This document shows, piece by piece, positions 1-64,000 of a stretch of 64,000 bases of DNA; the first letter of the stretch is position 1, and each line of letters begins with the position of its first letter. The stretch comes from Candidatus Altarchaeota archaeon. GTDB lineage: Archaea > Altiarchaeota > Altiarchaeia > IMC4 > QMZM01. The notes under the pieces are model-generated. The model searched no databases. It saw only the letters and a list, made by a program, of their open reading frames with translations, and was not told the origin of the DNA. The translations under genes were made by a program, and so were the position numbers. The stretch lies in NCBI GenBank assembly GCA_016931955.1, contig JAFGDV010000012.1, positions 50,255 to 114,254 of the forward strand, given 5' to 3'.

Positions 1-152
1 TTTTTAAAAAGGAATCTTTTAAGTTTACTAATCACGTTATCCATCCCCAGTTATTAGAATATCTATGCTATATATAGATAGTTCATTAATATATAAAAAC
101 TGCGCATATATTATCATACATTATCCCATAACTTTATAATTTAAATAAACAA
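1..152. other. AT-rich leader before the glycan operon
   Basis: No gene is visible. The stretch is very AT-rich, with several TATA-like runs (around 68-80, 88-98 and 132-146), so the promoter of the following glycosyltransferase operon probably lies here, but no single box can be chosen. Confidence 0.3.
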
Positions 153-1043
153 ATGACATATAAAAACCAAAAAATAATTGCTATTGTCCCAGCATACAAC
201 GAGGAGGCAACCATCGGTAGCGTTGTACTAACTGCCAAGAACTATGTGGATAAGGTGGTTATAGTAGATGATGGTAGCAGTGATAAGACTTCCGCGATCG
301 CTGAACTTGCTGGCGCTGAGGTTGCTAGGCATGACGAAAATATGGGCTATGGCGCAGCTATTAAAACTTGTTTTGATGTGGCGAAAAAATATAATGCTGA
401 TGTTATGGTCACATTGGATGGCGATGGTCAGCATAATCCCAGTGAGATAACAAAGGTGGTAAAATCTATAATCAATGGAGAAGCTGACATCGTTATTGGG
501 TCGAGATTTTTGGGTAAGTCAAGCCGTATTCCGGGATACAGGAAATTCGGCATAAAGTTTCTGAATAGGATGACAAATCTATCCTCAAGAAAGGTTTCTG
601 ATACGCAGAGTGGTTTCAGAGCTTATTCACGAAAAGCAATCAACAGCTTGAGGTTAAATGAATCAGGCATGGGTATCGGCTCGGAGATATTAATGAACGC
701 CCAAAAGCTTGATTTGAAGATAGAAGAGGTTCCAATCTCTGTCAGGTATGATGTAAGTAAGCCTTCTCAACATCCATTATCTCATGGAGCTAGTGTTTTG
801 GGTACAGTTTTGAGTTATATTGAAGAGAAACGTCCGCTTGAGTTCTTTGGCTTAATAGGCATATTATGCTTAACATCCGGCGTCGGTTTAGGTTTTTGGG
901 TTTTTCAAAGATACAATGAAGTACATCAGCTTGCTACTGGAAGTGCTGTAATAACGGCCATTCTTGTGCTTACCGGAATCCTCTCTATTTTTTCGGGGAT
1001 CATAATTCACACAATCGTAAGTTCTCTCAGAATAAAGGAATAA
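153..1043 (+). CDS. Family 2 glycosyltransferase, polyprenyl-phosphate sugar transferase type
   Basis: A 296-residue GT2 enzyme that would transfer a sugar from a nucleotide donor to a polyprenyl (dolichol) phosphate at the inner membrane face. Seen: the N-terminal GT-A fold starts IVPAYNEEATIG, followed by VDDGSSDKT, the metal-binding DGDGQH (about residues 89-94) and GSRF; two hydrophobic segments near residues 228-250 and 264-288 anchor the C-terminus. This layout is that of archaeal AglJ/DPM-like enzymes with a membrane tail. It is followed after 10 nt by another GT2 gene, and the cluster also has WecB and a flippase, so a role in building surface or S-layer glycan is inferred. The exact sugar is not predictable. 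Confidence 0.88.
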   Translation: MTYKNQKIIAIVPAYNEEATIGSVVLTAKNYVDKVVIVDDGSSDKTSAIAELAGAEVARHDENMGYGAAIKTCFDVAKKYNADVMVTLDGDGQHNPSEITKVVKSIINGEADIVIGSRFLGKSSRIPGYRKFGIKFLNRMTNLSSRKVSDTQSGFRAYSRKAINSLRLNESGMGIGSEILMNAQKLDLKIEEVPISVRYDVSKPSQHPLSHGASVLGTVLSYIEEKRPLEFFGLIGILCLTSGVGLGFWVFQRYNEVHQLATGSAVITAILVLTGILSIFSGIIIHTIVSSLRIKE

Positions 1044-1053
1044 TTCAAAGAAG

Positions 1054-2022
1054 ATGTATCCTTTAGTTTCAGTAGTTGTTGTAGTCTATAATGAAGAAAA
1101 ATATATCCAAGGATGTATTGAATCTCTGTTGAGATTAAACTATCCAAAAAATCGATATGAAGTTGTTGTGGTTGATGGCATGTCAACTGACAGAACACAA
1201 GAAATTGTTAAGAAGTACCCAATTAAGCTTGTAATCAATAAAGCTAGATTTTGTCCACCTGGGAGGAATCTTGGCGTTGAAAATGCGAGAGGGGATTATG
1301 TGGCGTTCACTGATGGGGACTGTGAGGTCGATGTTAACTGGTTGAAAACTTTGGTTGATGAAATCAGGAAATGCCCAGATGAAGTGGTTTCTGTGGGTGG
1401 TCCGAATCTTGTATTTGAGACTGATTCTCTTCTTGCCAGAACGATTGGACACATGCAGGAAACGTATTTAGGTTCTGGTGGCTCGGCACAATCATATAAG
1501 ATTGATGAGCCCCGTTATGTTGAATCAATCCCCACTTGCAATATACTCTACAAAAAAGAGATTTTAGCAAAGGAGAGATATGATGATGAACTCAAAATTG
1601 GCGAAGACGCTGAACTGCATTTTAGGTTGAGGCGACTAGGATATAAATTTTTGTATCTGCCAAACGCTATTGTATGGCATCACAGACGAAGTAAAATAGT
1701 GAATTTCATTGGGCATATATGGACATATGGGAAGGCTATGGGGGGGGTAACGAGAAAACATAAAAAAATCATAAGATTTTATGCCTTTTTACCTCCTTTG
1801 GCGATAATTGCTTTGATATTAGCATACCCTCTAATACTTTATTTTCCACTGATTATTTGGATATATCTACTAGGGATTGGCATATATTCCATTGCTTTAT
1901 TGATATCATCATTGCAAGTCTACAATAGGATAGGTATAACTGGGTTTATACTAACCATGCTACTATTACCCCTACAGCATTTTATTTATGGGGTTGGGTT
2001 TTTAATGGGGGCATTATTATGA
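1054..2022 (+). CDS. Family 2 glycosyltransferase with C-terminal membrane segments
   Basis: A 322-residue GT2 protein. The catalytic domain has VSVVVVVYNEEKYI at the start, VVDGMSTDRT, the donor-binding TDGDCEVD (about residues 90-97) and a GEDAELHFRLRRLGY segment typical of GT2 acceptor-side motifs. Two to three hydrophobic helices fill residues 245-322. It lies 10 nt after the first GT2 gene and its stop codon overlaps the start of wecB by 4 nt (ATGA), so the genes are probably co-transcribed. Role inferred: adds a sugar during surface glycan or glycoprotein assembly. Substrate unknown. Confidence 0.88.
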   Translation: MYPLVSVVVVVYNEEKYIQGCIESLLRLNYPKNRYEVVVVDGMSTDRTQEIVKKYPIKLVINKARFCPPGRNLGVENARGDYVAFTDGDCEVDVNWLKTLVDEIRKCPDEVVSVGGPNLVFETDSLLARTIGHMQETYLGSGGSAQSYKIDEPRYVESIPTCNILYKKEILAKERYDDELKIGEDAELHFRLRRLGYKFLYLPNAIVWHHRRSKIVNFIGHIWTYGKAMGGVTRKHKKIIRFYAFLPPLAIIALILAYPLILYFPLIIWIYLLGIGIYSIALLISSLQVYNRIGITGFILTMLLLPLQHFIYGVGFLMGALL

Positions 2023-3095
2023 AAATAATAACAGTTTTGGGGACTAGGCCTGAAATAATTAAACTAAGCCCTTTAATACCCTTGCTTGATAAAAAATTCA
2101 AGAATATAGTCGTCCATACAGGCCAACATTATAATTGGGAGATGGACAAGGTTTTTTTCAAGGAATTGGATCTACGAGAGCCAGATTATAACCTGCATGT
2201 TGGTTCAGGGAATAGTGCGTATCAGATAGGTACAATAATCCTTAGATTAGAAAAAATAATTAAAAAAGAAAAACCAAACGCAGTTATTGTTTATGGGGAT
2301 ACAAATACTACATTGGCTGGAGCACTAGTCGGCTCAAAGATGAATTTAAAAGTAATCCATATAGAAGCAGGATGCAGATCAAGAAATAGAAAAACACCCG
2401 AAGAGATAAATAGGATACTGACGGATCACTGTTCAGATATGTTGTTCAGCATAGACGAAGAGAGTTATAGAAACCTGATTGATGAAGGAATTGATAAAAA
2501 AAGAATATTCTTAAGTGGAAATACAATTACTGAGGTGCTTTCTAGGAATAAGAAACTCAGTAAGAAATCAAAGATACTAAGGGATCTTGGCTTAAAAGAG
2601 AGGGAATACGCTGTTGTTACAATGCACAGAGCAGAAAATACTTCAAAAGAAAACATCAAATGCATTATAAAGGCGCTAAATGAAATCTCCAAGGAGAGTG
2701 ATATTGTATTCCCAATACACCCAAGGACTAAAAAAGTTATTTGTTCTAACAAAATTCAGGTTTCTAAAAAGATAAAGATAACAGAGCCTCTGGGGTATCT
2801 AGATTTTATAAAGCTCTTATCTAACGCCCTATTTGTAATGACCGACAGCGGTGGGATTCAAGCAGAAACAGTCGAATTAAACATTCCATGCTTAGTATTG
2901 AGAAATGAAACAGAATATAACGAATATATTCGCTTGGGTAAAATAATATTGGCTGGAACCGACACGAGGAATATAATAAAAGCTTCAAAGAAATTGAGTA
3001 TAAGCCATGAGAAAATAAGAAAAATAAAGTATAAACCCAAAAAAAACGCATGTAAAAAAATAATAGAAGCAATAGAAAGCATGAGTACATATTAA
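2019..3095 (+). CDS. wecB: UDP-N-acetylglucosamine 2-epimerase (non-hydrolysing)
   Basis: A 358-residue enzyme of the WecB/MnaA family, which interconverts UDP-GlcNAc and UDP-ManNAc in the cytosol. Visible family motifs are GTRPEIIKLSPL at the N-terminus, VHTGQHY, YGDTNTTLAGAL, HIEAGCRS, MHRAENT and the C-terminal TDSGGIQAE ... PCLVLRNETEY nucleotide-binding segment. The last motif departs slightly from the common SGGIQEE/TERPE form. Length fits the family (about 350-380). The start overlaps the preceding GT2 stop by 4 nt. It would supply ManNAc-type precursor for the glycan made by its neighbours. Confidence 0.93.
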   Translation: MKIITVLGTRPEIIKLSPLIPLLDKKFKNIVVHTGQHYNWEMDKVFFKELDLREPDYNLHVGSGNSAYQIGTIILRLEKIIKKEKPNAVIVYGDTNTTLAGALVGSKMNLKVIHIEAGCRSRNRKTPEEINRILTDHCSDMLFSIDEESYRNLIDEGIDKKRIFLSGNTITEVLSRNKKLSKKSKILRDLGLKEREYAVVTMHRAENTSKENIKCIIKALNEISKESDIVFPIHPRTKKVICSNKIQVSKKIKITEPLGYLDFIKLLSNALFVMTDSGGIQAETVELNIPCLVLRNETEYNEYIRLGKIILAGTDTRNIIKASKKLSISHEKIRKIKYKPKKNACKKIIEAIESMSTY

Positions 3096-3135
3096 AAACC
3101 GTGAGGATTATCAAGATTTTTATCCAATAGATAGA

Positions 3136-4257
3136 ATGACTACTAAGGTATTATTTGTCAGATCAAATCCTGTTAATCCGGAGCCTAGAGTCGAAAAACA
3201 AGCACTTGCACTTGCTGAAGAAAATTTTGACGTCAACATCCTAGGGTGGGATAGAGAGGGTAGCCATCAGAGGATAGAACATAGAAACGAGTACACGATA
3301 AACAGGTTCCGACTTAAATCCAGTTATGGTTCTCTAAAACTACTTTTTTATATCCCTATCTGGTGGTTTTATGAATTTTATTATTTGATGACACGAGAAT
3401 GGGATATAATACACGCTTGTGATTTTGACACATTATTGCCTGCAATAATTGCAGCAAAAATAAAAAAAAGGAGAATAGTTTACGATATTTTTGATTTTTA
3501 CTCAGGCATGATTCCCACAGGAATCCCAGAAATAGTTATAAAAATCATCACTTTTTTAGAAAACTCCTTTCCGAGATTTGCGGATTTTGTCATTGTTCCA
3601 AATGACAGCATGACAAAACACATAAAAGGCATGAAGTCTAAGAGAATTATAACAATCATGAATATCCCTAAAGACTTAGAGTATAACAATATGTTTATCA
3701 ATTCTGAAAAAATCGATAAATTCCTGATATTTTATGGAGGTACATTTGGAAAAGATCGCGGATTAGATGAGATAATAGGAATAGTCGAAGGTATAGATGA
3801 TGTACAATTAGTTATTGCTGGTTATGGTGCTGACTCAGAAAAAATAAAAGATTTATGCAACAATAGCAATAATTCAACTTTTATTGGTAGATTAAAATAT
3901 GATGAGATTTTAGCTTATACACAAAAAGCAGACATGTTATTTGCATTATATGACCCAAATATAAAAAACAACATCTTCGCCAGCCCCAACAAATTATTTG
4001 AAGCAATGATGTTAAGTAAACCAATTATCGTCAGCGACAAAACATTTATGGCAGATATTGTTAAAAAAGAGAGATGTGGTTTTGTTGTGGATTATAGAGA
4101 TACTAATAGTATAAAAAACGCCATAATTAAACTCAGAGATGATCCCAAACTTTGCAAAGAATTGGGAAAAAATGGGGAAAACGCCCATGAAAAAAAATAC
4201 AATTGGGATATTATGAAAAAAAGATTGCTAGAGATTTACAATTCTTTAAAAGAATAG
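3136..4257 (+). CDS. Family 4 glycosyltransferase
   Basis: A 373-residue GT-B fold glycosyltransferase. The N-terminal half has the Rossmann-like acceptor domain starting KVLFVRSNPVNPEPRVEKQA; the C-terminal half carries FYGGTFGKDRGLDEII, LVIAGYG, FIGRLKYDEIL and the GT4 donor motif SPNKLFEAMMLSKPIIVSD (E as the conserved acid of the EX7E-like site). No signal peptide; probably peripheral on the membrane. It is 40 nt after wecB and completes the + strand glycan group. It likely uses a sugar made by that pathway; donor and acceptor are unknown. Confidence 0.88.
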   Translation: MTTKVLFVRSNPVNPEPRVEKQALALAEENFDVNILGWDREGSHQRIEHRNEYTINRFRLKSSYGSLKLLFYIPIWWFYEFYYLMTREWDIIHACDFDTLLPAIIAAKIKKRRIVYDIFDFYSGMIPTGIPEIVIKIITFLENSFPRFADFVIVPNDSMTKHIKGMKSKRIITIMNIPKDLEYNNMFINSEKIDKFLIFYGGTFGKDRGLDEIIGIVEGIDDVQLVIAGYGADSEKIKDLCNNSNNSTFIGRLKYDEILAYTQKADMLFALYDPNIKNNIFASPNKLFEAMMLSKPIIVSDKTFMADIVKKERCGFVVDYRDTNSIKNAIIKLRDDPKLCKELGKNGENAHEKKYNWDIMKKRLLEIYNSLKE

Positions 4258-4329
4258 GATAGCTACGGTTACAAATACAAATGTGTGTTGTCACATAACT
4301 CTTTTGTCTTATCACTACAGCGTAAATTC

Positions 4330-5544
4330 TCAATTTCTTCTTAACAAAACTAACTGTGTTAAAAAGAATAATATATTAACGCCAAACAAAATCCAGATTA
4401 TGTTATCCAATGTTAGATGATATAAAAGAATAAACACTATCTCAAATGTTGTTATTGCCAATAGATAGGGGATAAATCCTGTTTTCTTTAATGCTAGGTT
4501 GTAGTTCACTAGAAGCGTATTTACGCCTATGGGTAGCATTGCAACACCCAAGAGTTGTAATAAAGGAACTGAGTTAAGGTATTCTGGGCTGAATAAAACC
4601 CCTATAATAAATCTCGGGAAAAACCAAAAGACTGCCGCTACAAGAATTGACGTAGTTAAAACATAAAAAATGCTTGCGCTTAATATCCCTTTCGTTTCCT
4701 CGCCTTTCGCATAAACCTCAGAGACCTTAGGAAACATAACCATACAAACAGACGAAGTCACAAAAAGAATCAATCGCGCCATCGTCAAAGCAACATTATA
4801 AAAACCAGTCTCCTGAGAACTAAAAAAGTGTTTAACAAACACGGTTGGAGCCTCAACCATAACAGTCATACAAAAGAGAGTTAAAAGAACAGGCCACGTA
4901 TATTTGTATATGGCTGATATATCTATACTGTTATCTGATCGATCAAACAAAAACTTTAGGGGGATGAAAGCTATCAAAAAAGCAAAAAGATAACCCAAAC
5001 CATAAGCAAGAAGAGCCCCATTAACACCCAAACCAAAAAAAACAAGGACTACTCCCAAAACCAATCTTGCTACAGACTCCAGAGAAAAATTCAAACCCAG
5101 TTGATTAAAGTCTTGTATGCCACGAAGAACCCCCCGATTAACAGGTAAAACAACAGCGAACACAATAGAAAAACCAACAATGACTACCGGTGTGATAGAG
5201 GGCAACTTCATGAAATCAGCAATAAACCAACTCAACAATAAGACAATAAAAAAGCCTAAAAAACCATACCTAGAGAGCTTTTTTATAGCTGAAAACATAA
5301 GAGAATTGATCTTCCCATACTGTTCTTTAGCCTTAAACTCGGAAACGAATTTGGTTATAACGGTAGTTATTGTCCCAGACGGAACTGCAAAGATCATAAG
5401 CAACGCCAACATGGAACCCAAGATACCATAGTCAGCAGGCCCTAAAGCCCTTGCCATATAGATGTGATAGATGTAAGCGAAGAGATTGGCTATTACTGTG
5501 GCTATAAACATGATACCAGATTGCTTCATAAGTTGTTTAGACAT
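4330..5544 (-). CDS. Wzx-type oligosaccharide flippase (polysaccharide biosynthesis protein)
   Basis: An integral membrane protein of about 404 residues with roughly 12 hydrophobic helices, of the MATE/Wzx (polysaccharide_synt) superfamily. The N-terminus MSKQLMKQSGIMFIATVIANLFAY and the ARALGPADYGILG motif are typical of lipid-linked oligosaccharide flippases. The open frame runs up to a GTG at 5559, but a TATA-like CTATATAC on this strand near 5570-5577 lies about 29 bp before the ATG at 5544, so 5544 is chosen. Convergent with the GT4 gene (72 nt apart). It would move the lipid-linked glycan built by the preceding enzymes across the membrane. Confidence 0.88.
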   Translation of the reverse strand: MSKQLMKQSGIMFIATVIANLFAYIYHIYMARALGPADYGILGSMLALLMIFAVPSGTITTVITKFVSEFKAKEQYGKINSLMFSAIKKLSRYGFLGFFIVLLLSWFIADFMKLPSITPVVIVGFSIVFAVVLPVNRGVLRGIQDFNQLGLNFSLESVARLVLGVVLVFFGLGVNGALLAYGLGYLFAFLIAFIPLKFLFDRSDNSIDISAIYKYTWPVLLTLFCMTVMVEAPTVFVKHFFSSQETGFYNVALTMARLILFVTSSVCMVMFPKVSEVYAKGEETKGILSASIFYVLTTSILVAAVFWFFPRFIIGVLFSPEYLNSVPLLQLLGVAMLPIGVNTLLVNYNLALKKTGFIPYLLAITTFEIVFILLYHLTLDNIIWILFGVNILFFLTQLVLLRRN

Positions 5545-5559
5545 GTTCTGTATCACCAC

Positions 5560-5728
5560 AAAATAAATTGTATATAGTTATATGGAGAGAGATAATAACT
5601 AATCGGGTTTGAATCAATTGCCTTCTTATCCGTACATTTTATATTATATATAATTATTTTCATACAATGTTTATATTTAAGCAATTCAATCCATATATTA
5701 GCATATATCACACACGCTCCAGGTATTT
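5560..5728. promoter_or_regulatory. AT-rich divergent promoter region, flippase / surface protein
   Basis: The gap between the flippase and the surface protein is very AT-rich. On the - strand CTATATAC (about 5570-5577) suits the flippase start at 5544. On the + strand the ATATATTA near 5693-5700 is about 30 bp before the ATG at 5729. Positions were judged by eye from archaeal TATA spacing. Confidence 0.45.
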
Positions 5729-8700
5729 ATGCACGAAAATAAAAATAATTTAAAACAAGAGAACATGCGAAAAACACTCTACTTGATAATAGGCATACTA
5801 ATAACAGTCAGCCTAGCTAACGCACAATGTGGATATTCTGGAACAGGAGACTGGATTATAGATTCTAAGATTGATTGCAAGGACACATCGATTACATTAA
5901 ACGGAAACATACTCATCAACACAGGAGGCTGGCTTAACGCAACCAATGTGTTTTTCACATTCAACAACACTGGTAAAGCCAACGAAACAACAAGAGGCAC
6001 GGCACTTGAAGACGGAGGCAACCTGACTCTTGTGGACTGCCTTTATCAAAGCAACGAACCAGTTGGTGGAACGGATATTGAAGACAACCCAGGCGGTTGG
6101 ACTAACACATGGATCAATGTATGGAATGATGTTGGAAATGCAGACTGTAGGATAATATTGAATAGAACAACCTTCAATGGCATAGGGATGCATCCCTTGA
6201 ACATATTAAATAGTCGCTATGGCATCTACCCTATGGAGGGGCAGATGTGGGTGGACAACTGCACATGCAATAAATCAGTTAACTGTTTCATTTCTACAGC
6301 AGATAGCACAAGAGGGGATAATAGAACAATTCGCTACTTGAAAAACAACAAATTTGAGAACATAAGCACATTCCCCTATGTCTTCCTCTATGATGGAGAC
6401 AGTGAAACAGAATACTTGGAAATAACAGGAAACACCTGGTATGGTAACACATACCGTATGGGGACACTTGATTACACTGAGAAAGTTAAGATATACGACA
6501 ACACCGCAAGCGGCACACCCAACTATGGTTTCAGCAACAACGGAGCAAGTGATGTCTTGATATACAACATGAACATTTCAGGACCGCCAACAGCAGTAGA
6601 GTTAAATTCAGGAAACCATGACTTTGAGATATACAATCTGAATATAACAAACGGCGGAATAGGCTGCAACTACGGCAACCGCAACATAACAATACATGAT
6701 GTAGACGTCACAGGTAAGAAAGCATTTGTAGGAAGCACCGCAGTCGCAGGAAGCCCAAACTACAACAACCACTTCTACAACATGACATACACATTTGTTT
6801 TCGGGGCAGACATAGTAGGCTACCTGATAGCCTACACAGGAGAAAACTCAACAATAGAGGACATCACAATAGTTGGGTCTCCCACAGACCAGACAGCGAT
6901 AACCACAAAACACGCCACAGGAGGGACTGGGGGAAGCGAATACTATGTTAAAAACGTCACATATGAGGACATAAGCATAGACAACATCAACACAGGCATC
7001 CGGATGAAATACTTCAACGACAGCACATTCAGAGACATCAGGATGACCAATGTGAACAGCTACAACATCTACTTCTCAGGGAACAACTACCGAAACAGAT
7101 TCATCAACGTCACACACGACAGCGTTTTCTTCGACAACAACGACGACGTATTCGACTACTACAATTATCTTTCGGTGAATGTGACCGGTGACAACGTGTG
7201 GGGGATAGAAGTGTATAATAGGACTAGCGATTTGTTAACGAGCGGATCCACGACGACGGGGAAAGTCGAGAAACTAGAAGTCAACGAATTCAAGCAGACC
7301 AAGGTGGCGACAAATTTACAGTATCCGCACACGATCAAGGTAACAGGATTGGTGGCGGACACGGACTACAACGTCACAGTAAACGGAGCATACAGTCAAA
7401 CAAAAAAGACAGACGCACTGGGAGTACTGACATTCCAAGAGAATATAACAGACAACACACGGATGACACTGAAGGCGACAACAGACGTATACCCGCCATT
7501 CATCACGATCATTACACCACAGAACACAAAATACGCGCAAGGAGCGCTGACGGCGGAGATCAGCTTAGACGAAGACGGAGACTGGTGCGCATACTCACTA
7601 GAAGGAAACCCCAACAAAACAATGACAGGAGCAGGAAAAAGCTGGACAACACTGCTCACAGAACTCGCGAAGATAGAGTACAGCATAAAGTTCTGGTGCA
7701 ATGACACACAAGGACACATGGGGTCATCCGAGAAACGATATTTTACGATAGTAGAATGCCTGGCAGACGGAGACTGCGGCATAGGACAATACTGCAACAC
7801 AGGAGATGAGTGCAAAGACAAAAAAGGAGACGGAGCACCATGCAGTGCAGATAAGGAGTGCACGTCAAATGAATGCTGCCATTCAATATGTAGAAGTGTG
7901 TGCCCCTACTGCGGAGACGGATACTGCGACGGAGGAGAAACATGCGGAACATGCCCGCTAGACTGCACCTGCGCACCCGGAGGCGGACCAGGAGGAGGAA
8001 CAGGAGGATCCGGAGGAGCCATCGGGACAGGAGGAATAGGGGCGAACTGCTTCGACGGGATAATGAACCAGGGAGAAACCGGAATAGACTGCGGAGGACC
8101 CTGCAAGGCATGTCCTAGTTGCATGGACGGGATACTGAACCAAGGCGAGACCGGAGTAGACTGCGGAGGACCCTGCGGAGAATGCGCCATCGGAGCGACA
8201 GCGGCAAGCTGCTATGACAGAATAAAGAACCAGGGAGAACAAGGAATAGACTGCGGAGGACCCTGCAAGGCATGCAAGACAGGGAACATATTACAGGAGA
8301 AATTCATGATAGGGTTAAATCATCCCAGTGAAGTGGAAGCAGGAGACCACTACACAGTAGGAGTGACAGTAGAGAATACAGGAGACACCACACTAAAAGA
8401 ACTGAACGTGAAAGTAGGCAGCCAGATAAAGACAACCGACTTAGATCTGACAGAGAAAAAGACAGTGGAATTCCAACTAACCGCGCCACGAGAAGAAGGA
8501 GAATACATGATAAAAGTAGAAGCATACAATGGAACCCTAAGAGAAGAAGAACAAACAAAGATACAAGTAAAGCCAACCCCGCTGACGCTGAGAGCCACAA
8601 CAGTAGACAACACAACATATATTATAACGCAGACCAATTACACCGACGCAGTGATAGAATTAATAATCACAAGAGAAAACAAAACAGTATACTGGGACTA

Positions 8701-8920
8701 CATAAGCGAAGAAGAACACATAACACAGATACAGGCAGGAAACTACCAAGTACAAGCCAACCTCAGAGTAGACGGAAAAACACTGAAAACCAAACAAATA
8801 ACGCCGACCACAGAAAAAGAAACAATACCCGAAGACATGACCACGATACTGGCAATACCGTTACTGATAATAAACCTCGCTTTATTAGGAAGCATCACCA
8901 AAAAAATAATAAGAAAATAA
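5729..8920 (+). CDS. Large secreted surface protein: beta-helix, Cys-rich repeats, C-terminal anchor
   Basis: A 1063-residue extracellular protein. A signal peptide is clear (MRKTLYLIIGILITVSLANA, with a possible alternative start at 5765). Residues about 30-520 are rich in Asn, Thr, Gly and short beta strands, as in right-handed parallel beta-helix proteins. Then come an Ig-like segment (about 590-670, ending YFTIVE), a Cys-rich block (about 675-755), a Gly-rich linker, three near-identical Cys repeats (about 773-850), a CARDB-like adhesion domain (about 860-950) and a final membrane helix followed by KKIIRK. Many N-glycosylation sequons fit the adjacent glycan genes. An 83-residue membrane protein starts 2 nt after the stop. 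It may be a major envelope, S-layer or appendage protein; the exact function is unknown. Confidence 0.8.
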   Translation: MHENKNNLKQENMRKTLYLIIGILITVSLANAQCGYSGTGDWIIDSKIDCKDTSITLNGNILINTGGWLNATNVFFTFNNTGKANETTRGTALEDGGNLTLVDCLYQSNEPVGGTDIEDNPGGWTNTWINVWNDVGNADCRIILNRTTFNGIGMHPLNILNSRYGIYPMEGQMWVDNCTCNKSVNCFISTADSTRGDNRTIRYLKNNKFENISTFPYVFLYDGDSETEYLEITGNTWYGNTYRMGTLDYTEKVKIYDNTASGTPNYGFSNNGASDVLIYNMNISGPPTAVELNSGNHDFEIYNLNITNGGIGCNYGNRNITIHDVDVTGKKAFVGSTAVAGSPNYNNHFYNMTYTFVFGADIVGYLIAYTGENSTIEDITIVGSPTDQTAITTKHATGGTGGSEYYVKNVTYEDISIDNINTGIRMKYFNDSTFRDIRMTNVNSYNIYFSGNNYRNRFINVTHDSVFFDNNDDVFDYYNYLSVNVTGDNVWGIEVYNRTSDLLTSGSTTTGKVEKLEVNEFKQTKVATNLQYPHTIKVTGLVADTDYNVTVNGAYSQTKKTDALGVLTFQENITDNTRMTLKATTDVYPPFITIITPQNTKYAQGALTAEISLDEDGDWCAYSLEGNPNKTMTGAGKSWTTLLTELAKIEYSIKFWCNDTQGHMGSSEKRYFTIVECLADGDCGIGQYCNTGDECKDKKGDGAPCSADKECTSNECCHSICRSVCPYCGDGYCDGGETCGTCPLDCTCAPGGGPGGGTGGSGGAIGTGGIGANCFDGIMNQGETGIDCGGPCKACPSCMDGILNQGETGVDCGGPCGECAIGATAASCYDRIKNQGEQGIDCGGPCKACKTGNILQEKFMIGLNHPSEVEAGDHYTVGVTVENTGDTTLKELNVKVGSQIKTTDLDLTEKKTVEFQLTAPREEGEYMIKVEAYNGTLREEEQTKIQVKPTPLTLRATTVDNTTYIITQTNYTDAVIELIITRENKTVYWDYISEEEHITQIQAGNYQVQANLRVDGKTLKTKQITPTTEKETIPEDMTTILAIPLLIINLALLGSITKKIIRK
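8045..8276 (+). repeat. Three tandem Cys-rich coding repeats
   Basis: Three units of about 69 nt (near 8045-8113, 8116-8185 and 8208-8276) encode the pattern C-x-D-x-I-x-NQGE-x-G-x-DCGGPC-x-x-C. The DNA is also strongly conserved between units (DCGGPC is encoded by nearly the same bases), so the duplications are recent or kept even by recombination. They lie in the surface protein between a Gly-rich linker and the CARDB-like domain and probably form small disulfide-bonded modules. Confidence 0.85.
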
Positions 8921-8921
8921 A

Positions 8922-9173
8922 ATGTACATACCCTACCTAAACATAGACATAGACCTAATATGGCTGCTAGTGCTAGGAAACATGGGAATGATACTAGCAC
9001 TAATACTGATACTAATAGAACTACAACAAGTAAGAAAACTGAGGAAAGCATTCGAACACATGTTCGGACACTACGAAGAACTAATGGAAAAAGACACCAA
9101 AATATTCTGGAAAGAACTGGAAGAACTAAAATACATAATAGGAGCAAACAACAACAAATCAACTGAACAATGA
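8922..9173 (+). CDS. Small membrane protein with coiled-coil tail
   Basis: An 83-residue protein not assigned to a known family. It has one N-terminal hydrophobic helix (about residues 11-32, LIWLLVLGNMGMILALILIL) followed by a charged, probably helical tail (LRKAFEHMFGHYEELMEKD...). It starts 2 nt after the stop of the large surface protein, so it is probably co-expressed and may help anchor or export it. Decayed, internally deleted copies of a similar gene occur at about 13684-13775 and 15459-15600, which argues that it was a real gene and that this junction has been copied. Confidence 0.6.
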   Translation: MYIPYLNIDIDLIWLLVLGNMGMILALILILIELQQVRKLRKAFEHMFGHYEELMEKDTKIFWKELEELKYIIGANNNKSTEQ

Positions 9174-9181
9174 AGCATACA

Positions 9182-9300
9182 ATCTGACATAGGATACGTG
9201 TTCTACGAGATCGAGCTTGCTCTTACCGCCCCCATGCGGTCGACGAAGGGGATGGAAATAGCCGCAGACCAGGATCTCTAAGAGGATAGGGATACAGCCG
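9182..9300 (-). pseudogene. 3' fragment of a DPM-type GT2 gene
   Basis: Read on the - strand, this piece matches the end of the intact GT2 gene at 15602-16318. After one frameshift it would encode ISIPFVDRMGGGKSKLD and then LVEHVSYVR, compared with PITFIDREGGKSKLN and LGEHLSYVR in the intact gene. It resembles the fragment at about 13778-13845 more than the intact gene, so both probably come from a lost paralogue. No full frame remains. Confidence 0.7.
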
Positions 9301-9362
9301 CCTGAGACACTAAAAGCCCACCGAAACATCTGATAACGGAGTTGTTACTTTCTGGTGTAGCA

Positions 9363-9395
9363 TTTTTAAACATATGTTACGTTATAATGTAACAT
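9363..9395 (+). promoter_or_regulatory. TATA box and palindromic operator of AAA gene 1
   Basis: TTTTTAAA (9363-9370) lies about 27 bp before the ATG at 9394, as expected for a leaderless archaeal transcript. Between box and start is a perfect inverted repeat ATGTTAC-N8-GTAACAT (9374-9395) that overlaps the first two bases of the start codon. A protein bound here would block initiation; the binder is unknown. Confidence 0.65.
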
Positions 9396-10674
9396 GGAAC
9401 TACGTAAATTAGCCGAAGCCAACCCCTGGTGGCAGACCAAAAAAGTACCACAAAACCTCCGAGGACGCGACAGACCCAAATACAGACTACTCCTAAAATC
9501 AATCACACAAAAAGAAGTCACAATAATAACCGGAGTCAGACGCTCAGGAAAAAGCACACTAATGTACCAGACCATAGACAACCTACTCAAAGAAAAAACA
9601 CCCCCAAAACAGATACTATTCGTCAACCTAGAAGACCCAAGACTCACAAACGACACACTAGACGACATATACGAAGCATACAGAAGCGGAATCAACCCCG
9701 ACCAGAAGGCACACATCTTCCTAGACGAAATACACCGAAGAGAAAACTGGGAAAAATGGGTCAAAAGACACTACGACCTCGGCACAGACTGCAAATTCAC
9801 AATCTCAGGATCATGCTCATACCTCCTGAAAAAAGAATACTCAACACTACTCACAGGCAGAAACCTCACCTTCGAAGTATTCCCCCTAAGCTTCCAAGAA
9901 TACCTCACCTTCAAAGGCATCAACTTAGACGCCGAAGCACTGGAAAAAGACATCCTCCTAGAGAAACAGAGACACGAAATCCAGAAGGCGATGAACGAAT
10001 ACATGGAAGAAGGAGGCTTCCCAGACGCGTTCTTCAAAGAAGAAGACTTCAAGAGACTGCTCCTAACACAATACTTCGACGACATAATATACAAAGACAT
10101 CGTAGACCGCCACGAACTAAACAGCCGCAAAACAAGAGACCTTGCACTATACCTCGCATCCAACATCACCTCCCCACTATCCCTCAGAAACATCAGAAAC
10201 ACGCTCGGACTATCCTACGAATCAATAAAAGACTACATCACATACTACGCCGAAGCATTCCTCTTCTTCACAGTCGAACACTTCTCCTACTCCCTCAAAG
10301 AACAGAAGACACGCCCCTCAAAAGCATACTGCATAGACAACGGCCTCCGAAACGCAGTAAGCTTCAAGTTCACAAAAGACGACGGAAAACTAGCCGAAAA
10401 CCTAGCCTACCTCCACCTAAGACAAAACAAAGACGACATATACTACTGGAAAGACAAAAACGAAGTAGACTTCATAACAAAAAACCCCGACCACACACTA
10501 ACCGCCATAAACGTCACATACACAGATGAAGTGGACGAAAGAGAAATAAAGTCGCTCAAAGAATTCAAACAAAAACACAAAAAAACACAAGAACTCATAA
10601 TAATCACAAAAAACACCCAAAAAACACAAGAAGAAATCAAGTACATACCACTATGGAAGTGGCTGCTAGAATAG
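9394..10674 (+). CDS. AAA ATPase with DUF4143 C-terminal domain (AAA gene 1)
   Basis: A 426-residue ATPase of the AAA_14/DUF4143 family common in archaeal accessory regions; its cellular role is not established. Seen: N-terminal ANPWWQTKKVP, Walker A GVRRSGKST (residues 47-55), Walker B HIFLDEIH, a sensor-like TISGSCSYLL, and a C-terminal nuclease-like fold with NEVDFI. The usual E-x-K of the PD-(D/E)XK site reads INVTY here, so a nuclease activity is unlikely. It ends WKWLLE, like AAA genes 2 and 5. The coding strand is very rich in A and C and poor in T. Start fixed by the TATA box at 9363 and the palindrome at the ATG. Confidence 0.88.
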   Translation: MELRKLAEANPWWQTKKVPQNLRGRDRPKYRLLLKSITQKEVTIITGVRRSGKSTLMYQTIDNLLKEKTPPKQILFVNLEDPRLTNDTLDDIYEAYRSGINPDQKAHIFLDEIHRRENWEKWVKRHYDLGTDCKFTISGSCSYLLKKEYSTLLTGRNLTFEVFPLSFQEYLTFKGINLDAEALEKDILLEKQRHEIQKAMNEYMEEGGFPDAFFKEEDFKRLLLTQYFDDIIYKDIVDRHELNSRKTRDLALYLASNITSPLSLRNIRNTLGLSYESIKDYITYYAEAFLFFTVEHFSYSLKEQKTRPSKAYCIDNGLRNAVSFKFTKDDGKLAENLAYLHLRQNKDDIYYWKDKNEVDFITKNPDHTLTAINVTYTDEVDEREIKSLKEFKQKHKKTQELIIITKNTQKTQEEIKYIPLWKWLLE

Positions 10675-10707
10675 AGACTAACCCAGATACTCCGAGGTTT
10701 AATTTAC

Positions 10708-10735
10708 ATTTGCCGCCCACGCGGTCGACGAATAA
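10708..10735 (-). pseudogene. Tiny GT2 3' fragment between AAA genes 1 and 2
   Basis: The bases TTGCCGCCCACGCGGTCGAC are a near copy of the GT2 fragment sequence TTACCGCCCCCATGCGGTCG near 9222 and 13790. Only about 25 bp remain. It suggests the GT2-end junction once lay between AAA genes 1 and 2 as well. Confidence 0.5.
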
Positions 10736-10787
10736 ACAAAATTTGCCGTTACAAGGGCAAAGTTTTAAAAGAAAATTCACCCACAAA

Positions 10788-10834
10788 TGCAATATTTATG
10801 CATAAATATTGCAATAGACTGCAATATTTAAATA
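10788..10834 (+). promoter_or_regulatory. 26-bp perfect palindrome, half-site and TATA box of AAA gene 2
   Basis: Positions 10788-10813 form a perfect palindrome (left arm TGCAATATTTATG, right arm its exact complement). A further half-site TGCAATATTTA (10820-10830) runs into the TATA box ATATTTAAATA (10824-10834), which is about 28 bp before the ATG at 10855. This looks like an operator array over the promoter. A mutated copy of the same array is found at 16380-16440. Confidence 0.72.
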
Positions 10835-10854
10835 CAACAACCACTATATATAAC

Positions 10855-12180
10855 ATGGACAAAAACACCCTCAGAGCAACAATAATATCACAAAAAAAAG
10901 AAACAAAAAAAATACTAAAACAAGAAAAAATCATAGAAAGAGAACTACAAAAAGAAACAGAAAAACAACTAAAAAACAACCTCATCAAGATCACCACAGG
11001 CGTCAGAAGATGCGGAAAATCAACCCTCGCCCTACAAACACTCCAAGACAAAGAACACGCCTACATCAACTTCGACGACGAAAGACTCTACAAGATCACG
11101 ACAAAAGACCTCGACACAATCCTAGAAACACTATATGAAGTATACGGAAACTTCAAATACCTCCTCCTAGACGAAATACAGAACATACCTGGATGGGAGC
11201 TATACGCAAACAGACTACAAAGACAAGGCCTCAACCTCATAGTAACCGGAAGCAACGCAAAACTACTAAGCAAAGAACTTGCAACACACCTAACAGGAAG
11301 ACACATCACACTTGAACTATACCCCTTCTCCTTCAGAGAATACCTAAGCTACCACAAAATCAGCCCCCAAAAAGAAGACCTACAAATCGCAGAAGGCATC
11401 GGAAAAATCAAAAAACACCTAAGAGACTACATAGAAAAAGGCGGATTCCCCGAAACATACAAAATCAAAGACAACACAAGATACCTAAAAGACCTCTACA
11501 ACTCCATCATAAACCAAGACATCATAAGCAGATACAACATAAAATACGCAAACACGCTAAGAGAGATAATCTCCTACACCATCTCAAACTACGCAAGCCC
11601 AATAACCTACAAAAAAATAAAAAACATATTCGACATAAAAAGCCAACACACAATAAAAAACTACCTCTACTACGCAGAAGAATCATACCTGATAACCCAG
11701 AGCCTACAATACACACACAAAATAAAAGAACAAACACGACTGCCCAAAAAAATCTACGCCATAGACACAGGCCTCATAAAAGCAATAGGATTCAAGGCAT
11801 CAGAAAACACCGGCAGACTAATGGAAAACCTCATCGCAATAGAACTACAGAGAAAAAAAACACAAAACCCCCTCCTAGAAATATACCACTGGAGAGACTA
11901 CCAAAAAAGAGAAGTCGACTTCGCAGTCAAAGAAGGCCTAAAAGTAAAGGAACTAATCCAGGCATGCTACGACATCGAAGACCCAAAAACAAAGGAGAGG
12001 GAAGAAAAAGCATTGATAAAAGCCGGGAAAGAACTCAGATGCAAAAACCTCAAAATAATAACCTGGGACCACGAAGAAACAGGGAGAATAGAGTATATCC
12101 CACTATGGAAGTGGCTGCTGCAGCCGACGGGTTTTGTCCCGGCGACTGAGGAGAATGTAGTGCCTAACCCAACAAATTAG
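10855..12180 (+). CDS. AAA ATPase with DUF4143 C-terminal domain (AAA gene 2)
   Basis: A 441-residue member of the AAA_14/DUF4143 family. The open frame begins at 10798 inside the palindrome, but the ATG at 10855 has a TATA box 28 bp upstream and is chosen. Walker A is GVRRCGKST, Walker B YLLLDEIQN, followed by VTGSNAKLL, and the C-terminal domain has REVDF. The E-x-K position is replaced (ELIQACYD), as in the QV/QA subgroup. Other members end WKWLLE and stop; here the frame runs from WKWLL into QPTGFVPATEENVVPNPTN, encoded by a hairpin plus the GTAGTGCCTAAC repeat, so the natural end seems to have been replaced by a repeat insertion. Function unknown. Confidence 0.85.
   Translation: MDKNTLRATIISQKKETKKILKQEKIIERELQKETEKQLKNNLIKITTGVRRCGKSTLALQTLQDKEHAYINFDDERLYKITTKDLDTILETLYEVYGNFKYLLLDEIQNIPGWELYANRLQRQGLNLIVTGSNAKLLSKELATHLTGRHITLELYPFSFREYLSYHKISPQKEDLQIAEGIGKIKKHLRDYIEKGGFPETYKIKDNTRYLKDLYNSIINQDIISRYNIKYANTLREIISYTISNYASPITYKKIKNIFDIKSQHTIKNYLYYAEESYLITQSLQYTHKIKEQTRLPKKIYAIDTGLIKAIGFKASENTGRLMENLIAIELQRKKTQNPLLEIYHWRDYQKREVDFAVKEGLKVKELIQACYDIEDPKTKEREEKALIKAGKELRCKNLKIITWDHEETGRIEYIPLWKWLLQPTGFVPATEENVVPNPTN
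12121..12179 (+). repeat. Hairpin plus GTAGTGCCTAAC repeat at the 3' end of AAA gene 2
   Basis: The constant tail GTAGTGCCTAAC (12157-12168), found five more times in the window, follows an imperfect GC-rich hairpin (12123-12145). GTGCCTAA also pairs with TTAGGCAC (12160-12179). The element replaces the expected stop after WKWLL and adds 19 codons. Confidence 0.6.
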
Positions 12181-12219
12181 GCACCAAACCCAAAAAAAAC
12201 ACCCCGAATAGGGGAAAAC

Positions 12220-13542
12220 CTAAGGCAACCCCAATAAAGAGAAAAGCCACGCCGGAATATAATATATTACTATACTATCTGTTCCCCCTCTCCTCAGCTG
12301 ATTCCTCGTCACCAAAACCGCCTCACCTACACCGTATTTTTCGCAGAATTTAGTTAGGCTACGAATGTCTTTCTTGTTAATGTAGGTCTGATACTTGACT
12401 TCGACAGGCAGCAGCCTTTTGTCCGCTAATACAATATCCACCTCATCCTTCTGCGGCGTACGCCAGAAAGATATCTTCTGCAGACTACCCACTATCTGAG
12501 ACTCTATGAGATGACCTGCTATCCCACCACCTTCAAGCATGCTAAAGGGTTGATCCAATAACGCCAACACAATAGATGGGTGGACTATGAACTGTTTCTT
12601 GCTTGCACGCACCTGCTTAGATACGTTGACAGAGTAGTTGTAGGCCACCTTAATCAGAAAAGATTTCTCTAGTAGGCTTACATACTCTGCCGCCTGATTT
12701 CGGTTAATCCTGAGGTTGCCTGCTATGTTCACCAACTCAAAGAGTTGGGCGTTCGCCGCAGCCAGCAGCCTGAGCAATTCGTAGACCACGTTCTCATTCC
12801 CCCTGCTAGCCCGACTTATGTCTTCGACGGTTTTCTCTATCACCGACTCCCGAATATACTTTTTAATGTATTCTTCGTCGTCTTCGTCAAACAGCTCAGG
12901 GAAGGCGCCCCTCTCCAAGTATTGGATGAACAGTTCCATGTATCTAGCCCTATTCGCAGCGAAATGCAGGTCATATTCTCGTATCATGTTTTCGTTCAAG
13001 GCTATCTCGTCCCTAAGACCAAAGTATCTCACAAACTCCCTGAAGGAAAGTACTGGCAGATGAAAGGATAGTATCCTGCCGGCAAGCGTTTCCCTGTATT
13101 TCCTCAGCTCAAGAGACGATGACCCGGAGACAAAAATCTTCAGGTTCTCTTCGGTGTCATAGACAGTCTTAAGGAGATCAGGGAAGTTAGGAAGCTTCTG
13201 CACCTCGTCGAGGAAAAGATACCTCATACCTTTCCCATCAGAAAACTCCAGAAAGTAGTTGATTAGATCCCATGCCACCTCATACCTCTGGAAGTCTATG
13301 TCGTCGAAGGAGATATAGCAGACGTTCTTTTCTTCGGTCTTCACCAGAAGCTTCTTTATCATCTGCTTGAGTAAGACAGTCTTGCCTACGCGCCGCAGAC
13401 CCACGACTGCCAGAATCTGCCTATTTTGACAGTATTTGAGTAGGTCTCCCATGAGGTCTCTCTCAAACTCTGGAGTAGTGAAGTCTTTTTTCTCCCACCA
13501 CGGGTTCTGCCTGAAAAGCAGTCTACTGTGTCTTTCGTCCAT
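12220..13542 (-). CDS. AAA ATPase with DUF4143 C-terminal domain (AAA gene 3)
   Basis: A family member of about 440 residues on the opposite strand. The frame is open to 13566, but the TATA-like CTTTATAA (13569-13576 on this strand) is about 30 bp before the ATG at 13542 (MDERHSR), which is chosen. Walker A is GLRRVGKTV, Walker B YLFLDEVQK, then VSGSSSLEL. The C-terminal domain keeps a full PD-(D/E)XK-like core (DEVDIVL ... LPVEVKY), unlike genes 1, 2 and 5. Codon use is balanced rather than A/C-rich, so it probably has a different origin from its neighbours. Role unknown; such genes often occur as lone accessory modules. Confidence 0.87.
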   Translation of the reverse strand: MDERHSRLLFRQNPWWEKKDFTTPEFERDLMGDLLKYCQNRQILAVVGLRRVGKTVLLKQMIKKLLVKTEEKNVCYISFDDIDFQRYEVAWDLINYFLEFSDGKGMRYLFLDEVQKLPNFPDLLKTVYDTEENLKIFVSGSSSLELRKYRETLAGRILSFHLPVLSFREFVRYFGLRDEIALNENMIREYDLHFAANRARYMELFIQYLERGAFPELFDEDDEEYIKKYIRESVIEKTVEDISRASRGNENVVYELLRLLAAANAQLFELVNIAGNLRINRNQAAEYVSLLEKSFLIKVAYNYSVNVSKQVRASKKQFIVHPSIVLALLDQPFSMLEGGGIAGHLIESQIVGSLQKISFWRTPQKDEVDIVLADKRLLPVEVKYQTYINKKDIRSLTKFCEKYGVGEAVLVTRNQLRRGGTDSIVIYYIPAWLFSLLGLP

Positions 13543-13568
13543 CGTATTATCTATTAGGAAGAACATCC

Positions 13569-13629
13569 TTATAAAGTTTATGCACTAAAAACGTGCACAA
13601 AATAAAATTTTATGCACAAAAACTGTGCA
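13569..13629 (-). promoter_or_regulatory. TATA box and two tandem operator palindromes of AAA gene 3
   Basis: Two copies of TGCAC-N7-GTGCA lie at 13581-13597 and 13613-13629, 32 bp apart, just upstream (on the - strand) of the TATA-like CTTTATAA at 13569-13576. Position and repetition argue for an operator, perhaps for autoregulation. The palindrome differs from those of the other AAA genes. Confidence 0.65.
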
Positions 13630-13639
13630 CAGAATCTAA

Positions 13640-13850
13640 AAAGCCACAAGATTAAGAACGACGCTATTGATTATCTCCCCAAAAAACCAGGGAAAGCATT
13701 CAAACACTACGAATAAAAAAAGAACTGGAAAAACTGAAACATATAGTCTACATCACAGAAGAAGAAAAAAACTAAAGGCCGAGCTTGCTCTTACCGCCCC
13801 CATGCGGTCGACGAAGGAGATGGAGATGGCCGCAGACCCTCAACTGCCCC
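13640..13850. pseudogene. Relic junction: GT2 fragments and internally deleted small-membrane-protein gene
   Basis: Three remnants lie side by side. Positions 13640-13672 read on - encode EIINSVVLNLVA (EVIDGVVLNPVG in the intact GT2). Positions 13684-13775 on + match a paralogue of the 83-residue gene with its middle deleted (GKAFKHYE, then KELEKLKHIVYITEEEKN). Positions 13778-13845 on - carry the GT2 segment ISISFVDR. Stops and shifts break every frame. The same junction occurs near 9174-9300 and 15459-15620. Confidence 0.65.
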
Positions 13851-13965
13851 AGACCCCTTGCCACAGAATCCTCAGACATTATAAGGTACAGATGACAAAA
13901 AACATAGTATTCCATCAGATACAACCAACAATATTTAAACCCAGAAAACAAAAATAAGATAAAAG

Positions 13966-15348
13966 ATGACAATCATCGACTCCCTGAAAGCCCAAAACGA
14001 ATGGTGGAAGACCGGGAAAGTACCCACAGCACTCCTAAAAAAAACCAAAAGAGAAGAATACAAGACAGCAGAAAAACTCCTCAAAGAAGAAAGAATAACC
14101 GCAATAACCGGACCACGCAGAACCGGAAAAACAACCCTCCAATACCAGCTCATACACCACCTCCTCCAAGAAACCGAACCCAACAAGATACTCTACATAT
14201 CCATGGACGACCCATCACTAAGACCCCACACACAAAACCTCCTACAAGAAATACTGGAAACCTACTACAGAGAAATCCTCCTCGAAGAAAAAAGAAACAC
14301 ACAAGTCCACGTCTTCATAGACGAAATACACTTCCACACAAACTGGGAACAATGGCTGAAAAAATACTACGACCAAAGATACCCAATAAAATTCACGATA
14401 ACAAGCTCATCCTCAGCCCACCTATCACAGAAGTCAAAAGAAAGCCTCGTCGGACGAATCATCGAAATACTACTACTCCCCCTAAGCTTCAGAAGCTACC
14501 TCGCCCTCACAGGAAAAAACCAGCTCACAGAACACTACAACAAACTCAGCCTCGAAACAATAGACGCAGACAAAAGATTCCAGCTGCTAAAACACGAAGA
14601 AGAAGCACGGATCATGTTCTCAAAATACCTCCTATACGGAGGACTGCCCGAGTCCATAAAAACAGGAGAAATACACCTATGGCAGGAAAAACTAATATCA
14701 GACGTCCTAAGAAAAGTTATATACAGAGACATCACAGGACTCTACGACGTCAGAACACCCACAAAACTCGAAGACCTCTTCGTCCACCTCACATACAACA
14801 CCAGCAAAACATTCTCATACACCTCCCTCTCCCAAAACCTCGGCATAAGCACAGAAGCCATAATAAACTACACACGCTACCTCCAGGAATCCTACCTCAT
14901 AGGCGAACTACGACTCCACACAAAAAGCATCGAAAAAAGCCTCCGAGCCAACAGAAAATACTTCATAATGGACTGCGGACTACAGAACGCCATAACAAAA
15001 ACCACCGACCTAACCGAAGCCAACACAGGCCCACTAATAGAATCCACAATCGAAAAACACCTCTACGCATACGCCAAAAAAGAAAACCACAACCTACACT
15101 ACTGGAGAGAAAAAGAAGAAGTAGACATAATACTAGACACCAAAAAAAAGACACTACCAATAGAGGTAAAATACAAAAACAAGATAAAAAAAGAAGACAT
15201 GCGAGGACTACTCAAATTCATGGACAAATACAAAACAGACAAAGGATACATGATAACCAAAGACCTCCTCCAAAAACAAAAAATCAACGGAAAAGAAATC
15301 CAACTAATACCAGCATGGCTATTCCTACTAGCAATACCCGCCGCCTAA
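13966..15348 (+). CDS. AAA ATPase with DUF4143 C-terminal domain (AAA gene 4)
   Basis: A 460-residue AAA_14/DUF4143 protein. Seen: N-terminal NEWWKTGKVP, Walker A GPRRTGKTT, Walker B HVFIDEIHF, TITSSSSAHL, and a C-terminal domain with a complete nuclease-like core (EEVDIIL ... LPIEVKYKNK), grouping it with gene 3. It ends LIPAWLFLLAIPAA, again like gene 3 and unlike the WKWLLE group. The coding strand is extremely A/C-rich; a second + frame is open for over 450 codons merely because stop codons need T. A TATA-like ATATTTAAAC (13930-13939) lies about 30 bp before the ATG. It is bracketed by relic junctions at 13640-13850 and 15459-15620. Confidence 0.87.
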   Translation: MTIIDSLKAQNEWWKTGKVPTALLKKTKREEYKTAEKLLKEERITAITGPRRTGKTTLQYQLIHHLLQETEPNKILYISMDDPSLRPHTQNLLQEILETYYREILLEEKRNTQVHVFIDEIHFHTNWEQWLKKYYDQRYPIKFTITSSSSAHLSQKSKESLVGRIIEILLLPLSFRSYLALTGKNQLTEHYNKLSLETIDADKRFQLLKHEEEARIMFSKYLLYGGLPESIKTGEIHLWQEKLISDVLRKVIYRDITGLYDVRTPTKLEDLFVHLTYNTSKTFSYTSLSQNLGISTEAIINYTRYLQESYLIGELRLHTKSIEKSLRANRKYFIMDCGLQNAITKTTDLTEANTGPLIESTIEKHLYAYAKKENHNLHYWREKEEVDIILDTKKKTLPIEVKYKNKIKKEDMRGLLKFMDKYKTDKGYMITKDLLQKQKINGKEIQLIPAWLFLLAIPAA

Positions 15349-15458
15349 AAAAAAAAGACTGAGACAACAGCCTGCTTCTTTCCCGCCTGAACATATAAAA
15401 AGATCACTATTAGCATGATCATGGTTATACAATTCAGAAACCAAGTGACTGAACCCTA

Positions 15459-15600
15459 AGACCTGAAAGAAATAATAGGAAACAACAACGAATCAGCTTA
15501 TAATCTATCCCCAAAAAAAAACCAGGGAAAGCATTCGAACACTACGAATAAAAAAAGATCCAGGAAAAAACCAGCCTGCATCACAGAAGAAGAAAAAAAA
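15459..15600 (+). pseudogene. Two decayed copies of the small-membrane-protein gene
   Basis: Positions 15459-15505 resemble the 3' end of the 83-residue gene (LKEIIGNNNES against LKYIIGANNNKS). Positions 15524-15600 are an internally deleted copy very like that at 13684-13775 (GGAAAGCATTCGAACACTAC shared). The region from 15349 to 15458 shows nothing else recognisable. Confidence 0.6.
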
Positions 15601-15601
15601 A

Positions 15602-16318
15602 CTACTTCAGATACAGGCGGAGACAATGCCTGACATAGGATAAGTGTTCTCCGAGATTAAGCTTGCTCTTACCGCCCTCTCGGTCAATGAAAGTGATCGG
15701 GACCTCCTTGACTCGGGAATAGCGGCCGCGAACCAGTATTTCTAAGAGGATCTTGAAGCCGACCGGGTTAAGGACGACGCCGTCAATAACTTCTCTGCGG
15801 AAGAAGAAGAAACCAGAGACCGGATCCCTGACAGAGGTGAGGGGGCGAGCCAAGAGGACAGCACCCCGAGAGGTTAGACGACGACGAAGAGGCCAATTCT
15901 GGATACAACCGCCACGGACATAGCGGCTGCCGACGGAGACATCGGCTTCGCCCCGCAAAATAGGAGCCACCAAAGCAGGAATAGCGTCTAGGGGATGAGA
16001 GAAGTCGGCGTCCATGACGCCAAATATGCCGCCCGAAGCCTGAGAGAAGCCGGCGAGGACGGCAGAGGAAAGACCTAATTTGCCGGAGCGGACGATGATT
16101 TTAAGATCGGGGTAAGGGCTTTGAAGAGAACGGACGACTTCGGCGGAGCCATCTGGGCTGTTGTCGTCTACGATGATCAGTTCACCGCGGAGGTCGTTGC
16201 GGGAAAAAACCTTGAAGAAGGCAGGAATAAGCTTGGATAAGTTCTCGCGTTCATTATAGGTGGGTACGACGACTGAGACCCTGGAGTTCTCCAAGGGAGG
16301 GAAAGAAGTCCTATGCAT
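15602..16318 (-). CDS. Dolichol-phosphate mannosyltransferase-like GT2 enzyme
   Basis: A 238-residue GT2 protein of DPM1 type without membrane helices. Motifs: VSVVVPTYNERENLSKLIPA, VDDNSPDGS, the metal site DADFSHP (about residues 98-104), GSRYVRGG, the DPVSGFFFFRRE acceptor segment and ITFIDREGGKSKLN near the end. It would form dolichyl-phosphate mannose or glucose for surface glycosylation. Composition differs from the A/C-rich AAA genes. Its 3' end abuts relics, and fragments of a close paralogue lie at 9182-9300, 10708-10735 and 13640-13850, so it seems to be the survivor of a duplicated locus. Confidence 0.88.
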   Translation of the reverse strand: MHRTSFPPLENSRVSVVVPTYNERENLSKLIPAFFKVFSRNDLRGELIIVDDNSPDGSAEVVRSLQSPYPDLKIIVRSGKLGLSSAVLAGFSQASGGIFGVMDADFSHPLDAIPALVAPILRGEADVSVGSRYVRGGCIQNWPLRRRLTSRGAVLLARPLTSVRDPVSGFFFFRREVIDGVVLNPVGFKILLEILVRGRYSRVKEVPITFIDREGGKSKLNLGEHLSYVRHCLRLYLK

Positions 16319-16379
16319 GATAAAGGATATAAACAGATACGGAAATAAATAAGTTTGCTGTTATGAGGTGGGGATAATC

Positions 16380-16490
16380 TACCCACGGATGCAATAGTTA
16401 TGCATAGATATTGTAATAGACTGCAGTATTTGGATACGATAATAAAAGATCACTGAGGGATAATGGGAGGGGCTGCTAGGATAGAGGAGT
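16380..16490 (+). pseudogene. AAA-gene remnant: promoter joined to 3' end
   Basis: Positions 16380-16440 align with the promoter of AAA gene 2, including a mutated palindrome (16390-16415) and the following half-site. From about 16463 the sequence matches an AAA 3' end: AATGGGAGGGGCTGCTAGGA resembles the TATGGAAGTGGCTGCTAGAA of AAA gene 1. The coding middle is missing, so this is an internal-deletion derivative. Confidence 0.65.
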
Positions 16491-16494
16491 TGAT
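16480..16494 (+). repeat. Direct repeat, left copy, flanking the AbiE pair
   Basis: GATAGAGGAGTTGAT is identical to 18428-18442, just past the AbiEii stop. A looser match extends to about 25 bp. The left copy belongs to the AAA-end remnant, so the AbiE module may have entered there and duplicated it. Confidence 0.6.
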
Positions 16495-16562
16495 ACCCCA
16501 GTAGTCGTCGAGGACAAAGGAGAAGAAAGCCCCACGCATTTTACGGAACATACACGGTAATG

Positions 16563-16611
16563 TACTAAAAATAGTAAAAAAAATGATATTTTACTAAAAA
16601 TAGTATTTATA
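16563..16611 (+). promoter_or_regulatory. Twin operators and TATA box of the AbiE operon
   Basis: TACTA-AAAA-TAGTA occurs at 16563-16576 and 16592-16605, 29 bp apart. The second overlaps the TATA box TATTTATA (16604-16611), about 28 bp before the ATG at 16634. AbiEi antitoxins of bacteria bind repeats and repress their own promoter, so these are the likely sites here. Confidence 0.7.
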
Positions 16612-16633
16612 GGTGAAAAACACATAACATAAC

Positions 16634-17476
16634 ATGCTAGAACTGATCTACGGGACAAAAACAAAGACCAGGATACTGGAAGAGCTCGCAACAGCAGGAA
16701 AACCAAAGACCAGAAAAGAACTAATAGAGCTGACAGGATGCGGCACCAGGGGAGTATACGAGCAGACAGAGGAACTAATAACCCTAGGCATAGTCAAAGA
16801 AACCAAGAAAGGCTGGAAAAAACTAGAGCTAAACCCAGAACACCCACTATACCAGGACATCAAAAACACGGCACTCGCAGCAATAGACTACAAAAAAAAC
16901 CTCATAAAAAACCTCCTCCAGACAATAGACCAAATACTAGAAGACGACTACTATATCGGATTCTACACAGCAGCCACAAAAAAAATCACACCAATCGACT
17001 ACACACCAGAGAAACACGTATACAAGGTACTGGACACAGAATACGAAAAAAAAATAAAGAAAATCAAAACATACGACAAACTAAGGGAAATAGACATACA
17101 AAAAGAGAAAAAAGGGTTGATTAAGGCAGTATTCCTAAAATGCCAGAAAATCCCGGAAGACGTGACAAGAGAAGAAATACAAAACCAGGAAGTGTGGATA
17201 GCAAGCACGGAGAGGGGTATAGTAGAATGCTTCACCCCAGAAAACAAATACTTCACCAGATACGGAAGCTGCCTGGCCCTGCTACAAAACAAAATAGAAA
17301 ACACAATAGACGAAAAACAACTACTGAAAATAGCAGGAGAACTCAACATAAAAAAAGAACTAGTTAAAGTCATGGGCAGCTTCAACCACCACCTCAAAAA
17401 AAGACTATTCAACGCAGAACCCAACACAGAAGAGATCAAAGAAGTCAAACAGGCGATAAACACGGTATTAGGATGA
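16634..17476 (+). CDS. abiEi: AbiEi-like winged-helix antitoxin
   Basis: A 280-residue protein with an N-terminal winged helix-turn-helix (residues about 1-65: TKTRILEELATAGKPKTRKE ... GVYEQTEELITLGIVKETKKG) and a long alpha/beta C-terminal part without a recognised motif. It overlaps the downstream AbiEii toxin gene by 4 nt (ATGA), the standard type IV toxin-antitoxin order. By family knowledge it neutralises the toxin's effect and represses the operon; the twin TACTA operators support autoregulation. The assignment depends mainly on the partner gene, because the C-terminus is divergent. Confidence 0.72.
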   Translation: MLELIYGTKTKTRILEELATAGKPKTRKELIELTGCGTRGVYEQTEELITLGIVKETKKGWKKLELNPEHPLYQDIKNTALAAIDYKKNLIKNLLQTIDQILEDDYYIGFYTAATKKITPIDYTPEKHVYKVLDTEYEKKIKKIKTYDKLREIDIQKEKKGLIKAVFLKCQKIPEDVTREEIQNQEVWIASTERGIVECFTPENKYFTRYGSCLALLQNKIENTIDEKQLLKIAGELNIKKELVKVMGSFNHHLKKRLFNAEPNTEEIKEVKQAINTVLG

Positions 17477-18432
17477 AGACAACATACACGACAGAAGAAA
17501 AAGAAGGGATCCTAGGCATAATAGAAACCTGGGGGAGAGAACAGATAACCCAAGACGTCTTCAGAAAAATACAACTACAGACAGGCATACCTTCAGGACT
17601 GATAGAGACAACATTCTGGCACATAGACACACTCTATCAGCTGAAAAAACTCGAAAAACCACCCATATTCAAAGGAGGAACCTGCGTACAATGCTACATC
17701 CCAGCAGGCCTGCAGAGAGCATCAAACGACCTAGACTTCAATTCAAGGATAGCCAACCCAGCCACCATAAGGGAGCAGATAAAAAAACTAAACAAAAAAC
17801 TGCTAAACAAAGGAAACGCCACACAGATAAAAAAATACGGCGAAAGAATAAGCTATGGAACATTCGACTACCAGCTAAAAGACGAAATATCCGGTGTTAT
17901 AACATTCAACAGGAGAATGCCCTCCCGCCTTGGAGAATACGTCAAAGCAGGCGAACTAGAGGTTCAGGCAAAAAACATGAAAATCCAGGTAAACTACAAA
18001 CACGCCTGGATGCCCGCAATAAAGACGATAGACAAAAAACCAAGATTCTTCATACTCGAACACCAAAAAATGAAAGGATTCACCTACCCAAGCTCAAGCC
18101 TGAACGACCTAATCGCCGACAAAATACTTGCAACAACAAAAGAAACGGGGAGAGAACGATTCAAAGACGTATACGACCTGATGACTCTGTTCATGCAAAA
18201 ATACGAGAAAAAACAGATACTCGAGAAACTGGAGAGGATACTGGAGAAGAAAGGGCAACAACCAGAGACCACGATAAAATCCTCGGCAACGAATATCGGG
18301 AGATTCACAGAAAAAAGCCTCGAAGCACAAGGATTCAAAAGCCTCGTATGCAAAGACGGCAGAAAACTCATAGAAAACTGGGAAACCAACTGCTTAAAGC
18401 TAACAGAGAAGATGAACTCGTTGCTGAGATAG
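17473..18432 (+). CDS. abiEii: AbiEii-type nucleotidyltransferase toxin
   Basis: A 319-residue member of the AbiEii/AbiGii nucleotidyltransferase toxin family. The active-site pattern is visible: KGGTCVQ ... RASNDLDF (about residues 65-90, GGT and DxD), then LNDLIADKILA (about 210) and RFKDVYDLM (about 228). Related toxins transfer nucleotides onto tRNA or GTP and halt growth, giving abortive phage defence in bacteria; whether that applies to this archaeon is unknown. It overlaps abiEi by 4 nt. The last codons LLR-stop are followed by the direct repeat also found before the operon. Confidence 0.85.
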   Translation: MKTTYTTEEKEGILGIIETWGREQITQDVFRKIQLQTGIPSGLIETTFWHIDTLYQLKKLEKPPIFKGGTCVQCYIPAGLQRASNDLDFNSRIANPATIREQIKKLNKKLLNKGNATQIKKYGERISYGTFDYQLKDEISGVITFNRRMPSRLGEYVKAGELEVQAKNMKIQVNYKHAWMPAIKTIDKKPRFFILEHQKMKGFTYPSSSLNDLIADKILATTKETGRERFKDVYDLMTLFMQKYEKKQILEKLERILEKKGQQPETTIKSSATNIGRFTEKSLEAQGFKSLVCKDGRKLIENWETNCLKLTEKMNSLLR

Positions 18433-18442
18433 AGGAGTTGAT
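18428..18442 (+). repeat. Direct repeat, right copy, flanking the AbiE pair
   Basis: Identical 15-mer to 16480-16494; it includes the AbiEii stop codon. The following stretch to 18540 holds nothing recognisable. Confidence 0.6.
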
Positions 18443-18548
18443 CCCATGGAAGACCCCTTGAGGAGGAGGCTTCTCGATTAATCTTGATTAAAGATCTCAT
18501 GGTATAACCTTTAACTTCAATAGGGAGGTAGGGGTAGGGTGATATGCG

Positions 18549-18608
18549 TATTTATATACTTATGTTCACTATAGTATACAAAATATGAGGAATTTGTTCA
18601 CCGAATAA
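18549..18608 (+). promoter_or_regulatory. Promoter and 7-codon leader ORF of AAA gene 5
   Basis: The TATA-like TATTTATATAC (18549-18559) is about 28 bp before an ATG at 18585, which opens only a 7-codon frame (MRNLFTE, stop at 18606-18608), 1 nt before the AAA start. GTTCAC occurs at 18563-18568 and 18595-18600. Either the AAA mRNA has a short leader ORF, or a frameshift separated the first codons. Confidence 0.45.
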
Positions 18609-18609
18609 G

Positions 18610-19896
18610 ATGGAGCACAGAAAAATCATAATACAATGGAAAGAATACACACCACCGAAGACACAACCCAGAGAAGTGAACATCGACCCCACAACAGACT
18701 TCATCACCACAATAACAGGCCCAAGAAGAGCAGGCAAAACATACCTCTGCTACCAGCTAATGAACCACCTAATAGACAAAGGAACCCCCCGAGAAAACAT
18801 CCTATACGTGAACTTCGAAGACGAAAAACTCATAGGGGCTAAAGCAGCAGACCTCGAAAAACTGATGAACACATTCCAAGAACTAACAGACACCAACCCA
18901 GAACACAACACCTACCTCTTCCTCGACGAAATACAGAACGTCAAAGACTGGGACGCATGGATAAGGAGAATACACGACACCCAAAAAAACGTGAAACTAA
19001 TACTCACAGGCTCATCCTCCAAGATGCTAAGCCGAGAAGTCACAACAAAACTACGCGGCAGAATACTAAACCACGAAGTATACCCCCTAAGCTTCAAAGA
19101 ATACCTCACATGGAAAAACACCCCATACAACCTAAAAACACTAACAGAAAGCAGAGACAGAATCGAAGTAAAAAAACAATACAATGAATACCTGACAAAC
19201 GGAGGCTACCCCACAATAGCACTCAACCAAGCACCCAGAGAACAGATACTCCAAAGCTACTACGAATCAATGATATTCAAGGATGTGGTAGAAAGACACA
19301 ACATCAAAGACGTCAAAAAACTGCGCATACTCGCAAAACTACTATTCGAATCCACATCAAAAGAGATGTCCTACAACAGGCTAGCAAACAAACTCAAATC
19401 CCTCGGATTCACAGCAAGCAAAAACACCATAATAGAACACATCAGCCACTTCGAAGACGCATACCTATTCTTCCAGAACATGAAACACGAGTACTCCATC
19501 ACAAAACGGATGGGTGCGATAAAAAAGATCTACTGCATAGACAACGGACTACTCAACACAGTCAGCTTCAAATTCGCAGAAGACACCGGAAAACTGATGG
19601 AAAACCAAGTCTACATAGAACTAAAACGCAGAAACAAACAAGTCTACTACCACAAAGACAAACACGAATGCGACTTCCTCACACAAGAAAAAAACAAGAT
19701 CACATCAGCCATACAAGTAACCCACACACTAAACGACGAAAACGAAGACCGAGAAATAAACGGCCTACTTGAAGCCATGAGAACCCACAACCTACAAGAT
19801 GGAACCATCCTCACCTTCGAACAAGAAGAGACAAGAAAAAAAGACGACAAAACAATACGGATCACACCAGTCTGGAAGTGGCTGCTGGAGACATGA
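18610..19896 (+). CDS. AAA ATPase with DUF4143 C-terminal domain (AAA gene 5)
   Basis: A 428-residue AAA_14/DUF4143 protein. The N-terminus IIIQWKEYTPPKTQPRE is typical, followed by Walker A GPRRAGKTY, Walker B YLFLDEIQN, LTGSSSKML, LSFKEYLTWK, and the C-terminal HECDFL. The E-x-K site reads AIQVTH, so it belongs with genes 1 and 2, and it ends WKWLLET. The coding strand is A/C-rich. A short leader ORF precedes it. Downstream at 19941-20041 is an internally deleted relative. Biological role unknown. Confidence 0.87.
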   Translation: MEHRKIIIQWKEYTPPKTQPREVNIDPTTDFITTITGPRRAGKTYLCYQLMNHLIDKGTPRENILYVNFEDEKLIGAKAADLEKLMNTFQELTDTNPEHNTYLFLDEIQNVKDWDAWIRRIHDTQKNVKLILTGSSSKMLSREVTTKLRGRILNHEVYPLSFKEYLTWKNTPYNLKTLTESRDRIEVKKQYNEYLTNGGYPTIALNQAPREQILQSYYESMIFKDVVERHNIKDVKKLRILAKLLFESTSKEMSYNRLANKLKSLGFTASKNTIIEHISHFEDAYLFFQNMKHEYSITKRMGAIKKIYCIDNGLLNTVSFKFAEDTGKLMENQVYIELKRRNKQVYYHKDKHECDFLTQEKNKITSAIQVTHTLNDENEDREINGLLEAMRTHNLQDGTILTFEQEETRKKDDKTIRITPVWKWLLET

Positions 19897-19924
19897 GATC
19901 GAAAGAAAAACAGACCAGAGAGTA

Positions 19925-20041
19925 TCTTTGTTGACCAAAATTTATAAATAATGGACAACATAGATGTAAAGTGATAACATGGGACCGCGAAGAAAAAGGG
20001 AGAATAGAATACATACCACTATGGAAGTGGCTGCTGGAATA
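19925..20041 (+). pseudogene. AAA-gene remnant: promoter and start joined to 3' end
   Basis: TTTATAAATA followed by ATGGACAACA (19951) resembles an AAA 5' end (ATGGACAAAA in gene 2), flanked by TGTTGACC ... GGACAACA. From 19973 the sequence reads ITWDREEKGRIEYIPLWKWL then LE-stop, a close copy of the ends of AAA genes 1 and 2. About 1.2 kb of coding sequence is missing. GTAGTGCC at 20103-20110, after a small hairpin, may be a seventh, decayed repeat tail. The rest of 20042-20200 shows nothing recognisable. Confidence 0.7.
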
Positions 20042-20239
20042 AAGAGGTTATTTCATAGATGGCTGCTTGAGGCAGAAAGAGAAGAGCCCAGAAGAGAGCA
20101 AGGTAGTGCCCTGGAAAAGGCAAGATATAAAGGAGGTGAGGGGAAATAGGGGATATAGTAGGGGCTCCGATGAATGCATCCCAACGAGGATAGAGAGAAA
20201 AGCTTTTAATCCCATATCGACAGAATACTTTAAGAGAAG

Positions 20240-20440
20240 ATGAAATGCGCACTGGATAAGGAGGAAGGAATACCAGATAAGAGAAGATGCCCCAAAAAGA
20301 TGCTCAACGGACCATGCGGCGGACAACTAAAGGGAAAATGCGAAGTAAACCCAGGATTAGGGTGCGTGTGGGTGCAGGTATATGAGGAACTCAAGAAGAG
20401 GGGGAAAGAAAAAATACTCAAGGAGCTGTGCATGAGATGA
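20240..20440 (+). CDS. metV: MetV-like small Cys protein (MTHFR C-terminal domain)
   Basis: A 66-residue protein matching the 'methylene-tetrahydrofolate reductase C-terminal' family: MKCALD, RRCPKKMLNGPCGGQ, GKCEV, GCVW, with Cys 3, 17, 26, 34 and 42 likely binding zinc or an iron-sulfur cluster. In acetogens MetV (about 200 residues) partners MetF; here only the C-terminal Cys motif is present. It overlaps metF by 4 nt (ATGA), so the proteins probably act together. A TATA-like CTTTTAAT (about 20202-20209) lies 31-38 bp before the ATG. Confidence 0.8.
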   Translation: MKCALDKEEGIPDKRRCPKKMLNGPCGGQLKGKCEVNPGLGCVWVQVYEELKKRGKEKILKELCMR

Positions 20441-21315
20441 CGCTGAGAAGAGAATTAAAGAAAAAATTCACTTATACGGGAGAACTAGAACCCGGGAAGA
20501 TTTCAGAGTTAAAGGAGATAGTAGAGGAAGCCAGGAAACTGAAGAAGTATGTTACGGCATGTAATGTAACAGACAACCCGCAAGCTTATGCGTACATAAG
20601 CAGCCTGGCGGCGTCGTATATGATACAGGAGAAGGCCGGGATGGAGGCCATATATCAGCTGACTTGCAGAGACAGGAATCGATTAGCGCTGACTTCAGAG
20701 CTGCTGGGGGCGGCGGCGCTGGGGATAAAGAATGTGCTGGCGTTGACTGGAGACTACACTACGTTGGGGGATATGCCTGAGGCGAAGCCTGTATTTGATT
20801 TAGATGCGTGCCGGCTAGTGCATATGATCAAGGAGATGAACGAGGGAAGAGATATAAAGGGGAACCGAATAGAACCTAGGACGGAATTCTTTATCGGAGT
20901 CGCAGCGAACCCCAACGCTATACCATTAGAACCGGAGATACTGAAGCTGGAGAAGAAAGAAAAAGTGGGGGCGGAATTCGTGCAGACTCAGGTAGTGTAT
21001 GAGATGGAGATAGTAGAGAATTTCCTGGAGGCAACGAAGAACGTGGAGATACCGATACTGATCGGGGTGTTCCCGCTGAGATCATACGGGGTAGCGGAGT
21101 ACTTCGACAAGAACGTGCCCGGAGTCAAGGTACCCGAAAAACTGTTGAAGGAACTGAAGGAGATAAAGGAGGCTGGGGGGGCTCGGGAGGAATACGATAA
21201 AGTCAATGAAAGATTCTTTTCCGGACTAATAAAAGGGATAAAGAAGACTGATGCGAGGGGATGCCATATAATGGCGGTGAATTACTCGGAGATTGTGGAG
21301 AAGCTGGTCGTCTAA
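20437..21315 (+). CDS. metF: 5,10-methylenetetrahydrofolate reductase-type enzyme
   Basis: A MetF-family flavoprotein of about 292 residues that reduces a methylene-pterin to methyl-pterin in the methyl branch of the Wood-Ljungdahl pathway or for methionine. Seen: TGELEPGKI near the N-terminus, QLTCRDRNRLALTSELLGA, NVLALTGDY (FAD/folate segments) and FVQTQVVYEM. The frame opens at a GTG (20428), but the ATG at 20437 overlapping the metV stop is preferred. Its last 16 codons are repeated as an orphan copy at 21980-22028, beyond a MntA-HepT module. The cofactor could be H4F or H4MPT; an mch gene lies next door. Confidence 0.9.
   Translation: MTLRRELKKKFTYTGELEPGKISELKEIVEEARKLKKYVTACNVTDNPQAYAYISSLAASYMIQEKAGMEAIYQLTCRDRNRLALTSELLGAAALGIKNVLALTGDYTTLGDMPEAKPVFDLDACRLVHMIKEMNEGRDIKGNRIEPRTEFFIGVAANPNAIPLEPEILKLEKKEKVGAEFVQTQVVYEMEIVENFLEATKNVEIPILIGVFPLRSYGVAEYFDKNVPGVKVPEKLLKELKEIKEAGGAREEYDKVNERFFSGLIKGIKKTDARGCHIMAVNYSEIVEKLVV
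21260..21308 (+). repeat. metF 3'-end repeat, copy attached to metF
   Basis: 49 bp identical, apart from one base, to 21980-22028. It covers the last codons of metF (CHIMAVNYSEIVEKLV). The two copies are 720 bp apart and bracket the HepT-MntA genes. Confidence 0.9.
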
Positions 21316-21653
21316 GTTTTTTCCATAAGGATCTTTTTGATGATGGGTCTGACCACTGGTATGTCCTCCTTCACGACAAGCCACACCCTCTTAGGGTCCA
21401 TCCCAAAGTAGAAATGGATAGCCTTATCCCTCATACCCGCTATATCCCGCCAAGGCACTTCAGGATGCTTATCCTTCACAGGAGAAGGCACGTTTTTTGC
21501 CGCTTCGCCTATGACCTCGACACATCGGATGACGGCTTATTGAGTCTTCTCATCCCCTAAAAACACGTCATAAGACATATCTCTGATGAATTCCTCGGCA
21601 AGCTCCATGTTCTCCAACATATCCTTCAGATAGATTGACACGTTCCTTTTCAT
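21312..21653 (-). pseudogene. hepT: HepT-like HEPN toxin gene with in-frame stop
   Basis: Read from the ATG at 21653, this frame encodes MKRNVSIYLKDMLENMELAE ... FLGDEKTQ, then TAA (21537-21539), then continues AVIRCVEVIGEAAKN ... VPWRDIAGMRDKAIHFY up to a TAG at 21312. This is the HEPN (DUF86/HepT) fold, with the RX4HXY motif (RDKAIHFY) beyond the stop. A single G to T change in a GAA codon would explain it. The start overlaps the mntA stop by 4 nt. The RNase toxin is thus probably inactive; a sequencing error is the main alternative. Confidence 0.82.
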
Positions 21654-21943
21654 ACATAAACCGCCTCCTCTAGGACTCTATCCCGCAACTCAGCGCGAAG
21701 ATCCTTTTTAGGAACAACATCAGCCTTAACGCCGAGAACATCACCCAAGAAATTCTCCAAGCCAACAATCCTGAGAAGACTCACCGGCTCCTCGAATTCG
21801 ACGAGGAAGTCAACATCACTTGACTCATCCTGCTCACCCCTGACATAAGACCCAAAAACACCGATACTCTTAACCATAAACCTCCTCGAAAGCTCAGCCC
21901 TATGCTTAGACAAAGCAGTCCTAATGTCACCAAGGGTTACCAT
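21650..21943 (-). CDS. mntA: MntA-type minimal nucleotidyltransferase antitoxin
   Basis: A 97-residue minimal nucleotidyltransferase with GVFGSYVRGEQDESSDVDFL (the GSx10DxD motif, residues about 29-47). In HepT/MntA pairs the MNT enzyme AMPylates HepT and so neutralises it. It precedes and overlaps hepT by 4 nt. The antitoxin is intact while its toxin has a nonsense codon. The module lies between two copies of the metF 3' end, so it was probably inserted. Confidence 0.88.
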   Translation of the reverse strand: MVTLGDIRTALSKHRAELSRRFMVKSIGVFGSYVRGEQDESSDVDFLVEFEEPVSLLRIVGLENFLGDVLGVKADVVPKKDLRAELRDRVLEEAVYV

Positions 21944-21979
21944 ATTAGGATATTGGACTTAGAAACTATAAGCCAAGGA

Positions 21980-22028
21980 GATGCCATATAATGGCGGTGA
22001 ATTACTCGGAGATTGTGGAAAAGCTGGT
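21980..22028 (+). repeat. Orphan copy of the metF 3' end
   Basis: Matches 21260-21308 with one mismatch and, in frame, reads CHIMAVNYSEIVEKLV followed by TAG at 22030-22032. It is not attached to any gene and probably marks the ancestral end of metF before the toxin-antitoxin module entered. Confidence 0.88.
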
Positions 22029-22157
22029 TTAGAAAAAAAGCTCTCCAGACCATTTCTTTAGTTGGGTGAAACCCCTTTCAGAGAGAATATTGCCTGCAGC
22101 CAAAAAGACCTTGAGGAGAAGGTGATTAAGGATTATGCAGCCTGATATAATACTGTA
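22029..22157 (-). other. In-frame extension of mch beyond its TGA codon
   Basis: After the mch stop (TGA, 22158-22160) the same frame stays open for 42 codons to a TAA at 22029-22031, reading YSIISGCIILNHLLLKVF and so on. GCIILNHLLLKVF resembles the C-terminal motif of typical Mch (G-x-x-N-x-x-x-LKKSF). The extended end overlaps the orphan metF end tail to tail. It may be the former C-terminus of mch, cut by a nonsense mutation; recoding of TGA is possible but unproven. Confidence 0.45.
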
Positions 22158-23006
22158 TCACTTAGAGGAATACATCACTCCATTCTTGTCCTTGACAGTT
22201 AATTCAGCGGGGGCGAAGATATCCGCCGGAATATTATAGAAGTCGCGGTCAGCCTGCTGGAAGATGTCGCAGAAAGACCTGCCGAAAGCAGAGGAATTCT
22301 TGGAGACGGACCTCTCAGTCAAGGAAGGAACCCAGTCACTTACCTGAAGAAAGACGTTACCCTTATAGATGATGGCGTCATTGGCCTCGAACATGCAGTC
22401 TTCGCTCAATTCCACCATGGGAACGGAACCCTGAGCGGAGACGATGTTGTTGACGTCAAAGCCCAGGTTAAGGAGACGGAAGACAGCGACCTCGACGACG
22501 CGGGAAAGAACATTGACCAAGCCAGTCAAGGAATTAGGACGAAAAACACCGATGAGAAGGTCAGAGGCGCCAGTATCCCTCAGGATGGATTCAAGAAGAG
22601 GCCTAGGGGGGAAAGAACTGGTCTCAAGCAAGAGGGCGGCAACATCAGAGGACTCAAAGTAGTTGATCCTAGGCAGAAGACCCGGAGGCTTGTCCGCTAG
22701 GATGCGGGCAGGGCCCGAGCCCATGGCGGAAAAATCCCCGGACTTGACACGCCAGCCCGCCATCTGAGATCCAAGGGTTGCGACGGCAGGGGCCTCGTCG
22801 ATCCTGACCTGGACGACGTCGTCTATCATAACCTGACCCAATCCTGCAAGAGAAGCCTCAGCCACCCACAAAGCGGTATCCAAGTCAGGCACAGAATTCA
22901 AGCCGACGTCTAAGACAGAGACTGAGCCAAAATCAAGCTCCAACATAAGGGATGGATCCACCTTAAGGGATTCAAGGATCCCATAAGCGCGCTTGTTTAG
23001 GTTCAT
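22158..23006 (-). CDS. mch: Methenyl-tetrahydromethanopterin cyclohydrolase-like protein
   Basis: A 282-residue, divergent Mch that would hydrolyse methenyl-H4MPT to formyl-H4MPT (or the reverse) in the archaeal C1 pathway. Recognisable: SLAGLGQV, QMAGWRVKSGDFSAMGSGPA (substrate-binding core), RINYFESSDVAALLLE, a SLTGLVNVLSRVVEVAVFRL segment, GFDVNNI, NDAIIYKG and DIFAPAEL near the end. Usual length is about 315; the end is short because of a TGA after SSK (see the extension). The start overlaps the corrinoid activator stop by 4 nt. Its presence with MetF implies a mixed pterin pathway. Confidence 0.82.
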   Translation of the reverse strand: MNLNKRAYGILESLKVDPSLMLELDFGSVSVLDVGLNSVPDLDTALWVAEASLAGLGQVMIDDVVQVRIDEAPAVATLGSQMAGWRVKSGDFSAMGSGPARILADKPPGLLPRINYFESSDVAALLLETSSFPPRPLLESILRDTGASDLLIGVFRPNSLTGLVNVLSRVVEVAVFRLLNLGFDVNNIVSAQGSVPMVELSEDCMFEANDAIIYKGNVFLQVSDWVPSLTERSVSKNSSAFGRSFCDIFQQADRDFYNIPADIFAPAELTVKDKNGVMYSSK

Positions 23007-24580
23007 TTTCCAACGGAGGGGAAAAGGGTCCCATCCTTGTGAGGAAGATACAATGCGTTAAGATACTCCTCATTAAAATCTTTAGATTCTGAGAGATTAA
23101 AGTATGTGACCTTTTTGGCGAGGGATTCCGCCCCCTTCTTCACCTCGTCGTCGACCAACGCCATATATGCGCCCCTGAGGGAGCCGTTGCCGATGAACTC
23201 GAACCTCTCCCTTGGGATATCAGGAAGCAAGCCAATGGTTATCGCCTTCTCCAAGTCGATGTGGTAGCCAAAGCCGCCTGCTATGTAGATCTTCTGCAGA
23301 TCATTGAAGTCAACGCCCACCCTGGAAAGGGTTCTGGCGCCGGCATAGATGGCGGCCTTACCCAACAGGATATTGCGGACGTCCTTCTCGTTCAAGGAAA
23401 TATCCCTGCCGTTGACGGTTTCGTCTCCGAAGACGACTACGAATTCGAGGCCGTTGGCTCCGGACCGCAACCTATCAGAGGGCATGTCGGAGAACCTGCC
23501 CTGGTGGTCTATTACATCCCTCCTGAATAGGCCAGCAAGTAAACTGATCAAACCGGAGCCGCATACGCCGGCAGGCTTCTCATTGCCTACGGTAGAGTAG
23601 ACCACGTTAAGGTCTTCGTCTACGTCGATGCGCTCAATGACTCCCATAACAGCAGGCATGCCGCAGCTGACCTCGCCCCCCTCAAAGGCCGGGCCGGCTG
23701 AGGTAGAACATGCAAGAAGCCATTCACTGCAGCCTAAGACGACTTCGCCGTTGGTACCCACGTCGACCAGCATGGAAGGCTTCTCTGATTTATGCAAGCC
23801 GCTGACAAGGATGTCAGCTACCACATCCCCGCCAACGAAGCCGGCGATGCCCGGCATAGAATAGAGGCTGCCAGAGCAATTCAACCTGAGTTTCTCCGCA
23901 TCCAGGCGGCGAGGTAATCTAAACTCTGAAAGTTCAGGGTCCTCCAAGACAATACGAGGATCCCGGTCCAATAGGATGTAGGTCATGATGGTGTTGCCTG
24001 CAGTGACAATGTGCTTTACCCGCACATGCTCTCTGCCCTCGATGAGGGAAGCGATGACTGAGTTGACTGTATCGATGATTGATCTGTTAAGGGATTCCAC
24101 GCCTATGTGCTCAGCGTATTTCAAGCGAGTCAATACGTCGCCGCCGTAGGTTACCTGCCTGTTGTATTCAGAGGCATAGGCCACAGGCTTCTTGGTCGAG
24201 AGGTCGACGAGGTAGGCGAATACAGTAGTCGTGCCGACGTCGACCGCCACGCCGACGTCGAAGCCCGACAATTCAGACAATTCCAGACTAGGAGACTCGG
24301 AAAGGATCTGATGCTCACCCAAGCGGCTCTCAGGCGGGACGAAGACGATCAAGTCAGACGCTGGAAAGGTCTGGCATGCCAGGTGCAGGTCACCTGATTT
24401 AGGCTTCAAGGACCTGACCCTGCCCTCCTCGATTCTGACACCGCATCTGCCGCATCTGCCTTTGCCATAGCAGAGGGCGGACAAGCATATGCCTGCTTCC
24501 ATGGCTGCATCAAGGAGGGACCTGTCTTCCCCGATCCTGACAACCCTGCCATCCGGTTGAAAGGTTACAATGTACTCCAT
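23003..24580 (-). CDS. Reductive activator of corrinoid proteins (2Fe-2S plus ASKHA domain)
   Basis: A 525-residue RACE/AcsV-like protein that uses ATP to reduce the inactive Co(II) corrinoid protein back to Co(I). The N-terminus is a plant-type 2Fe-2S ferredoxin domain with Cys 37, 43, 46 and 69 (C-x5-C-x2-C-x22-C). From about residue 105 comes the actin-like ATPase fold: VAVDVGTTTVFAYLVD, LVDVGTNGEVVLG, CSTSAGPAFEG, GVCGSGLISLLAG and YIAGGFGYHID. It overlaps cdhE by 16 nt and mch by 4 nt. The likely partner is the corrinoid iron-sulfur protein encoded by cdhDE just upstream. Confidence 0.9.
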   Translation of the reverse strand: MEYIVTFQPDGRVVRIGEDRSLLDAAMEAGICLSALCYGKGRCGRCGVRIEEGRVRSLKPKSGDLHLACQTFPASDLIVFVPPESRLGEHQILSESPSLELSELSGFDVGVAVDVGTTTVFAYLVDLSTKKPVAYASEYNRQVTYGGDVLTRLKYAEHIGVESLNRSIIDTVNSVIASLIEGREHVRVKHIVTAGNTIMTYILLDRDPRIVLEDPELSEFRLPRRLDAEKLRLNCSGSLYSMPGIAGFVGGDVVADILVSGLHKSEKPSMLVDVGTNGEVVLGCSEWLLACSTSAGPAFEGGEVSCGMPAVMGVIERIDVDEDLNVVYSTVGNEKPAGVCGSGLISLLAGLFRRDVIDHQGRFSDMPSDRLRSGANGLEFVVVFGDETVNGRDISLNEKDVRNILLGKAAIYAGARTLSRVGVDFNDLQKIYIAGGFGYHIDLEKAITIGLLPDIPRERFEFIGNGSLRGAYMALVDDEVKKGAESLAKKVTYFNLSESKDFNEEYLNALYLPHKDGTLFPSVGK

Positions 24581-25941
24581 TCTTTCCCCAGGAAAACACC
24601 CAACTGAGAGGAATCCTGCGGACCAACGATGACATCCCAGCCAGTTCGGCGCTCCAGTTCCTCCTTCAGGGACTCCATCACCCCGGGAATGATCAATTTT
24701 TTGTGATTGACGCGCTCGGAGAGACGGCTTTTCTCCAACGCCCTGCTGATGGCTTCCACAGATAACTTGTCGGCTGCGACGGCGACCGTCGCTGCGAGGC
24801 CGCCGGAGTCTATTATTAATAGAAAACAGGAAACACCCGACCTCCTAAGATCGTCTGAGACGCTGAAGTAGGTGAGGGTGAAGTTAGTGGACAGCAAGAC
24901 AGGAGAGAACTCGTTGGGTTCACCGATCTCATAGAGCTTAGGCTCCACTGTAGGCTCGACGCGAGGATCACCGTAGATGTTCGACCTAAGGATTAGGAGA
25001 GGTAGGAGAGACCACCGCTCGATGGAGTGCACGATGAAGAGGCTGGCGAAGCGGTGCAGTAGGAGGGATGCAATCGTGGATTCTAGGTAGGGCTTCGATT
25101 CGTCACCGCAACCCCTCATCCAGACGGAGGCCGTAGACGCCATTAGAGGGAACCCAAGTTCTCCAACGCCGTCTAAGGCAGCCTTCCTCAGGAGGGTGAA
25201 CTTGTTGACGGTACGGGCAAGACCATCATCCCTTACATCGATCCCAGGATCGAGGATCAGGTTGCTGAAACCCTCAGAGATGATCCTCTTGGAGAGGGAG
25301 GAGAGACCCTCCACCGTGGGAGAATAGACGACGAAGGCTGTATCGTATTTGCGGGCAAGCTTCAACACAGCAGACCAGTTCTCGCTGTCGGCTGCGTAGA
25401 GCAGAGGCCTGCGAGAGCCCACAAGCTCCAAGCCATCCCTGAGGACCTCAGGTTTAAAGGAGCAGAGAATCAATGGACCAGAGAAGTTCTCCGATACCAG
25501 TTCAAGGGCCTTCCTAAAGCGGTAATCTTTATTAGATGCAGACCTGACCGAGACACCGTCCAAGGACAATCTCATGCCAGCCCGCTCCACAGAAAAATCC
25601 TTGACCAATTTTATTCTATCCAGTATTTCCTCCTCAGGCATAAGGTCGCTGACGTCCATGAAGAAAGGCGGGGGATTGAAGAACCTGAACTCGTGACGAT
25701 AGAGGACCTCTTCGCCGCCGACTGATAGATTAGAGAAGGATGAAGCTTGGACAGGCGGCATCAAGAGTTTATTTAATGTGTTCCATTGCTCATCTGATAG
25801 TAGAGGGCAATCAGAGGGCTTGGCTTCTCGCTCCAGGAGCTTCAAGGCATAAGACATGCAGGTCTTAAAACCACATCTGCCGCAGTCCGTCTTCGGAAGA
25901 TGCCCGTACAATTGAAGAGCTGTCAGCCTTTTCACGTTCAT
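24565..25941 (-). CDS. cdhE: Corrinoid iron-sulfur protein large subunit (ACDS gamma)
   Basis: A 458-residue CdhE/AcsC protein that carries the methyl group on a corrinoid to acetyl-CoA synthase. The open frame extends 99 codons further upstream, but that part only shadows cdhD; the ATG at 25941 overlaps the cdhD stop by 4 nt and gives the expected length. The N-terminal 4Fe-4S motif is clear (Cys 20, 23, 28 and 45: KTDCGRCGFKTCMSYALKLL ... DCPLL). The rest is a TIM barrel with a C-terminal corrinoid domain. Together with CdhD it forms the corrinoid protein; CODH/ACS catalytic subunits are not in the window. Confidence 0.9.
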   Translation of the reverse strand: MNVKRLTALQLYGHLPKTDCGRCGFKTCMSYALKLLEREAKPSDCPLLSDEQWNTLNKLLMPPVQASSFSNLSVGGEEVLYRHEFRFFNPPPFFMDVSDLMPEEEILDRIKLVKDFSVERAGMRLSLDGVSVRSASNKDYRFRKALELVSENFSGPLILCSFKPEVLRDGLELVGSRRPLLYAADSENWSAVLKLARKYDTAFVVYSPTVEGLSSLSKRIISEGFSNLILDPGIDVRDDGLARTVNKFTLLRKAALDGVGELGFPLMASTASVWMRGCGDESKPYLESTIASLLLHRFASLFIVHSIERWSLLPLLILRSNIYGDPRVEPTVEPKLYEIGEPNEFSPVLLSTNFTLTYFSVSDDLRRSGVSCFLLIIDSGGLAATVAVAADKLSVEAISRALEKSRLSERVNHKKLIIPGVMESLKEELERRTGWDVIVGPQDSSQLGVFLGKEWSTL

Positions 25942-26948
25942 CCCTCCACCCACATGGAATAGGGCGAGTGGGTGCTGTAAAGATCCCCGGGCTTGAACAA
26001 GGCATCGAATAGAGACTCCAAGCAGTCGACTGCGAAGGGGTGCAGCATCATGAACAGGTCGGCGCCGGACAGCAAGGCCATGGAGGCGGTAGAGGACTCC
26101 CACAGGGGACCCCGCAGCTCCCTTGGACCCCATTCTTCGTTGTGCATCCACGCCTCCCTGGCACTCCAGGCATTGGAGGTTGCGGACGCGATAGGCAGTG
26201 AAAGGAAGGGATCGCCCTGGAGACCCAGAAGCCGGCAACGCTCCATCGCAGAGATGGAGTATTCAACACCATAGCCTATGCCGCCAGTAAATAGATCCAT
26301 TATGATGTTCGAAGGCTTAACGCCCAGCTTCATCAGGTTCCTGTTGAAGCGGCGCATCTCGTCAGGGTTCATCGATATGAGAGAGACAAGGGATTGATCA
26401 TGTTTAACCGCGGCTTCCGCAACCTGCCTGTAATTCATGTCGGGGCCGACCGAGGACAAGACAACGGATTCGCCGGAGCATACCTCAGCAGCCTTGGAAA
26501 GCAGTTCCGGATCCTTGTCTGGGTTGCCGGAGCCGCCTATTATCAATGGAACCTTGACCGCCTGCAATACATCCTCTATCGTTTTACAGGCCTCTGCTAT
26601 GGATGTATTCCCCACCTTCGGGTCAGTGCTCACCAAGTGAAGTGTTATCATCTTGGCAGCGTATTTTTTGACGCGCAGCCTCGCCCAATCGCGGGGGTCC
26701 TCCATGGCGTCGCCGAAGCAATGCCTCACGTTCCCAGGAAGATGGATCGGGATATCAAAGACGTCCTCCGAGATCACTGGATGACATGCCTTGAAGCCGT
26801 CAAAGTAGTGGAAGGCTGGCGTGTTTTCTCCGCCGATCCTATAGGACTTGTCTCTGGTCCCGCCATCCCGCCTAGTGGCTCCTATGGACACGACACTGAT
26901 CCTCTGCTTGTATCCCTCCTTCGGCAGCTTGAATCTGGGAGAAGCCAT
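25938..26948 (-). CDS. cdhD: Corrinoid iron-sulfur protein small subunit (ACDS delta)
   Basis: A TIM-barrel protein of about 336 residues of the CdhD/AcsD family. The ATG at 26948 (MASPRFKLPKEGYKQRISVV) is chosen because the longer frame would run 80 nt into mobA and 26948 leaves a normal 7-nt gap. Seen: the SIGATRRDGGTRDKSYRIGG segment, a DPRDWARLRVKKYAAKMITL helix, PLIIGGSGNPDKDPELLSKA and VVLSSVGPDMNYRQVAEAA. It pairs with CdhE to bind corrinoid and accept the methyl group from methyl-pterin. Confidence 0.88.
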   Translation of the reverse strand: MASPRFKLPKEGYKQRISVVSIGATRRDGGTRDKSYRIGGENTPAFHYFDGFKACHPVISEDVFDIPIHLPGNVRHCFGDAMEDPRDWARLRVKKYAAKMITLHLVSTDPKVGNTSIAEACKTIEDVLQAVKVPLIIGGSGNPDKDPELLSKAAEVCSGESVVLSSVGPDMNYRQVAEAAVKHDQSLVSLISMNPDEMRRFNRNLMKLGVKPSNIIMDLFTGGIGYGVEYSISAMERCRLLGLQGDPFLSLPIASATSNAWSAREAWMHNEEWGPRELRGPLWESSTASMALLSGADLFMMLHPFAVDCLESLFDALFKPGDLYSTHSPYSMWVEG

Positions 26949-26955
26949 CGTTAAA

Positions 26956-27534
26956 TTATTTAGTGTAGACAGAATAAAACCAGCTAACATCATCCAATGT
27001 GTTGATGCTCCTGAAGGAAAGAAGCTGAGGATCATATTTTAACAGACGCTCTGGTCTCACCTTAAGGACATCCATTCGGTCGATCAACGAGGTTATCCTC
27101 TGATTCAGTTCAATAGTTTTGAGGACGTCGAGGACCTTCTCCCTCCGGTAGAAGGCATGCAGTGGCTCCAATAAACCCGCGGGATTCAGGGGGACCACGC
27201 CGTCGCCTTCGAGGAGGGAGTAGAGGAAACGGATCAGTTCAGTGTTGAGGAAGGGCATGTCACATCCTGCGACGAAGAGGAAATCTGCATTGGAGGCTTG
27301 GACGCCGGCATAGATAGCGCCCAGGGGGCCCGCATCGTAGTCTTCGGGGATAATATGGGGATAATCCGATAACCTGGATTCCAGGCCGCGGGCGCAGACG
27401 AGGAAGGTCTTATCAAAAAGGGAAGAAAGGATATCGTAGCCGAAGGAGAACAGGGGCTTGCCTCTGAAGGGGATGAATGGTTTGTCTCTGATCCTTTTAC
27501 TCTTGCCCAAGAGCATCAAGGCATCAACCATCAT
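26956..27534 (-). CDS. mobA: Molybdenum cofactor guanylyltransferase-like protein
   Basis: A 192-residue NTP-transferase of the MobA family, which adds GMP to molybdopterin. Motifs: N-terminal LMLLGKSKRIRDKPFIPFRG (nucleotide loop, divergent from LAGGxSxRMGxDK), DYDAGPLGAIYAGV, and VAGCDMPFL with the metal-binding Asp. It overlaps the symporter stop by 4 nt (ATGA). In this operon it may serve a molybdo- or tungsto-enzyme (formate or formylmethanofuran dehydrogenase) of the C1 pathway. Other small sugar or cofactor nucleotidyltransferase roles cannot be excluded because the first loop is atypical. Confidence 0.75.
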   Translation of the reverse strand: MMVDALMLLGKSKRIRDKPFIPFRGKPLFSFGYDILSSLFDKTFLVCARGLESRLSDYPHIIPEDYDAGPLGAIYAGVQASNADFLFVAGCDMPFLNTELIRFLYSLLEGDGVVPLNPAGLLEPLHAFYRREKVLDVLKTIELNQRITSLIDRMDVLKVRPERLLKYDPQLLSFRSINTLDDVSWFYSVYTK

Positions 27535-28835
27535 GTAAACTTATTCACGACGGACGCTGAAATAAGGGAACAAGACAGGCCGATGAATAATGGATCGACT
27601 GCCGCTAGGGGGAGAAAATGCCAAAAGACTGCGGCAAGGGAGCCGCACAGTATGGAGGAAAAAGCTGCGGAAGAAGACAACCTGATAGAGAACAAGGCTG
27701 AGAGAATGGGGACGAGGATGCCTGAAGTCCACACAGTGGAGAGGAATATCAATGCGGGAATGATCCTCTGGAGGTACAAAGCAAGTAAGAGACTTAGAAA
27801 GCCGAGGGAGAAAACCATAAGCCGGCTGAAGGGTACAAGAAATCTGTCGTCATCAGAGAACCTGCGGAAGAGGTCATGGGAGAGGCTGCTGGCGCCCGCA
27901 TGCAGGAAGGAGTCCGCTGTGCTCATTATCGCGGAGAGCAATCCAATATAGAAGACCGCCTGGAGGATTGGGGGTAAGAGATTGGAGCCAACGGCAAAGA
28001 TCGCCTGGTCTGGGTCGTCTAAGCCGTATTGGATCGATACGAGACCGGATAATACAACCACTGAGTCTATCAGCATCCAGACCACGATAGAGAGGAGGAT
28101 CGCCTTCCTCAAGTCGACTGACGGGGCTGAGGCGAAGATCCTCTGATAGATTGGAGAAGAAGTGATGGGCAGAAAAAACAGGAGGACACACCAGACAAGG
28201 ATCTCCTGAGGGTCCATCAAGGAGACCGGGTTCAGGAATTCATGCGGCAGAGATCCAGGGCCAGCGGAGAGGAGGTAAGGTAGGAGGATGAGTAGAGAGA
28301 GTAACATAAAACCCAGCTGCAGGAAATCGGATACGACGACTGAACGCATGCCTCCGAGGAGGGTGTAGAAGACTACGACGACTGAAAACAACAGCATCGA
28401 AGAATTGAAGGATAGGGACGTCGTGAGCTCCAGCAATCTGCCGCCCGCGATGATGGACTCAGGAACAAGACAGAGAACAGCCAGTAAGAGAGAAGATGAG
28501 ACAACTACTCTATTATCATAGAAGCCGCCGAGGAAGTCCGGCAAGGTGAACCTGTCGCCCTTGATCCTTGGAAGAAGCCACATCAGGAAAATATTTCCTG
28601 AATAGAAGGGAAGGATGAACCAGAGGACTCCCAAGCCTGTCTGGTTGGCGATGCTTACACCGCCTATCAAAGCAGAGGCTCCATAGAAGGTCGAGACGAC
28701 GGTCGCAACCAGGAGGGGAAAGGAAAGCTGGGTGTCCGCTAAGATAAAGGATCGCTCACTGCCGACGCTCCTGAAGAACAAGCCGACCAACAAGAGCAAG
28801 ACAAAGTAGGCCGCAAACAAGAGGGTTAAGTCCAT
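27531..28835 (-). CDS. Sodium/solute symporter family protein
   Basis: A polytopic membrane protein of about 434 residues with 12-13 hydrophobic helices, of the SSS family (sodium-coupled uptake). The family core STFYGASALIGGVSIANQTG and the TM6 region are visible. The frame can start at a TTG (28847) overlapping the upstream stop, or at the ATG at 28835, which is chosen. Substrate unknown; co-transcription with C1 genes suggests an organic acid or cofactor precursor, but this is speculation. Confidence 0.82.
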   Translation of the reverse strand: MDLTLLFAAYFVLLLLVGLFFRSVGSERSFILADTQLSFPLLVATVVSTFYGASALIGGVSIANQTGLGVLWFILPFYSGNIFLMWLLPRIKGDRFTLPDFLGGFYDNRVVVSSSLLLAVLCLVPESIIAGGRLLELTTSLSFNSSMLLFSVVVVFYTLLGGMRSVVVSDFLQLGFMLLSLLILLPYLLSAGPGSLPHEFLNPVSLMDPQEILVWCVLLFFLPITSSPIYQRIFASAPSVDLRKAILLSIVVWMLIDSVVVLSGLVSIQYGLDDPDQAIFAVGSNLLPPILQAVFYIGLLSAIMSTADSFLHAGASSLSHDLFRRFSDDDRFLVPFSRLMVFSLGFLSLLLALYLQRIIPALIFLSTVWTSGILVPILSALFSIRLSSSAAFSSILCGSLAAVFWHFLPLAAVDPLFIGLSCSLISASVVNKFT

Positions 28836-28843
28836 AAGACTAC

Positions 28844-29761
28844 TCAATAGACAATCCTAGAGGATTCAACCGATTCAGGCTTCACGGTTATCTGTTTAGG
28901 GGATACAAGACTCCGCCAGAGAAGGATCTCAGAAAACAGGCGGACTGGGAGGATCAGGAGATAGGAGATGGCTGGGCCGACGATGAATGCCAGACAGCAG
29001 GTGAAAAATGCCAGGACTGCAAGCACCAAGCTGATGAGGAGCCATATAAGATGGAAGACGAAGACCTTACCGGCATTGTTCTTGACTATCTCCACCGAAT
29101 TCCTGACGGCATCCATAAGGCCCCTATTCGATAAAACAAGTTCGATGCGGACGAAGGTGAATAGCAGGACAAGGACCGTCTCTATTAGGACCACGATAAA
29201 GACACCGACGACGAAGACCAACAGACCCTGCATGATGTTGTCCATAAATACGCGTAACTGCTCCTCTGAGGCTGAAGAGAGCACAGACGCCGTCCCGGGG
29301 ACCCAGAGCAAAAAAAACAACAATATAGGCAGGATGGTGATGATGCCAACAAAAAGCTCGAAGAAGAAGAGCTTCACCGCATTGGAAAACTGAGTCCCTA
29401 GATGGGAGGTCCACTCAGAAACATTCTTCTTCGATGCGGTCTCCTCCAGGGGCTTTATGACTGACAACGTTATGAGGATGACGACGATGCTAGAAAGCCA
29501 GCCCAACGCCGTCCTGACGAAGAAGGAAGGCTTCGTGTACTCGCAGACCATCAGGGATACTAGTGAGGAGAGGAAATCAGCCCCCGAGGGTGTGAACTCG
29601 CATGGCCGCTCCACGAGGTTGAATGCGAAATTCAGGCCCATCGACAGTATGGAAACGAGGAAGATGAAGACAAACAACGCAATAAAGGCAGACAAGACCC
29701 TGTTATAGTTCTCCTTGTAGAGGTTGTATCCTGATTTTATGGCATCGGTTACATCATCCAT
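28844..29761 (-). CDS. Polytopic membrane protein, first gene of the C1 operon
   Basis: An integral membrane protein of about 305 residues with six or so hydrophobic helices in three pairs (residues about 24-48, 80-102, 130-160, 178-210, 240-280), resembling DUF975/GDPD-membrane-domain type proteins, with the repeated motif SVEIVKNN. The frame extends to 29809, but the ATG at 29761 has a - strand TATA box 27 bp upstream and avoids overlap with the divergent gene. Function unknown. Confidence 0.72.
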   Translation of the reverse strand: MDDVTDAIKSGYNLYKENYNRVLSAFIALFVFIFLVSILSMGLNFAFNLVERPCEFTPSGADFLSSLVSLMVCEYTKPSFFVRTALGWLSSIVVILITLSVIKPLEETASKKNVSEWTSHLGTQFSNAVKLFFFELFVGIITILPILLFFLLWVPGTASVLSSASEEQLRVFMDNIMQGLLVFVVGVFIVVLIETVLVLLFTFVRIELVLSNRGLMDAVRNSVEIVKNNAGKVFVFHLIWLLISLVLAVLAFFTCCLAFIVGPAISYLLILPVRLFSEILLWRSLVSPKQITVKPESVESSRIVY

Positions 29762-29779
29762 GTAACTTAATTGTAGACT

Positions 29780-29791
29780 GGAATATAAATA
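29780..29791 (-). promoter_or_regulatory. TATA box of the C1 operon
   Basis: On the - strand TATTTATATTCC (29791-29780) is centred about 26 bp before the ATG at 29761, the spacing of a leaderless archaeal promoter. The divergent + gene starts only 31 nt away. Confidence 0.55.
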
Positions 29792-29792
29792 C

Positions 29793-30956
29793 ATGGACGA
29801 GATAGGCATTGTGGGGATAAACTCGAGGGCGGCGGCAGACAGCGCCCGAAGTCTTGGATTAAAGGTTTATCTGGTAGACTACTTCGACGACGTGGACGTC
29901 AAAGCGGAGAGACGTTATTCACTGCAGAGCGAGCCATTAAAGCCCAACCTCGAGGTAGAGTACACCTCAGACAAGCTGGTGGACGCAGCCATAGAAAAAC
30001 TCGGGGGAGAAGTCAGTTCACTGATAACGACTTCAGACATAGGCTGCAATCCAAGGCTCATAGAAAAACTCGAAAAACACTTCACTGTTCTTGGGAACAA
30101 CTCAGGGCAGGTGAAGAAGGCAAAAAACTGGAGGACGCTGAAGAAGGCCCTGGACGAGGAGGGTATAAGGCATCCGAAGACGGAGACCGCAAGATCTACC
30201 AGAGAAATAGAAAAAAAACTGGGAGAGATTAAGACGCCTGCGGTGGTCAAGGGTGTGGGGATTCAGCCGAGGCTCATAAGGGGTCTGGAAGACATGGAAG
30301 GGCTTAAAGACCTCAGGATAGAGGATGAGGCCCTGATCCAGGAATACATCAAGGGGGTGGAGGTAAGCGCATCGGTCATGGCCGACGCCGAAAAAACGAC
30401 GACGCTCTCAGTTAACAGACAACTGGTGGGGATAGACTGGTTATTCGCCAAAGAGATGGCATACTGCGGGAACATCGTGCCACTGGATTCAATGTATGAC
30501 GAAAAAATAGCGGAAAAATCAGCAGGGATAATAGATAGACTAGGGTTGATAGGTTCGAATGGAGTCGACTACATAATATCAGAGGATGGACTGTACTTCA
30601 TGGAAGTGAACACCAGACTCCAGGACACACTTGAATGCGTCGAAAAATACAGGGGAATAAACATGGTAAGAGAACACCTGAAGGCCTTGGAGGGAAACAC
30701 TGACATACATGGAAAGGCTGGAGGATGCTATGGTAAAGGGATACTGTATGCGAGGGAAAGGCTGAGGGTCGAGGATCTAAGGAGGATAGACGGGGTGAAG
30801 GACATACCACAGAAAGATTCAACCATCAGGATAAACGAGCCCGTATGCAGCATCTACGCCTCGGGGAACACACACGACGAAGTATTGGAAAAACTCAGGG
30901 AGAAAGCCAATCTTTTAGACAAACACTACAAAATAGTTACAGGATGGGGATACTAG
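29793..30956 (+). CDS. ATP-grasp ligase-like protein (COG2232 type)
   Basis: A 387-residue ATP-grasp protein: a pre-ATP-grasp domain (residues 1-95, IGIVGINSRAAADSARSLGL), a central ATP-binding part (VKGVGIQPRLIRGL, LIQEYIKGVEVSASVMAD) and the metal-binding EVNTRLQDTLE near residue 270. Such enzymes join a carboxylate to an amine or thiol using ATP; the COG2232 group is archaeal and mostly uncharacterised. The sufC start lies inside its last codons, so it is probably co-transcribed with sufCB. Confidence 0.82.
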   Translation: MDEIGIVGINSRAAADSARSLGLKVYLVDYFDDVDVKAERRYSLQSEPLKPNLEVEYTSDKLVDAAIEKLGGEVSSLITTSDIGCNPRLIEKLEKHFTVLGNNSGQVKKAKNWRTLKKALDEEGIRHPKTETARSTREIEKKLGEIKTPAVVKGVGIQPRLIRGLEDMEGLKDLRIEDEALIQEYIKGVEVSASVMADAEKTTTLSVNRQLVGIDWLFAKEMAYCGNIVPLDSMYDEKIAEKSAGIIDRLGLIGSNGVDYIISEDGLYFMEVNTRLQDTLECVEKYRGINMVREHLKALEGNTDIHGKAGGCYGKGILYARERLRVEDLRRIDGVKDIPQKDSTIRINEPVCSIYASGNTHDEVLEKLREKANLLDKHYKIVTGWGY

Positions 30957-31678
30957 AAACAAGGAATCTGGGCATAGAATTCAATGGGAAAAAGATACTG
31001 GATGACGTGAACATCGACCTATGGGAGGGACACGTGCATGCAATAGTAGGCCCCAACGGCGCGGGGAAGTCAACGCTGGCTTACACGATAATGGGGCTTG
31101 GAGGATACAGGAACATCTCAGGGGATATCCTATTCCAGGGAGAGTCGATAAAGGATCTCAGAATAGATGAGAGGGCTAGGAGGGGTATGACGCTCGGATG
31201 GCAGGAGCCCGCCCGCTACGAAGGGCTCTCAATAGAAAAATTCGTCACCGCCGCGGTAGAAGACAAAAGCCACAAAAAGATCAGGGAGGTATTGGGGAAG
31301 GCGGGGTTGAACCCGAACCTCTACCTCAAGAGGGCGGTAGACAGAACCCTGAGCGGAGGCGAGAGGAAGAAGATAGAATTGGCATCGATTCTTGCTTTGA
31401 AACCGAAGCTTGTGATGCTGGACGAACCGGACTCTGGGATAGACGTGGCCTCCCTCAGAAACATATTTGATGCCATAAAGCTACTGAAGGAAAACGGGTC
31501 AACCGTTGTATTGATCACGCACAGCCTGGAGGTATTGAATCAGGCAGAACACGCATTCCTTATGTGTTGTGGAAAGATAGTGGAGCAAGGCAAAATCGAG
31601 AAGATACGGAAATACTTCGAGAAAAAATGCATACCCTGCACCCACGAGAACATACCAGATCTGAACGGTGGAGCCTAG
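30944..31678 (+). CDS. sufC: Fe-S cluster assembly ATPase SufC
   Basis: A 244-residue ABC-type ATPase that drives Fe-S cluster assembly with SufB. The ATG at 30944 (MGILETRNLGIEF) is chosen although the frame is open further upstream; it overlaps the ATP-grasp gene by 13 nt. Walker A GPNGAGKST, Q-loop LGWQEP, signature LSGGERKK, Walker B LVMLDEPDSGID and the H-loop ITHS are all present. Next to sufB, it forms the minimal SufBC system typical of archaea. Confidence 0.93.
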   Translation: MGILETRNLGIEFNGKKILDDVNIDLWEGHVHAIVGPNGAGKSTLAYTIMGLGGYRNISGDILFQGESIKDLRIDERARRGMTLGWQEPARYEGLSIEKFVTAAVEDKSHKKIREVLGKAGLNPNLYLKRAVDRTLSGGERKKIELASILALKPKLVMLDEPDSGIDVASLRNIFDAIKLLKENGSTVVLITHSLEVLNQAEHAFLMCCGKIVEQGKIEKIRKYFEKKCIPCTHENIPDLNGGA

Positions 31679-31679
31679 A

Positions 31680-32603
31680 ATGGATGGTGTAGAGGAACTA
31701 TATAGGCTGAGTAAGCTGGACAAGGCCTTAGAGGACCCAAATGTAGGGCACATAGTGATCAATCTGAATAAGATACTCGATAAAAGGCTTATCCCCGGCC
31801 TGGAGATAGATGCACGAGAGCTTGAGGACGGGATCGATGCAAGGATCACGGTCAGAGAAGGCACGGTGATAGAAAAACCCGTGCACCTATGTTTTGGGGT
31901 GACGCATGAAAAAGCAGTCCAGAGGATAAAAACTGAGGTGGAGATACAGGAGAATGCTGAGGTATTGTTTCTGGCACACTGCATCTTTCCCAACGCAGTT
32001 GATGTGACGCATATAATGGATGCGAGGATAACAGTAGGAGAGAACGCGAAATACACCTACCTGGAGAAGCACATACACGGAGAATACGGGGGGACAAAGG
32101 TCTACCCCAAAGCCAGGGTCGAGCTCGGGAAAAACTCAAGATTCAAGACCGAATTCGAGCTATTAAGTGGGAGGGTTGGGCTGATAGAGATAGACTATGA
32201 GACAGTCTGCAGGGAAGAGAGCGTGATGGAGATGACCTCCAAGGTAAGTGGGAGAGGCAACGACATAATAAGGATAAGTGAGGTAGGGCACCTGGTGGGG
32301 GAGCATGCGAGGGGTGTGCTGACCTCCAGGGTGGCGGTAAGGGAGAACGCGAAGGCCGAAGTCCACAATAAACTGAATGCCACAGCAGCCTACGCCAGAG
32401 GCCACGTAGACTGCAAGGAGATCATACAGGACAACGGGATAGCGACCGCTATACCAATAGTGCAGGTAAGCCACCCCAAGGCGCACATAACACACGAGGC
32501 ATCGATAGGGAGCGTGGACACTAAACAGTTGGAGACATTGATGGCAAGGGGCCTCACAGAAGACGAAGCAGTTGAGCTTATAATAGAGGGCCTGTTAAGC
32601 TGA
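31680..32603 (+). CDS. sufB: Fe-S cluster assembly scaffold SufB/SufD
   Basis: A SufBD-family scaffold of about 307 residues, shorter than bacterial SufB (about 470) but normal for the archaeal SufBC pair. The C-terminal beta-helix core is visible (VSGRGNDIIRISEVGHLVGE, ARGHVDCKEIIQDNGIATAI, HPKAHITHEASIGSVD and the helical end MARGLTEDEAVELI). The ATG at 31680 lies 1 nt after the sufC stop; a GTG at 31668 is an alternative. It assembles clusters for the many Fe-S proteins, such as CdhE. Confidence 0.92.
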   Translation: MDGVEELYRLSKLDKALEDPNVGHIVINLNKILDKRLIPGLEIDARELEDGIDARITVREGTVIEKPVHLCFGVTHEKAVQRIKTEVEIQENAEVLFLAHCIFPNAVDVTHIMDARITVGENAKYTYLEKHIHGEYGGTKVYPKARVELGKNSRFKTEFELLSGRVGLIEIDYETVCREESVMEMTSKVSGRGNDIIRISEVGHLVGEHARGVLTSRVAVRENAKAEVHNKLNATAAYARGHVDCKEIIQDNGIATAIPIVQVSHPKAHITHEASIGSVDTKQLETLMARGLTEDEAVELIIEGLLS

Positions 32604-32614
32604 AGAGATCCTGA

Positions 32615-33673
32615 TCAGAGCATGTCCAGCAGGTGAGAGGGTAGCTGTAAGAGGAATCTTGCAGTGAATGTTGGACTGCAGAATAATGAGTGGACTGTTT
32701 TTGAGGCGGAATCCATGTCGCCTCCGTTCTCCAAGAGTTGCTTATGTTCTGATATTAGGGAGAATAAGCGATCCTTGCTATTGTCCGAAAGCCTGGAGAG
32801 GAGGTTATGGATCCAAAGATGAAGGCGAAGCTCCCAGCCGATAGCTGACCTCCAACTGCGCTCATAATCTGGGAGACTGGAAAAACCTGCTGCGATACCG
32901 CCCATGACGATACCCCCACCAGAGGAAGCCTTCACCTGACCTGCGGCATCGCCCACGGTAATGATCCTCCCATAGTCCGTCCTCAGATTGGGCTCATGGA
33001 GGGGTATGACACCATAATTCCGGGCTAATATCCTAGGATCCCTTACCCTGCCAGCCGCAGAAAGCCCCTTCAGGAAGCGGTCCAGGTGAGGGGTTGGATT
33101 CAGCATAGAACAGCAGCCTACGCGAGCATAATCCCTGACAGGAATGACCCATGAAAAAAAACCAGGTACATTGAAGTGCAGTTCCACAACGTCTGGATCA
33201 GATTCCACCTCCAATTCATACTGCACCCCCACGAGGAACCTAGTGGGCTTATCCAAGCCAAGTCTATGCTGGATTTGGTAGTTTGTGCCAGTAGCCAGAA
33301 CCACCCTGTCAGCTTCTATGCTATTGAGATCCCTCACGCCCTCGTTCACGAGAACTGCGCCGGCATCTACTGCCGAATCCAAGAGGAAGCGGTCGAACTT
33401 TCTTCTGTCCAAGACGTAGGCCTTTATCTCTCTACCATCCACGAGAAAGGACTCACCTGAAGGGGAGAAGATCCGGGCAGATGACACGCCGTTGAGTATG
33501 AAATCCTTACTAGGGGATATGTTAAGCCGCTGAAGACCAGACTTGCTCACCAAACCGGCACACTGTACTGGCTGAGTCAGATGCTCCTCGTAGATCTCAA
33601 CACTATGCTCTCTAACACAGCTTAAGGCTGCGAGGCTGCCAGCAGGCCCGCCTCCGATAACAGAGATTTTCAT
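32615..33673 (-). CDS. Geranylgeranyl reductase family flavoprotein
   Basis: A 352-residue FAD-dependent reductase of the digeranylgeranylglycerophospholipid reductase family, which saturates archaeal membrane lipid chains. N-terminal FAD fold ISVIGGGPAGSLAAL, QCAGLVSKSGLQRL (the conserved CAG), VLDRRKFDRFLL and the second FAD motif TVGDAAGQVKASSGGGI are present. Its ATG overlaps the purA stop by 1 nt. It converges with sufB (11 nt). Confidence 0.9.
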   Translation of the reverse strand: MKISVIGGGPAGSLAALSCVREHSVEIYEEHLTQPVQCAGLVSKSGLQRLNISPSKDFILNGVSSARIFSPSGESFLVDGREIKAYVLDRRKFDRFLLDSAVDAGAVLVNEGVRDLNSIEADRVVLATGTNYQIQHRLGLDKPTRFLVGVQYELEVESDPDVVELHFNVPGFFSWVIPVRDYARVGCCSMLNPTPHLDRFLKGLSAAGRVRDPRILARNYGVIPLHEPNLRTDYGRIITVGDAAGQVKASSGGGIVMGGIAAGFSSLPDYERSWRSAIGWELRLHLWIHNLLSRLSDNSKDRLFSLISEHKQLLENGGDMDSASKTVHSLFCSPTFTARFLLQLPSHLLDML

Positions 33674-34752
33674 TATACCCTGAGGTCGACTATGTCTCCA
33701 GGATTCGGTCCAGTAGAGATGAGGGTGGCTTTTATACCTACTCCATCTTCGATCCCCCTCACATAATCCCTCGCCCTATGGGATAGTTTATGGTATTCTC
33801 TCACGCCATTACATTCAGGGAAGATCTTGTCCAAACAGGTGATGCCGATCTGTGTGGCTCCGTTGACCATTGCAGAATACTTTGCTAGTTCAAGATCGAA
33901 GTCGCCTATGCGTCTCTGTCTCTGGGTCACTGTCCCCTTCTCCCCCAGGTACTTCGCAAGGACATCATTCACGGAAGATCCCTTGATGCCCTTCTTCTCA
34001 GCCGCCCCCAAGACCTCCTGCCAGAGGGGGTATTGGGATATGTTTTCTTCAGTTATCAGGGTATTTTGGGGGCCTTCGCCGACGCGAGTAGTATACGCCT
34101 TATAGATCACAAGCACGTCGTCTACCTTCGTCGGCCCGATGCCTACGTCGACTGCGGCCATGCCCGCTGAGGTGTCCTTTGACGTGACATAGGGGTAGGT
34201 TCCATAGAATAGGGAAAGCCCGAAGCCCTGACTAGCTTCCACGAGAACCTCCTTACCTGAATCAATAGCTGAATTAACCTCCAACGGCACATCAGCCAGG
34301 TACTCCCTCAGTTCGGGAAAGTCCCTGGCAAGCTTTATCGTGCGGTGAGCGCGTTCAGCATTAGCCGGACCGCAGCCGCTCCCTGTGGTGCCGACCTTTG
34401 TGTGCAGGAATTTGTCTCCAGCATCCTCCTCTTTGTGTCTCTGTTCTATGACCGCGCATCTGCTGTCGACGAAGATCCTGCCTTCAGTACCGGTCATCTT
34501 GACCTCCTCCTGGAACCTCTTAGGGTCGACGAGGACGCCGGCTCCTACCAGGAGCCTTGAGGCCTCATTAACGAAGCCGCATGGTATCATCCTCAGACCG
34601 TATTCCCTTCCCTCCCAGTAGACGGTGTGCCCCGCATTCGGTCCAACACCCGCCCGCGCGATTATGTCGGGTCTATCCTTCAAAGCCAGATAGGATATGA
34701 TCTTGCCCTTGCCTTCGTCGCCGAAGTGTCCACCGACAACAATGGTGGTCAT
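33673..34752 (-). CDS. purA: Adenylosuccinate synthetase
   Basis: A 359-residue PurA, which joins IMP and aspartate using GTP in AMP synthesis. Archaeal PurA is shorter than the bacterial form (about 430), as here. Catalytic GHFGDEGKGK (Asp 12), GPNAGHTVYW (catalytic His), the IMP/GTP loops KVGTTGSGCGPA and ASQGFGLSLFYGTYPYVTSK and the CLDK guanine motif are all visible. It overlaps the cupin gene by 4 nt. Confidence 0.95.
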   Translation of the reverse strand: MTTIVVGGHFGDEGKGKIISYLALKDRPDIIARAGVGPNAGHTVYWEGREYGLRMIPCGFVNEASRLLVGAGVLVDPKRFQEEVKMTGTEGRIFVDSRCAVIEQRHKEEDAGDKFLHTKVGTTGSGCGPANAERAHRTIKLARDFPELREYLADVPLEVNSAIDSGKEVLVEASQGFGLSLFYGTYPYVTSKDTSAGMAAVDVGIGPTKVDDVLVIYKAYTTRVGEGPQNTLITEENISQYPLWQEVLGAAEKKGIKGSSVNDVLAKYLGEKGTVTQRQRRIGDFDLELAKYSAMVNGATQIGITCLDKIFPECNGVREYHKLSHRARDYVRGIEDGVGIKATLISTGPNPGDIVDLRV

Positions 34753-35105
34753 TTTCGTCTCCTGTAGTCGTCTTCCACCCTGACCACGTCATCCAGTTCA
34801 GGGGTGCTGGATTCAAGGATCCTTGAATCCTGGAGGGGGATTATCCTGTGTTTCTCTCCCGGATTTATGGTGATGCATTGACCCATCTTCAAGGTGAATG
34901 CTTCGCCGTTTTCCCTCTCGATCCTGACCTCGCCCGCTATCACGCACATGGTCTCCTTTTTCTTTTCGTGGTAGTGGAGGCTGGACCTACATCCTTTCTT
35001 CATCTCAAGAACCTTTCCAGCATATTCCTTTTCCGCAGCATACCATAGCTCGCTGCCCCATGGTTTCTCAACAATCTTAGCCTTCTCGACCTTCAATTTA
35101 GTCAC
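34749..35105 (-). CDS. Single-domain cupin (mannose-6-phosphate isomerase type II-like)
   Basis: A 118-residue cupin resembling the C-terminal domain of mannose-1-phosphate guanylyltransferase/isomerase: EKPWGSELWYA, SLHYHEKKKE (metal ligands H, H and E) and GQCITINPGEKHRI (last His). It overlaps radB by 8 nt and purA by 4 nt. It may isomerise a sugar phosphate or bind a small molecule; the substrate is unknown. Confidence 0.8.
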   Translation of the reverse strand: MTKLKVEKAKIVEKPWGSELWYAAEKEYAGKVLEMKKGCRSSLHYHEKKKETMCVIAGEVRIERENGEAFTLKMGQCITINPGEKHRIIPLQDSRILESSTPELDDVVRVEDDYRRRK

Positions 35106-35802
35106 CGCCTTTAAGTACTACTACGTTTGTCGGATACTGAACGCCTAGGGATTCTATCCCGCTGTTGTTTATCCTGAACCTCAGCTTCATCCCCTCCGGG
35201 AGGAATTTATGCTTCCTAAGTATCACCGTCCTGAGGTCTGTTCCCTCCTCCTTGATGAACTCCAAGATGATCTTAGACCAATAGCGTGTCAGGTCCCCGC
35301 CGACGGGCACAATCCTGCCTGAGTCGATGTCGGTGTAGACTTGGTTGGTTATAAGGACAGGTATGTCATGCCTTCTGGCGATCCGCAGAAGCTGAGCTAT
35401 CAGTCTACCCAGTTCCCGGGTATCCTTCTCCTCCTGCAGCCTATACAGTACCGATATGGAGTCGACGATGATGAGGCTGACATCTGAACCCGAGACAATA
35501 TCCGATAGCTTCTTTATGGCAAGCTTCTGTTCGTCGAAGTCAGTGGGCTCGAAGAGCAGCACATTGCTTAGAACGTCCTTGAGTTTTTTTCCGCAAATCT
35601 GCTTCAATCTCTCAGTGGAGAAGCCGCCTTCGCAGTCCATGTATATCACCTTCCCCTTACCGAGAGCGGCCGTTGTCGCCATCAAGGCAAAGTTTGTCTT
35701 CCCCGAAGCCGGCACCCCGTAGATATGCGTTATGGTCTTCGGCTGCAGGCCCCCTCCGAGGAGGACGTCAAAATCCCTTTCTACACTGATCATCTTATGC
35801 AT
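35098..35802 (-). CDS. radB: DNA repair and recombination protein RadB
   Basis: A 234-residue RecA-superfamily paralogue of RadA without the N-terminal DNA-binding domain. Walker A GVPASGKTN (about residues 29-37), Walker B SLIIVDSIS and the loop ITNQVY followed by GGDLTRYWSKI are typical. A TATA-like TTTATATCC lies about 27-30 bp before the ATG (inside the end of mre11). RadB is a mediator of RadA in euryarchaeal recombination; the Mre11 homologue directly upstream fits. Confidence 0.92.
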   Translation of the reverse strand: MHKMISVERDFDVLLGGGLQPKTITHIYGVPASGKTNFALMATTAALGKGKVIYMDCEGGFSTERLKQICGKKLKDVLSNVLLFEPTDFDEQKLAIKKLSDIVSGSDVSLIIVDSISVLYRLQEEKDTRELGRLIAQLLRIARRHDIPVLITNQVYTDIDSGRIVPVGGDLTRYWSKIILEFIKEEGTDLRTVILRKHKFLPEGMKLRFRINNSGIESLGVQYPTNVVVLKGGD

Positions 35803-35820
35803 GAGTTAAGTTATTCTACT

Positions 35821-36927
35821 TCAGGATATAAAATTATTTCCATGCTTTTTGTACATCTCCTTGCACAGCTCCTTCAGCTCCTCCCTATTAGACAATCCCA
35901 TCTTCTCGAAGTATTCGTCGAAGATGCTGTCTTCGTTGAGGTCCAGGATCTTGAGGCTTAACAGCTCGTTCGATGCGGTCGGCATGATCGATACATCAAG
36001 GATGGTGTAGTCAGGATAACGGCTGTCCCAGTCATGGAAGACATCAAAGTAGTCGCCGTCCACCTCAGCAGACAGGGAAACTCGGAGACACTTGCAGTCC
36101 CGGTTTTCTTCTATGATGTCTTCAACCATCTTGTTTATCTCAGATGGCTTCTTCCTCCCAGCGGATTCCCTGACGACCCTCATCGGAGAGGACTCCACTG
36201 GAATGAATTCAGGCCTATCGAAGCGGAAGTTTTCGAAAAAAAGAAAACCGTTTACGTTCATCGACTCGTTGAAGCTTATCCTCTCGGTGCTGCCGATATA
36301 GAATGCCGATGTGGTGTCTGAGACCTCCTCTATGGGCTGGTGCCTGTGAAAATGCCCTGATAGTATGAGGTCGTATTTTTCTGCAACGCCCCTCAACGCC
36401 GCCAGAGAGATCTCATGGGGCTCAAGGTAGTGTTCTATCGCCTGATGGATGCACAGTATGTCGTAGTCGTTGCCTGAGACCTCGGACGAGATCTCCCCAA
36501 GTTTCTCCTCAGCCATCCTCTTGTCTCTGGTGTATTGGAAGCCATGGACACCAACCCTCTTTCCATCGATGTCGAAGACTAGGTGAGGGCTTTCAGAGGT
36601 CAACACATGTATGTTTTCGTGTATATCAGAGAGTATCGGGGTATAGCTGCTGCCTATGTAGGTCTCTATCTCATGGTTCCCGATACACAGGATACAGGGT
36701 GTTGAATCAGCCACCTCCATCAGCCTTCTGACTGCAACCTGCATGCTCTTCGGATCGGGTCTCGTGTGATGGAAAAGGTCCCCGCCGAAGATGAACAATG
36801 AGGGATCACGGGCTAATGCCTTATCCAGTGCCTCATTGAAGGCCTTCTCGTAGTCTTTGAGCCTCTGCTTCTTCAGCCTGTGCCTGAAACCCAGGTGGCA
36901 GTCGCTGATGCAGCAAATGGATGCCAT
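35821..36927 (-). CDS. Mre11/SbcD-type DNA repair nuclease
   Basis: A 368-residue metallophosphoesterase. The five phosphoesterase motifs are present: CCISDCHLG, FGGDLFHH, CIGNHE, a CIHQAIEH segment and LSGHFHRHQP. Length and the capping region fit archaeal Mre11. Rad50 is not adjacent, which is unusual because mre11-rad50 normally form an operon; HerA/NurA are also absent. It lies 18 nt before radB. Role: processing of DNA ends for recombination. Confidence 0.88.
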   Translation of the reverse strand: MASICCISDCHLGFRHRLKKQRLKDYEKAFNEALDKALARDPSLFIFGGDLFHHTRPDPKSMQVAVRRLMEVADSTPCILCIGNHEIETYIGSSYTPILSDIHENIHVLTSESPHLVFDIDGKRVGVHGFQYTRDKRMAEEKLGEISSEVSGNDYDILCIHQAIEHYLEPHEISLAALRGVAEKYDLILSGHFHRHQPIEEVSDTTSAFYIGSTERISFNESMNVNGFLFFENFRFDRPEFIPVESSPMRVVRESAGRKKPSEINKMVEDIIEENRDCKCLRVSLSAEVDGDYFDVFHDWDSRYPDYTILDVSIMPTASNELLSLKILDLNEDSIFDEYFEKMGLSNREELKELCKEMYKKHGNNFIS

Positions 36928-36971
36928 AAAATCCTCCCTATATACGCCTATGACTAATATAATTAAGGATT

Positions 36972-37490
36972 ATGATGGCATTAAACTACAGCGAGCTCCA
37001 GGGCATATACAGGTCGGAGAAGACGTCAGCTGCCCTGCATAAGGTCCCTAACAACTTCTATTCAGAGCTATCCGAGCTACTCTCCAAGGTAGACCCCGAA
37101 TACAGGGAATCAACATCGAAGCTCGCAGAAGAGATATACCTGATGAGGATAGGCAAGATCATGAGACTGGTATTGAGGAGGGGAGATGCCACCCCTCCGA
37201 TGAACATGACACCACCCGAAAAGGAGGTATATGGAGAATTCACTTCCACCCTATCAAGGCACAGGGAAAGAATCCTGGGCATAGGGGGTAGGGAGGAAAA
37301 AACTGAAGAGAAGAGGGAGGTGGAAGACTACGACAAGGTCGCTGTTAGGATTATTGCATCAATACCAGCCATAATCGGCTCAGACATGAAACACTACGGG
37401 CCCTTCAGAGAGGATGAGGAGGTGAAACTCCCAAAGGCCACAGCAAGGATCCTTGTAGGGCAGGGTGTTGCGGAGGAGGTCTCAGGGTAG
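36972..37490 (+). CDS. GINS complex subunit Gins51-like
   Basis: A 172-residue replication factor. The helical A domain is N-terminal (NYSELQGIYRSEKTSAALHKV, FYSELSELL, EIYLMRIGKIMRLVLRR) and the small beta B domain is C-terminal (RIIASIPAIIGSDMKHYGPF, VKLPKATARILVGQGVAEEV), the order that marks Gins51 rather than Gins23. GINS bridges MCM and the Cdc45/GAN nuclease at forks. It starts 44 nt from the divergent mre11, and its 3' end overlaps the convergent CBS gene by 9 nt. Confidence 0.85.
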   Translation: MMALNYSELQGIYRSEKTSAALHKVPNNFYSELSELLSKVDPEYRESTSKLAEEIYLMRIGKIMRLVLRRGDATPPMNMTPPEKEVYGEFTSTLSRHRERILGIGGREEKTEEKREVEDYDKVAVRIIASIPAIIGSDMKHYGPFREDEEVKLPKATARILVGQGVAEEVSG

Positions 37491-38261
37491 TTTACTGTCT
37501 GCGATCCCCCTCACCAGATCCGTCTTCGTTAGGACCCCAAATTCCTTGGTTATCACGGGTAAACCTGATATCCTCTTCTCAAGCATCAAGGTCGCTGCCT
37601 CTCCGACCGTTGTTTCAGGCGTTACCGTTACGGGATTGCGGGTCATAAGATGCTCCACCCTCAGGCCCTTTATGTCCTGGTGAGTGCCTTTATCAAGCGC
37701 CTTCCTGAAGGTCTTAAAGCCCCTCGCTATATCCCTCTCCGTCAGTATCCCAACCAACATGCCCTTATCCGTCACCAATAGACGGTGTATTCCATGCTCC
37801 AGCATCAGCTTTCTAGCGGATACTATGGTATCCGCTGGATTCACCAGCACCGGCTTCTTTGTATAGAAATCCCCCACAATCTTGTCTGAATAGAGGAGTT
37901 TTATCACCAGATCGGTCTTCGTTATCAAGCCCACGATTTCTTCGTCCTCCACCACGGGAAGGGAAGAAAAACCGTATTCGAGCATGATCCTCGCAGCGTC
38001 CCTGAAGTCGGCCTTCAGGGGGATGACCACCAGGTCTTTAGTCATCGCTGCTGAAACGTGTATCTGCGTGGACTTGAGTTTCCTCTCCCTGCCTGTTGCA
38101 AGCCTGTTGGCTATGTCTTCCTCGGCCAGTATGCCCACAACAAATCCTTCATCGGTCACCAGAAGCCTTGAGACATGGTTTTTCTCCATCAATGCGAGCG
38201 CATGGCTCAGGTTCTGGTCCTTGTCTATCTTAACCGGCGCCCTCTGCACTATAGTCTCCAT
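37482..38261 (-). CDS. Protein with four CBS domains
   Basis: A 259-residue protein made only of CBS repeats (two Bateman modules). Each repeat shows the pattern of a hydrophobic strand followed by GIL/GLIT-E/K-x-D, e.g. GFVVGILAEEDI, EIVGLITKTDL, MLVGILTERDI and the last EFGVLTKTDLVRG. Such proteins bind adenine nucleotides and regulate a partner. It is 3 nt from tfb and co-oriented, so it may be co-transcribed. Target unknown. Confidence 0.87.
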   Translation of the reverse strand: METIVQRAPVKIDKDQNLSHALALMEKNHVSRLLVTDEGFVVGILAEEDIANRLATGRERKLKSTQIHVSAAMTKDLVVIPLKADFRDAARIMLEYGFSSLPVVEDEEIVGLITKTDLVIKLLYSDKIVGDFYTKKPVLVNPADTIVSARKLMLEHGIHRLLVTDKGMLVGILTERDIARGFKTFRKALDKGTHQDIKGLRVEHLMTRNPVTVTPETTVGEAATLMLEKRISGLPVITKEFGVLTKTDLVRGIADSKLP

Positions 38262-38264
38262 CTT

Positions 38265-39173
38265 TCATCTACCCTCCTTGTCTATGATATATTTCTTAAG
38301 CTCATCGTATCTCTCCTTTATGGTCGATTTTGTGGTTCCGGGAAACCCCTTGATCTTCTGTGGGATGTTCTTGTCCCCCACCGTATGGCCTGCGAGGTAT
38401 ACTGCTGCGGCTGCGACGCTTATCGGGACCTTGCCGGAGATGATAGAAAGGTCAGTGGCCTCTTTAACGATATCTGTCGCCCTGGCGAGCGTCATGCCGG
38501 AGGCGTTGAGTTTTATCGCCAGCCTGGGAACGTATTCTATCGCTCCTGCAGTAGGTATCTTCAAGTCAAAGCCCTGAGCTATCTTCCTGTAGCTTTTCCC
38601 TATGTCCTTCTTCGCTCTCCCCGAGACCTCCTCCAACTCCTCCAGTGTAACAGGAACGTGATGTTGTCTTGTTATTATGTAGATCACTGCAGCGACCATG
38701 CTCTCAATTGACCTGCCCTTGACGAGGCCTTCCGCGGCACATTTTCGGTAGAGGCGGGCGCATTCCTCCTTCATGTTCATCGCTATGTTCAGGTAGGAAC
38801 ACATCCTGTCCAGCTCAGGTAAAGCCACCGAGAGATTCCTCTGGAGAGAGGTGGCCATCCTCGACCTCTTCTGCCATCTACGCAGACGATACCATTTAGC
38901 CTTCTTCTCGACGGGGATAGCTTTCCCCTTTATGTCTCTATCATATTTGTCTATCTCAGTGGTCAAACCCTTAGTGAGCTTCCCATACCTCAGGAGACCC
39001 CCAGTCCTTGACCTCTTGTCCACGTCCTCCCTATCGAACGCCCTCCACTCGGGCCCGAAATCGAATAGCTTCTCTTCTAAGACAAGACCGCAGTTTTTGC
39101 AAAAATTTTCGCCGTGAACGTAATCGCTTACTATTCTATTGCTCCCGCAGTTCGTGCACTTTTTCTCTGGCAT
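38265..39173 (-). CDS. tfb: Transcription initiation factor TFB
   Basis: A 302-residue TFB that bridges TBP and RNA polymerase. N-terminal zinc ribbon (C6TNC9 and C25KNC28), a B-reader/linker (GPEWRAFDREDVDKRSRTGG) and two cyclin folds (LPELDRMCSYLNI ... and VPRLAIKLNASGM ...). A TATA-like ATATATAACC lies about 45-55 bp before the ATG, so a short 5' leader is likely. It is the only TFB seen in the window. Confidence 0.95.
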   Translation of the reverse strand: MPEKKCTNCGSNRIVSDYVHGENFCKNCGLVLEEKLFDFGPEWRAFDREDVDKRSRTGGLLRYGKLTKGLTTEIDKYDRDIKGKAIPVEKKAKWYRLRRWQKRSRMATSLQRNLSVALPELDRMCSYLNIAMNMKEECARLYRKCAAEGLVKGRSIESMVAAVIYIITRQHHVPVTLEELEEVSGRAKKDIGKSYRKIAQGFDLKIPTAGAIEYVPRLAIKLNASGMTLARATDIVKEATDLSIISGKVPISVAAAAVYLAGHTVGDKNIPQKIKGFPGTTKSTIKERYDELKKYIIDKEGR

Positions 39174-39244
39174 TTTTTGTGGGATTATGAATTATGAGGG
39201 ATAGTAAAAAAGGTTATATATCATGTAAAACAAAGAAAAAGGGT

Positions 39245-40810
39245 CTATTTCCTCCTTAAAGCTGCTCGAACCAGGCCGACGAAGAGGGGGGCAGGTCTAT
39301 CGATCCTCGACTTGAATTCAGGATGGAACTGTGACGCAATAAAGTGGGGATGCTTAGATAACTCGGCGATCTCCATGAGATCCTTCTCAGGATACCTGCC
39401 AGAAAACCTCAGACCATGCTTCTCCAAGGTTTCAATGTACTTCGGATTAACCTCCCAGCGGTGCCTGTGTCTCTCAGATATCTGTCGTTCACCGTAGATG
39501 GTGTATGCTAGACTATCATCCGCTATCTCACATGGGTAGGCGCCAAGACGCATAGTCCCACCCTTTCTGTGTATGTCCTTCTGCTCCGGTATCAGGTCTA
39601 TCACAGGATGAGGTGTTTTTGGGTTGGCTTCCGTGGTGTCGGCTCCCTCAAGCCCGCAGACGTTTCTCGCAAATTCTACGACAGAGAGTTGGAAACCGAA
39701 ACATATCCCTAAGAAGGGGATGTTGTTTTCTCGTGCATACTTTATCGCCTGGATCTTGCCTTCAACGCCCCTGTCTCCGAAGCCCCCTGGCACAAGTATG
39801 CCGTCTACCATGCGCAGATCATCCGCAGTCGTTTCCTCCGATTCAAGCCATCTGATGTTCACCCTGCAGGAGCATGGTATGCTCGCATGCTTGAGTGCCT
39901 CCTTGATGCTCAAATATGCGTCAGATAGTGCAGTATATTTCCCGACTATGCCAATGGTGACCTCCTGCTTGAATTCATGCATCTTATCAACGAGGTTCTG
40001 CCACTTGAAGGTATACGATGCCTTCCGGGTGAGCTTCAATTTTTTTATGATAATGTTGTCCAGATTCTGTTTCTTAAGTATGGCCGGGAGATCGTATATC
40101 TCATCCAGGTCGGGATTGGAGAGAACACCCTCTTCGCCTACGCCGCAGAAGAGGGAGATCTTATGTTTTGTCTTCTTGCTCAGTTGCTCCTTGCATCTGC
40201 CGACGACTATGTCAGGCTGTATTCCGAGGCTCTGCAGTTCCTTCACTGAATGCTGCGTCGGCTTGGTCTTCTGTTCGCCGGAGATTATGACAGGGACATA
40301 GGATAGGTGGATGAACAGGAAGTCGTTTTCAGGTTCACGGCTCATCTGCCTCAAGGCTTCGATGAATATCATGTTCTCCATGTCCCCTACAGTGCCTCCA
40401 ACCTCCACCATGACCACTTCGGCTTTAAGTCGGCTGAGCCTTTCCTTTATCTCACATGTGACTTGGGGTATCATCTGGACCGTCTTCCCCAAGTAGTCCC
40501 CCCTCCTCTCCTTCTCTATAACCGCCTTGTATATTTGGCCGGTTGTTATGTTGGAGTCCCCGGTAAGGTCGGTGCTCAGGAAACGCTCATAGTGTCCCAG
40601 GTCGAGGTCGGTTTCGCTGCCGTCGTCTAGGACGTAGACTTCGCCATGTTCGTAGGGGTTCATGGTCCCCGGGTCGACGTTCACGTAGCCGTCAATCTTT
40701 ATCGGCAAAACAGAGTAGCCTGAGTCTTTGAGAATCCTTCCTATTGAAGCAGTGGTGACGCCTTTTCCCAGGCCAGACAAGACCCCACCTGTCACGATAA
40801 TGTATTTCAT
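39245..40810 (-). CDS. pyrG: CTP synthase
   Basis: A 521-residue CTP synthase: N-terminal amidoligase (TGGVLSGLGKGVTTASIG, DGYVNVDPGTMNPYEHGEVY) and C-terminal glutamine amidotransferase with the nucleophile Cys in FLGICFGFQ and the ASQFHPEF His/Glu pair. It converts UTP to CTP. A very short C-terminal tail follows (LFVGLVRAALRRK). The promoter lies in the 45-bp divergent gap with rdgB. Confidence 0.96.
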   Translation of the reverse strand: MKYIIVTGGVLSGLGKGVTTASIGRILKDSGYSVLPIKIDGYVNVDPGTMNPYEHGEVYVLDDGSETDLDLGHYERFLSTDLTGDSNITTGQIYKAVIEKERRGDYLGKTVQMIPQVTCEIKERLSRLKAEVVMVEVGGTVGDMENMIFIEALRQMSREPENDFLFIHLSYVPVIISGEQKTKPTQHSVKELQSLGIQPDIVVGRCKEQLSKKTKHKISLFCGVGEEGVLSNPDLDEIYDLPAILKKQNLDNIIIKKLKLTRKASYTFKWQNLVDKMHEFKQEVTIGIVGKYTALSDAYLSIKEALKHASIPCSCRVNIRWLESEETTADDLRMVDGILVPGGFGDRGVEGKIQAIKYARENNIPFLGICFGFQLSVVEFARNVCGLEGADTTEANPKTPHPVIDLIPEQKDIHRKGGTMRLGAYPCEIADDSLAYTIYGERQISERHRHRWEVNPKYIETLEKHGLRFSGRYPEKDLMEIAELSKHPHFIASQFHPEFKSRIDRPAPLFVGLVRAALRRK

Positions 40811-40816
40811 CTACGG

Positions 40817-40848
40817 TATAATATTTTCTCTTACCCTCTTATATATTA
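40817..40848. promoter_or_regulatory. Overlapping divergent promoters pyrG / rdgB
   Basis: In a 45-bp gap, TATAATATTT (about 40817-40826, + strand) lies about 34 bp before rdgB, and AATATATAAG on the - strand (about 40848-40839) lies about 33 bp before pyrG. The two promoters must compete or be read jointly. Confidence 0.45.
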
Positions 40849-40855
40849 TCTGGAG

Positions 40856-41404
40856 ATGAGAGTAAAATTCGCGACCTCCAACAGGCACAAGGTCCAGGAA
40901 GGCAACGTCGTCGGCGGAGAGTATGGTATAGAGTTCATCCAGTTGAAGGAACCCTATCCTGAGATAAGGGACGACGACGTCAGGGAAGTTGCGAGAGAAG
41001 GTGCTGGATTCGTCTACGATAAGGTTAAGTTTCCAGTGATAGTGGAAGACACCGGCTTATTCATCGAGTCCTTGAAGGGATTCCCCGGATCCTATTCCGC
41101 CTTCGTCTACGGTAAGATCGGATGCGAGGGCATATTAAGGCTTCTATCAGGGATAGAAGACAGGAAAGCATGGTTCACCTCAGCCATAGGATTCTGCGAT
41201 GAGTCCGGTGTCCGGATCTTTGTGGGAGAAGCCCGGGGAACGATCTCTGAGGAAGCCAGGGGAAATGCAGGATTCGGGTATGATCCAATCTTTGTTCCTG
41301 GAGGCTACGAGAAAACGTTCGCCGAAGACCCTCAACTGAAGAACCAGGTCTCACACCGTAGGAAGGCGTTCCAGAAATTCTGTCAGTGGATCAGTAGTAG
41401 GTGA
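40856..41404 (+). CDS. rdgB: XTP/dITP diphosphatase (HAM1/RdgB)
   Basis: A 182-residue house-cleaning pyrophosphatase that removes inosine and xanthosine triphosphates. Seen: FATSNRHKVQEG (substrate loop), VEDTGLFIESLKGFPGSYSA (catalytic Asp), NAGFGYDPIFVPGG and SHRRKAFQKF. Length is typical. Its last six codons (WISSR-stop) reappear as WIGNR-stop at 41489-41506, after a hairpin block. Confidence 0.94.
   Translation: MRVKFATSNRHKVQEGNVVGGEYGIEFIQLKEPYPEIRDDDVREVAREGAGFVYDKVKFPVIVEDTGLFIESLKGFPGSYSAFVYGKIGCEGILRLLSGIEDRKAWFTSAIGFCDESGVRIFVGEARGTISEEARGNAGFGYDPIFVPGGYEKTFAEDPQLKNQVSHRRKAFQKFCQWISSR
41387..41404 (+). repeat. rdgB 3'-end repeat, copy attached to rdgB
   Basis: These 18 nt (TGGATCAGTAGTAGGTGA) match 41489-41506 (TGGATCGGTAACAGGTGA) at 15 positions, stop codon included. 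The 84 nt between contain two hairpins. Confidence 0.55.
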
Positions 41405-41773
41405 GGGAGACTATGTATTGCTGCTAAGCGATTTGGTCGAGCTTTTCTAAAGCTCGAGGGTGAACCTTTAGCAAAGGTTGCTGGCGGATGGATCGGTAAC
41501 AGGTGAATCTGCGGAAGCAGATTCCATTCTTTTTCGCCAATGTTTTCCGTCAAAACTGCTGTAGCAGTTTTGGGCGCCAAAATCGGAGATTTTGAGTGTC
41601 TTTCTAGGAAAAAGGTTGCTGGTAGTGCCTAACTGGGAGAGTATATCAATATATTTATATATCAATATAGTTTCATATAACTACATTTACATACTGAAGT
41701 AGAACTATGATAGCATACTAGCATATCCACATATCAACATAATTCTATATGACCATATCTGCATGTCAAGGGT
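41405..41773. repeat. Hairpin array with GTAGTGCCTAAC tail downstream of rdgB
   Basis: No gene. Five clear stem-loops follow each other: GAGCTTT-TCT-AAAGCTC (41440-41456), AACCTTT-AGC-AAAGGTT (41463-41479), GAATCTGC-GGAA-GCAGATTC, CAAAACTGCT-GT-AGCAGTTTTG and CAAAATC-GGA-GATTTTG. The constant tail GTAGTGCCTAAC is at 41622-41633. After it comes an AT-rich stretch with repeated ATATCAA/CATATC words up to the next gene. An orphan rdgB end lies at 41489-41506. Confidence 0.75.
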
Positions 41774-43045
41774 TCAGACTTGTTCGCCGCCTAGGACGTA
41801 TATTTGTTCGCCGAACTGCAGCACGTTCAGTGAGATGTTCACCTTATCGCCTACTTCGGTGTCAGCCTTCAATAGTGCGCTGAAGTTCTCGTTGTTTGGT
41901 ACCATGACCACTTGGTTGCTGATGACTACCTTAGATGGCAGTATGACGTATCCCGTCTTGCTGAAGGAGGCATTCGTCATGCCCGCGTTTTTTAGTGTTT
42001 CCCCTATTTCCATGAGGTCTGATTCCTTTGAAGCCGTGAACATGATACCCCCAGGGTTCAGGGAATAGTTCACCCCCACAGCAGCCAGGATCTCCTTAAC
42101 CCCTGAGTGAGATTTGTTGGCGTATATTATCGTCCTATTGTCTGAGTGCGAAGCCGACACCCCCTCAAGTCTATTTACCCTCTCGAGGGTTTCGTTGTCT
42201 ATTGTCTTGTTCACCATGAACCTTGGCGGCATTACCTCGACCTCCGTTGCCTGCAGCCCGGAGAGCATCTCAGGATGGAAGTCCGATTCTATGACTGCCT
42301 GCGCTAGTATCCCTGTTATGTTTATTGCTTCTGCGTTAACGACTTGGCCTGAAGGGACCCTCTCACTAACGAAGCCGAGCACTCCGCTAAAGAAGCCCTC
42401 TTTTGTTTTCATGAGTGGGAAGGCCAGGAAGTATTCCCCCACCCGGGTATCGAAGCTGCATGGTATGTAGGCTGTGTCGGTTCCAGGACCTGAGATATTC
42501 ACTGGCAGGGTGCCGATGCATGCCCTCATGAAGTCGTGGTTGCCTCTCCCAACATTTGAGTCCATTATCTTCTTCAATGTAAGCGTCTGGTTTTCATCAA
42601 CCTCGTCGAATATGAACCTGCATAGTAGGTAGGTCCCTGACAGGAAACGCTCTCCAGTGTAGGGGTTCTCCACTATTTGTGGATTACCCACTTCGATGAT
42701 TATCTCCTTAAGCCCTGGGAGTGATGTGTTCTGGATAGCCTCTATCGTGTCGAATTCGACGGCTGCTGTGATCCTCGAGATCAGCTCGGGTCTTACTTCC
42801 CTGATCGATGTGAGTATGGTAGAATTGAATATCTCTTCAACAGTGTAGGCATCCACTTCTGGGAAGCTGGATTCCCCCCCAGAGGAGGTTCTGTCGGAGA
42901 GGAACAGTATAGACAAGGCTGACAACAGCATGACGCCTATGATGACATAGATCAGTATATTTGAGCCTTTCTTTCCCTCCTTCTGCTTTGAGCCTTTCTT
43001 CTCCTCCTGCTGCGTCGCCCTGAACTTTTTCTTCTTTTTCGCCAT
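41774..43045 (-). CDS. Membrane-anchored extracellular protein of unknown function
   Basis: A 423-residue protein with a very basic N-terminus (MAKKKKKFRATQQEEKKG), one membrane helix (about residues 31-50, YVIIGVMLLSALSILFLS) and a long outer domain with several N-glycosylation sequons (NST, NQT, NIS, NKT, NYS). Cys at about 141, 161 and 177 may form a disulfide. No family was recognised. The start is divergent to the FKBP gene, 45 nt away. Confidence 0.7.
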   Translation of the reverse strand: MAKKKKKFRATQQEEKKGSKQKEGKKGSNILIYVIIGVMLLSALSILFLSDRTSSGGESSFPEVDAYTVEEIFNSTILTSIREVRPELISRITAAVEFDTIEAIQNTSLPGLKEIIIEVGNPQIVENPYTGERFLSGTYLLCRFIFDEVDENQTLTLKKIMDSNVGRGNHDFMRACIGTLPVNISGPGTDTAYIPCSFDTRVGEYFLAFPLMKTKEGFFSGVLGFVSERVPSGQVVNAEAINITGILAQAVIESDFHPEMLSGLQATEVEVMPPRFMVNKTIDNETLERVNRLEGVSASHSDNRTIIYANKSHSGVKEILAAVGVNYSLNPGGIMFTASKESDLMEIGETLKNAGMTNASFSKTGYVILPSKVVISNQVVMVPNNENFSALLKADTEVGDKVNISLNVLQFGEQIYVLGGEQV

Positions 43046-43090
43046 TCTACGGTTGTTAAGTTATTAATTTTAAATGATAAATCATTAAAA

Positions 43091-43765
43091 ATGGCTGAGT
43101 TTATCAAGATATCATACACGGGCAGCTTGGATGATGGGCGAGTATTCGATACGACAAGCGAGGAAGTGGCTAAAAAGGAGGGCATCTACGACGAAAAAAG
43201 GGTCTATGGTTTCCTCTATATGATAGTCGGCGAGGGGCAGGTCATCAAAGGACTTGATGAAGCCTTAAAGGATATGAAGGTGGGTGAAGAGAAAACCGTC
43301 AAGATCCCGCCAGAAAAAGCCTACGGTAAACGGAATCCTGAACTCATCAGGATCGTTCCATTAAAGAAGTTCAAGGAACAGAAGATAAACCCGATACCTG
43401 GAATGCCAATCGACATCGATGGCCAGATTGCCCGGGTTCAGACCGTCGCCGGCGGACGGGTCAGAGTCGACTTCAACCATGAACTGGCTGGCAGAACCCT
43501 CACATTTAACGCCAAGGTTGAGGTAAAAGCTGAGACAGAAGACGACAAAGTGAAGTTCCTATTAGAGAAGAACTTCAACAAAGTAGAGGGCTTCAACTCG
43601 AAGGTGGATGGTCAGGAGTTATCTGTTACAATACCTGAGAAAGCCTACAAGGACAGGAATCTATTGCTGAGGAAGGCTGCGTTCTCGGCAGAAGCCTTCA
43701 AACACCTCAACATTGGCAAGATAACCTTCTGTGAGGTCTGGGGGAAACCTGAAAAGAAAAAATGA
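43091..43765 (+). CDS. FKBP-type peptidyl-prolyl isomerase (long archaeal form)
   Basis: A 224-residue PPIase: FKBP core (IKISYTGSLDDGRVFDTT, GFLYMIVGEGQVIKGLDEAL, KIPPEKAYGKRN), an inserted IF chaperone domain (about residues 90-140, ending VDFNHELAGRTLTF) and an extra C-terminal alpha/beta domain (150-224). This matches the 26-kDa archaeal FKBP with chaperone activity. TATA-like TAATTTTAAA is 18-27 bp upstream. The start of the next gene overlaps by 4 nt. Confidence 0.93.
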   Translation: MAEFIKISYTGSLDDGRVFDTTSEEVAKKEGIYDEKRVYGFLYMIVGEGQVIKGLDEALKDMKVGEEKTVKIPPEKAYGKRNPELIRIVPLKKFKEQKINPIPGMPIDIDGQIARVQTVAGGRVRVDFNHELAGRTLTFNAKVEVKAETEDDKVKFLLEKNFNKVEGFNSKVDGQELSVTIPEKAYKDRNLLLRKAAFSAEAFKHLNIGKITFCEVWGKPEKKK

Positions 43766-44631
43766 TCGGTGCCGCTCAGAGAGAGATCCTGGAAGTCCTA
43801 ATCGAGTTATACGACAAAAAAAAGGACTCCATTAAGGGCGAAGACATATCCCAGGTTCTCAAGAGGTCTCCTGGGACCATACGGAACCAGATGCAGACCC
43901 TCCGCGCACTGGGCTACGTCGACGGCGTACCAGGCCCCAAGGGAGGCTACACTCCCTCAATGAAGGCCTATCAAGTGCTTGGCATAGAACCTGTTGAGAA
44001 ACCACACGACGTTCCCCTCTATAAAGAGGGTGTGAGGATCGAAGGGGTATCGGCACACAAGATACTCTTCATGAAGGTCACGCACCCAAGCGAATGCCGG
44101 GCGGTGATAAGCATCCTCGGCGACACCCGTAAGATGGAGGACGGAGACGTTATAACGATCGGGCCGACACCCGTGAACCACGTCATCATAAAGGGCAAAG
44201 TGACTGGCAGAGACGACGTTAAAAGGGAGATAATGGTGGACACATACAGCATCACAAGCATACCCAAGGGCAAGGTGTGCGACATCGCAACAAGAAAGCT
44301 CATAAGCCTCAGATCAGACATGGATATAAAGGAATGCGGCAAGACTCTACTAGCGAATAGAATCAACGCAGCCCCAATAATCGACGACGAACGGCTTAAG
44401 GGGATAGTAACCGTCGAAGAGATCGTCAGGGCGATAACCAACGACAAGAAGAACATCAAAGCGAAGGACATAGCAATAAGGGACATCTTCACCATCGGCA
44501 AAGAATCCAAGCTGCTCACCTGCATAAAAAAGATGGAAAAACTAGACGTTGGGCGGTTGATTGTCACAGATGAGGGAAGACCCGTCGGCATAATAACCAG
44601 GACAGACATCCTCCAGAGGATGGTGAAGTGA
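43762..44631 (+). CDS. Predicted transcription regulator: HTH plus CBS pair
   Basis: A 289-residue protein with an N-terminal winged HTH (residues 1-75: REILEVLIELYDKK, GTIRNQMQTLRALGYVDGV), a middle domain (75-165) and two C-terminal CBS domains (about 170-289, GIVTVEEIVRAI and GIITRTDILQRM). This is the archaeal COG2524-type regulator. It probably senses an adenine nucleotide and controls transcription. Overlaps the FKBP stop by 4 nt. Target genes unknown. Confidence 0.85.
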   Translation: MIGAAQREILEVLIELYDKKKDSIKGEDISQVLKRSPGTIRNQMQTLRALGYVDGVPGPKGGYTPSMKAYQVLGIEPVEKPHDVPLYKEGVRIEGVSAHKILFMKVTHPSECRAVISILGDTRKMEDGDVITIGPTPVNHVIIKGKVTGRDDVKREIMVDTYSITSIPKGKVCDIATRKLISLRSDMDIKECGKTLLANRINAAPIIDDERLKGIVTVEEIVRAITNDKKNIKAKDIAIRDIFTIGKESKLLTCIKKMEKLDVGRLIVTDEGRPVGIITRTDILQRMVK

Positions 44632-44771
44632 GCTGGGGAAACCAAGATTACCATACCCTCTTGTAATCATTCTCACAATAGTCTTCGGGGTCCACAGCTT
44701 GTCTCTTCTGAGCCCGTATCCCCCACTGGATCTCATTTTTAGTCTCCCGGATAAATTAAATACAGAAAGAG

Positions 44772-45446
44772 ATGAAAAAACTGTTTATCCCAGCCTATCT
44801 GAGAAAGAATCCTCTGCCAGCGGTTGAAAAAGCATTGAGTCTCATACAGGGATATGAGAGGATCGGTTTGCTGACCACCAGCCAACACCTGAACCAGCTT
44901 GATTCAGTCAGCGAATTCCTGGAAAAAAAGGGCAAGAAAGCGTTGATCGGTGGCCAGATACTGGGCTGCGACATAGAAAATGCCGCTAAGATCGAAGAAC
45001 AAGTCGACTGTTTTTTATACATCGGCTCAGGCAGATTCCATCCCCTGGGGGTGGCATTGAAGACGGATAAGCCAGTAGTGGTCTCCAACCCCTACTCGGA
45101 TTCCGCCAACATGATAACCGAGGATGAGAAACAGAAATACCTGAAGAAGAGGAAGGGCAGACTGTTGAAGGCCCTTCAAGCAGAGGTTTTTGGAGTGATT
45201 GTCTCAACCAAAAGCGGACAGTTCAGCCTCGAAAAAGCATTGAGGATAAAGGAGAGGCTCGAAGATAGGGGCAAAAAGGCCTTCATATTCGCCGGCTCAG
45301 AGATCAATCCGGGAAACCTGCTGCCCTTCAAAGTGGATGCGTGGATCAACACAGCATGTCCTCGTTTAGTGGACGACCACTTCAGTAAACCGATACTGAA
45401 TCCAGAAGAATTAGACACGCTTGAGGAACTGCTTAGAGGAACCTGA
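44772..45446 (+). CDS. Short Dph2-like protein (diphthamide synthase family, first domain missing)
   Basis: A 224-residue protein matching the second and third domains of archaeal Dph2 (radical enzyme making 3-amino-3-carboxypropyl-histidine on EF2): GGQILGCDIENA (second cluster Cys), FLYIGSGRFHPLGVAL, IVSTKSGQFSLEKA and NTACPRLVDDH (third cluster Cys), then KPILNPEELD. Canonical Dph2 has about 340 residues; the N-terminal domain with the first Cys is absent and no start lies upstream. It may be a paralogue with another role or need a separate subunit. Convergent with serS2, overlapping by 14 nt. Confidence 0.78.
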   Translation: MKKLFIPAYLRKNPLPAVEKALSLIQGYERIGLLTTSQHLNQLDSVSEFLEKKGKKALIGGQILGCDIENAAKIEEQVDCFLYIGSGRFHPLGVALKTDKPVVVSNPYSDSANMITEDEKQKYLKKRKGRLLKALQAEVFGVIVSTKSGQFSLEKALRIKERLEDRGKKAFIFAGSEINPGNLLPFKVDAWINTACPRLVDDHFSKPILNPEELDTLEELLRGT

Positions 45447-46935
45447 TCTCCCCTGGAAGCTCACCCAATCTTTTCCTGAACCCCTTAGGCCAGTTTTCAG
45501 GGTCAAGGCCTTTCTGGGCTGTGAATGCTGCAAGCCATCTCTCCAATCCTATGCCAGTGCAGCCCGAATAAAGTTCACCCCCTTGAGCCTTCACATTGAA
45601 GCCCTTTGGATATTTGTCCCCATTATTTGAGGCATTCTGGAACTCCAGCCACTCAGATTCCTCACGTGAACCCTTATAGGGCATGTATGCTTCAAAGTCT
45701 ATCGTCCCTATCTTCTTTTCTTCGTCGGCTATTCCAACCATGCCCTCCTGCGCCATGAACCAGGGGGTCACGAAGGCCATCCTCCACTCAAGTTCCAGTA
45801 TTCCATTGAAGATCTTCTTATAGTGTTCCACGATCTCCTTATGTAATCGCTCTACTTGCTCAGGGTAACCGATCCATACAAACTCTATGCGGTGGAATTC
45901 GTCAACGCGTTCTATGCCATGTATGCCGCCGGATTCATACCTCATCGAGGTGCCGGAGCGGTCGAATACCTTCAGGGGCAGGCTTTCCTCAGCTATCATC
46001 TTACCCGCCAGATAGGGCCAGAACGGCGGACACTGAGCGTAACACATTCCGCCAATGGGTTCCTTTATCCGCTCCTTCACCAACTCCGTAGGAACCTCAC
46101 CCGTTATCTTGTATACGTCTATCACCTCCTCCCAGAGTTCCGGGTCGCGGCTCTGCGGCGGGCATAGGTAGTATATCTCACCGTATAGATTCTTCGCGTG
46201 ACCTGACTTCTTCCACACATCCCATGTCACGGCCTTCGGGATTACGACTTCGTCCACGTCTAGGGGCTTCAATAGTTCGTCTACGACGATCTGCTCCATC
46301 GTCTTCATCATCTTCGTGGCTATTGGACCGAATATCCACTGGCCTCTGCCACGGTGCATTATCCAGTCCCTTTTCTCCATCTCCAGGCTGGGGTCCTTAT
46401 CCCAGGCATGTTTTTTCTCCTCAGAAGACCATATGAGTTCCCAATGCTCTTCCTTTCCCTCATAGTATTGTTTGTCTACTTTCTCCTGGATCAGGCTTAT
46501 CATTCGGTCCACGTAATTCCTCTGCAGGAATTCCTCGTCCAAGTTTTCTAATTCGAGAACACAGTTTTTTTCTTTGAATTCCAGTTTTTTCGCGTATGCT
46601 ATGTCTATCTTTTTCTTCGGCTCCTTCTCTAGCTCGAATTCTATCTTATACTTTTCTGCCCTGACCTCTCTCACACCTACGTGGTGTTTCTTTCCCAGCT
46701 CGGCCGCCAGAAGGTTTTTCATGCGGAAGACTGCGTCATGTGGGCGCACATGTCTTCCAGAAGTGATCCTAAGCATCAGGCGATCGCCTTCCAGTTTGGA
46801 GGACTCTATCTTAGCGCCCTCACCCTTGGGTGCGCCCTTCTCCAGGACAGAAGAAGACTTCAACAGAATATCTCGGACATCAACGCCCTCCAAGGGCTTG
46901 TTGAAAACCAATGTACAATCAAGAATGAACCTCAT
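45433..46935 (-). CDS. serS2: Seryl-tRNA synthetase, rare methanogen-type (SerRS2)
   Basis: A 500-residue class II synthetase of the type found in methanogens and a few related archaea, not the common SerRS. The unique N-terminal tRNA-binding domain (residues 1-165) and the zinc-dependent core are clear: GGMCYAQCPPFWP (Zn Cys), RYESGGIHGIERVDEFHRIE (motif 2) and YSGCTGIGLERWL (motif 3 with the second Zn Cys). It charges tRNA-Ser. A useful lineage marker. Confidence 0.93.
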   Translation of the reverse strand: MRFILDCTLVFNKPLEGVDVRDILLKSSSVLEKGAPKGEGAKIESSKLEGDRLMLRITSGRHVRPHDAVFRMKNLLAAELGKKHHVGVREVRAEKYKIEFELEKEPKKKIDIAYAKKLEFKEKNCVLELENLDEEFLQRNYVDRMISLIQEKVDKQYYEGKEEHWELIWSSEEKKHAWDKDPSLEMEKRDWIMHRGRGQWIFGPIATKMMKTMEQIVVDELLKPLDVDEVVIPKAVTWDVWKKSGHAKNLYGEIYYLCPPQSRDPELWEEVIDVYKITGEVPTELVKERIKEPIGGMCYAQCPPFWPYLAGKMIAEESLPLKVFDRSGTSMRYESGGIHGIERVDEFHRIEFVWIGYPEQVERLHKEIVEHYKKIFNGILELEWRMAFVTPWFMAQEGMVGIADEEKKIGTIDFEAYMPYKGSREESEWLEFQNASNNGDKYPKGFNVKAQGGELYSGCTGIGLERWLAAFTAQKGLDPENWPKGFRKRLGELPGEIRFL

Positions 46936-46989
46936 GTAATATAATTAAGCAGAGAACACATTTAAGTCTATAACATACCATATTGCCTG

Positions 46990-47781
46990 CTAGGATATAA
47001 TAGCCATCATAGTACGTCTAAAGCTTCCCGTTTCCCTTATCAGTGTTTCTTCGCCATTGATTTTTTGAATGTATGTGACCTCTACAGTAAATTCTTCTTC
47101 CTCAAACCAGTCAGGACAGTTCTGTCTTAACACGACCTTTGTAGATTCCCCAAGCTTCAGGGGCTTGTCAAATTTTCGTGAACAGCTATTACCTTCATTA
47201 TCTATAACTTTAATAGACTTCAATGTTATGGGAGTGCCAGCAGCATTTAGAGTGGTGTCGATGGCATCACATAAGAGCACGTCTCCGAAACCTATGCTGG
47301 AAAAATTCCTTACTTCATATATCCGGCCCAGTCCATAACATCCTCTATCGCTTTCCCAGCCAAAGGCTGAAAAGACGAATACTGAGTTTAGGATAAACAC
47401 AAGGATGAATAACCCCGCCAGTATTCTTACGATATTTCTGAAACCCCTCCTATCGAAGAACGAACGAGAAAGCAAACTGGCAATAAACCACCAGTAAATC
47501 AAAAACAGGATACTTAGTATTACTACTCCCCCAATATTCACAGTAGCCAACAATAGGATTACCAATATGACAGGCAGATTGGGGATAATGAATGGCCATC
47601 CAAAGTATGTGAAGGTGGTCATCTGATGTGAATACATCGGGAGTTGGTAGGGAACCCCAAACTTTAGGAATCTGTATATATGATACAGGATATCCGGATA
47701 CAGGATAAGGTTAGCCGCCAGAATAACTGTAAAAAACTTGATTTTGTTTTTAGTCGGCTTCAGGAATTCCTTAAAGCTCAT
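46990..47781 (-). CDS. Membrane protein with outer C-terminal domain
   Basis: A 263-residue protein with about four membrane helices (residues about 14-34, 55-80, 82-100, 112-135) and a soluble C-terminal domain of about 120 residues with Cys at about 149, 166, 195 and 213, rich in beta strands. No family recognised. It stands alone between serS2 and a CBS protein. Confidence 0.65.
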   Translation of the reverse strand: MSFKEFLKPTKNKIKFFTVILAANLILYPDILYHIYRFLKFGVPYQLPMYSHQMTTFTYFGWPFIIPNLPVILVILLLATVNIGGVVILSILFLIYWWFIASLLSRSFFDRRGFRNIVRILAGLFILVFILNSVFVFSAFGWESDRGCYGLGRIYEVRNFSSIGFGDVLLCDAIDTTLNAAGTPITLKSIKVIDNEGNSCSRKFDKPLKLGESTKVVLRQNCPDWFEEEEFTVEVTYIQKINGEETLIRETGSFRRTMMAIIS

Positions 47782-47813
47782 GTTAGGTTATCTGTGCGAG
47801 TAGATAAATACGT

Positions 47814-48581
47814 TCAGCCTACGTACGCCCTTAGTATGTCTTCTATGTCGACTATGCCTTGGAGGTGTCCTTTTTCGTCGGTGACGGGCAGCCGTATGAT
47901 GTCTCTTTCAAGCATCAGGGCTGCTGCTTCCTTGACGTCTGCTCCAGGTTTTATGGTCACCGCTGGCGTCCTCATCGCCTTCTCCACGTGGACTATCTTG
48001 GGCCTGCCGGACTCCTTCGACAACCTTACGGAGCCCGCCCTGATCATGTCCATCCTGGTAAGCACGCCGATGACCTTCTTCTTTTTTAGTACAGGGAAGC
48101 CTGAGAAGTTGCTGGCGTACATCTTATCCCATATCCCAGAAATCTCATCCCCGGGTTCGCAGAATACCACTTCAGATGTCATGACGTCGGCTATTTTCTT
48201 CTTCACAGGATTGTGGGAGTGTTTCATGAATGCAGCAAGCAGGTCACGGGCTGAGATGATGCCTACGATCCTGTCGTCTGCTACGACAGGCAGCTGTCTT
48301 ATCCCTGCTTTTATCATTTTCTGGGCGCATGAGAGCAAGTCTTCCTCAAGCCCTGAGGTGACGACGTTCTTCACCATTATGCCCCCCACCAGGAGGTTTG
48401 CCTTGTTTGAGGTGACCCTCATCACGTCGCCTCTAGTGATGATGCCAACAAGTTTGTCTTCTTCGACGACTGGAAGAGACCGCCTGCGGTGACGACGCAT
48501 GATGGACCTTGCTTTCGTTACCAGATCCGATGCATGAATGCATTCCGGATCCGCCGTCATAACATCTTGGACTAAGACCAT
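47814..48581 (-). CDS. Protein with four CBS domains
   Basis: A 255-residue protein of four CBS repeats (MTADPECIHASDLVTKARSI at the start; KLVGIITRGDV, RIVGIISARDLL, KVIGVLTRMDMI and LQGIVDIEDIL). It is the second such protein in the window and is followed upstream by a third CBS gene on the same strand. A nucleotide-sensing regulatory role is likely; the partner is unknown. Confidence 0.87.
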   Translation of the reverse strand: MVLVQDVMTADPECIHASDLVTKARSIMRRHRRRSLPVVEEDKLVGIITRGDVMRVTSNKANLLVGGIMVKNVVTSGLEEDLLSCAQKMIKAGIRQLPVVADDRIVGIISARDLLAAFMKHSHNPVKKKIADVMTSEVVFCEPGDEISGIWDKMYASNFSGFPVLKKKKVIGVLTRMDMIRAGSVRLSKESGRPKIVHVEKAMRTPAVTIKPGADVKEAAALMLERDIIRLPVTDEKGHLQGIVDIEDILRAYVG

Positions 48582-48630
48582 TTTTCAGGTTTGGTTCCTA
48601 GAATCCAGGAGACGAAAAAGCCCTAGAAGA

Positions 48631-49176
48631 TTAATCCTCGCTTGCACACTCTTCACACATCAATCTTCCATTGAAGGGTCTCAGGTTCTCTGAATAGTTA
48701 CTGCAGACCTCACACACCCCTGAGATAGTTACTTCGGGGGATGGTATGTCGGCTATATCCCATTGACTATGTTCTCTTATCAGTAGATGGAGTGCCGGCT
48801 CAACGCGAACCAGATCAAATTCCGAGAGTATTCCGATGATGTTGCTATCCTTTGTGACCACAAGCCTCCTCACCTCGTTGTCTCTCATCTTCCTGGCTGC
48901 GTCGTCGATGTCCTGTTCAGGCTTTATCGTTATGAGGGGTGAAGTCATTGTCTCTGACACCTTCACTTGTTTTGGATCTTTTCCGTCTGCAACCACTTTT
49001 GCGATTATGTCGGTGTTTGTTATTATTCCCACGCCGACGCCATTGTCTATAACGATCACTGAATCTATGTCGTTCTTTTTCATGACTGATGCAACCCTCT
49101 GAATGTTTTCATCAGGCGTCACATAGATGACTCCTCTAGTCATAGCATCCCCAACCTTTAGTTCCATTTTAGCCAT
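48631..49176 (-). CDS. CBS pair protein with C-terminal zinc ribbon
   Basis: A 181-residue protein: two CBS domains (VGDAMTRGVIYVTPDENIQR ... VGIITNTDI and MTSPLITIKPEQ ... IIGILSEFDLV), then a zinc ribbon (C-x2-C-x15-C-x2-C, GVCEVCSNY ... LMCEECA). The combination is common in archaea. The start may be the second ATG at 49167. The promoter overlaps that of tgtA. Confidence 0.87.
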   Translation of the reverse strand: MAKMELKVGDAMTRGVIYVTPDENIQRVASVMKKNDIDSVIVIDNGVGVGIITNTDIIAKVVADGKDPKQVKVSETMTSPLITIKPEQDIDDAARKMRDNEVRRLVVTKDSNIIGILSEFDLVRVEPALHLLIREHSQWDIADIPSPEVTISGVCEVCSNYSENLRPFNGRLMCEECASED

Positions 49177-49189
49177 TCATTTAATTTGT

Positions 49190-49206
49190 TTCAATAAAGT
49201 ATAAAG
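49190..49206. promoter_or_regulatory. Shared palindromic TATA region, CBS protein / tgtA
   Basis: AAGTATAAAG on the + strand (about 49197-49206) reads CTTTATACTT on the - strand, so one near-palindromic box can serve both divergent genes, 47 nt apart. Confidence 0.45.
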
Positions 49207-49222
49207 GAACTGGGGTTAAAAT

Positions 49223-50941
49223 ATGGGACCTGACTTTGAAGTGAGGGATAAAGACGTCGGCGGGAGGATTGGGAAGCTCAACATAGATAATAAGACCGTT
49301 GAAACGCCGTTGCTGATGCCGGTATACAATCCAAACAAGCCCCTGATAAGCATAGAAGAACTGAGGGATAGATTCAACCTAAAGGCCTTGATGACTAATT
49401 CCTACCTTATGTTGAAGGATGACACCCTCAGGGAGAAGGTGCTCGCGGAGGGCGTCCACAAGTACCTGAACTTCGATGGTTTAATAGCAACTGATTCAGG
49501 CTCATTTCAGCTGATGTCGTATGGGAGCGTTTCCACGACGAATAGGGGGATAATAGAGTTCCAGGAAAGGATCGGCTCAGACATAGGCTCCTTCCTCGAT
49601 ATACCCTCGCTGCCAGATTCTTATAAGCCCCGGGCGGCTGAGGAATTAGATACCTCCTTGGAGAGGGCTAAGGAAGCATTGAACGCAAAGTTTGTCGTCA
49701 ACGCCGGCATTCAGGGTTCAACGCACCTCGACCTCAGGAAGAAGGCTGCCTTAGGAATCGGGGGAAACTTCAGGCTGTGCGCCGTTGGTGGCATCGTCAG
49801 GTTGATGGAGGATTACCGTTTCTCTGACCTCGTGGATATCATCGCAACGGTGAAAGAGAATCTGCCTTCAGATAGGATTGTTCACGCCTTCGGCTTAGGT
49901 CATCCTATGGTTTTTTCTCTCGCTGCCGCCCTCGGATGCGACCTTTTTGATTCCGCTGCCTACGCCCTCTACGCCCAAGATGGTAGGTATATGACTGAGG
50001 CTGGGACGAAGAGGCTGGACAACTTGGATTATCTGCCGTGCTCCTGTCCAATCTGCAGTAAGTATGGTATGGAACTAAGGGAGTTAGAGGAGGGGGAACG
50101 GATTAAAAACCTGGCCTTACATAATCTCTACATCAGCTTTGAGGAATTGAACAGGGTCAAGCAGGCTATCAGGGAGGGTAGTCTCTGGGAGCTGTTGTCC
50201 ATGCGCACCAGATCACATCCAGGGCTTTTTTCAGCCCTCAGTAGGTTATCTGACCATAGTGGATGGCTTTCCAGGCTCGACCCCATCACAAAGAAGACAC
50301 CATTCTATTACACGGGAAGGGAATCCAGGTACAGATCCGAGGTCGTGAATGCGCGTAAAAGGATGAAGAGGGTTTCATCCGTTAACAGGATAAGACTTCA
50401 GCCCTTTGGCAGAGTGCCTGTTGAAGTCTTGGACGTCTACCCCTTCGGGAGCTTCAGTTCGCCTGAGGGTGTGGTCAGAGAGGATCCACCTTTTAGCGTT
50501 AGAGACATCGAGAAGTTACGAGCCATTATGGAGTACCAGTTCGGCAGTGGTGCCTCAGACCTTATAGAGGATGGCTTCAGGATAAAGAAGTCCAGGAAGA
50601 CTGGGAGGATCAGATGGATTTATAGGAAAAAAGAACTTGTCGCCTCAGTGCGCGCATCGGATCACATGATAATACCCAAACAGTATCTTGCGGAAAAACT
50701 CAGGGAGAGATTCAAGTACCCGAAGCTTAGGGTTGTCATTGATGATGAAGCTGTTCCCTTTGTCTCCGAGGGGAAGAGCGTCTTCGCCAGATTCGTTGTA
50801 TGGGTGGATCCTGATTTGAGGGCTAATGACGAGGTCTTAGTAGTTGATCGAAAGGACGAGCTTATCAGGACCGGTACATTGGTTCTCGCACCTAAGGAGG
50901 CTATTGATTTTAGTAGGGGTGTTGCCGTCAGGGTCAGATGA
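49223..50941 (+). CDS. tgtA: Archaeosine tRNA-guanine transglycosylase
   Basis: A 572-residue full-length arcTGT that swaps guanine-15 of tRNA for preQ0, the first step to archaeosine. The catalytic barrel has ATDSGSFQLMSYG (Asp 91), AFGLGHPMVFSLAA and FDSAAYALYAQDGRYMTEAG; the zinc site is LPCSCPICSKYG with a later His. C-terminal domains end in a PUA RNA-binding fold (about residues 495-572, KSVFARFVVWVDPDLRANDE). The gene converges on its neighbour with an 8-nt overlap. Confidence 0.94.
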   Translation: MGPDFEVRDKDVGGRIGKLNIDNKTVETPLLMPVYNPNKPLISIEELRDRFNLKALMTNSYLMLKDDTLREKVLAEGVHKYLNFDGLIATDSGSFQLMSYGSVSTTNRGIIEFQERIGSDIGSFLDIPSLPDSYKPRAAEELDTSLERAKEALNAKFVVNAGIQGSTHLDLRKKAALGIGGNFRLCAVGGIVRLMEDYRFSDLVDIIATVKENLPSDRIVHAFGLGHPMVFSLAAALGCDLFDSAAYALYAQDGRYMTEAGTKRLDNLDYLPCSCPICSKYGMELRELEEGERIKNLALHNLYISFEELNRVKQAIREGSLWELLSMRTRSHPGLFSALSRLSDHSGWLSRLDPITKKTPFYYTGRESRYRSEVVNARKRMKRVSSVNRIRLQPFGRVPVEVLDVYPFGSFSSPEGVVREDPPFSVRDIEKLRAIMEYQFGSGASDLIEDGFRIKKSRKTGRIRWIYRKKELVASVRASDHMIIPKQYLAEKLRERFKYPKLRVVIDDEAVPFVSEGKSVFARFVVWVDPDLRANDEVLVVDRKDELIRTGTLVLAPKEAIDFSRGVAVRVR

Positions 50942-51752
50942 ACTGGAGGGGAAAATAGATTTCATACCGCTCCTGTCTGCTTTTTTCTTCTCCTTGCAGG
51001 TAGTTGCATAGGTAGTATGGTAGGTAGACTATTCCGTCAAAGACTGCCTCAGCTAGGAAAAGTTTCCCAAGGAGCTCGGATACCTCCCCACTTGAGTGCT
51101 CGACTGGGTCTTTTGGGTATGTTGTGTGTTGTACTTCATCTACTTTTAGAAGGGATTCCAGGTCATAGGCTTTGTCTTCAATCTTTGGCACATGTATCTT
51201 TGACCGTACATAGTAGTTCTCTTCAGGGTAACCGTAGCCCCTGGATGCGACCTCTGCTATTCCCATGACGCTGTCGGTTTTTGATGAATAGGCTTCAATG
51301 AGGCCTCTCTGCATTAGTAGTACCATGTTCTTTTCATCCAGTTGATTTTGGAGTTGCTCGTATCTGACGCTCCCGAATTCAATAAGATCCAGCAGGAGAT
51401 CGCTTGCTTCCTCTGGCAGATCTTTGAGTACTATGAGGATGTCTGAATGCTCGACAGCTGGTTTAGAAAGCAACGCTTTTTTGACGTAGAAGAGCTCTAA
51501 ATGGGCTAGGTCGGCGTAGACTGTGTTTTGTTTCTCTTCGTGGGCTTGCTTCCTGAATACTGCCCCCTTTTTTTTCTTTTCTTCTCTAAAAACGTTGAAT
51601 CTGCCAAGTGGTATGTATCTCTTCTCTATCTGATCGATTCTTTCCTCTGAACCTAGGAACAGGATCTTCTTTTTTCTCTTGGATTCGAAATATCTCTTGG
51701 CTTCTTCAGAGTTTTCTGTGAGAGCGAATGCTTTCTCAGCCGAGTCATCCAT
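50934..51752 (-). CDS. Uncharacterised archaeal protein
   Basis: A 272-residue soluble protein with no recognised family. Visible: a charged N-terminal helical part (EAKRYFESKRKKKILFLGSE), RIDQIEKRYIPLGRFNVFRE, a central helical region (EEASDLLLDLIEFGSVRYEQ, LQNQLDEKNMVLLMQRGLIE) that could be a winged helix, and a C-terminal alpha region. It lies tail to tail with tgtA. Confidence 0.65.
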   Translation of the reverse strand: MDDSAEKAFALTENSEEAKRYFESKRKKKILFLGSEERIDQIEKRYIPLGRFNVFREEKKKKGAVFRKQAHEEKQNTVYADLAHLELFYVKKALLSKPAVEHSDILIVLKDLPEEASDLLLDLIEFGSVRYEQLQNQLDEKNMVLLMQRGLIEAYSSKTDSVMGIAEVASRGYGYPEENYYVRSKIHVPKIEDKAYDLESLLKVDEVQHTTYPKDPVEHSSGEVSELLGKLFLAEAVFDGIVYLPYYLCNYLQGEEKSRQERYEIYFPLQFI

Positions 51753-52244
51753 GGTTATCTCTTATGTGCGAGTGCGTATAAATCCAATGGAAAAAATTGC
51801 TGATATTTTGAGATGGCGAGATATTGTAGTGCCTAACTGAGATGGTGTTGATACACAAAAAATCCATTGTGTGTTATCGAGCGCGGCGAAGATAACACCT
51901 TTGATCAACCTTTAGCAAAGGTTCCTGTAGTGCCTAACTATCAATCCTAGATGTATGGTATCAACATACCAATATACCAACATGTTTTTGTATTGCCATA
52001 TCAATATGTTATTCTTAGATACGTCTATGGTGCGGCTAAGCGTAAGCGCATGCCGCACATTTGATCAACCTTTAGCAAAGGTTGTTATAGTGCCTAACGC
52101 GAGGATATGCAAACGTATCAAATGACAAAGTACCCACGTCTATGGATTGTCGAAACTTGCTTTGCAAGTTTCCTTTGGGATGATAACCCTTTTCTAAAGG
52201 GTTATCTGTAGTGCCTAATATATCTTTGTGTGTAATACTATACA
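51753..52244. repeat. Cluster of hairpin repeats with four GTAGTGCCTAAC tails
   Basis: No gene in 490 nt. The tail occurs at 51826-51837, 51927-51938, 52087-52098 (first base A) and 52208-52219 (last base T). Before the tails stand hairpins: ACACAA ... TTGTGT, GTTATC ... GATAAC, AACCTTT-AGC-AAAGGTT (twice, each inside an identical 24-nt unit at 51900-51923 and 52060-52083), TGCGGC ... GCCGCA, GAAACTTGC-TTT-GCAAGTTTC and AACCCTTT-TCT-AAAGGGTT. Stems differ in sequence but keep pairing. Confidence 0.8.
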
Positions 52245-52415
52245 ATGTCCTACATTCGAACCAAGAGGATTAAGGGTGGGATCTATTATTACCTGGTGAA
52301 GTCTGTTAGGGAGGGTAGGAGGGTTTATCAGGTTAATCTCGCATATATTGGTGCTGTGAAGCCCAGCAAGGAGGCGGTCAGGAAACTGAAGAAGAAGTAT
52401 GATAGGGCTACTTGA
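52245..52415 (+). CDS. 56-residue basic protein, transposase N-terminus-like
   Basis: A short frame reading MSYIRTKRIKGGIYYYLVKS, then VREGRRVYQ and IGAVKPSKEAVRKLKKKYDR. It resembles the N-terminal segment of IS1634/IS4-type transposases (YIRTKKIKG-x-YYYLVES), which also occurs as small free-standing archaeal proteins. A TATA-like TAATATATC (52216-52224) lies about 28 bp before the ATG and directly joins the last GTAGTGCCTAA repeat. Its end overlaps the convergent PurM-like gene by 8 nt. Confidence 0.65.
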   Translation: MSYIRTKRIKGGIYYYLVKSVREGRRVYQVNLAYIGAVKPSKEAVRKLKKKYDRAT

Positions 52416-53187
52416 CGACGCCTATCCTGTTGACTGGGCAGCTTTTTTTCTCACTGATCCTTGAGAGGGCTTCATATTCTTTCTCTGAAGCGAAGACTAT
52501 GAAGTTGTCCAGGTTCCGTGTCATGGGGAACTGAATCCCTGACTCAAGCTGGAATCTGAGGCCTGACTTCTCAGACATCTCGTATAGTGTTGATACCAGC
52601 CCCCCTTTTGTCACATCCTTTGCAGCATGTATCTCCACCTTCTCCAGGACCTCAAACCATGTCTCGAAGAGTTTCTGCGCCTTCAGTATTCTTTCTTCTT
52701 GGCTGCCCCAGATGGGCTCACCCACTAACGTCATTATGTCGCCTGGTTTCATGGAATTATCCCTGATGGGTTCATCCAACAAAAGCTCGCCGAAGACTGT
52801 TATGCTGCACCTGGGTTCGACCTCTTCGAAGAGCGTGTTTCCTCCGAGGATGGGTATCCTCATGGCCAAAGCCTGCCTTTTAAGGCTCTCAGCCATCTCC
52901 TTGACCTCCTCCCTGGTTCCGATCAACGTGTCTAAGGCGAACAATGGCCTGCCTCCTTTGACGACGACATCCGTTACTGCATGTATCAAAGCCGACTTCA
53001 TGACCAGCCTCTTGGTGTAGGGGCCGTCTACGCTGGCCAGAAGCTTTTTGTCTCCGAATCCTATGCAGACTGAATCATCCCAGTCCCTGATGCCCATTAT
53101 CGGCTTCAGTAGATCATCCATCTCAGAGAAATAGGCGTGAAGCCAGTCCAGTGATTTCACGTACCTCTCTATGAGTTCTTCCTCCAT
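52408..53187 (-). CDS. AIR synthase-related (PurM-like) protein
   Basis: A 259-residue protein of the PurM/SelD/HypE superfamily, close to the archaeal selenophosphate synthetase-related group. ATP-site features: GIRDWDDSVCIGFGDKKLL, SVDGPYTKRLV, HAVTDVVVKGGRPLFALDTL and AAKDVTKGGLVSTLYEMSEK. The usual C-terminal domain is short. Reaction unknown; some relatives are methanogenesis-marker proteins. Confidence 0.78.
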   Translation of the reverse strand: MEEELIERYVKSLDWLHAYFSEMDDLLKPIMGIRDWDDSVCIGFGDKKLLASVDGPYTKRLVMKSALIHAVTDVVVKGGRPLFALDTLIGTREEVKEMAESLKRQALAMRIPILGGNTLFEEVEPRCSITVFGELLLDEPIRDNSMKPGDIMTLVGEPIWGSQEERILKAQKLFETWFEVLEKVEIHAAKDVTKGGLVSTLYEMSEKSGLRFQLESGIQFPMTRNLDNFIVFASEKEYEALSRISEKKSCPVNRIGVVK

Positions 53188-53232
53188 CCCTTAAGATATT
53201 TTCGGTGAATGACTAATAAGCTTGGGTGCTAT

Positions 53233-53269
53233 TTTTATATAATGCTGCCTAAATCCTAAAGCGATTTAG
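53233..53269 (+). promoter_or_regulatory. hmgA promoter with start-site hairpin
   Basis: TTTTTATATAA (about 53232-53242) is the likely TATA box. About 10-25 bp downstream is CTAAATC-N7-GATTTAG (53249-53269), straddling the expected transcription start. TGCCTAA just before the stem recalls the GTGCCTAAC repeat tail. Confidence 0.45.
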
Positions 53270-53275
53270 TTTGAG

Positions 53276-54529
53276 ATGATGGACAGAAGCTCTCGATTCC
53301 CGGGTTTTTACAAGCTGAGCGTCGACGAAAGAATCGACAAGGTGAGGGATTTCTCCAAGCTGGGGGACGAAGATGTCAAGACCCTGAGTGGGGGGCTGAC
53401 GTTAGAGCAGGCTGATAGGATGATAGAGAACGTCATAGGCGTGATAAACATTCCTTTAGGTGTTGCCACAAACTTCCTGATCAATGGTAGAGACTACTTG
53501 GTACCTATGGCGACTGAGGAGCCTTCTATTGTGGCGGCAGCAAGCAACGCAGCTAAATTGGTTAGAGAAGGCGGCGGCTTCAGGACCTCCAGTACCGAGC
53601 CTGTGATGATCGGGCAGATTCAACTGATTGCGGAAGACCCTGAGGGCTCAGTGGAGAATATACTGAAAAACAAGGAACGCATCATCGAGTTGGCGAATGA
53701 ACAGGATCCTACCTTAGTATCTTTGGGCGGCGGCGCAGAGGACTTGGACGTTAGGATCATCGACAACGGAATGCTAGTAGTTCACCTCTACGTCAATGTC
53801 CAAGACGCCATGGGTGCCAACGCCGTGAACACCATGTGTGAGGCGGCCGCCCCCTACATAGAAGAATTAACCAATAGTGTAATATATCTAAGAATCTTAA
53901 GCAACCTGGCGACTGAGAGGATAGCCATGGCCGAGTGCGTGATTCCAACGAAAGTTATCGGTGAAGAGGCTGTTGAGGGGATAGTTCAGGCCTACGAATT
54001 CGCCGCAGCCGACATTTATCGGGCAACAACACACAACAAGGGCATAATGAATGGTATAACGGCCGTCGCCTTGGCTACTGGGAACGACACGCGCGCCGTC
54101 GAAGCCGGAGCACACGCCTACGCAAGCATTAACGGCGGATACATGCCTTTGACCAAGTGGGCTGAGAACGATACAGGAGACCTTATGGGGGAAATAATGC
54201 TTCCATTGGCTGTGGGGACCTTCGGCGGCGCAACGATGAACCCTGTCCAGAGGGTGGTGCTCAAAATCCTTGGCGTCCAAAGGGCTAAGGAGTTATCTGA
54301 GGTGATGGCCGCCGTCGGCTTGGCGCAGAATCTTGCGGCATTGAAAGCTTTGACCAGTGAAGGGATCCAGAGGGGTCATATGGCATTGCACGCGAAGAAC
54401 GTGGCCATGATGGCTGGAGCCAGGGATGATGAAATAGAGGGCATAGCGGAAAAACTCATCGAAGAGAAAAACATCAGAGTCGATCGAGCAGCGGAGCTGT
54501 TAAAGAAACTGAGGGGGAAACAAGAATGA
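53276..54529 (+). CDS. hmgA: HMG-CoA reductase, class II
   Basis: A 417-residue class II (Pseudomonas/Archaeoglobus-type) 3-hydroxy-3-methylglutaryl-CoA reductase, making mevalonate for archaeal lipids. Class II hallmarks: [37 protein letters not shown] (catalytic Glu), THNKGIMNG (Lys), [19 protein letters not shown] (Asp) and [11 protein letters not shown] (His). The start is either the first ATG or the next one (53279). It overlaps the next gene by 4 nt in an isoprenoid operon. Confidence 0.94.
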
Positions 54530-55650
54530 AATCTTACAGGATTGGATTGATTCCAGGCGACGGCATAGGCCCTGAGATCATCGAAGAGGGTAGGAGGGTT
54601 ATTGAAGCCGTTTCCGAGATTGAGGGATTCAAGGTAAAGTGGGATATCTATCCATTCGGGGCAGACCATTATCTTGAGATAAAGGAGTTGTTGCCGGAGG
54701 ACTCTCTTAAAGAGATGAAAAAACTGGATGCCATCTACCTTGGAGCATTGGGTGATCCTCGAGTGAAGCCCGGGATCTTGGAGAAGGGCATTCTCTTGGC
54801 TTTGAGATTCTACTTCGACCAGTTTGTGAATCTTCGACCTATAAAACTCTTGGAGGGGGTAGATTGCCCACTCAAAGACAAGAGACCGGAGGACATAAAT
54901 TTTTTCGTCGTTCGAGAGAACACGGAAGACTTCTATGTCGGCATCGGGGGGCGTGCACCTAGGGGGAGCAGCAGAGAAGTTCTCGAAATCAAGAGGCACC
55001 TATACAACATCAGATTCAACCTCGACATTGAAGCTGACGGGGATGAGATCGCTTACCAGATCGGCGTCCTGAGCAGGAAAGGGACGGAGAGGGTTATCCG
55101 ATACGCCTTCGAATTGGCTAAGAAGAAGGGTAAGACGAGAGTCACCTCAGTCGACAAAGCCAACGTACTCACTCACGCCTATGGCTTCTGGAGGGAGATA
55201 TTTGAGAAAGTTGCAAAAGACTACACTGGAATCGAGACCGAGTTCAGTTTTGTGGACGCCATCACTATGTGGTTCTTGCGCAAACCTGAGTGGTATCAGG
55301 TCGTCGTAGCACCGAACATGTTCGGCGACATAATAACAGATTTGGGGGCCATGATCCAGGGTGGCTTAGGCCTCGCCCCGGGCGGGAACATCAATCCAGG
55401 AGGTGTTTCCATGTTCGAACCAATCCATGGTTCGGCTCCGAAGTATAAGGGCTTGAATACCGCTGATCCGATTGCGACGATCTGGGCTGGGGCGATGATG
55501 CTTGATGAATTGGGTGAAGAAAAAGCTGGGGAAAAAATAGTCTCCGCAATAGAAGCAGTGCTCAAAGAGGGGAAGACTAGAACCAGAGACCTTGGCGGTT
55601 CCTCTAAGACCTCGGAGATGGGCGACGCCATCATTGAAAAACTGAGATGA
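54526..55650 (+). CDS. Isocitrate/isopropylmalate dehydrogenase family protein
   Basis: A 374-residue NAD(P)-dependent beta-decarboxylating dehydrogenase. [89 protein letters not shown] and [13 protein letters not shown] are all present. The [15 protein letters not shown] pattern resembles tartrate/isopropylmalate types; LeuB, AksF and other substrates cannot be told apart. It sits between hmgA and mvk with 4-nt overlaps on both sides, an odd place for an amino-acid enzyme. Confidence 0.88.
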
Positions 55651-56600
55651 CAACCAAAGCCTCTGCCCCGGGTAAGGTCATCCTACTGGGTGAGCATGCT
55701 GCAGTCTACGGCAACCCTGTGCTTGTGGCCTCGGTTGCCTTGCGCACCTACGTAAAAATCGATAGGAGAGGCGACGACGAATACACTCTCAACAACAGAT
55801 CTACCAACATAAAGAATCTTAGATTCTCTTTCTCCGATCTTCCCAAACTGAAGAAGGAGTGGGGTACTGTTCTTACTGCCGAATGTATAGACAAAACACT
55901 CCAGAAGCTCGATGAGAAATCAGGTCTCGACATCGAATTGTTTTCCGAGATTCCCGTAGCCTCTGGTATGGGTAGCTCGGCTTCGGCTTCCTCCGCCCTC
56001 TGCTACTCCATAGCGAAGGAACTGGGACATGAACTTGAGAAGAAGGAGATCGCTGATCTGGCGTGGAGCGTCGAGAACATTGTCCACGGCAGATCTTCCG
56101 GCGTTGACCCGTATGCTGTCACATTCGGCGGCGTCTTACGTTACAAAAAAGGCGACTTCGTCCACCTCAAGATCAAAGAATACCCTGAGGTCACAGTAGG
56201 CAATACCGGCGTCAAATCTAATACCCTGGAATCCGTTGGCGACGTAATGAAACTGAAAGAAGCGTATCCGGAATTCTTCGACGATTATCTTTCGGCTATG
56301 AAGCACATCGTAGACTATGGTCAACGGTTTCTGGAAGAAGGCGACTTCAGGAAATTTGGCGAGATCATGAACGTAAACCATGGTTTACTCTCTTCTATAG
56401 GCGTCTCCTCGCCTGAGTTAGAAAGACTGGTCTGGGCTGCACGTAAGGTTTCTCTTGGAGCCAAATTATGCGGCGCCGGCCGCGGCGGAATAATGGTCGC
56501 CCTAGGAGACGCAAGCAAGGAGATAGAGAAAGCAGGCGGCAAAGTCATAAAGACAAAAATCACGGATGACGGAGTGAGAATAGAATCTAACGGGTCGTGA
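55647..56600 (+). CDS. mvk: Mevalonate kinase
   Basis: A 317-residue GHMP kinase that phosphorylates mevalonate. [36 protein letters not shown] (ATP loop), [13 protein letters not shown] and [12 protein letters not shown] are visible. Its last 17 codons ([15 protein letters not shown] ...) recur in decayed form at 57944-57993, beyond the lipoprotein gene. Co-transcribed with hmgA. Confidence 0.94.
56541..56590 (+). repeat. mvk 3'-end repeat, copy attached to mvk
   Basis: 50 nt at the end of mvk that align without gaps to 57944-57993 with 39 identities by my count. The encoded peptides are [16 protein letters not shown] and KIIKTKITNGGVRIET. Confidence 0.75.
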
Positions 56601-56632
56601 CTTCGCATTACCTCATTACTAACTTGATTGCA

Positions 56633-57904
56633 TTAGTCTCCTCCAGAAACTTCTGAATAACACACGTCTCTTGTGGTGTTTTCTTTGATGAAGTCACAGA
56701 TTGTAGCATTGGCTAAATCGACTGCGATTTTTTTGTAGCAGTAATCTTTTAATCCCATGATCTCGTGGACATTTTCACAGAGCCTGGGGTCGGGATTTGA
56801 TTTAAGCAATGACCAGATGCATCTTTCGTTCCATGCAGGGTTTGTCATCGACCCACATATTGATGGATTGTTTGTCTTTCTCGCAACGGCCATTCTGCAC
56901 ATGTAATTTTCCTCGTAACCAGAAACTGAATTACATATCCTTAATTCCCCTAGTTTTCCAGCTAGATCTATGAGACAGTAGGTCTTCTCTCTTGTATCGT
57001 TGATTTTATTGCAGATTGCTGGGTCTCCCTTTTTCATAGCCACATAACGGTAGCAACCTTCTTTGGAGAAGTTGACACTTTCTTGTATCTTCTCACATAT
57101 TTTTGAGTTTTCTGTAACATTAACAATAGTATGGTAGCACAAGTTTCTATATTCCAGGTCTTGTATTTTTTCGCAGATGCTAGCGTCTTGTTTGGCTACT
57201 GCTATGTCTGTGTAGCAGTTTATGATTCTTGCTTCGCTGACCTCTGAGCCCGCACATAATGGGCACAGGGAGGTGTTCTGTGTTGCTACGGCGACTTCAC
57301 AGTAGCAGGAAGCTTGTTGATCCTGATAGTGCCGAAACATGGATGTGCCTGTCGTCCCGCTGGGCGCTGGAGGTGCCTCCAGTTTCTTGCATAATTCCAG
57401 GTTTTTCTGTTCTTTAGCCAGCTTTATGTAGCATTCGTTTTTCTGGTACGATCCCTCAATTCCATCACATTCTGTCGTTGTCGTGGTTGTAGTAGTGTTT
57501 CTCAGCACACTCTCAACCCGTTCTTTGCACTGAGGATGGAAGAATGTGCTATAACCCAGATCCCTGTCACATATGGAAGGATCCTTAAGTGCATATGCTA
57601 CCTCAGTGAAACAATAAAAACGACCATGACCAGACATTTCATAGTCTCCGATCAATTCACATAAATCCGGATCTAAGAACCTGACTGCCACAGCTGAGAT
57701 ACTGCCTACGCTGTCTCCGCTGAGGGAGTCGAACTTTAGCCCCGTATAGCAAGCAAACCTCTCACTCAGGTTTTCGATACCAGAACATATTGATGCATTG
57801 AGGGTTGCTTTTGTCGTTGTTGTCGTCGTCTCTTCAACGGTTTCCTCCACGCACCCGCCCCACAGGGTCAGCAATATCGTCACTACTGCCATAACCTTTC
57901 TCAT
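56633..57904 (-). CDS. Lipoprotein with tandem Cys repeats
   Basis: A 423-residue secreted protein. The signal peptide ends in a lipobox (TLWGGC, Cys 18), followed by a Thr-rich linker. Then about nine repeats of some 35 residues follow the pattern CY-x-x-[IV]A-x-x-x-x-[DN]-x-[ST][IL]C-x-x-[IM], e.g. CYTDIAVAKQDASICEKI, CYRYVAMKKGDPAICNKI and CYKKIAVDLANATICDFI. Two poly-Thr linkers (TTTTTTKA, TTTTTTTTE) fit O-glycosylation. Such Cys repeats occur in archaeal surface proteins; function unknown. It is bracketed by two copies of the mvk 3' end, so it was probably inserted. Confidence 0.75.
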   Translation of the reverse strand: MRKVMAVVTILLTLWGGCVEETVEETTTTTTKATLNASICSGIENLSERFACYTGLKFDSLSGDSVGSISAVAVRFLDPDLCELIGDYEMSGHGRFYCFTEVAYALKDPSICDRDLGYSTFFHPQCKERVESVLRNTTTTTTTTECDGIEGSYQKNECYIKLAKEQKNLELCKKLEAPPAPSGTTGTSMFRHYQDQQASCYCEVAVATQNTSLCPLCAGSEVSEARIINCYTDIAVAKQDASICEKIQDLEYRNLCYHTIVNVTENSKICEKIQESVNFSKEGCYRYVAMKKGDPAICNKINDTREKTYCLIDLAGKLGELRICNSVSGYEENYMCRMAVARKTNNPSICGSMTNPAWNERCIWSLLKSNPDPRLCENVHEIMGLKDYCYKKIAVDLANATICDFIKENTTRDVCYSEVSGGD

Positions 57905-57943
57905 GTTAGACTATTGGATGAAAAAGAGATAAAACCGCTTCGA

Positions 57944-57993
57944 AAAATCATAAAGACGAAGATAACGAACGGAGGAGTGAGGATAGAAACTTA
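57944..57993 (+). repeat. Orphan, diverged copy of the mvk 3' end
   Basis: Reads KIIKTKITNGGVRIET and then TAG (57992-57994) in frame. No gene precedes it; it ends next to the convergent gene at 57996, as mvk itself probably once did. Confidence 0.75.
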
Positions 57994-57995
57994 GA

Positions 57996-58382
57996 CTATA
58001 CTAGTCTACAGTGCAATATCAACATTATCAATCCAACTGCTATGCAGATTAAACCAAGTGCATAGGTACTGTATATATGTATCACAGTCCTCGGGCGCAG
58101 CCTTCCTCTTATGCTACCCGAGAGTTCCTGCTCCCAGCCTATCCAGAGTTCAGCTACAAGAAAGAAAAAAGCACCGAAAAATACCGAAAACAATGCAGGA
58201 CCCAAACAGAATCTATAAGATGTTGTAGAATAGATTAACAGGAGGAGTAGAGACAAGAGAACACTCACTATCTTCAATGTCTTCCGTACTATTCCGAGCT
58301 TAAGCCAATTTATCGTGTTACCCTCAGACAATTCCTTTTTTAAAAGACACAACCCCTTCTTGAATTCCTCCAGGATACTCAT
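57996..58382 (-). CDS. Small membrane protein downstream of map
   Basis: A protein of about 128 residues with three hydrophobic segments (residues about 36-56, 60-82 and 105-125). The ATG at 58382 overlaps the map stop by 4 nt and is preferred to 58400. No family recognised; probably co-transcribed with methionine aminopeptidase. Confidence 0.65.
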   Translation of the reverse strand: MSILEEFKKGLCLLKKELSEGNTINWLKLGIVRKTLKIVSVLLSLLLLLIYSTTSYRFCLGPALFSVFFGAFFFLVAELWIGWEQELSGSIRGRLRPRTVIHIYSTYALGLICIAVGLIMLILHCRLV

Positions 58383-59269
58383 CTTGTCGTGACCTCGCAT
58401 CCTTCCGCTGTGACTATCATTGTGTGTTCGAATTGGCTGACGATGCCTTTCTCTCTTTCGTGGAGTATGGGGTGAGCCTTCAGTGTTTCTTCTGAGACCA
58501 GGTTTCTCAAGACGAGGCTCAACCTCATCGGATTAATCTTTTTCGCAAACCAGCGTTCGGCGAAGGGTAATTTCTTCCTCTTCTCGACCTCGTTCAGCAG
58601 AATCCTGGCTTCCCTCATCCTCGTGGGCTTCATCTCTTTAAGGGAGAATATCTCAGCCTGCTTTGACTCAATGACTCTACCATATCCAGTGGTCGCAAAG
58701 GGTTCTATTGCGATTACCATATCCTCCTCCAGCCGCCAATCATATGGCACCTTTATGTTTGGAATCGATATCCCCGCATGGAGGTCGTATTGTTTGACCT
58801 CGTGTCCGGTGAGGTTCTCTATTGGTTTATAGCCGGAGCCTTGTATGGTCTCCTGCACGGCCGCCCCAATATCTGAGACAGATGCTCCAGGCTCTATGAG
58901 GCTTATAGCTTTCTCTAATGCTTCCTCGTTCGCCTTAAGCATCTCCTCGTAGTCCCCGGACAGATCAATGGTATAGGCGGTGTCTGCAATGTAGCCGTCT
59001 ACGTGCACTCCAAGGTCTATTGTAACCACATCATTCTCCTGTATCACTGTCTCATCGTTGTATTTAGGCGCATAGTGGGCTGCCACATCATTCAAACAGG
59101 TGTTAACCGGGAAGGCTACTTCAGCCCCGAGGTCCTTTATCTTCGTCTCTATACCGTCTGCAATATCCAGCAGCCTAGCATCCTTCTTCAACAGCTCCCT
59201 GCTCCATTCCCTCACCTCAGAGGCTATTTTTCCCGCCTTCCTGTATGCCTCCAACTCAGCTTCTTCCAT
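58379..59269 (-). CDS. map: Methionine aminopeptidase, type II
   Basis: A 296-residue metallopeptidase that removes the initiator Met. The metal ligands are in VTIDLGVHVDGYIADTAYTI (two Asp), LTGHEVKQYDLH (His), AIEPFATTG (Glu) and SQFEHTMIV (Glu). The inserted helical subdomain (about 185-260) marks type II, as in all archaea. It diverges from the ACT-domain gene (32 nt). Confidence 0.94.
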   Translation of the reverse strand: MEEAELEAYRKAGKIASEVREWSRELLKKDARLLDIADGIETKIKDLGAEVAFPVNTCLNDVAAHYAPKYNDETVIQENDVVTIDLGVHVDGYIADTAYTIDLSGDYEEMLKANEEALEKAISLIEPGASVSDIGAAVQETIQGSGYKPIENLTGHEVKQYDLHAGISIPNIKVPYDWRLEEDMVIAIEPFATTGYGRVIESKQAEIFSLKEMKPTRMREARILLNEVEKRKKLPFAERWFAKKINPMRLSLVLRNLVSEETLKAHPILHEREKGIVSQFEHTMIVTAEGCEVTTR

Positions 59270-59301
59270 GTTTATAACTTGGAGAACAATATATTTAAGA
59301 G

Positions 59302-59949
59302 ATGAAAAACGCTTTATGGGTTGAATTGAAGAACATCGTAGGCGCGTTGAAGGCCATATCCAGCACTATAGCAGACCACAAGATCAACATCAGCTATATT
59401 GAGGAGATCGGGGAAGGCAAAGCCGTGCACCTATACCTAGAAGTCGAGGAAGTGAAGGATTTGAATAAACTGATCTCTGATCTACGAAAGTTGGAGGTGG
59501 TCTTATCCATTGAACCAATCCCGACCTTCCAGCAGATATACGGTAAACGCGTCATCGTAGTCGGCGGCGGCGCACAGGTAGCTGAGGTCGCGAAAGGTGC
59601 CATCTCTGAAGCAGACCGACACAATATTCGAGGAGAAAAAATCTCCGTCGACACTATTCCACTGGTAGGGGAAAAGGAAATAGCAGAGGCGGTTCGCGCG
59701 GTTGCCAGACTGCCTAGGGCAGCTATATTGATCTTAGCAGGCTCCTTGATGGGTGGAGAAATAACCAAAGCTGTTAGAGAAATCCAGTCTGCGGGAATAA
59801 AGGTTGTTTCCCTTAATATGGCAGGCTCCGTCCCCGCCGCAGCCGATTTAGTGGTCTCTGACCCCATCCAAGCAGGCGTCATGGCGGTTATGTCGATCGC
59901 CAACACCGCCAAATTCGACATAGAAAAACAAAAAGGCAGACGATACTAA
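59302..59949 (+). CDS. ACT domain protein with DUF5612
   Basis: A 215-residue protein: an N-terminal ACT domain (residues 1-75, ALKAISSTIADHKINISYIE, a ligand-binding fold) and a Rossmann-like domain (from 83, KRVIVVGGGAQVAEVAKGAI; ILILAGSLMGGEITKAVREI) known as DUF5612, mainly in methanogens and related archaea. It probably senses an amino acid or similar ligand. No DNA-binding part is visible. Convergent with the PH protein directly at its stop. Confidence 0.78.
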   Translation: MKNALWVELKNIVGALKAISSTIADHKINISYIEEIGEGKAVHLYLEVEEVKDLNKLISDLRKLEVVLSIEPIPTFQQIYGKRVIVVGGGAQVAEVAKGAISEADRHNIRGEKISVDTIPLVGEKEIAEAVRAVARLPRAAILILAGSLMGGEITKAVREIQSAGIKVVSLNMAGSVPAAADLVVSDPIQAGVMAVMSIANTAKFDIEKQKGRRY

Positions 59950-61926
59950 CTATCTTCTCTTCACTGATTTGATGAGTATCTCAGCTATTTTTTCCGCGTT
60001 CTCGGTGTTAACTCCGTCTATGTGGGCGTTCAATATGGAGCGTTGTGTCACAGTTGAAACATAGACATCCCTTAAACCCAGTATCCTGTCCAGGATGTCC
60101 TGGTCTACGAATATGTCCTGTATCTTCGTGAATGGCACAGTTATCTCTCTGAACCCAAAGACTCCCTTCTTTATCACCAATACCTGGTCGTTCACGTCAT
60201 AGAAGTACCTCTTATAGTAGTAGTATTCGTAGACGTATTTTACAGCGAGGAGGATCAGGGAGAACAAGACGGGGAGAAGCTTCACCTCAAGACCTGCAGG
60301 AATAAGAACTACTGCGAGAGCGGCTATGGGCAGCAGGAGCATAGCCCACCAGAGGGTCTTCTTCAAGGGCTTTACGTCTTCTATGGGGAATTTTTTCACG
60401 AGAGGATTATCGCCTATACAGGATGAGGATATCCTCATGTAATCCGCGATCTTCCTCCTTAATTCGACGGCGTCTCCGAGGTTCAGGTCTGGAACGGATT
60501 CAACTGGAGAAGACAGTGAAGTGAATTGCATTTGAGTAGAATACTGTCTGGATTGACCTTTAGCAACCACCTCCTTGGAGCCGGTGTCGAATTTTAGGGT
60601 CGCTAGTCCGGCGAAAAATTGGGGGAATGACACTGCTAATATGATATCCTGCATCTTTCCGTAGCTTATCTGTTTTCTTTGGACGTTTAATATTCCCTTC
60701 TTTATGATGACGTAGTGCGGGGATATCTCATAGGCGTATGATAGTAGGTGGCTGATGGTCTGAGAGAGTAACCCAAGGTTTATTGATGCACTGATTAGGG
60801 CGACGACTAATAGAGCAAGGAAGAAGCCAGGATTCACAAAAAACCCTAAGAGGATCAGAGGCACTGCTGCAATGAACACCACACCTAATCCTGCAGAACC
60901 GATAAGTAGACCGTAGAGGAAAGACTTAAGGAAGTGGTTTGTGTAGGGTGATTTCACGTAATCCTCCGGCTTCTCCACGACCTCTTCTGTCACTGCTGTC
61001 TCCTCGGTTGCTGGTTTTTCTTCCACGCTGGTCCGGCACCTCTTCAATACCTCCTCTCTTATATTCTTCGAATCTTCCGGGGTCAGGTAGAGCATGCGCG
61101 CATCTGCTGCGGAGAGGCTTGTCATGGTCTTCACTGTGAGGGTCCTCAGCTGGAGGATCCTTGACAGTATATCATAGCTTTCCTCCACGTCCTGTATGTT
61201 TCTATACAGGAAGAGGCTTTCTTTGGGTGTTAGGAATCCTTTACGTATGTAGACGCCTTCATCCCTCAACTCGTACCGTATGACTGTGAAGTCTAGCAGG
61301 CTTAGTATCAGGGCCGGGATGAGTATGACCAAAAACCATGTGAAGAAGATCGCCACAAAGATAAGCCCGAATATGCCCCCTAGGAGTATCATGAGTATGC
61401 CCCTGTTGGAGGGCTTGTAGACTTCTGCTTTAATTCCTTCTCCACTTGGCTTAGAAACTGTTTCCCCCAGCAGTAGATTACGCATGATCATCCCGTCTTC
61501 TCTGCTGACGCCGTCTATGTGGGCCTCGAATCCCGACACTGTGGTGGCGCTGGATATGTGCAGGTCCCATAGACCGAATATTCTGTCGAATATGTCCTGG
61601 TCCAAGTAGATGTCTTGTATCTTATTCAAGGGGACTATCGTCTGCTTTGTGCTGAAAACCCCTTTCTGTATGATAAGACCCTCCCCTGTTAGGTCGTAGA
61701 AGTACTTCTCGAAGTAGACGCTCTGATACCAGTAGACCAAGGCCGCTAGAACCAACACCATGAATAAGACGCCTAAGATGATGCCTTTAACCGCTGCATC
61801 TGAGACAAAGAATCCAACTAAGAGGAATGGAGCTACAGGCACAAGAAACATTAGGGTCTGTATGGTCTTCTTCAGTATCTTCGCTTTCTTGAGGGGGTAC
61901 TTTGTGCGGAGGGTTTCAGTCGACAA
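59950..61926 (-). CDS. Membrane protein with four PH-like domains
   Basis: A 658-residue protein in which pairs of membrane helices alternate with four bacterial-type PH (bPH2/YdbT) domains. Each PH copy has the pattern IxKGxx ... IxxxKIQDIxxxQDIxDRIxGL: IIQKGVFSTKQTIVPLNKIQ, VYIRKGFLTPKESLFLYRNI, YVIIKKGILNVQRKQISYGK and VLVIKKGVFGFREITVPFTK. Bacterial YdbT has three. It overlaps a one-PH-domain gene by 11 nt. A role in membrane stress or lipid sensing is inferred from bacterial relatives only. Confidence 0.82.
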   Translation of the reverse strand: MSTETLRTKYPLKKAKILKKTIQTLMFLVPVAPFLLVGFFVSDAAVKGIILGVLFMVLVLAALVYWYQSVYFEKYFYDLTGEGLIIQKGVFSTKQTIVPLNKIQDIYLDQDIFDRIFGLWDLHISSATTVSGFEAHIDGVSREDGMIMRNLLLGETVSKPSGEGIKAEVYKPSNRGILMILLGGIFGLIFVAIFFTWFLVILIPALILSLLDFTVIRYELRDEGVYIRKGFLTPKESLFLYRNIQDVEESYDILSRILQLRTLTVKTMTSLSAADARMLYLTPEDSKNIREEVLKRCRTSVEEKPATEETAVTEEVVEKPEDYVKSPYTNHFLKSFLYGLLIGSAGLGVVFIAAVPLILLGFFVNPGFFLALLVVALISASINLGLLSQTISHLLSYAYEISPHYVIIKKGILNVQRKQISYGKMQDIILAVSFPQFFAGLATLKFDTGSKEVVAKGQSRQYSTQMQFTSLSSPVESVPDLNLGDAVELRRKIADYMRISSSCIGDNPLVKKFPIEDVKPLKKTLWWAMLLLPIAALAVVLIPAGLEVKLLPVLFSLILLAVKYVYEYYYYKRYFYDVNDQVLVIKKGVFGFREITVPFTKIQDIFVDQDILDRILGLRDVYVSTVTQRSILNAHIDGVNTENAEKIAEILIKSVKRR

Positions 61927-62401
61927 CCTGCTTCACCTCCTTCATCTTCTTGAACAATGAATCCTTGAAGGCTTCCGCGTTTTTCCAGCTCAGGCCGGGT
62001 ATCATGTCAGATCCTCTGCCCGAGAAGGTCGCAGTGTATACCCTAACAGTTGAGAGACCCAGCATCTTTTCCAGAATGCCCTGGTTTATATGAACATCCT
62101 GTATGTTTTCATATGGTATTATGGTATAGCTTGGAGTGATCACTCCCTTCTTGGAGAAAAAATAGTCGCCTCTCAACTCGAAGAGAAAGGTCTTAAAGAA
62201 TTCCCTCGCATACAGGTAAAGAATTATAAGCAGCAGAAGGAACAGAAGAATCATGATTACTGGATTGACCCCCAAAGCCAATAGAATCAACGAGATAACT
62301 AGAGATAAGAAGAACAGGATGAATATCCATGACAGCACGAAAGCTACTGAAGCAGTATTCTCAAACGACGCATAGTTCCGGACGCCTTCCTCATTTAGCA
62401 T
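61916..62401 (-). CDS. Membrane protein with one PH-like domain
   Basis: A 161-residue protein with two membrane helices (about 24-65) and one bPH2 domain (FFSKKGVITPSYTIIPYENI, QDVHINQGILEKMLGLSTV). It is co-transcribed with the four-PH-domain protein, as in bacterial YdbS/YdbT pairs. Confidence 0.82.
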   Translation of the reverse strand: MLNEEGVRNYASFENTASVAFVLSWIFILFFLSLVISLILLALGVNPVIMILLFLLLLIILYLYAREFFKTFLFELRGDYFFSKKGVITPSYTIIPYENIQDVHINQGILEKMLGLSTVRVYTATFSGRGSDMIPGLSWKNAEAFKDSLFKKMKEVKQVVD

Positions 62402-62453
62402 AATTAGTTAATCAACGTCGCGGTATAAAAACATTTTAATCGATGTATATATC

Positions 62454-62768
62454 ATGGACTCAGATGATTGGCTGCTGCTTAGAAAGGGTATCTGGAGGAA
62501 GCCTCTTGCAGCGGATCCCTTGAAGGGCTTTCAAATGGATCTGATCAGGATAGAACCCAACTTTAAAGACCGACCTCATACCCACGACGGCTTCGAATGG
62601 GTCTACATCCTTGAAGGAGGCTTCAAAGACCAGAAGGGCGTACACAGGAAAGGCGACTTCATCGTGAACACCTCAGAAGGCATACACCAGGCCTCTACAG
62701 GCAAAGACGGATGTCTTATGTTGATAGTCTGGACGGGCAGCGTGACTGAAGTCGGAGACAAGATCTAA
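62454..62768 (+). CDS. Small cupin protein
   Basis: A 104-residue cupin with metal-ligand motifs PHTHDGFEWVYILEGGF and the later EGIHQASTG. A TATA-like GGTATAAAAAC (62420-62430) lies about 25-33 bp before the ATG. Substrate unknown; the fold suits a small sensor or isomerase. Confidence 0.8.
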   Translation: MDSDDWLLLRKGIWRKPLAADPLKGFQMDLIRIEPNFKDRPHTHDGFEWVYILEGGFKDQKGVHRKGDFIVNTSEGIHQASTGKDGCLMLIVWTGSVTEVGDKI

Positions 62769-63884
62769 TCACTTAGAGAGCTTTCGTTCATGTATCTTGG
62801 TGCGGGCCCTGTGTTCTATCAGCCATAAATCGTGTATCTGGGATGGACTGATGAAAGTAATCGCCGTACCTTTTTTTCCTATGCGAGCTGTTCGTCCGAT
62901 TCTATGCACGTAGGTCAGAGGCTCCTGAGGTATGTCGTAGTTGAAGACGTGGCTGATATCAGATATGTCGATGCCACGTGCTACAACGTCAGTGCATATC
63001 AAGTATTTTATCTTGCCCTGACGCAGTCTTTCAATCGCTTTCTTCCTTGCAGCCTGGGTGAGGTCGCCGTGTATTCGGTCAACTGAAAACCCACGCCTCT
63101 TGAGTATTCCATAAAGCACCTCAACCCATTTCTTTGTCTTGCAGAAGACAAGAGCCTTCGACGGCCGCTCCTCTTTTGCGACCTTGAAAAAAGCGTCCAT
63201 CTTCTCCTTCTGGTCGACTTCAACGTAAAACTGCTGGACTTCGTCGACCGTTAATTCGTCGTTGTCGGAGTTGACTGAGACAAATTCCGGACTACGCATG
63301 TATCTTTCAGCCAGCCGGCGGATCTCATCCGGAATGGTCGCAGAAAACAGCATCGTCTGTCTCTTCCTTGGAGTCTTCTCAATAATCCACTCCACATCCT
63401 GGATGAAGCCCATGTCGAGCATGCGGTCTGCTTCGTCTAAGACCAGGGTTTCCACTCTGTCGATTCTGAGCGTCCCCCTCTTCAGGTGGTCTATTACTCT
63501 GCCTGGTGTGCCCACTACGACGTGAACGCCTCTACGAAGCAGATCTATCTGAGAATTAATGGATGCTCCACCATAGGTCAAAGCCACGCGAACCCCTGAA
63601 CCCGCCAATTTCTCGAATTCCAGGCCAACCTGGACGGCAAGCTCCCGCGTCGGTGTCAATACAAGTGCTTGAACGAATCTATCTTCCAATCGTATCTTCT
63701 CTATCAATGGTATAGCAAACGATAGAGTCTTACCAGTGCCTGTTTTGGCCTGGCCTATTATATCCTTTCCTTCAAGGGCTGGCGGAAGTGCCATCCCCTG
63801 GATGGGCGTCATCTCCTCAAAGCCGAGTAAGCGTATGTTCTGGAGAATAGCTGGTTGAATCGTTAGTGAATCAAAATCTTTCAT
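62769..63884 (-). CDS. DEAD-box RNA helicase
   Basis: A helicase of about 371 residues with the minimal DEAD-box core. Motifs in order: Q motif GFEEMTPIQ, I AKTGTGKT, Ia PTRELAVQ, Ib TPGRV, II LDEADRM, III SATIP, then GDLTQAAR, CTDVVARGIDI and VI HRIGRTARIGKKG. The frame extends to 63941 with a hydrophobic AT-rich leader, but the ATG at 63884 (MKDFDSLTI) is the family start. It unwinds structured RNA. Confidence 0.94.
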   Translation of the reverse strand: MKDFDSLTIQPAILQNIRLLGFEEMTPIQGMALPPALEGKDIIGQAKTGTGKTLSFAIPLIEKIRLEDRFVQALVLTPTRELAVQVGLEFEKLAGSGVRVALTYGGASINSQIDLLRRGVHVVVGTPGRVIDHLKRGTLRIDRVETLVLDEADRMLDMGFIQDVEWIIEKTPRKRQTMLFSATIPDEIRRLAERYMRSPEFVSVNSDNDELTVDEVQQFYVEVDQKEKMDAFFKVAKEERPSKALVFCKTKKWVEVLYGILKRRGFSVDRIHGDLTQAARKKAIERLRQGKIKYLICTDVVARGIDISDISHVFNYDIPQEPLTYVHRIGRTARIGKKGTAITFISPSQIHDLWLIEHRARTKIHERKLSK

Positions 63885-63941
63885 TTTCTGGTTTTTCCTC
63901 TTATAGTAAAGTGAAATAAAGATAAAATAAAAAAAATACAA

Positions 63942-64000
63942 ATTCGCATCTAAGAATCGATATGATGATCCTCTACATCTATTAGAAAATAGCGTATAAC
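63942..64000. other. AT-rich end of the window
   Basis: No gene is visible; it probably holds the helicase promoter or a gene that starts beyond the window. Confidence 0.3.

What the first reader, a model, noticed from the sequence alone, without database searches (positions are those of the whole stretch)
51753..52244. Undescribed hairpin repeat family with constant tail GTAGTGCCTAAC
Four tails within 400 nt, all on the + strand, each next to variable but strongly paired stem-loops. Stem sequences differ while pairing is kept (AACCTTT/AAAGGTT, AACCCTTT/AAAGGGTT, GAAACTTGC/GCAAGTTTC), which points to selection on structure. Not terminators (no T run) and not CRISPR (no equal spacing). It could be a structured RNA, a protein binding array or a miniature mobile element.
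Basis: seen in the sequence. Interest (0 to 1): 0.75.

Follow-up and report, generated by a model that had tools for sequence, protein, structure and literature searches.

The report
Conserved 13-letter DNA site in Altiarchaeota
The repeated 'tail' is a 13-letter, one-directional DNA sequence that an order of uncultured archaea keeps at the edges of certain genes, that sits in front of the gene for a tiny protein which probably binds it, and that one tailed virus carries 19 times, so it looks more like a chromosome-wide stop sign for gene reading than a hairpin family.

Summary
The genome is an Altiarchaeota MAG. The motif occurs 20 times in 1.55 Mb (reversed control 0) and 3-34 times in most genomes of two related families, but not in a sister family or most other archaea. 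It lies in gaps between genes, often supplies stop codons, and is polar: between co-directional genes it reads GTTAGGCACTACA in the transcribed sense in 23 of 27 gaps. The window's array ends 25 bp upstream of a 56-aa protein gene. That gene is usually single copy, mostly co-distributed with the motif, and has the motif within 40 bp upstream in 9 of 17 genomes, including one genome whose only copy is there. One 45-kb viral contig has 19 copies, all in one direction. Hairpin modules show compensatory changes and sit between motif copies; one array is absent, exactly at the motif, in a congener. Best explanation: an asymmetric binding site of the small protein, acting as a polar transcription boundary, like mycobacteriophage stoperators. 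Binding and function are inferred, not shown. Rivals: a site-specific recombination site, or a hairpin mobile element.

The parts
51825..51837 (+). motif copy 1, TGTAGTGCCTAAC, 72 bp upstream of the divergent minus-strand gene 50934-51752; no hairpin directly before it
51844..51899 (+). long imperfect hairpin GGTGTTGAT...GATAACACC between copies 1 and 2
51907..51923 (+). hairpin AACCTTT-AGC-AAAGGTT
51926..51938 (+). motif copy 2, TGTAGTGCCTAAC
52030..52058 (+). hairpin GTGCGGCTAAGCGTAAGCGCATGCCGCAC; a related hairpin lies before the copy at G000 C28:26210 (L011)
52066..52084 (+). hairpin CAACCTTT-AGC-AAAGGTTG
52086..52098 (+). motif copy 3, TATAGTGCCTAAC
52152..52172 (+). hairpin GAAACTTGC-TTT-GCAAGTTTC
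52182..52206 (+). hairpin GATAACCCTTT-TCT-AAAGGGTTATC
52207..52219 (+). motif copy 4, TGTAGTGCCTAAT, 25 bp before the start codon of the small protein; probable operator
52245..52415 (+). gene of the 56-aa protein MSYIRTKRIKGGIYYYLV..., candidate binder of the motif (predicted three strands and a helix)
12156..12168 (+). lone motif copy, reading V-V-P-N at the 3' end of ORF 10798-12180 (5 codons before its stop codon)
41437..41572 (+). array of perfect hairpins upstream of the copy at 41621
41621..41633 (+). motif copy GGTAGTGCCTAAC in a convergent gap, after a hairpin array

Best explanation
TGTAGTGCCTAAC is an asymmetric 13-bp DNA binding site of a dedicated small DNA-binding protein, most likely the 56-aa protein encoded right beside the array in the window. 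The protein represses its own gene from the site that sits at the promoter position. At the other sites it marks transcription-unit borders: bound in one orientation, it stops RNA polymerase arriving from the GTTAGG side, so read-through or antisense transcription does not enter the neighbouring unit. It would work like the stoperators of phage L5, but be host-encoded. A virus carrying 19 sites in the sense direction would be silenced along its length by the same kind of protein. The hairpin modules are secondary: they accumulate and are lost between site copies. Shown: motif conservation, position, polarity, link to the small-protein gene, viral copies, hairpin covariation, one filled/empty site. 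Inferred: binding, the identity of the binder, the block to transcription, and what it does for the virus.
For: Motif 20 vs 0 in the genome and conserved through two families. Gap polarity 23 vs 4 in co-directional gaps, 26 convergent vs 6 divergent. The serB-OB unit is bounded by outward copies in 9 of 10 Altiarchaeal loci and in none of 30 other loci. The small protein is mostly co-distributed with the motif; motif within 40 bp upstream of its start in 9 of 17 genomes, 0.007 expected; the single copy of G016 is there. In several of these promoters a TATA-like stretch follows the motif directly. AlphaFold2 predicts three strands and a helix at pLDDT 89; integrase arm-type DNA-binding domains are among weak fold matches (Z about 4). 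Viral contig: 19 of 19 in sense direction, 0 reversed. Analogue: 13-mer asymmetric sites whose orientation correlates with transcription (PMC9283540).
Against: No binding or expression data. Eight of 17 genomes lack a motif at the small-protein gene. G019 and G022 have 10 and 19 core copies but no small-protein hit (both MAGs incomplete). Polarity has exceptions: the gap between the same two genes (c5 and c10) has opposite orientations in G000 and G001. Genome neighbours were called by a simple ORF rule, and the same loci recur across related genomes. Fold matches are weak and mixed. The model does not explain why hairpin modules sit between sites. The viral contig encodes no recognisable small-protein homologue and its host is unknown.
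Confidence: 0.4

Rival explanations
1. The motif is a site-specific recombination site. An unidentified recombinase joins and cuts at it, so hairpin cassettes are gained and lost as direct-repeat-bounded units and gene units between inverted copies flip. The small protein would be an accessory arm-binding factor.
For: Filled/empty pair: a 322-bp array in G002 versus a single site in congener G009; the right flank matches only after the last site, 57/68. The serB-OB unit between outward sites lies in opposite orientations among genera and inside one genus, with at least two changes on the tree. Many copies at contig ends. Core GCCTAAC fits the integron RYYYAAC pattern (from memory). In-frame KLGTT junctions join what look like distinct domains in the virus.
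Against: No recombinase tracks the motif: tyrosine recombinase hits are scattered and absent from G002, which has the most copies. No paired opposite half-site nearby as an attC needs. Segments between copies range from 4 to 300 nt, and deletion or inversion by homologous recombination between repeats explains the rest. Promoter position and polarity are unexplained.
Confidence: 0.22
2. A miniature mobile or REP-like element: hairpin plus tail is the mobile unit, spread by a transposase acting in trans, and lone tails are decayed copies.
For: Hairpin and tail occur together in several genera with covarying stems. Arrays stand next to genes. GTAG-type REPs also often supply TAG stop codons (PMC3733652). 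One presence/absence pair.
Against: Only 9 of 92 tails have the hairpin. Lone tails are kept at the same serB borders across genera. No Y1 transposase in the genome or most relatives. Copy number is low.
Confidence: 0.15
3. An RNA element: a transcript 3' end, terminator or processing signal read as TGTAGTGCCUAACUUUU or its complement, with hairpins as accessory structure.
For: T-rich stretch after the motif; copies 2-17 nt after serB stop codons; covarying hairpins.
Against: Copies sit at the promoter position before the small-protein gene and just upstream of TATA-like sequences at the OB gene, where they are probably not transcribed with that unit. Orientation is opposite at the two ends of one unit. 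No Rfam match.
Confidence: 0.13

Closest known systems
Stoperators of cluster A mycobacteriophages (L5, TipsytheTRex)
   Same: Asymmetric 13-bp site, many copies, one orientation relative to transcription, in short gaps overlapping gene ends; one copy at the promoter of the presumed binder; 19 copies in a 45-kb viral contig (PMC9283540)
   Different: Sites are on a host chromosome across an archaeal order; different sequence; the candidate binder has 56 aa with strands and one helix, not a two-domain HTH repressor; no silencing shown
GTAG-type REP sequences with RAYT transposases
   Same: Hairpin beside a GTAG-containing end; intergenic; GTAG ends supply TAG stop codons (PMC3733652)
   Different: The conserved part is a 13-bp tail, usually without hairpin; no Y1 transposase in the genome; 20 copies rather than over 100
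Integron attC sites and attC arrays without integrase (CALIN)
   Same: GCCTAAC core, direct arrays, cassettes bounded by sites, hairpins
   Different: No paired opposite core, no integron integrase found, most cassettes have no gene; archaeal integrons are described in PMC9668308
Arm-type DNA-binding domains of tyrosine recombinases; N-terminal modules of IS1634 transposases and archaeal Fic-like proteins
   Same: Three strands plus helix, sequence similarity of the 56-aa protein to IS1634 N-termini and to 295-319 aa archaeal proteins
   Different: Stand-alone protein without any catalytic domain; fold scores are weak

Membership tests
Stoperator system | short asymmetric site in many copies | tested here: met
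   13 near-invariant positions over 94 gap sites; 20 copies
Stoperator system | orientation correlates with transcription | tested here: met
   23 vs 4 distinct co-directional gaps; viral contig 19 vs 0; some exceptions
Stoperator system | site at the promoter of the binder's own gene | tested here: inconclusive
   9 of 17 genomes for the candidate gene; binder not proven
Stoperator system | repressor with HTH and stoperator domains | tested here: not met
   candidate is 56 aa, three strands and a helix
Stoperator system | binding stops transcription elongation in one orientation | not testable with these tools
   needs bench work
GTAG REP / RAYT | palindrome present in each unit | tested here: not met
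   9 of 92
GTAG REP / RAYT | REP-associated tyrosine transposase in the genome | tested here: not met
   no PF01797 hit in G000 and in 24 of 29 Altiarchaeota genomes
Integron attC | paired core sites RYYYAAC and GTTRRRY around one hairpin | tested here: not met
   arrays are direct repeats of one core
Integron attC | integron integrase | tested here: inconclusive
   one weak tyrosine recombinase hit in G000, none in G002; MAGs incomplete
CRISPR array | regular spacing and spacers | tested here: not met
   spacings 101, 160, 121 in the window
Rfam RNA family | score above a family's gathering cut-off | tested here: not met
   no match in the window; only a tRNA in ten other loci

The most novel reading that the evidence does not exclude
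Altiarchaea run a host-encoded, chromosome-wide stoperator-like network: one 56-aa protein and a polar 13-bp site insulate selected transcription units, and at least one virus has filled its genome with the same site, so host and virus share one silencing code.
Probability: 0.25. Interest if true: 0.85.

Novelty: new variant of a known kind. Interest (0 to 1): 0.66.

Why it matters
Transcription boundaries and read-through control in archaea are poorly understood, and uncultured lineages offer few handles. A polar site with a candidate binder of 56 residues is small enough to test directly in vitro. If a virus shares the site with its host, the site would also be a marker for linking viruses to Altiarchaeota and a case of silencing shared by host and virus. 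If it is instead a recombination site, it would explain flipping gene units in these genomes.

Tried and rejected
Transcription terminator, CRISPR, Rfam RNA and tRNA. rRNA processing stems, suspected because inverted copies lie 1.5 kb apart: the unit is serB-OB, not rRNA. Transposon ends: longer proteins sharing the small protein's N-terminus are mostly Fic-like, and inverted-repeat searches around them gave only one unrelated chance match, so the idea of a domesticated transposase with relic ends was dropped. Recombinase co-distribution: none. Provirus in Altiarchaeota: no terminase homologue in 29 genomes; the control was empty, so this is weak. Host-virus link by shared 18-mers: apart from 13 scattered hits, all shared 18-mers contain the motif. 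Whether KLGTT is an insertion in viral proteins: no close homologues were found to compare. Viral scan for the motif: the other contigs are about what chance gives for a 15-mer, by my own estimate. Copies inside host genes (26-32): largely chance matches in the open frames LGTT, VRHY and VPN. A solved-structure search by sequence found nothing.

Full report
WHAT IS THERE. The window holds six copies of the core TAGTGCCTAA, all on the + strand: 12158, 41623, 51827, 51928, 52088 and 52209; 0.05 are expected. The hairpins between them are real. Across 12 copies from several genomes the stem directly before the tail keeps pairing through changes on both sides in six of ten positions, far above shuffled and slid controls. 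But in 92 intergenic tails only 9 have such a hairpin; background intergenic windows have it in 3.9%. The tail is the constant element.

DISTRIBUTION. Relatives of the window fetched by name are Candidatus Altiarchaeales / Altiarchaeota MAGs. In the window's own genome the 11-mer TAGTGCCTAAY occurs 20 times and its reversed control never. In families f1 and f5 most genomes have 3 to 34 copies; f7 and f6 of the same class, and other archaea, have about what chance gives. From 94 gap sites the consensus is TG-TAGTGCCTAAC-T followed by a pyrimidine-rich stretch (the core was fixed by the search).

POSITION AND POLARITY. The copies lie in gaps between genes, often so close that TAG on either strand of the motif is a neighbour's stop codon. 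Counting each gap once, 26 are convergent, 23 co-directional with GTTAGGCACTACA in the sense direction, 4 co-directional the other way, and 6 divergent. Gaps from related genomes are counted apart, so the p-values of about 0.0003 and 0.0005 are optimistic. The clearest case is the unit of an OB-fold gene and serB, between lonB and nadX: outward-facing copies bound it in 9 of 10 Altiarchaeal loci and in none of 30 serB loci from other organisms. In the tenth (G008) neither lonB nor nadX was found beside the unit. The upstream copies precede TATA-like sequences of the OB gene by about 10-28 bp (read by eye).

THE SMALL PROTEIN. The array in the window ends 25 bp before a 56-aa ORF at 52245-52415. 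The protein is conserved (R, K, G, YYY, Q, Y and G invariant in 17 sequences), usually one close copy per genome, in all f1 genomes except G011 and in most f5 genomes. Weaker hits in other archaea are mostly parts of longer proteins. In 9 of 17 genomes a motif lies within 40 bp upstream of its start. Chance would give 0.007, with the caveats that the gene was chosen after the fact and genomes are related. In G016 the only exact copy of the motif in 2.4 Mb is there, though reversed. In several of these promoters TTTTATA or TTTTTAA follows the motif at once, the place of a BRE and TATA box (established archaeal promoter layout). AlphaFold2 gives three strands and a helix with pLDDT 89; arm-type DNA-binding domains of integrases appear among weak matches at Z about 4, tied with unrelated proteins. 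This fits a DNA-binding protein but does not show it.

A VIRUS WITH 19 COPIES. One IMG/VR contig, IMGVR_UViG_3300009320_000030 (45,496 bp), has 19 exact copies on one strand and none on the other. Its main genes, including a terminase-like one, run on the opposite strand, so every copy reads AAAGTTAGGCACTAC in the sense direction. The motif is its most frequent 12-mer. Several copies stand within about 10 nt before a plausible start codon. Those inside open frames always read KLGTT; one of the other two frames holds a stop codon and the third would read VRHY. The host of this virus is not known.

DYNAMICS. Between motif copies lie segments of 4 to 300 nt, some tandem units, some hairpin modules. 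In G002 322 bp of such modules stand where its congener G009 has one motif; flanks align on both sides only if the whole array is left out. The serB unit is inverted between genera and within one genus, with at least two changes on a serB tree. In G009 and G001 both ends carry the same variant letter. Recombination between copies clearly happens; homologous recombination or slippage would suffice.

INTERPRETATION. Polarity, position at unit borders, one copy at the promoter of a co-distributed small protein, and dense one-way copies in a virus are together what stoperators look like: L5-type repressors bind more than twenty asymmetric 13-mers whose orientation correlates with transcription, and reversal abolishes repression (PMC9283540). 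I therefore favour a site for a small DNA-binding protein acting as a polar boundary (0.4 for the whole mechanism; a functional conserved DNA site as such is close to certain). Recombination site (0.22), hairpin mobile element (0.15) and RNA element (0.13) remain possible. It is not filed as a stoperator system, since the repressor architecture is not met and polar silencing was not tested.

Noticed in passing
L269-L271 (viral contig), ORFs ending at 7786, 9136, 11023, 11944, 12896: Five viral ORFs start with variants of MxxxKEAGGNPAGK, encoded by a covarying hairpin such as GCGGGTGGAAATCCCGC just after the start codon: a second repeated element in the same virus.
   Followed up: no
L271, reverse strand of viral contig 29577-33701: A single 1374-aa viral ORF with PAPS reductase and ATP-dependent DNA ligase domains and seven motif copies in frame.
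   Followed up: partly
L050, L058-L062, L067, L097, L099, L101: The OB-fold/serB unit flips in place between convergent lonB and nadX among Altiarchaeal genera.
   Followed up: yes
L324 2811-2969 (G001 C77): A second, divergent copy of the small protein directly behind a 696-aa ORF, perhaps in a mobile element.
   Followed up: no
L315-L321: The small protein's fold module is also the N-terminus of Fic-like archaeal proteins of about 295-319 aa (naming by eye).
   Followed up: partly
L305 10020-10063: Another viral contig has the motif, a near copy TAGTGGGTAAC and TAGTGCCTAAA in one intergenic stretch.
   Followed up: no
L018, L089, L160: The motif also lies inside trpC at the same place (LGTT) in G000, G020 and G001, possibly only protein conservation.
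   Followed up: partly
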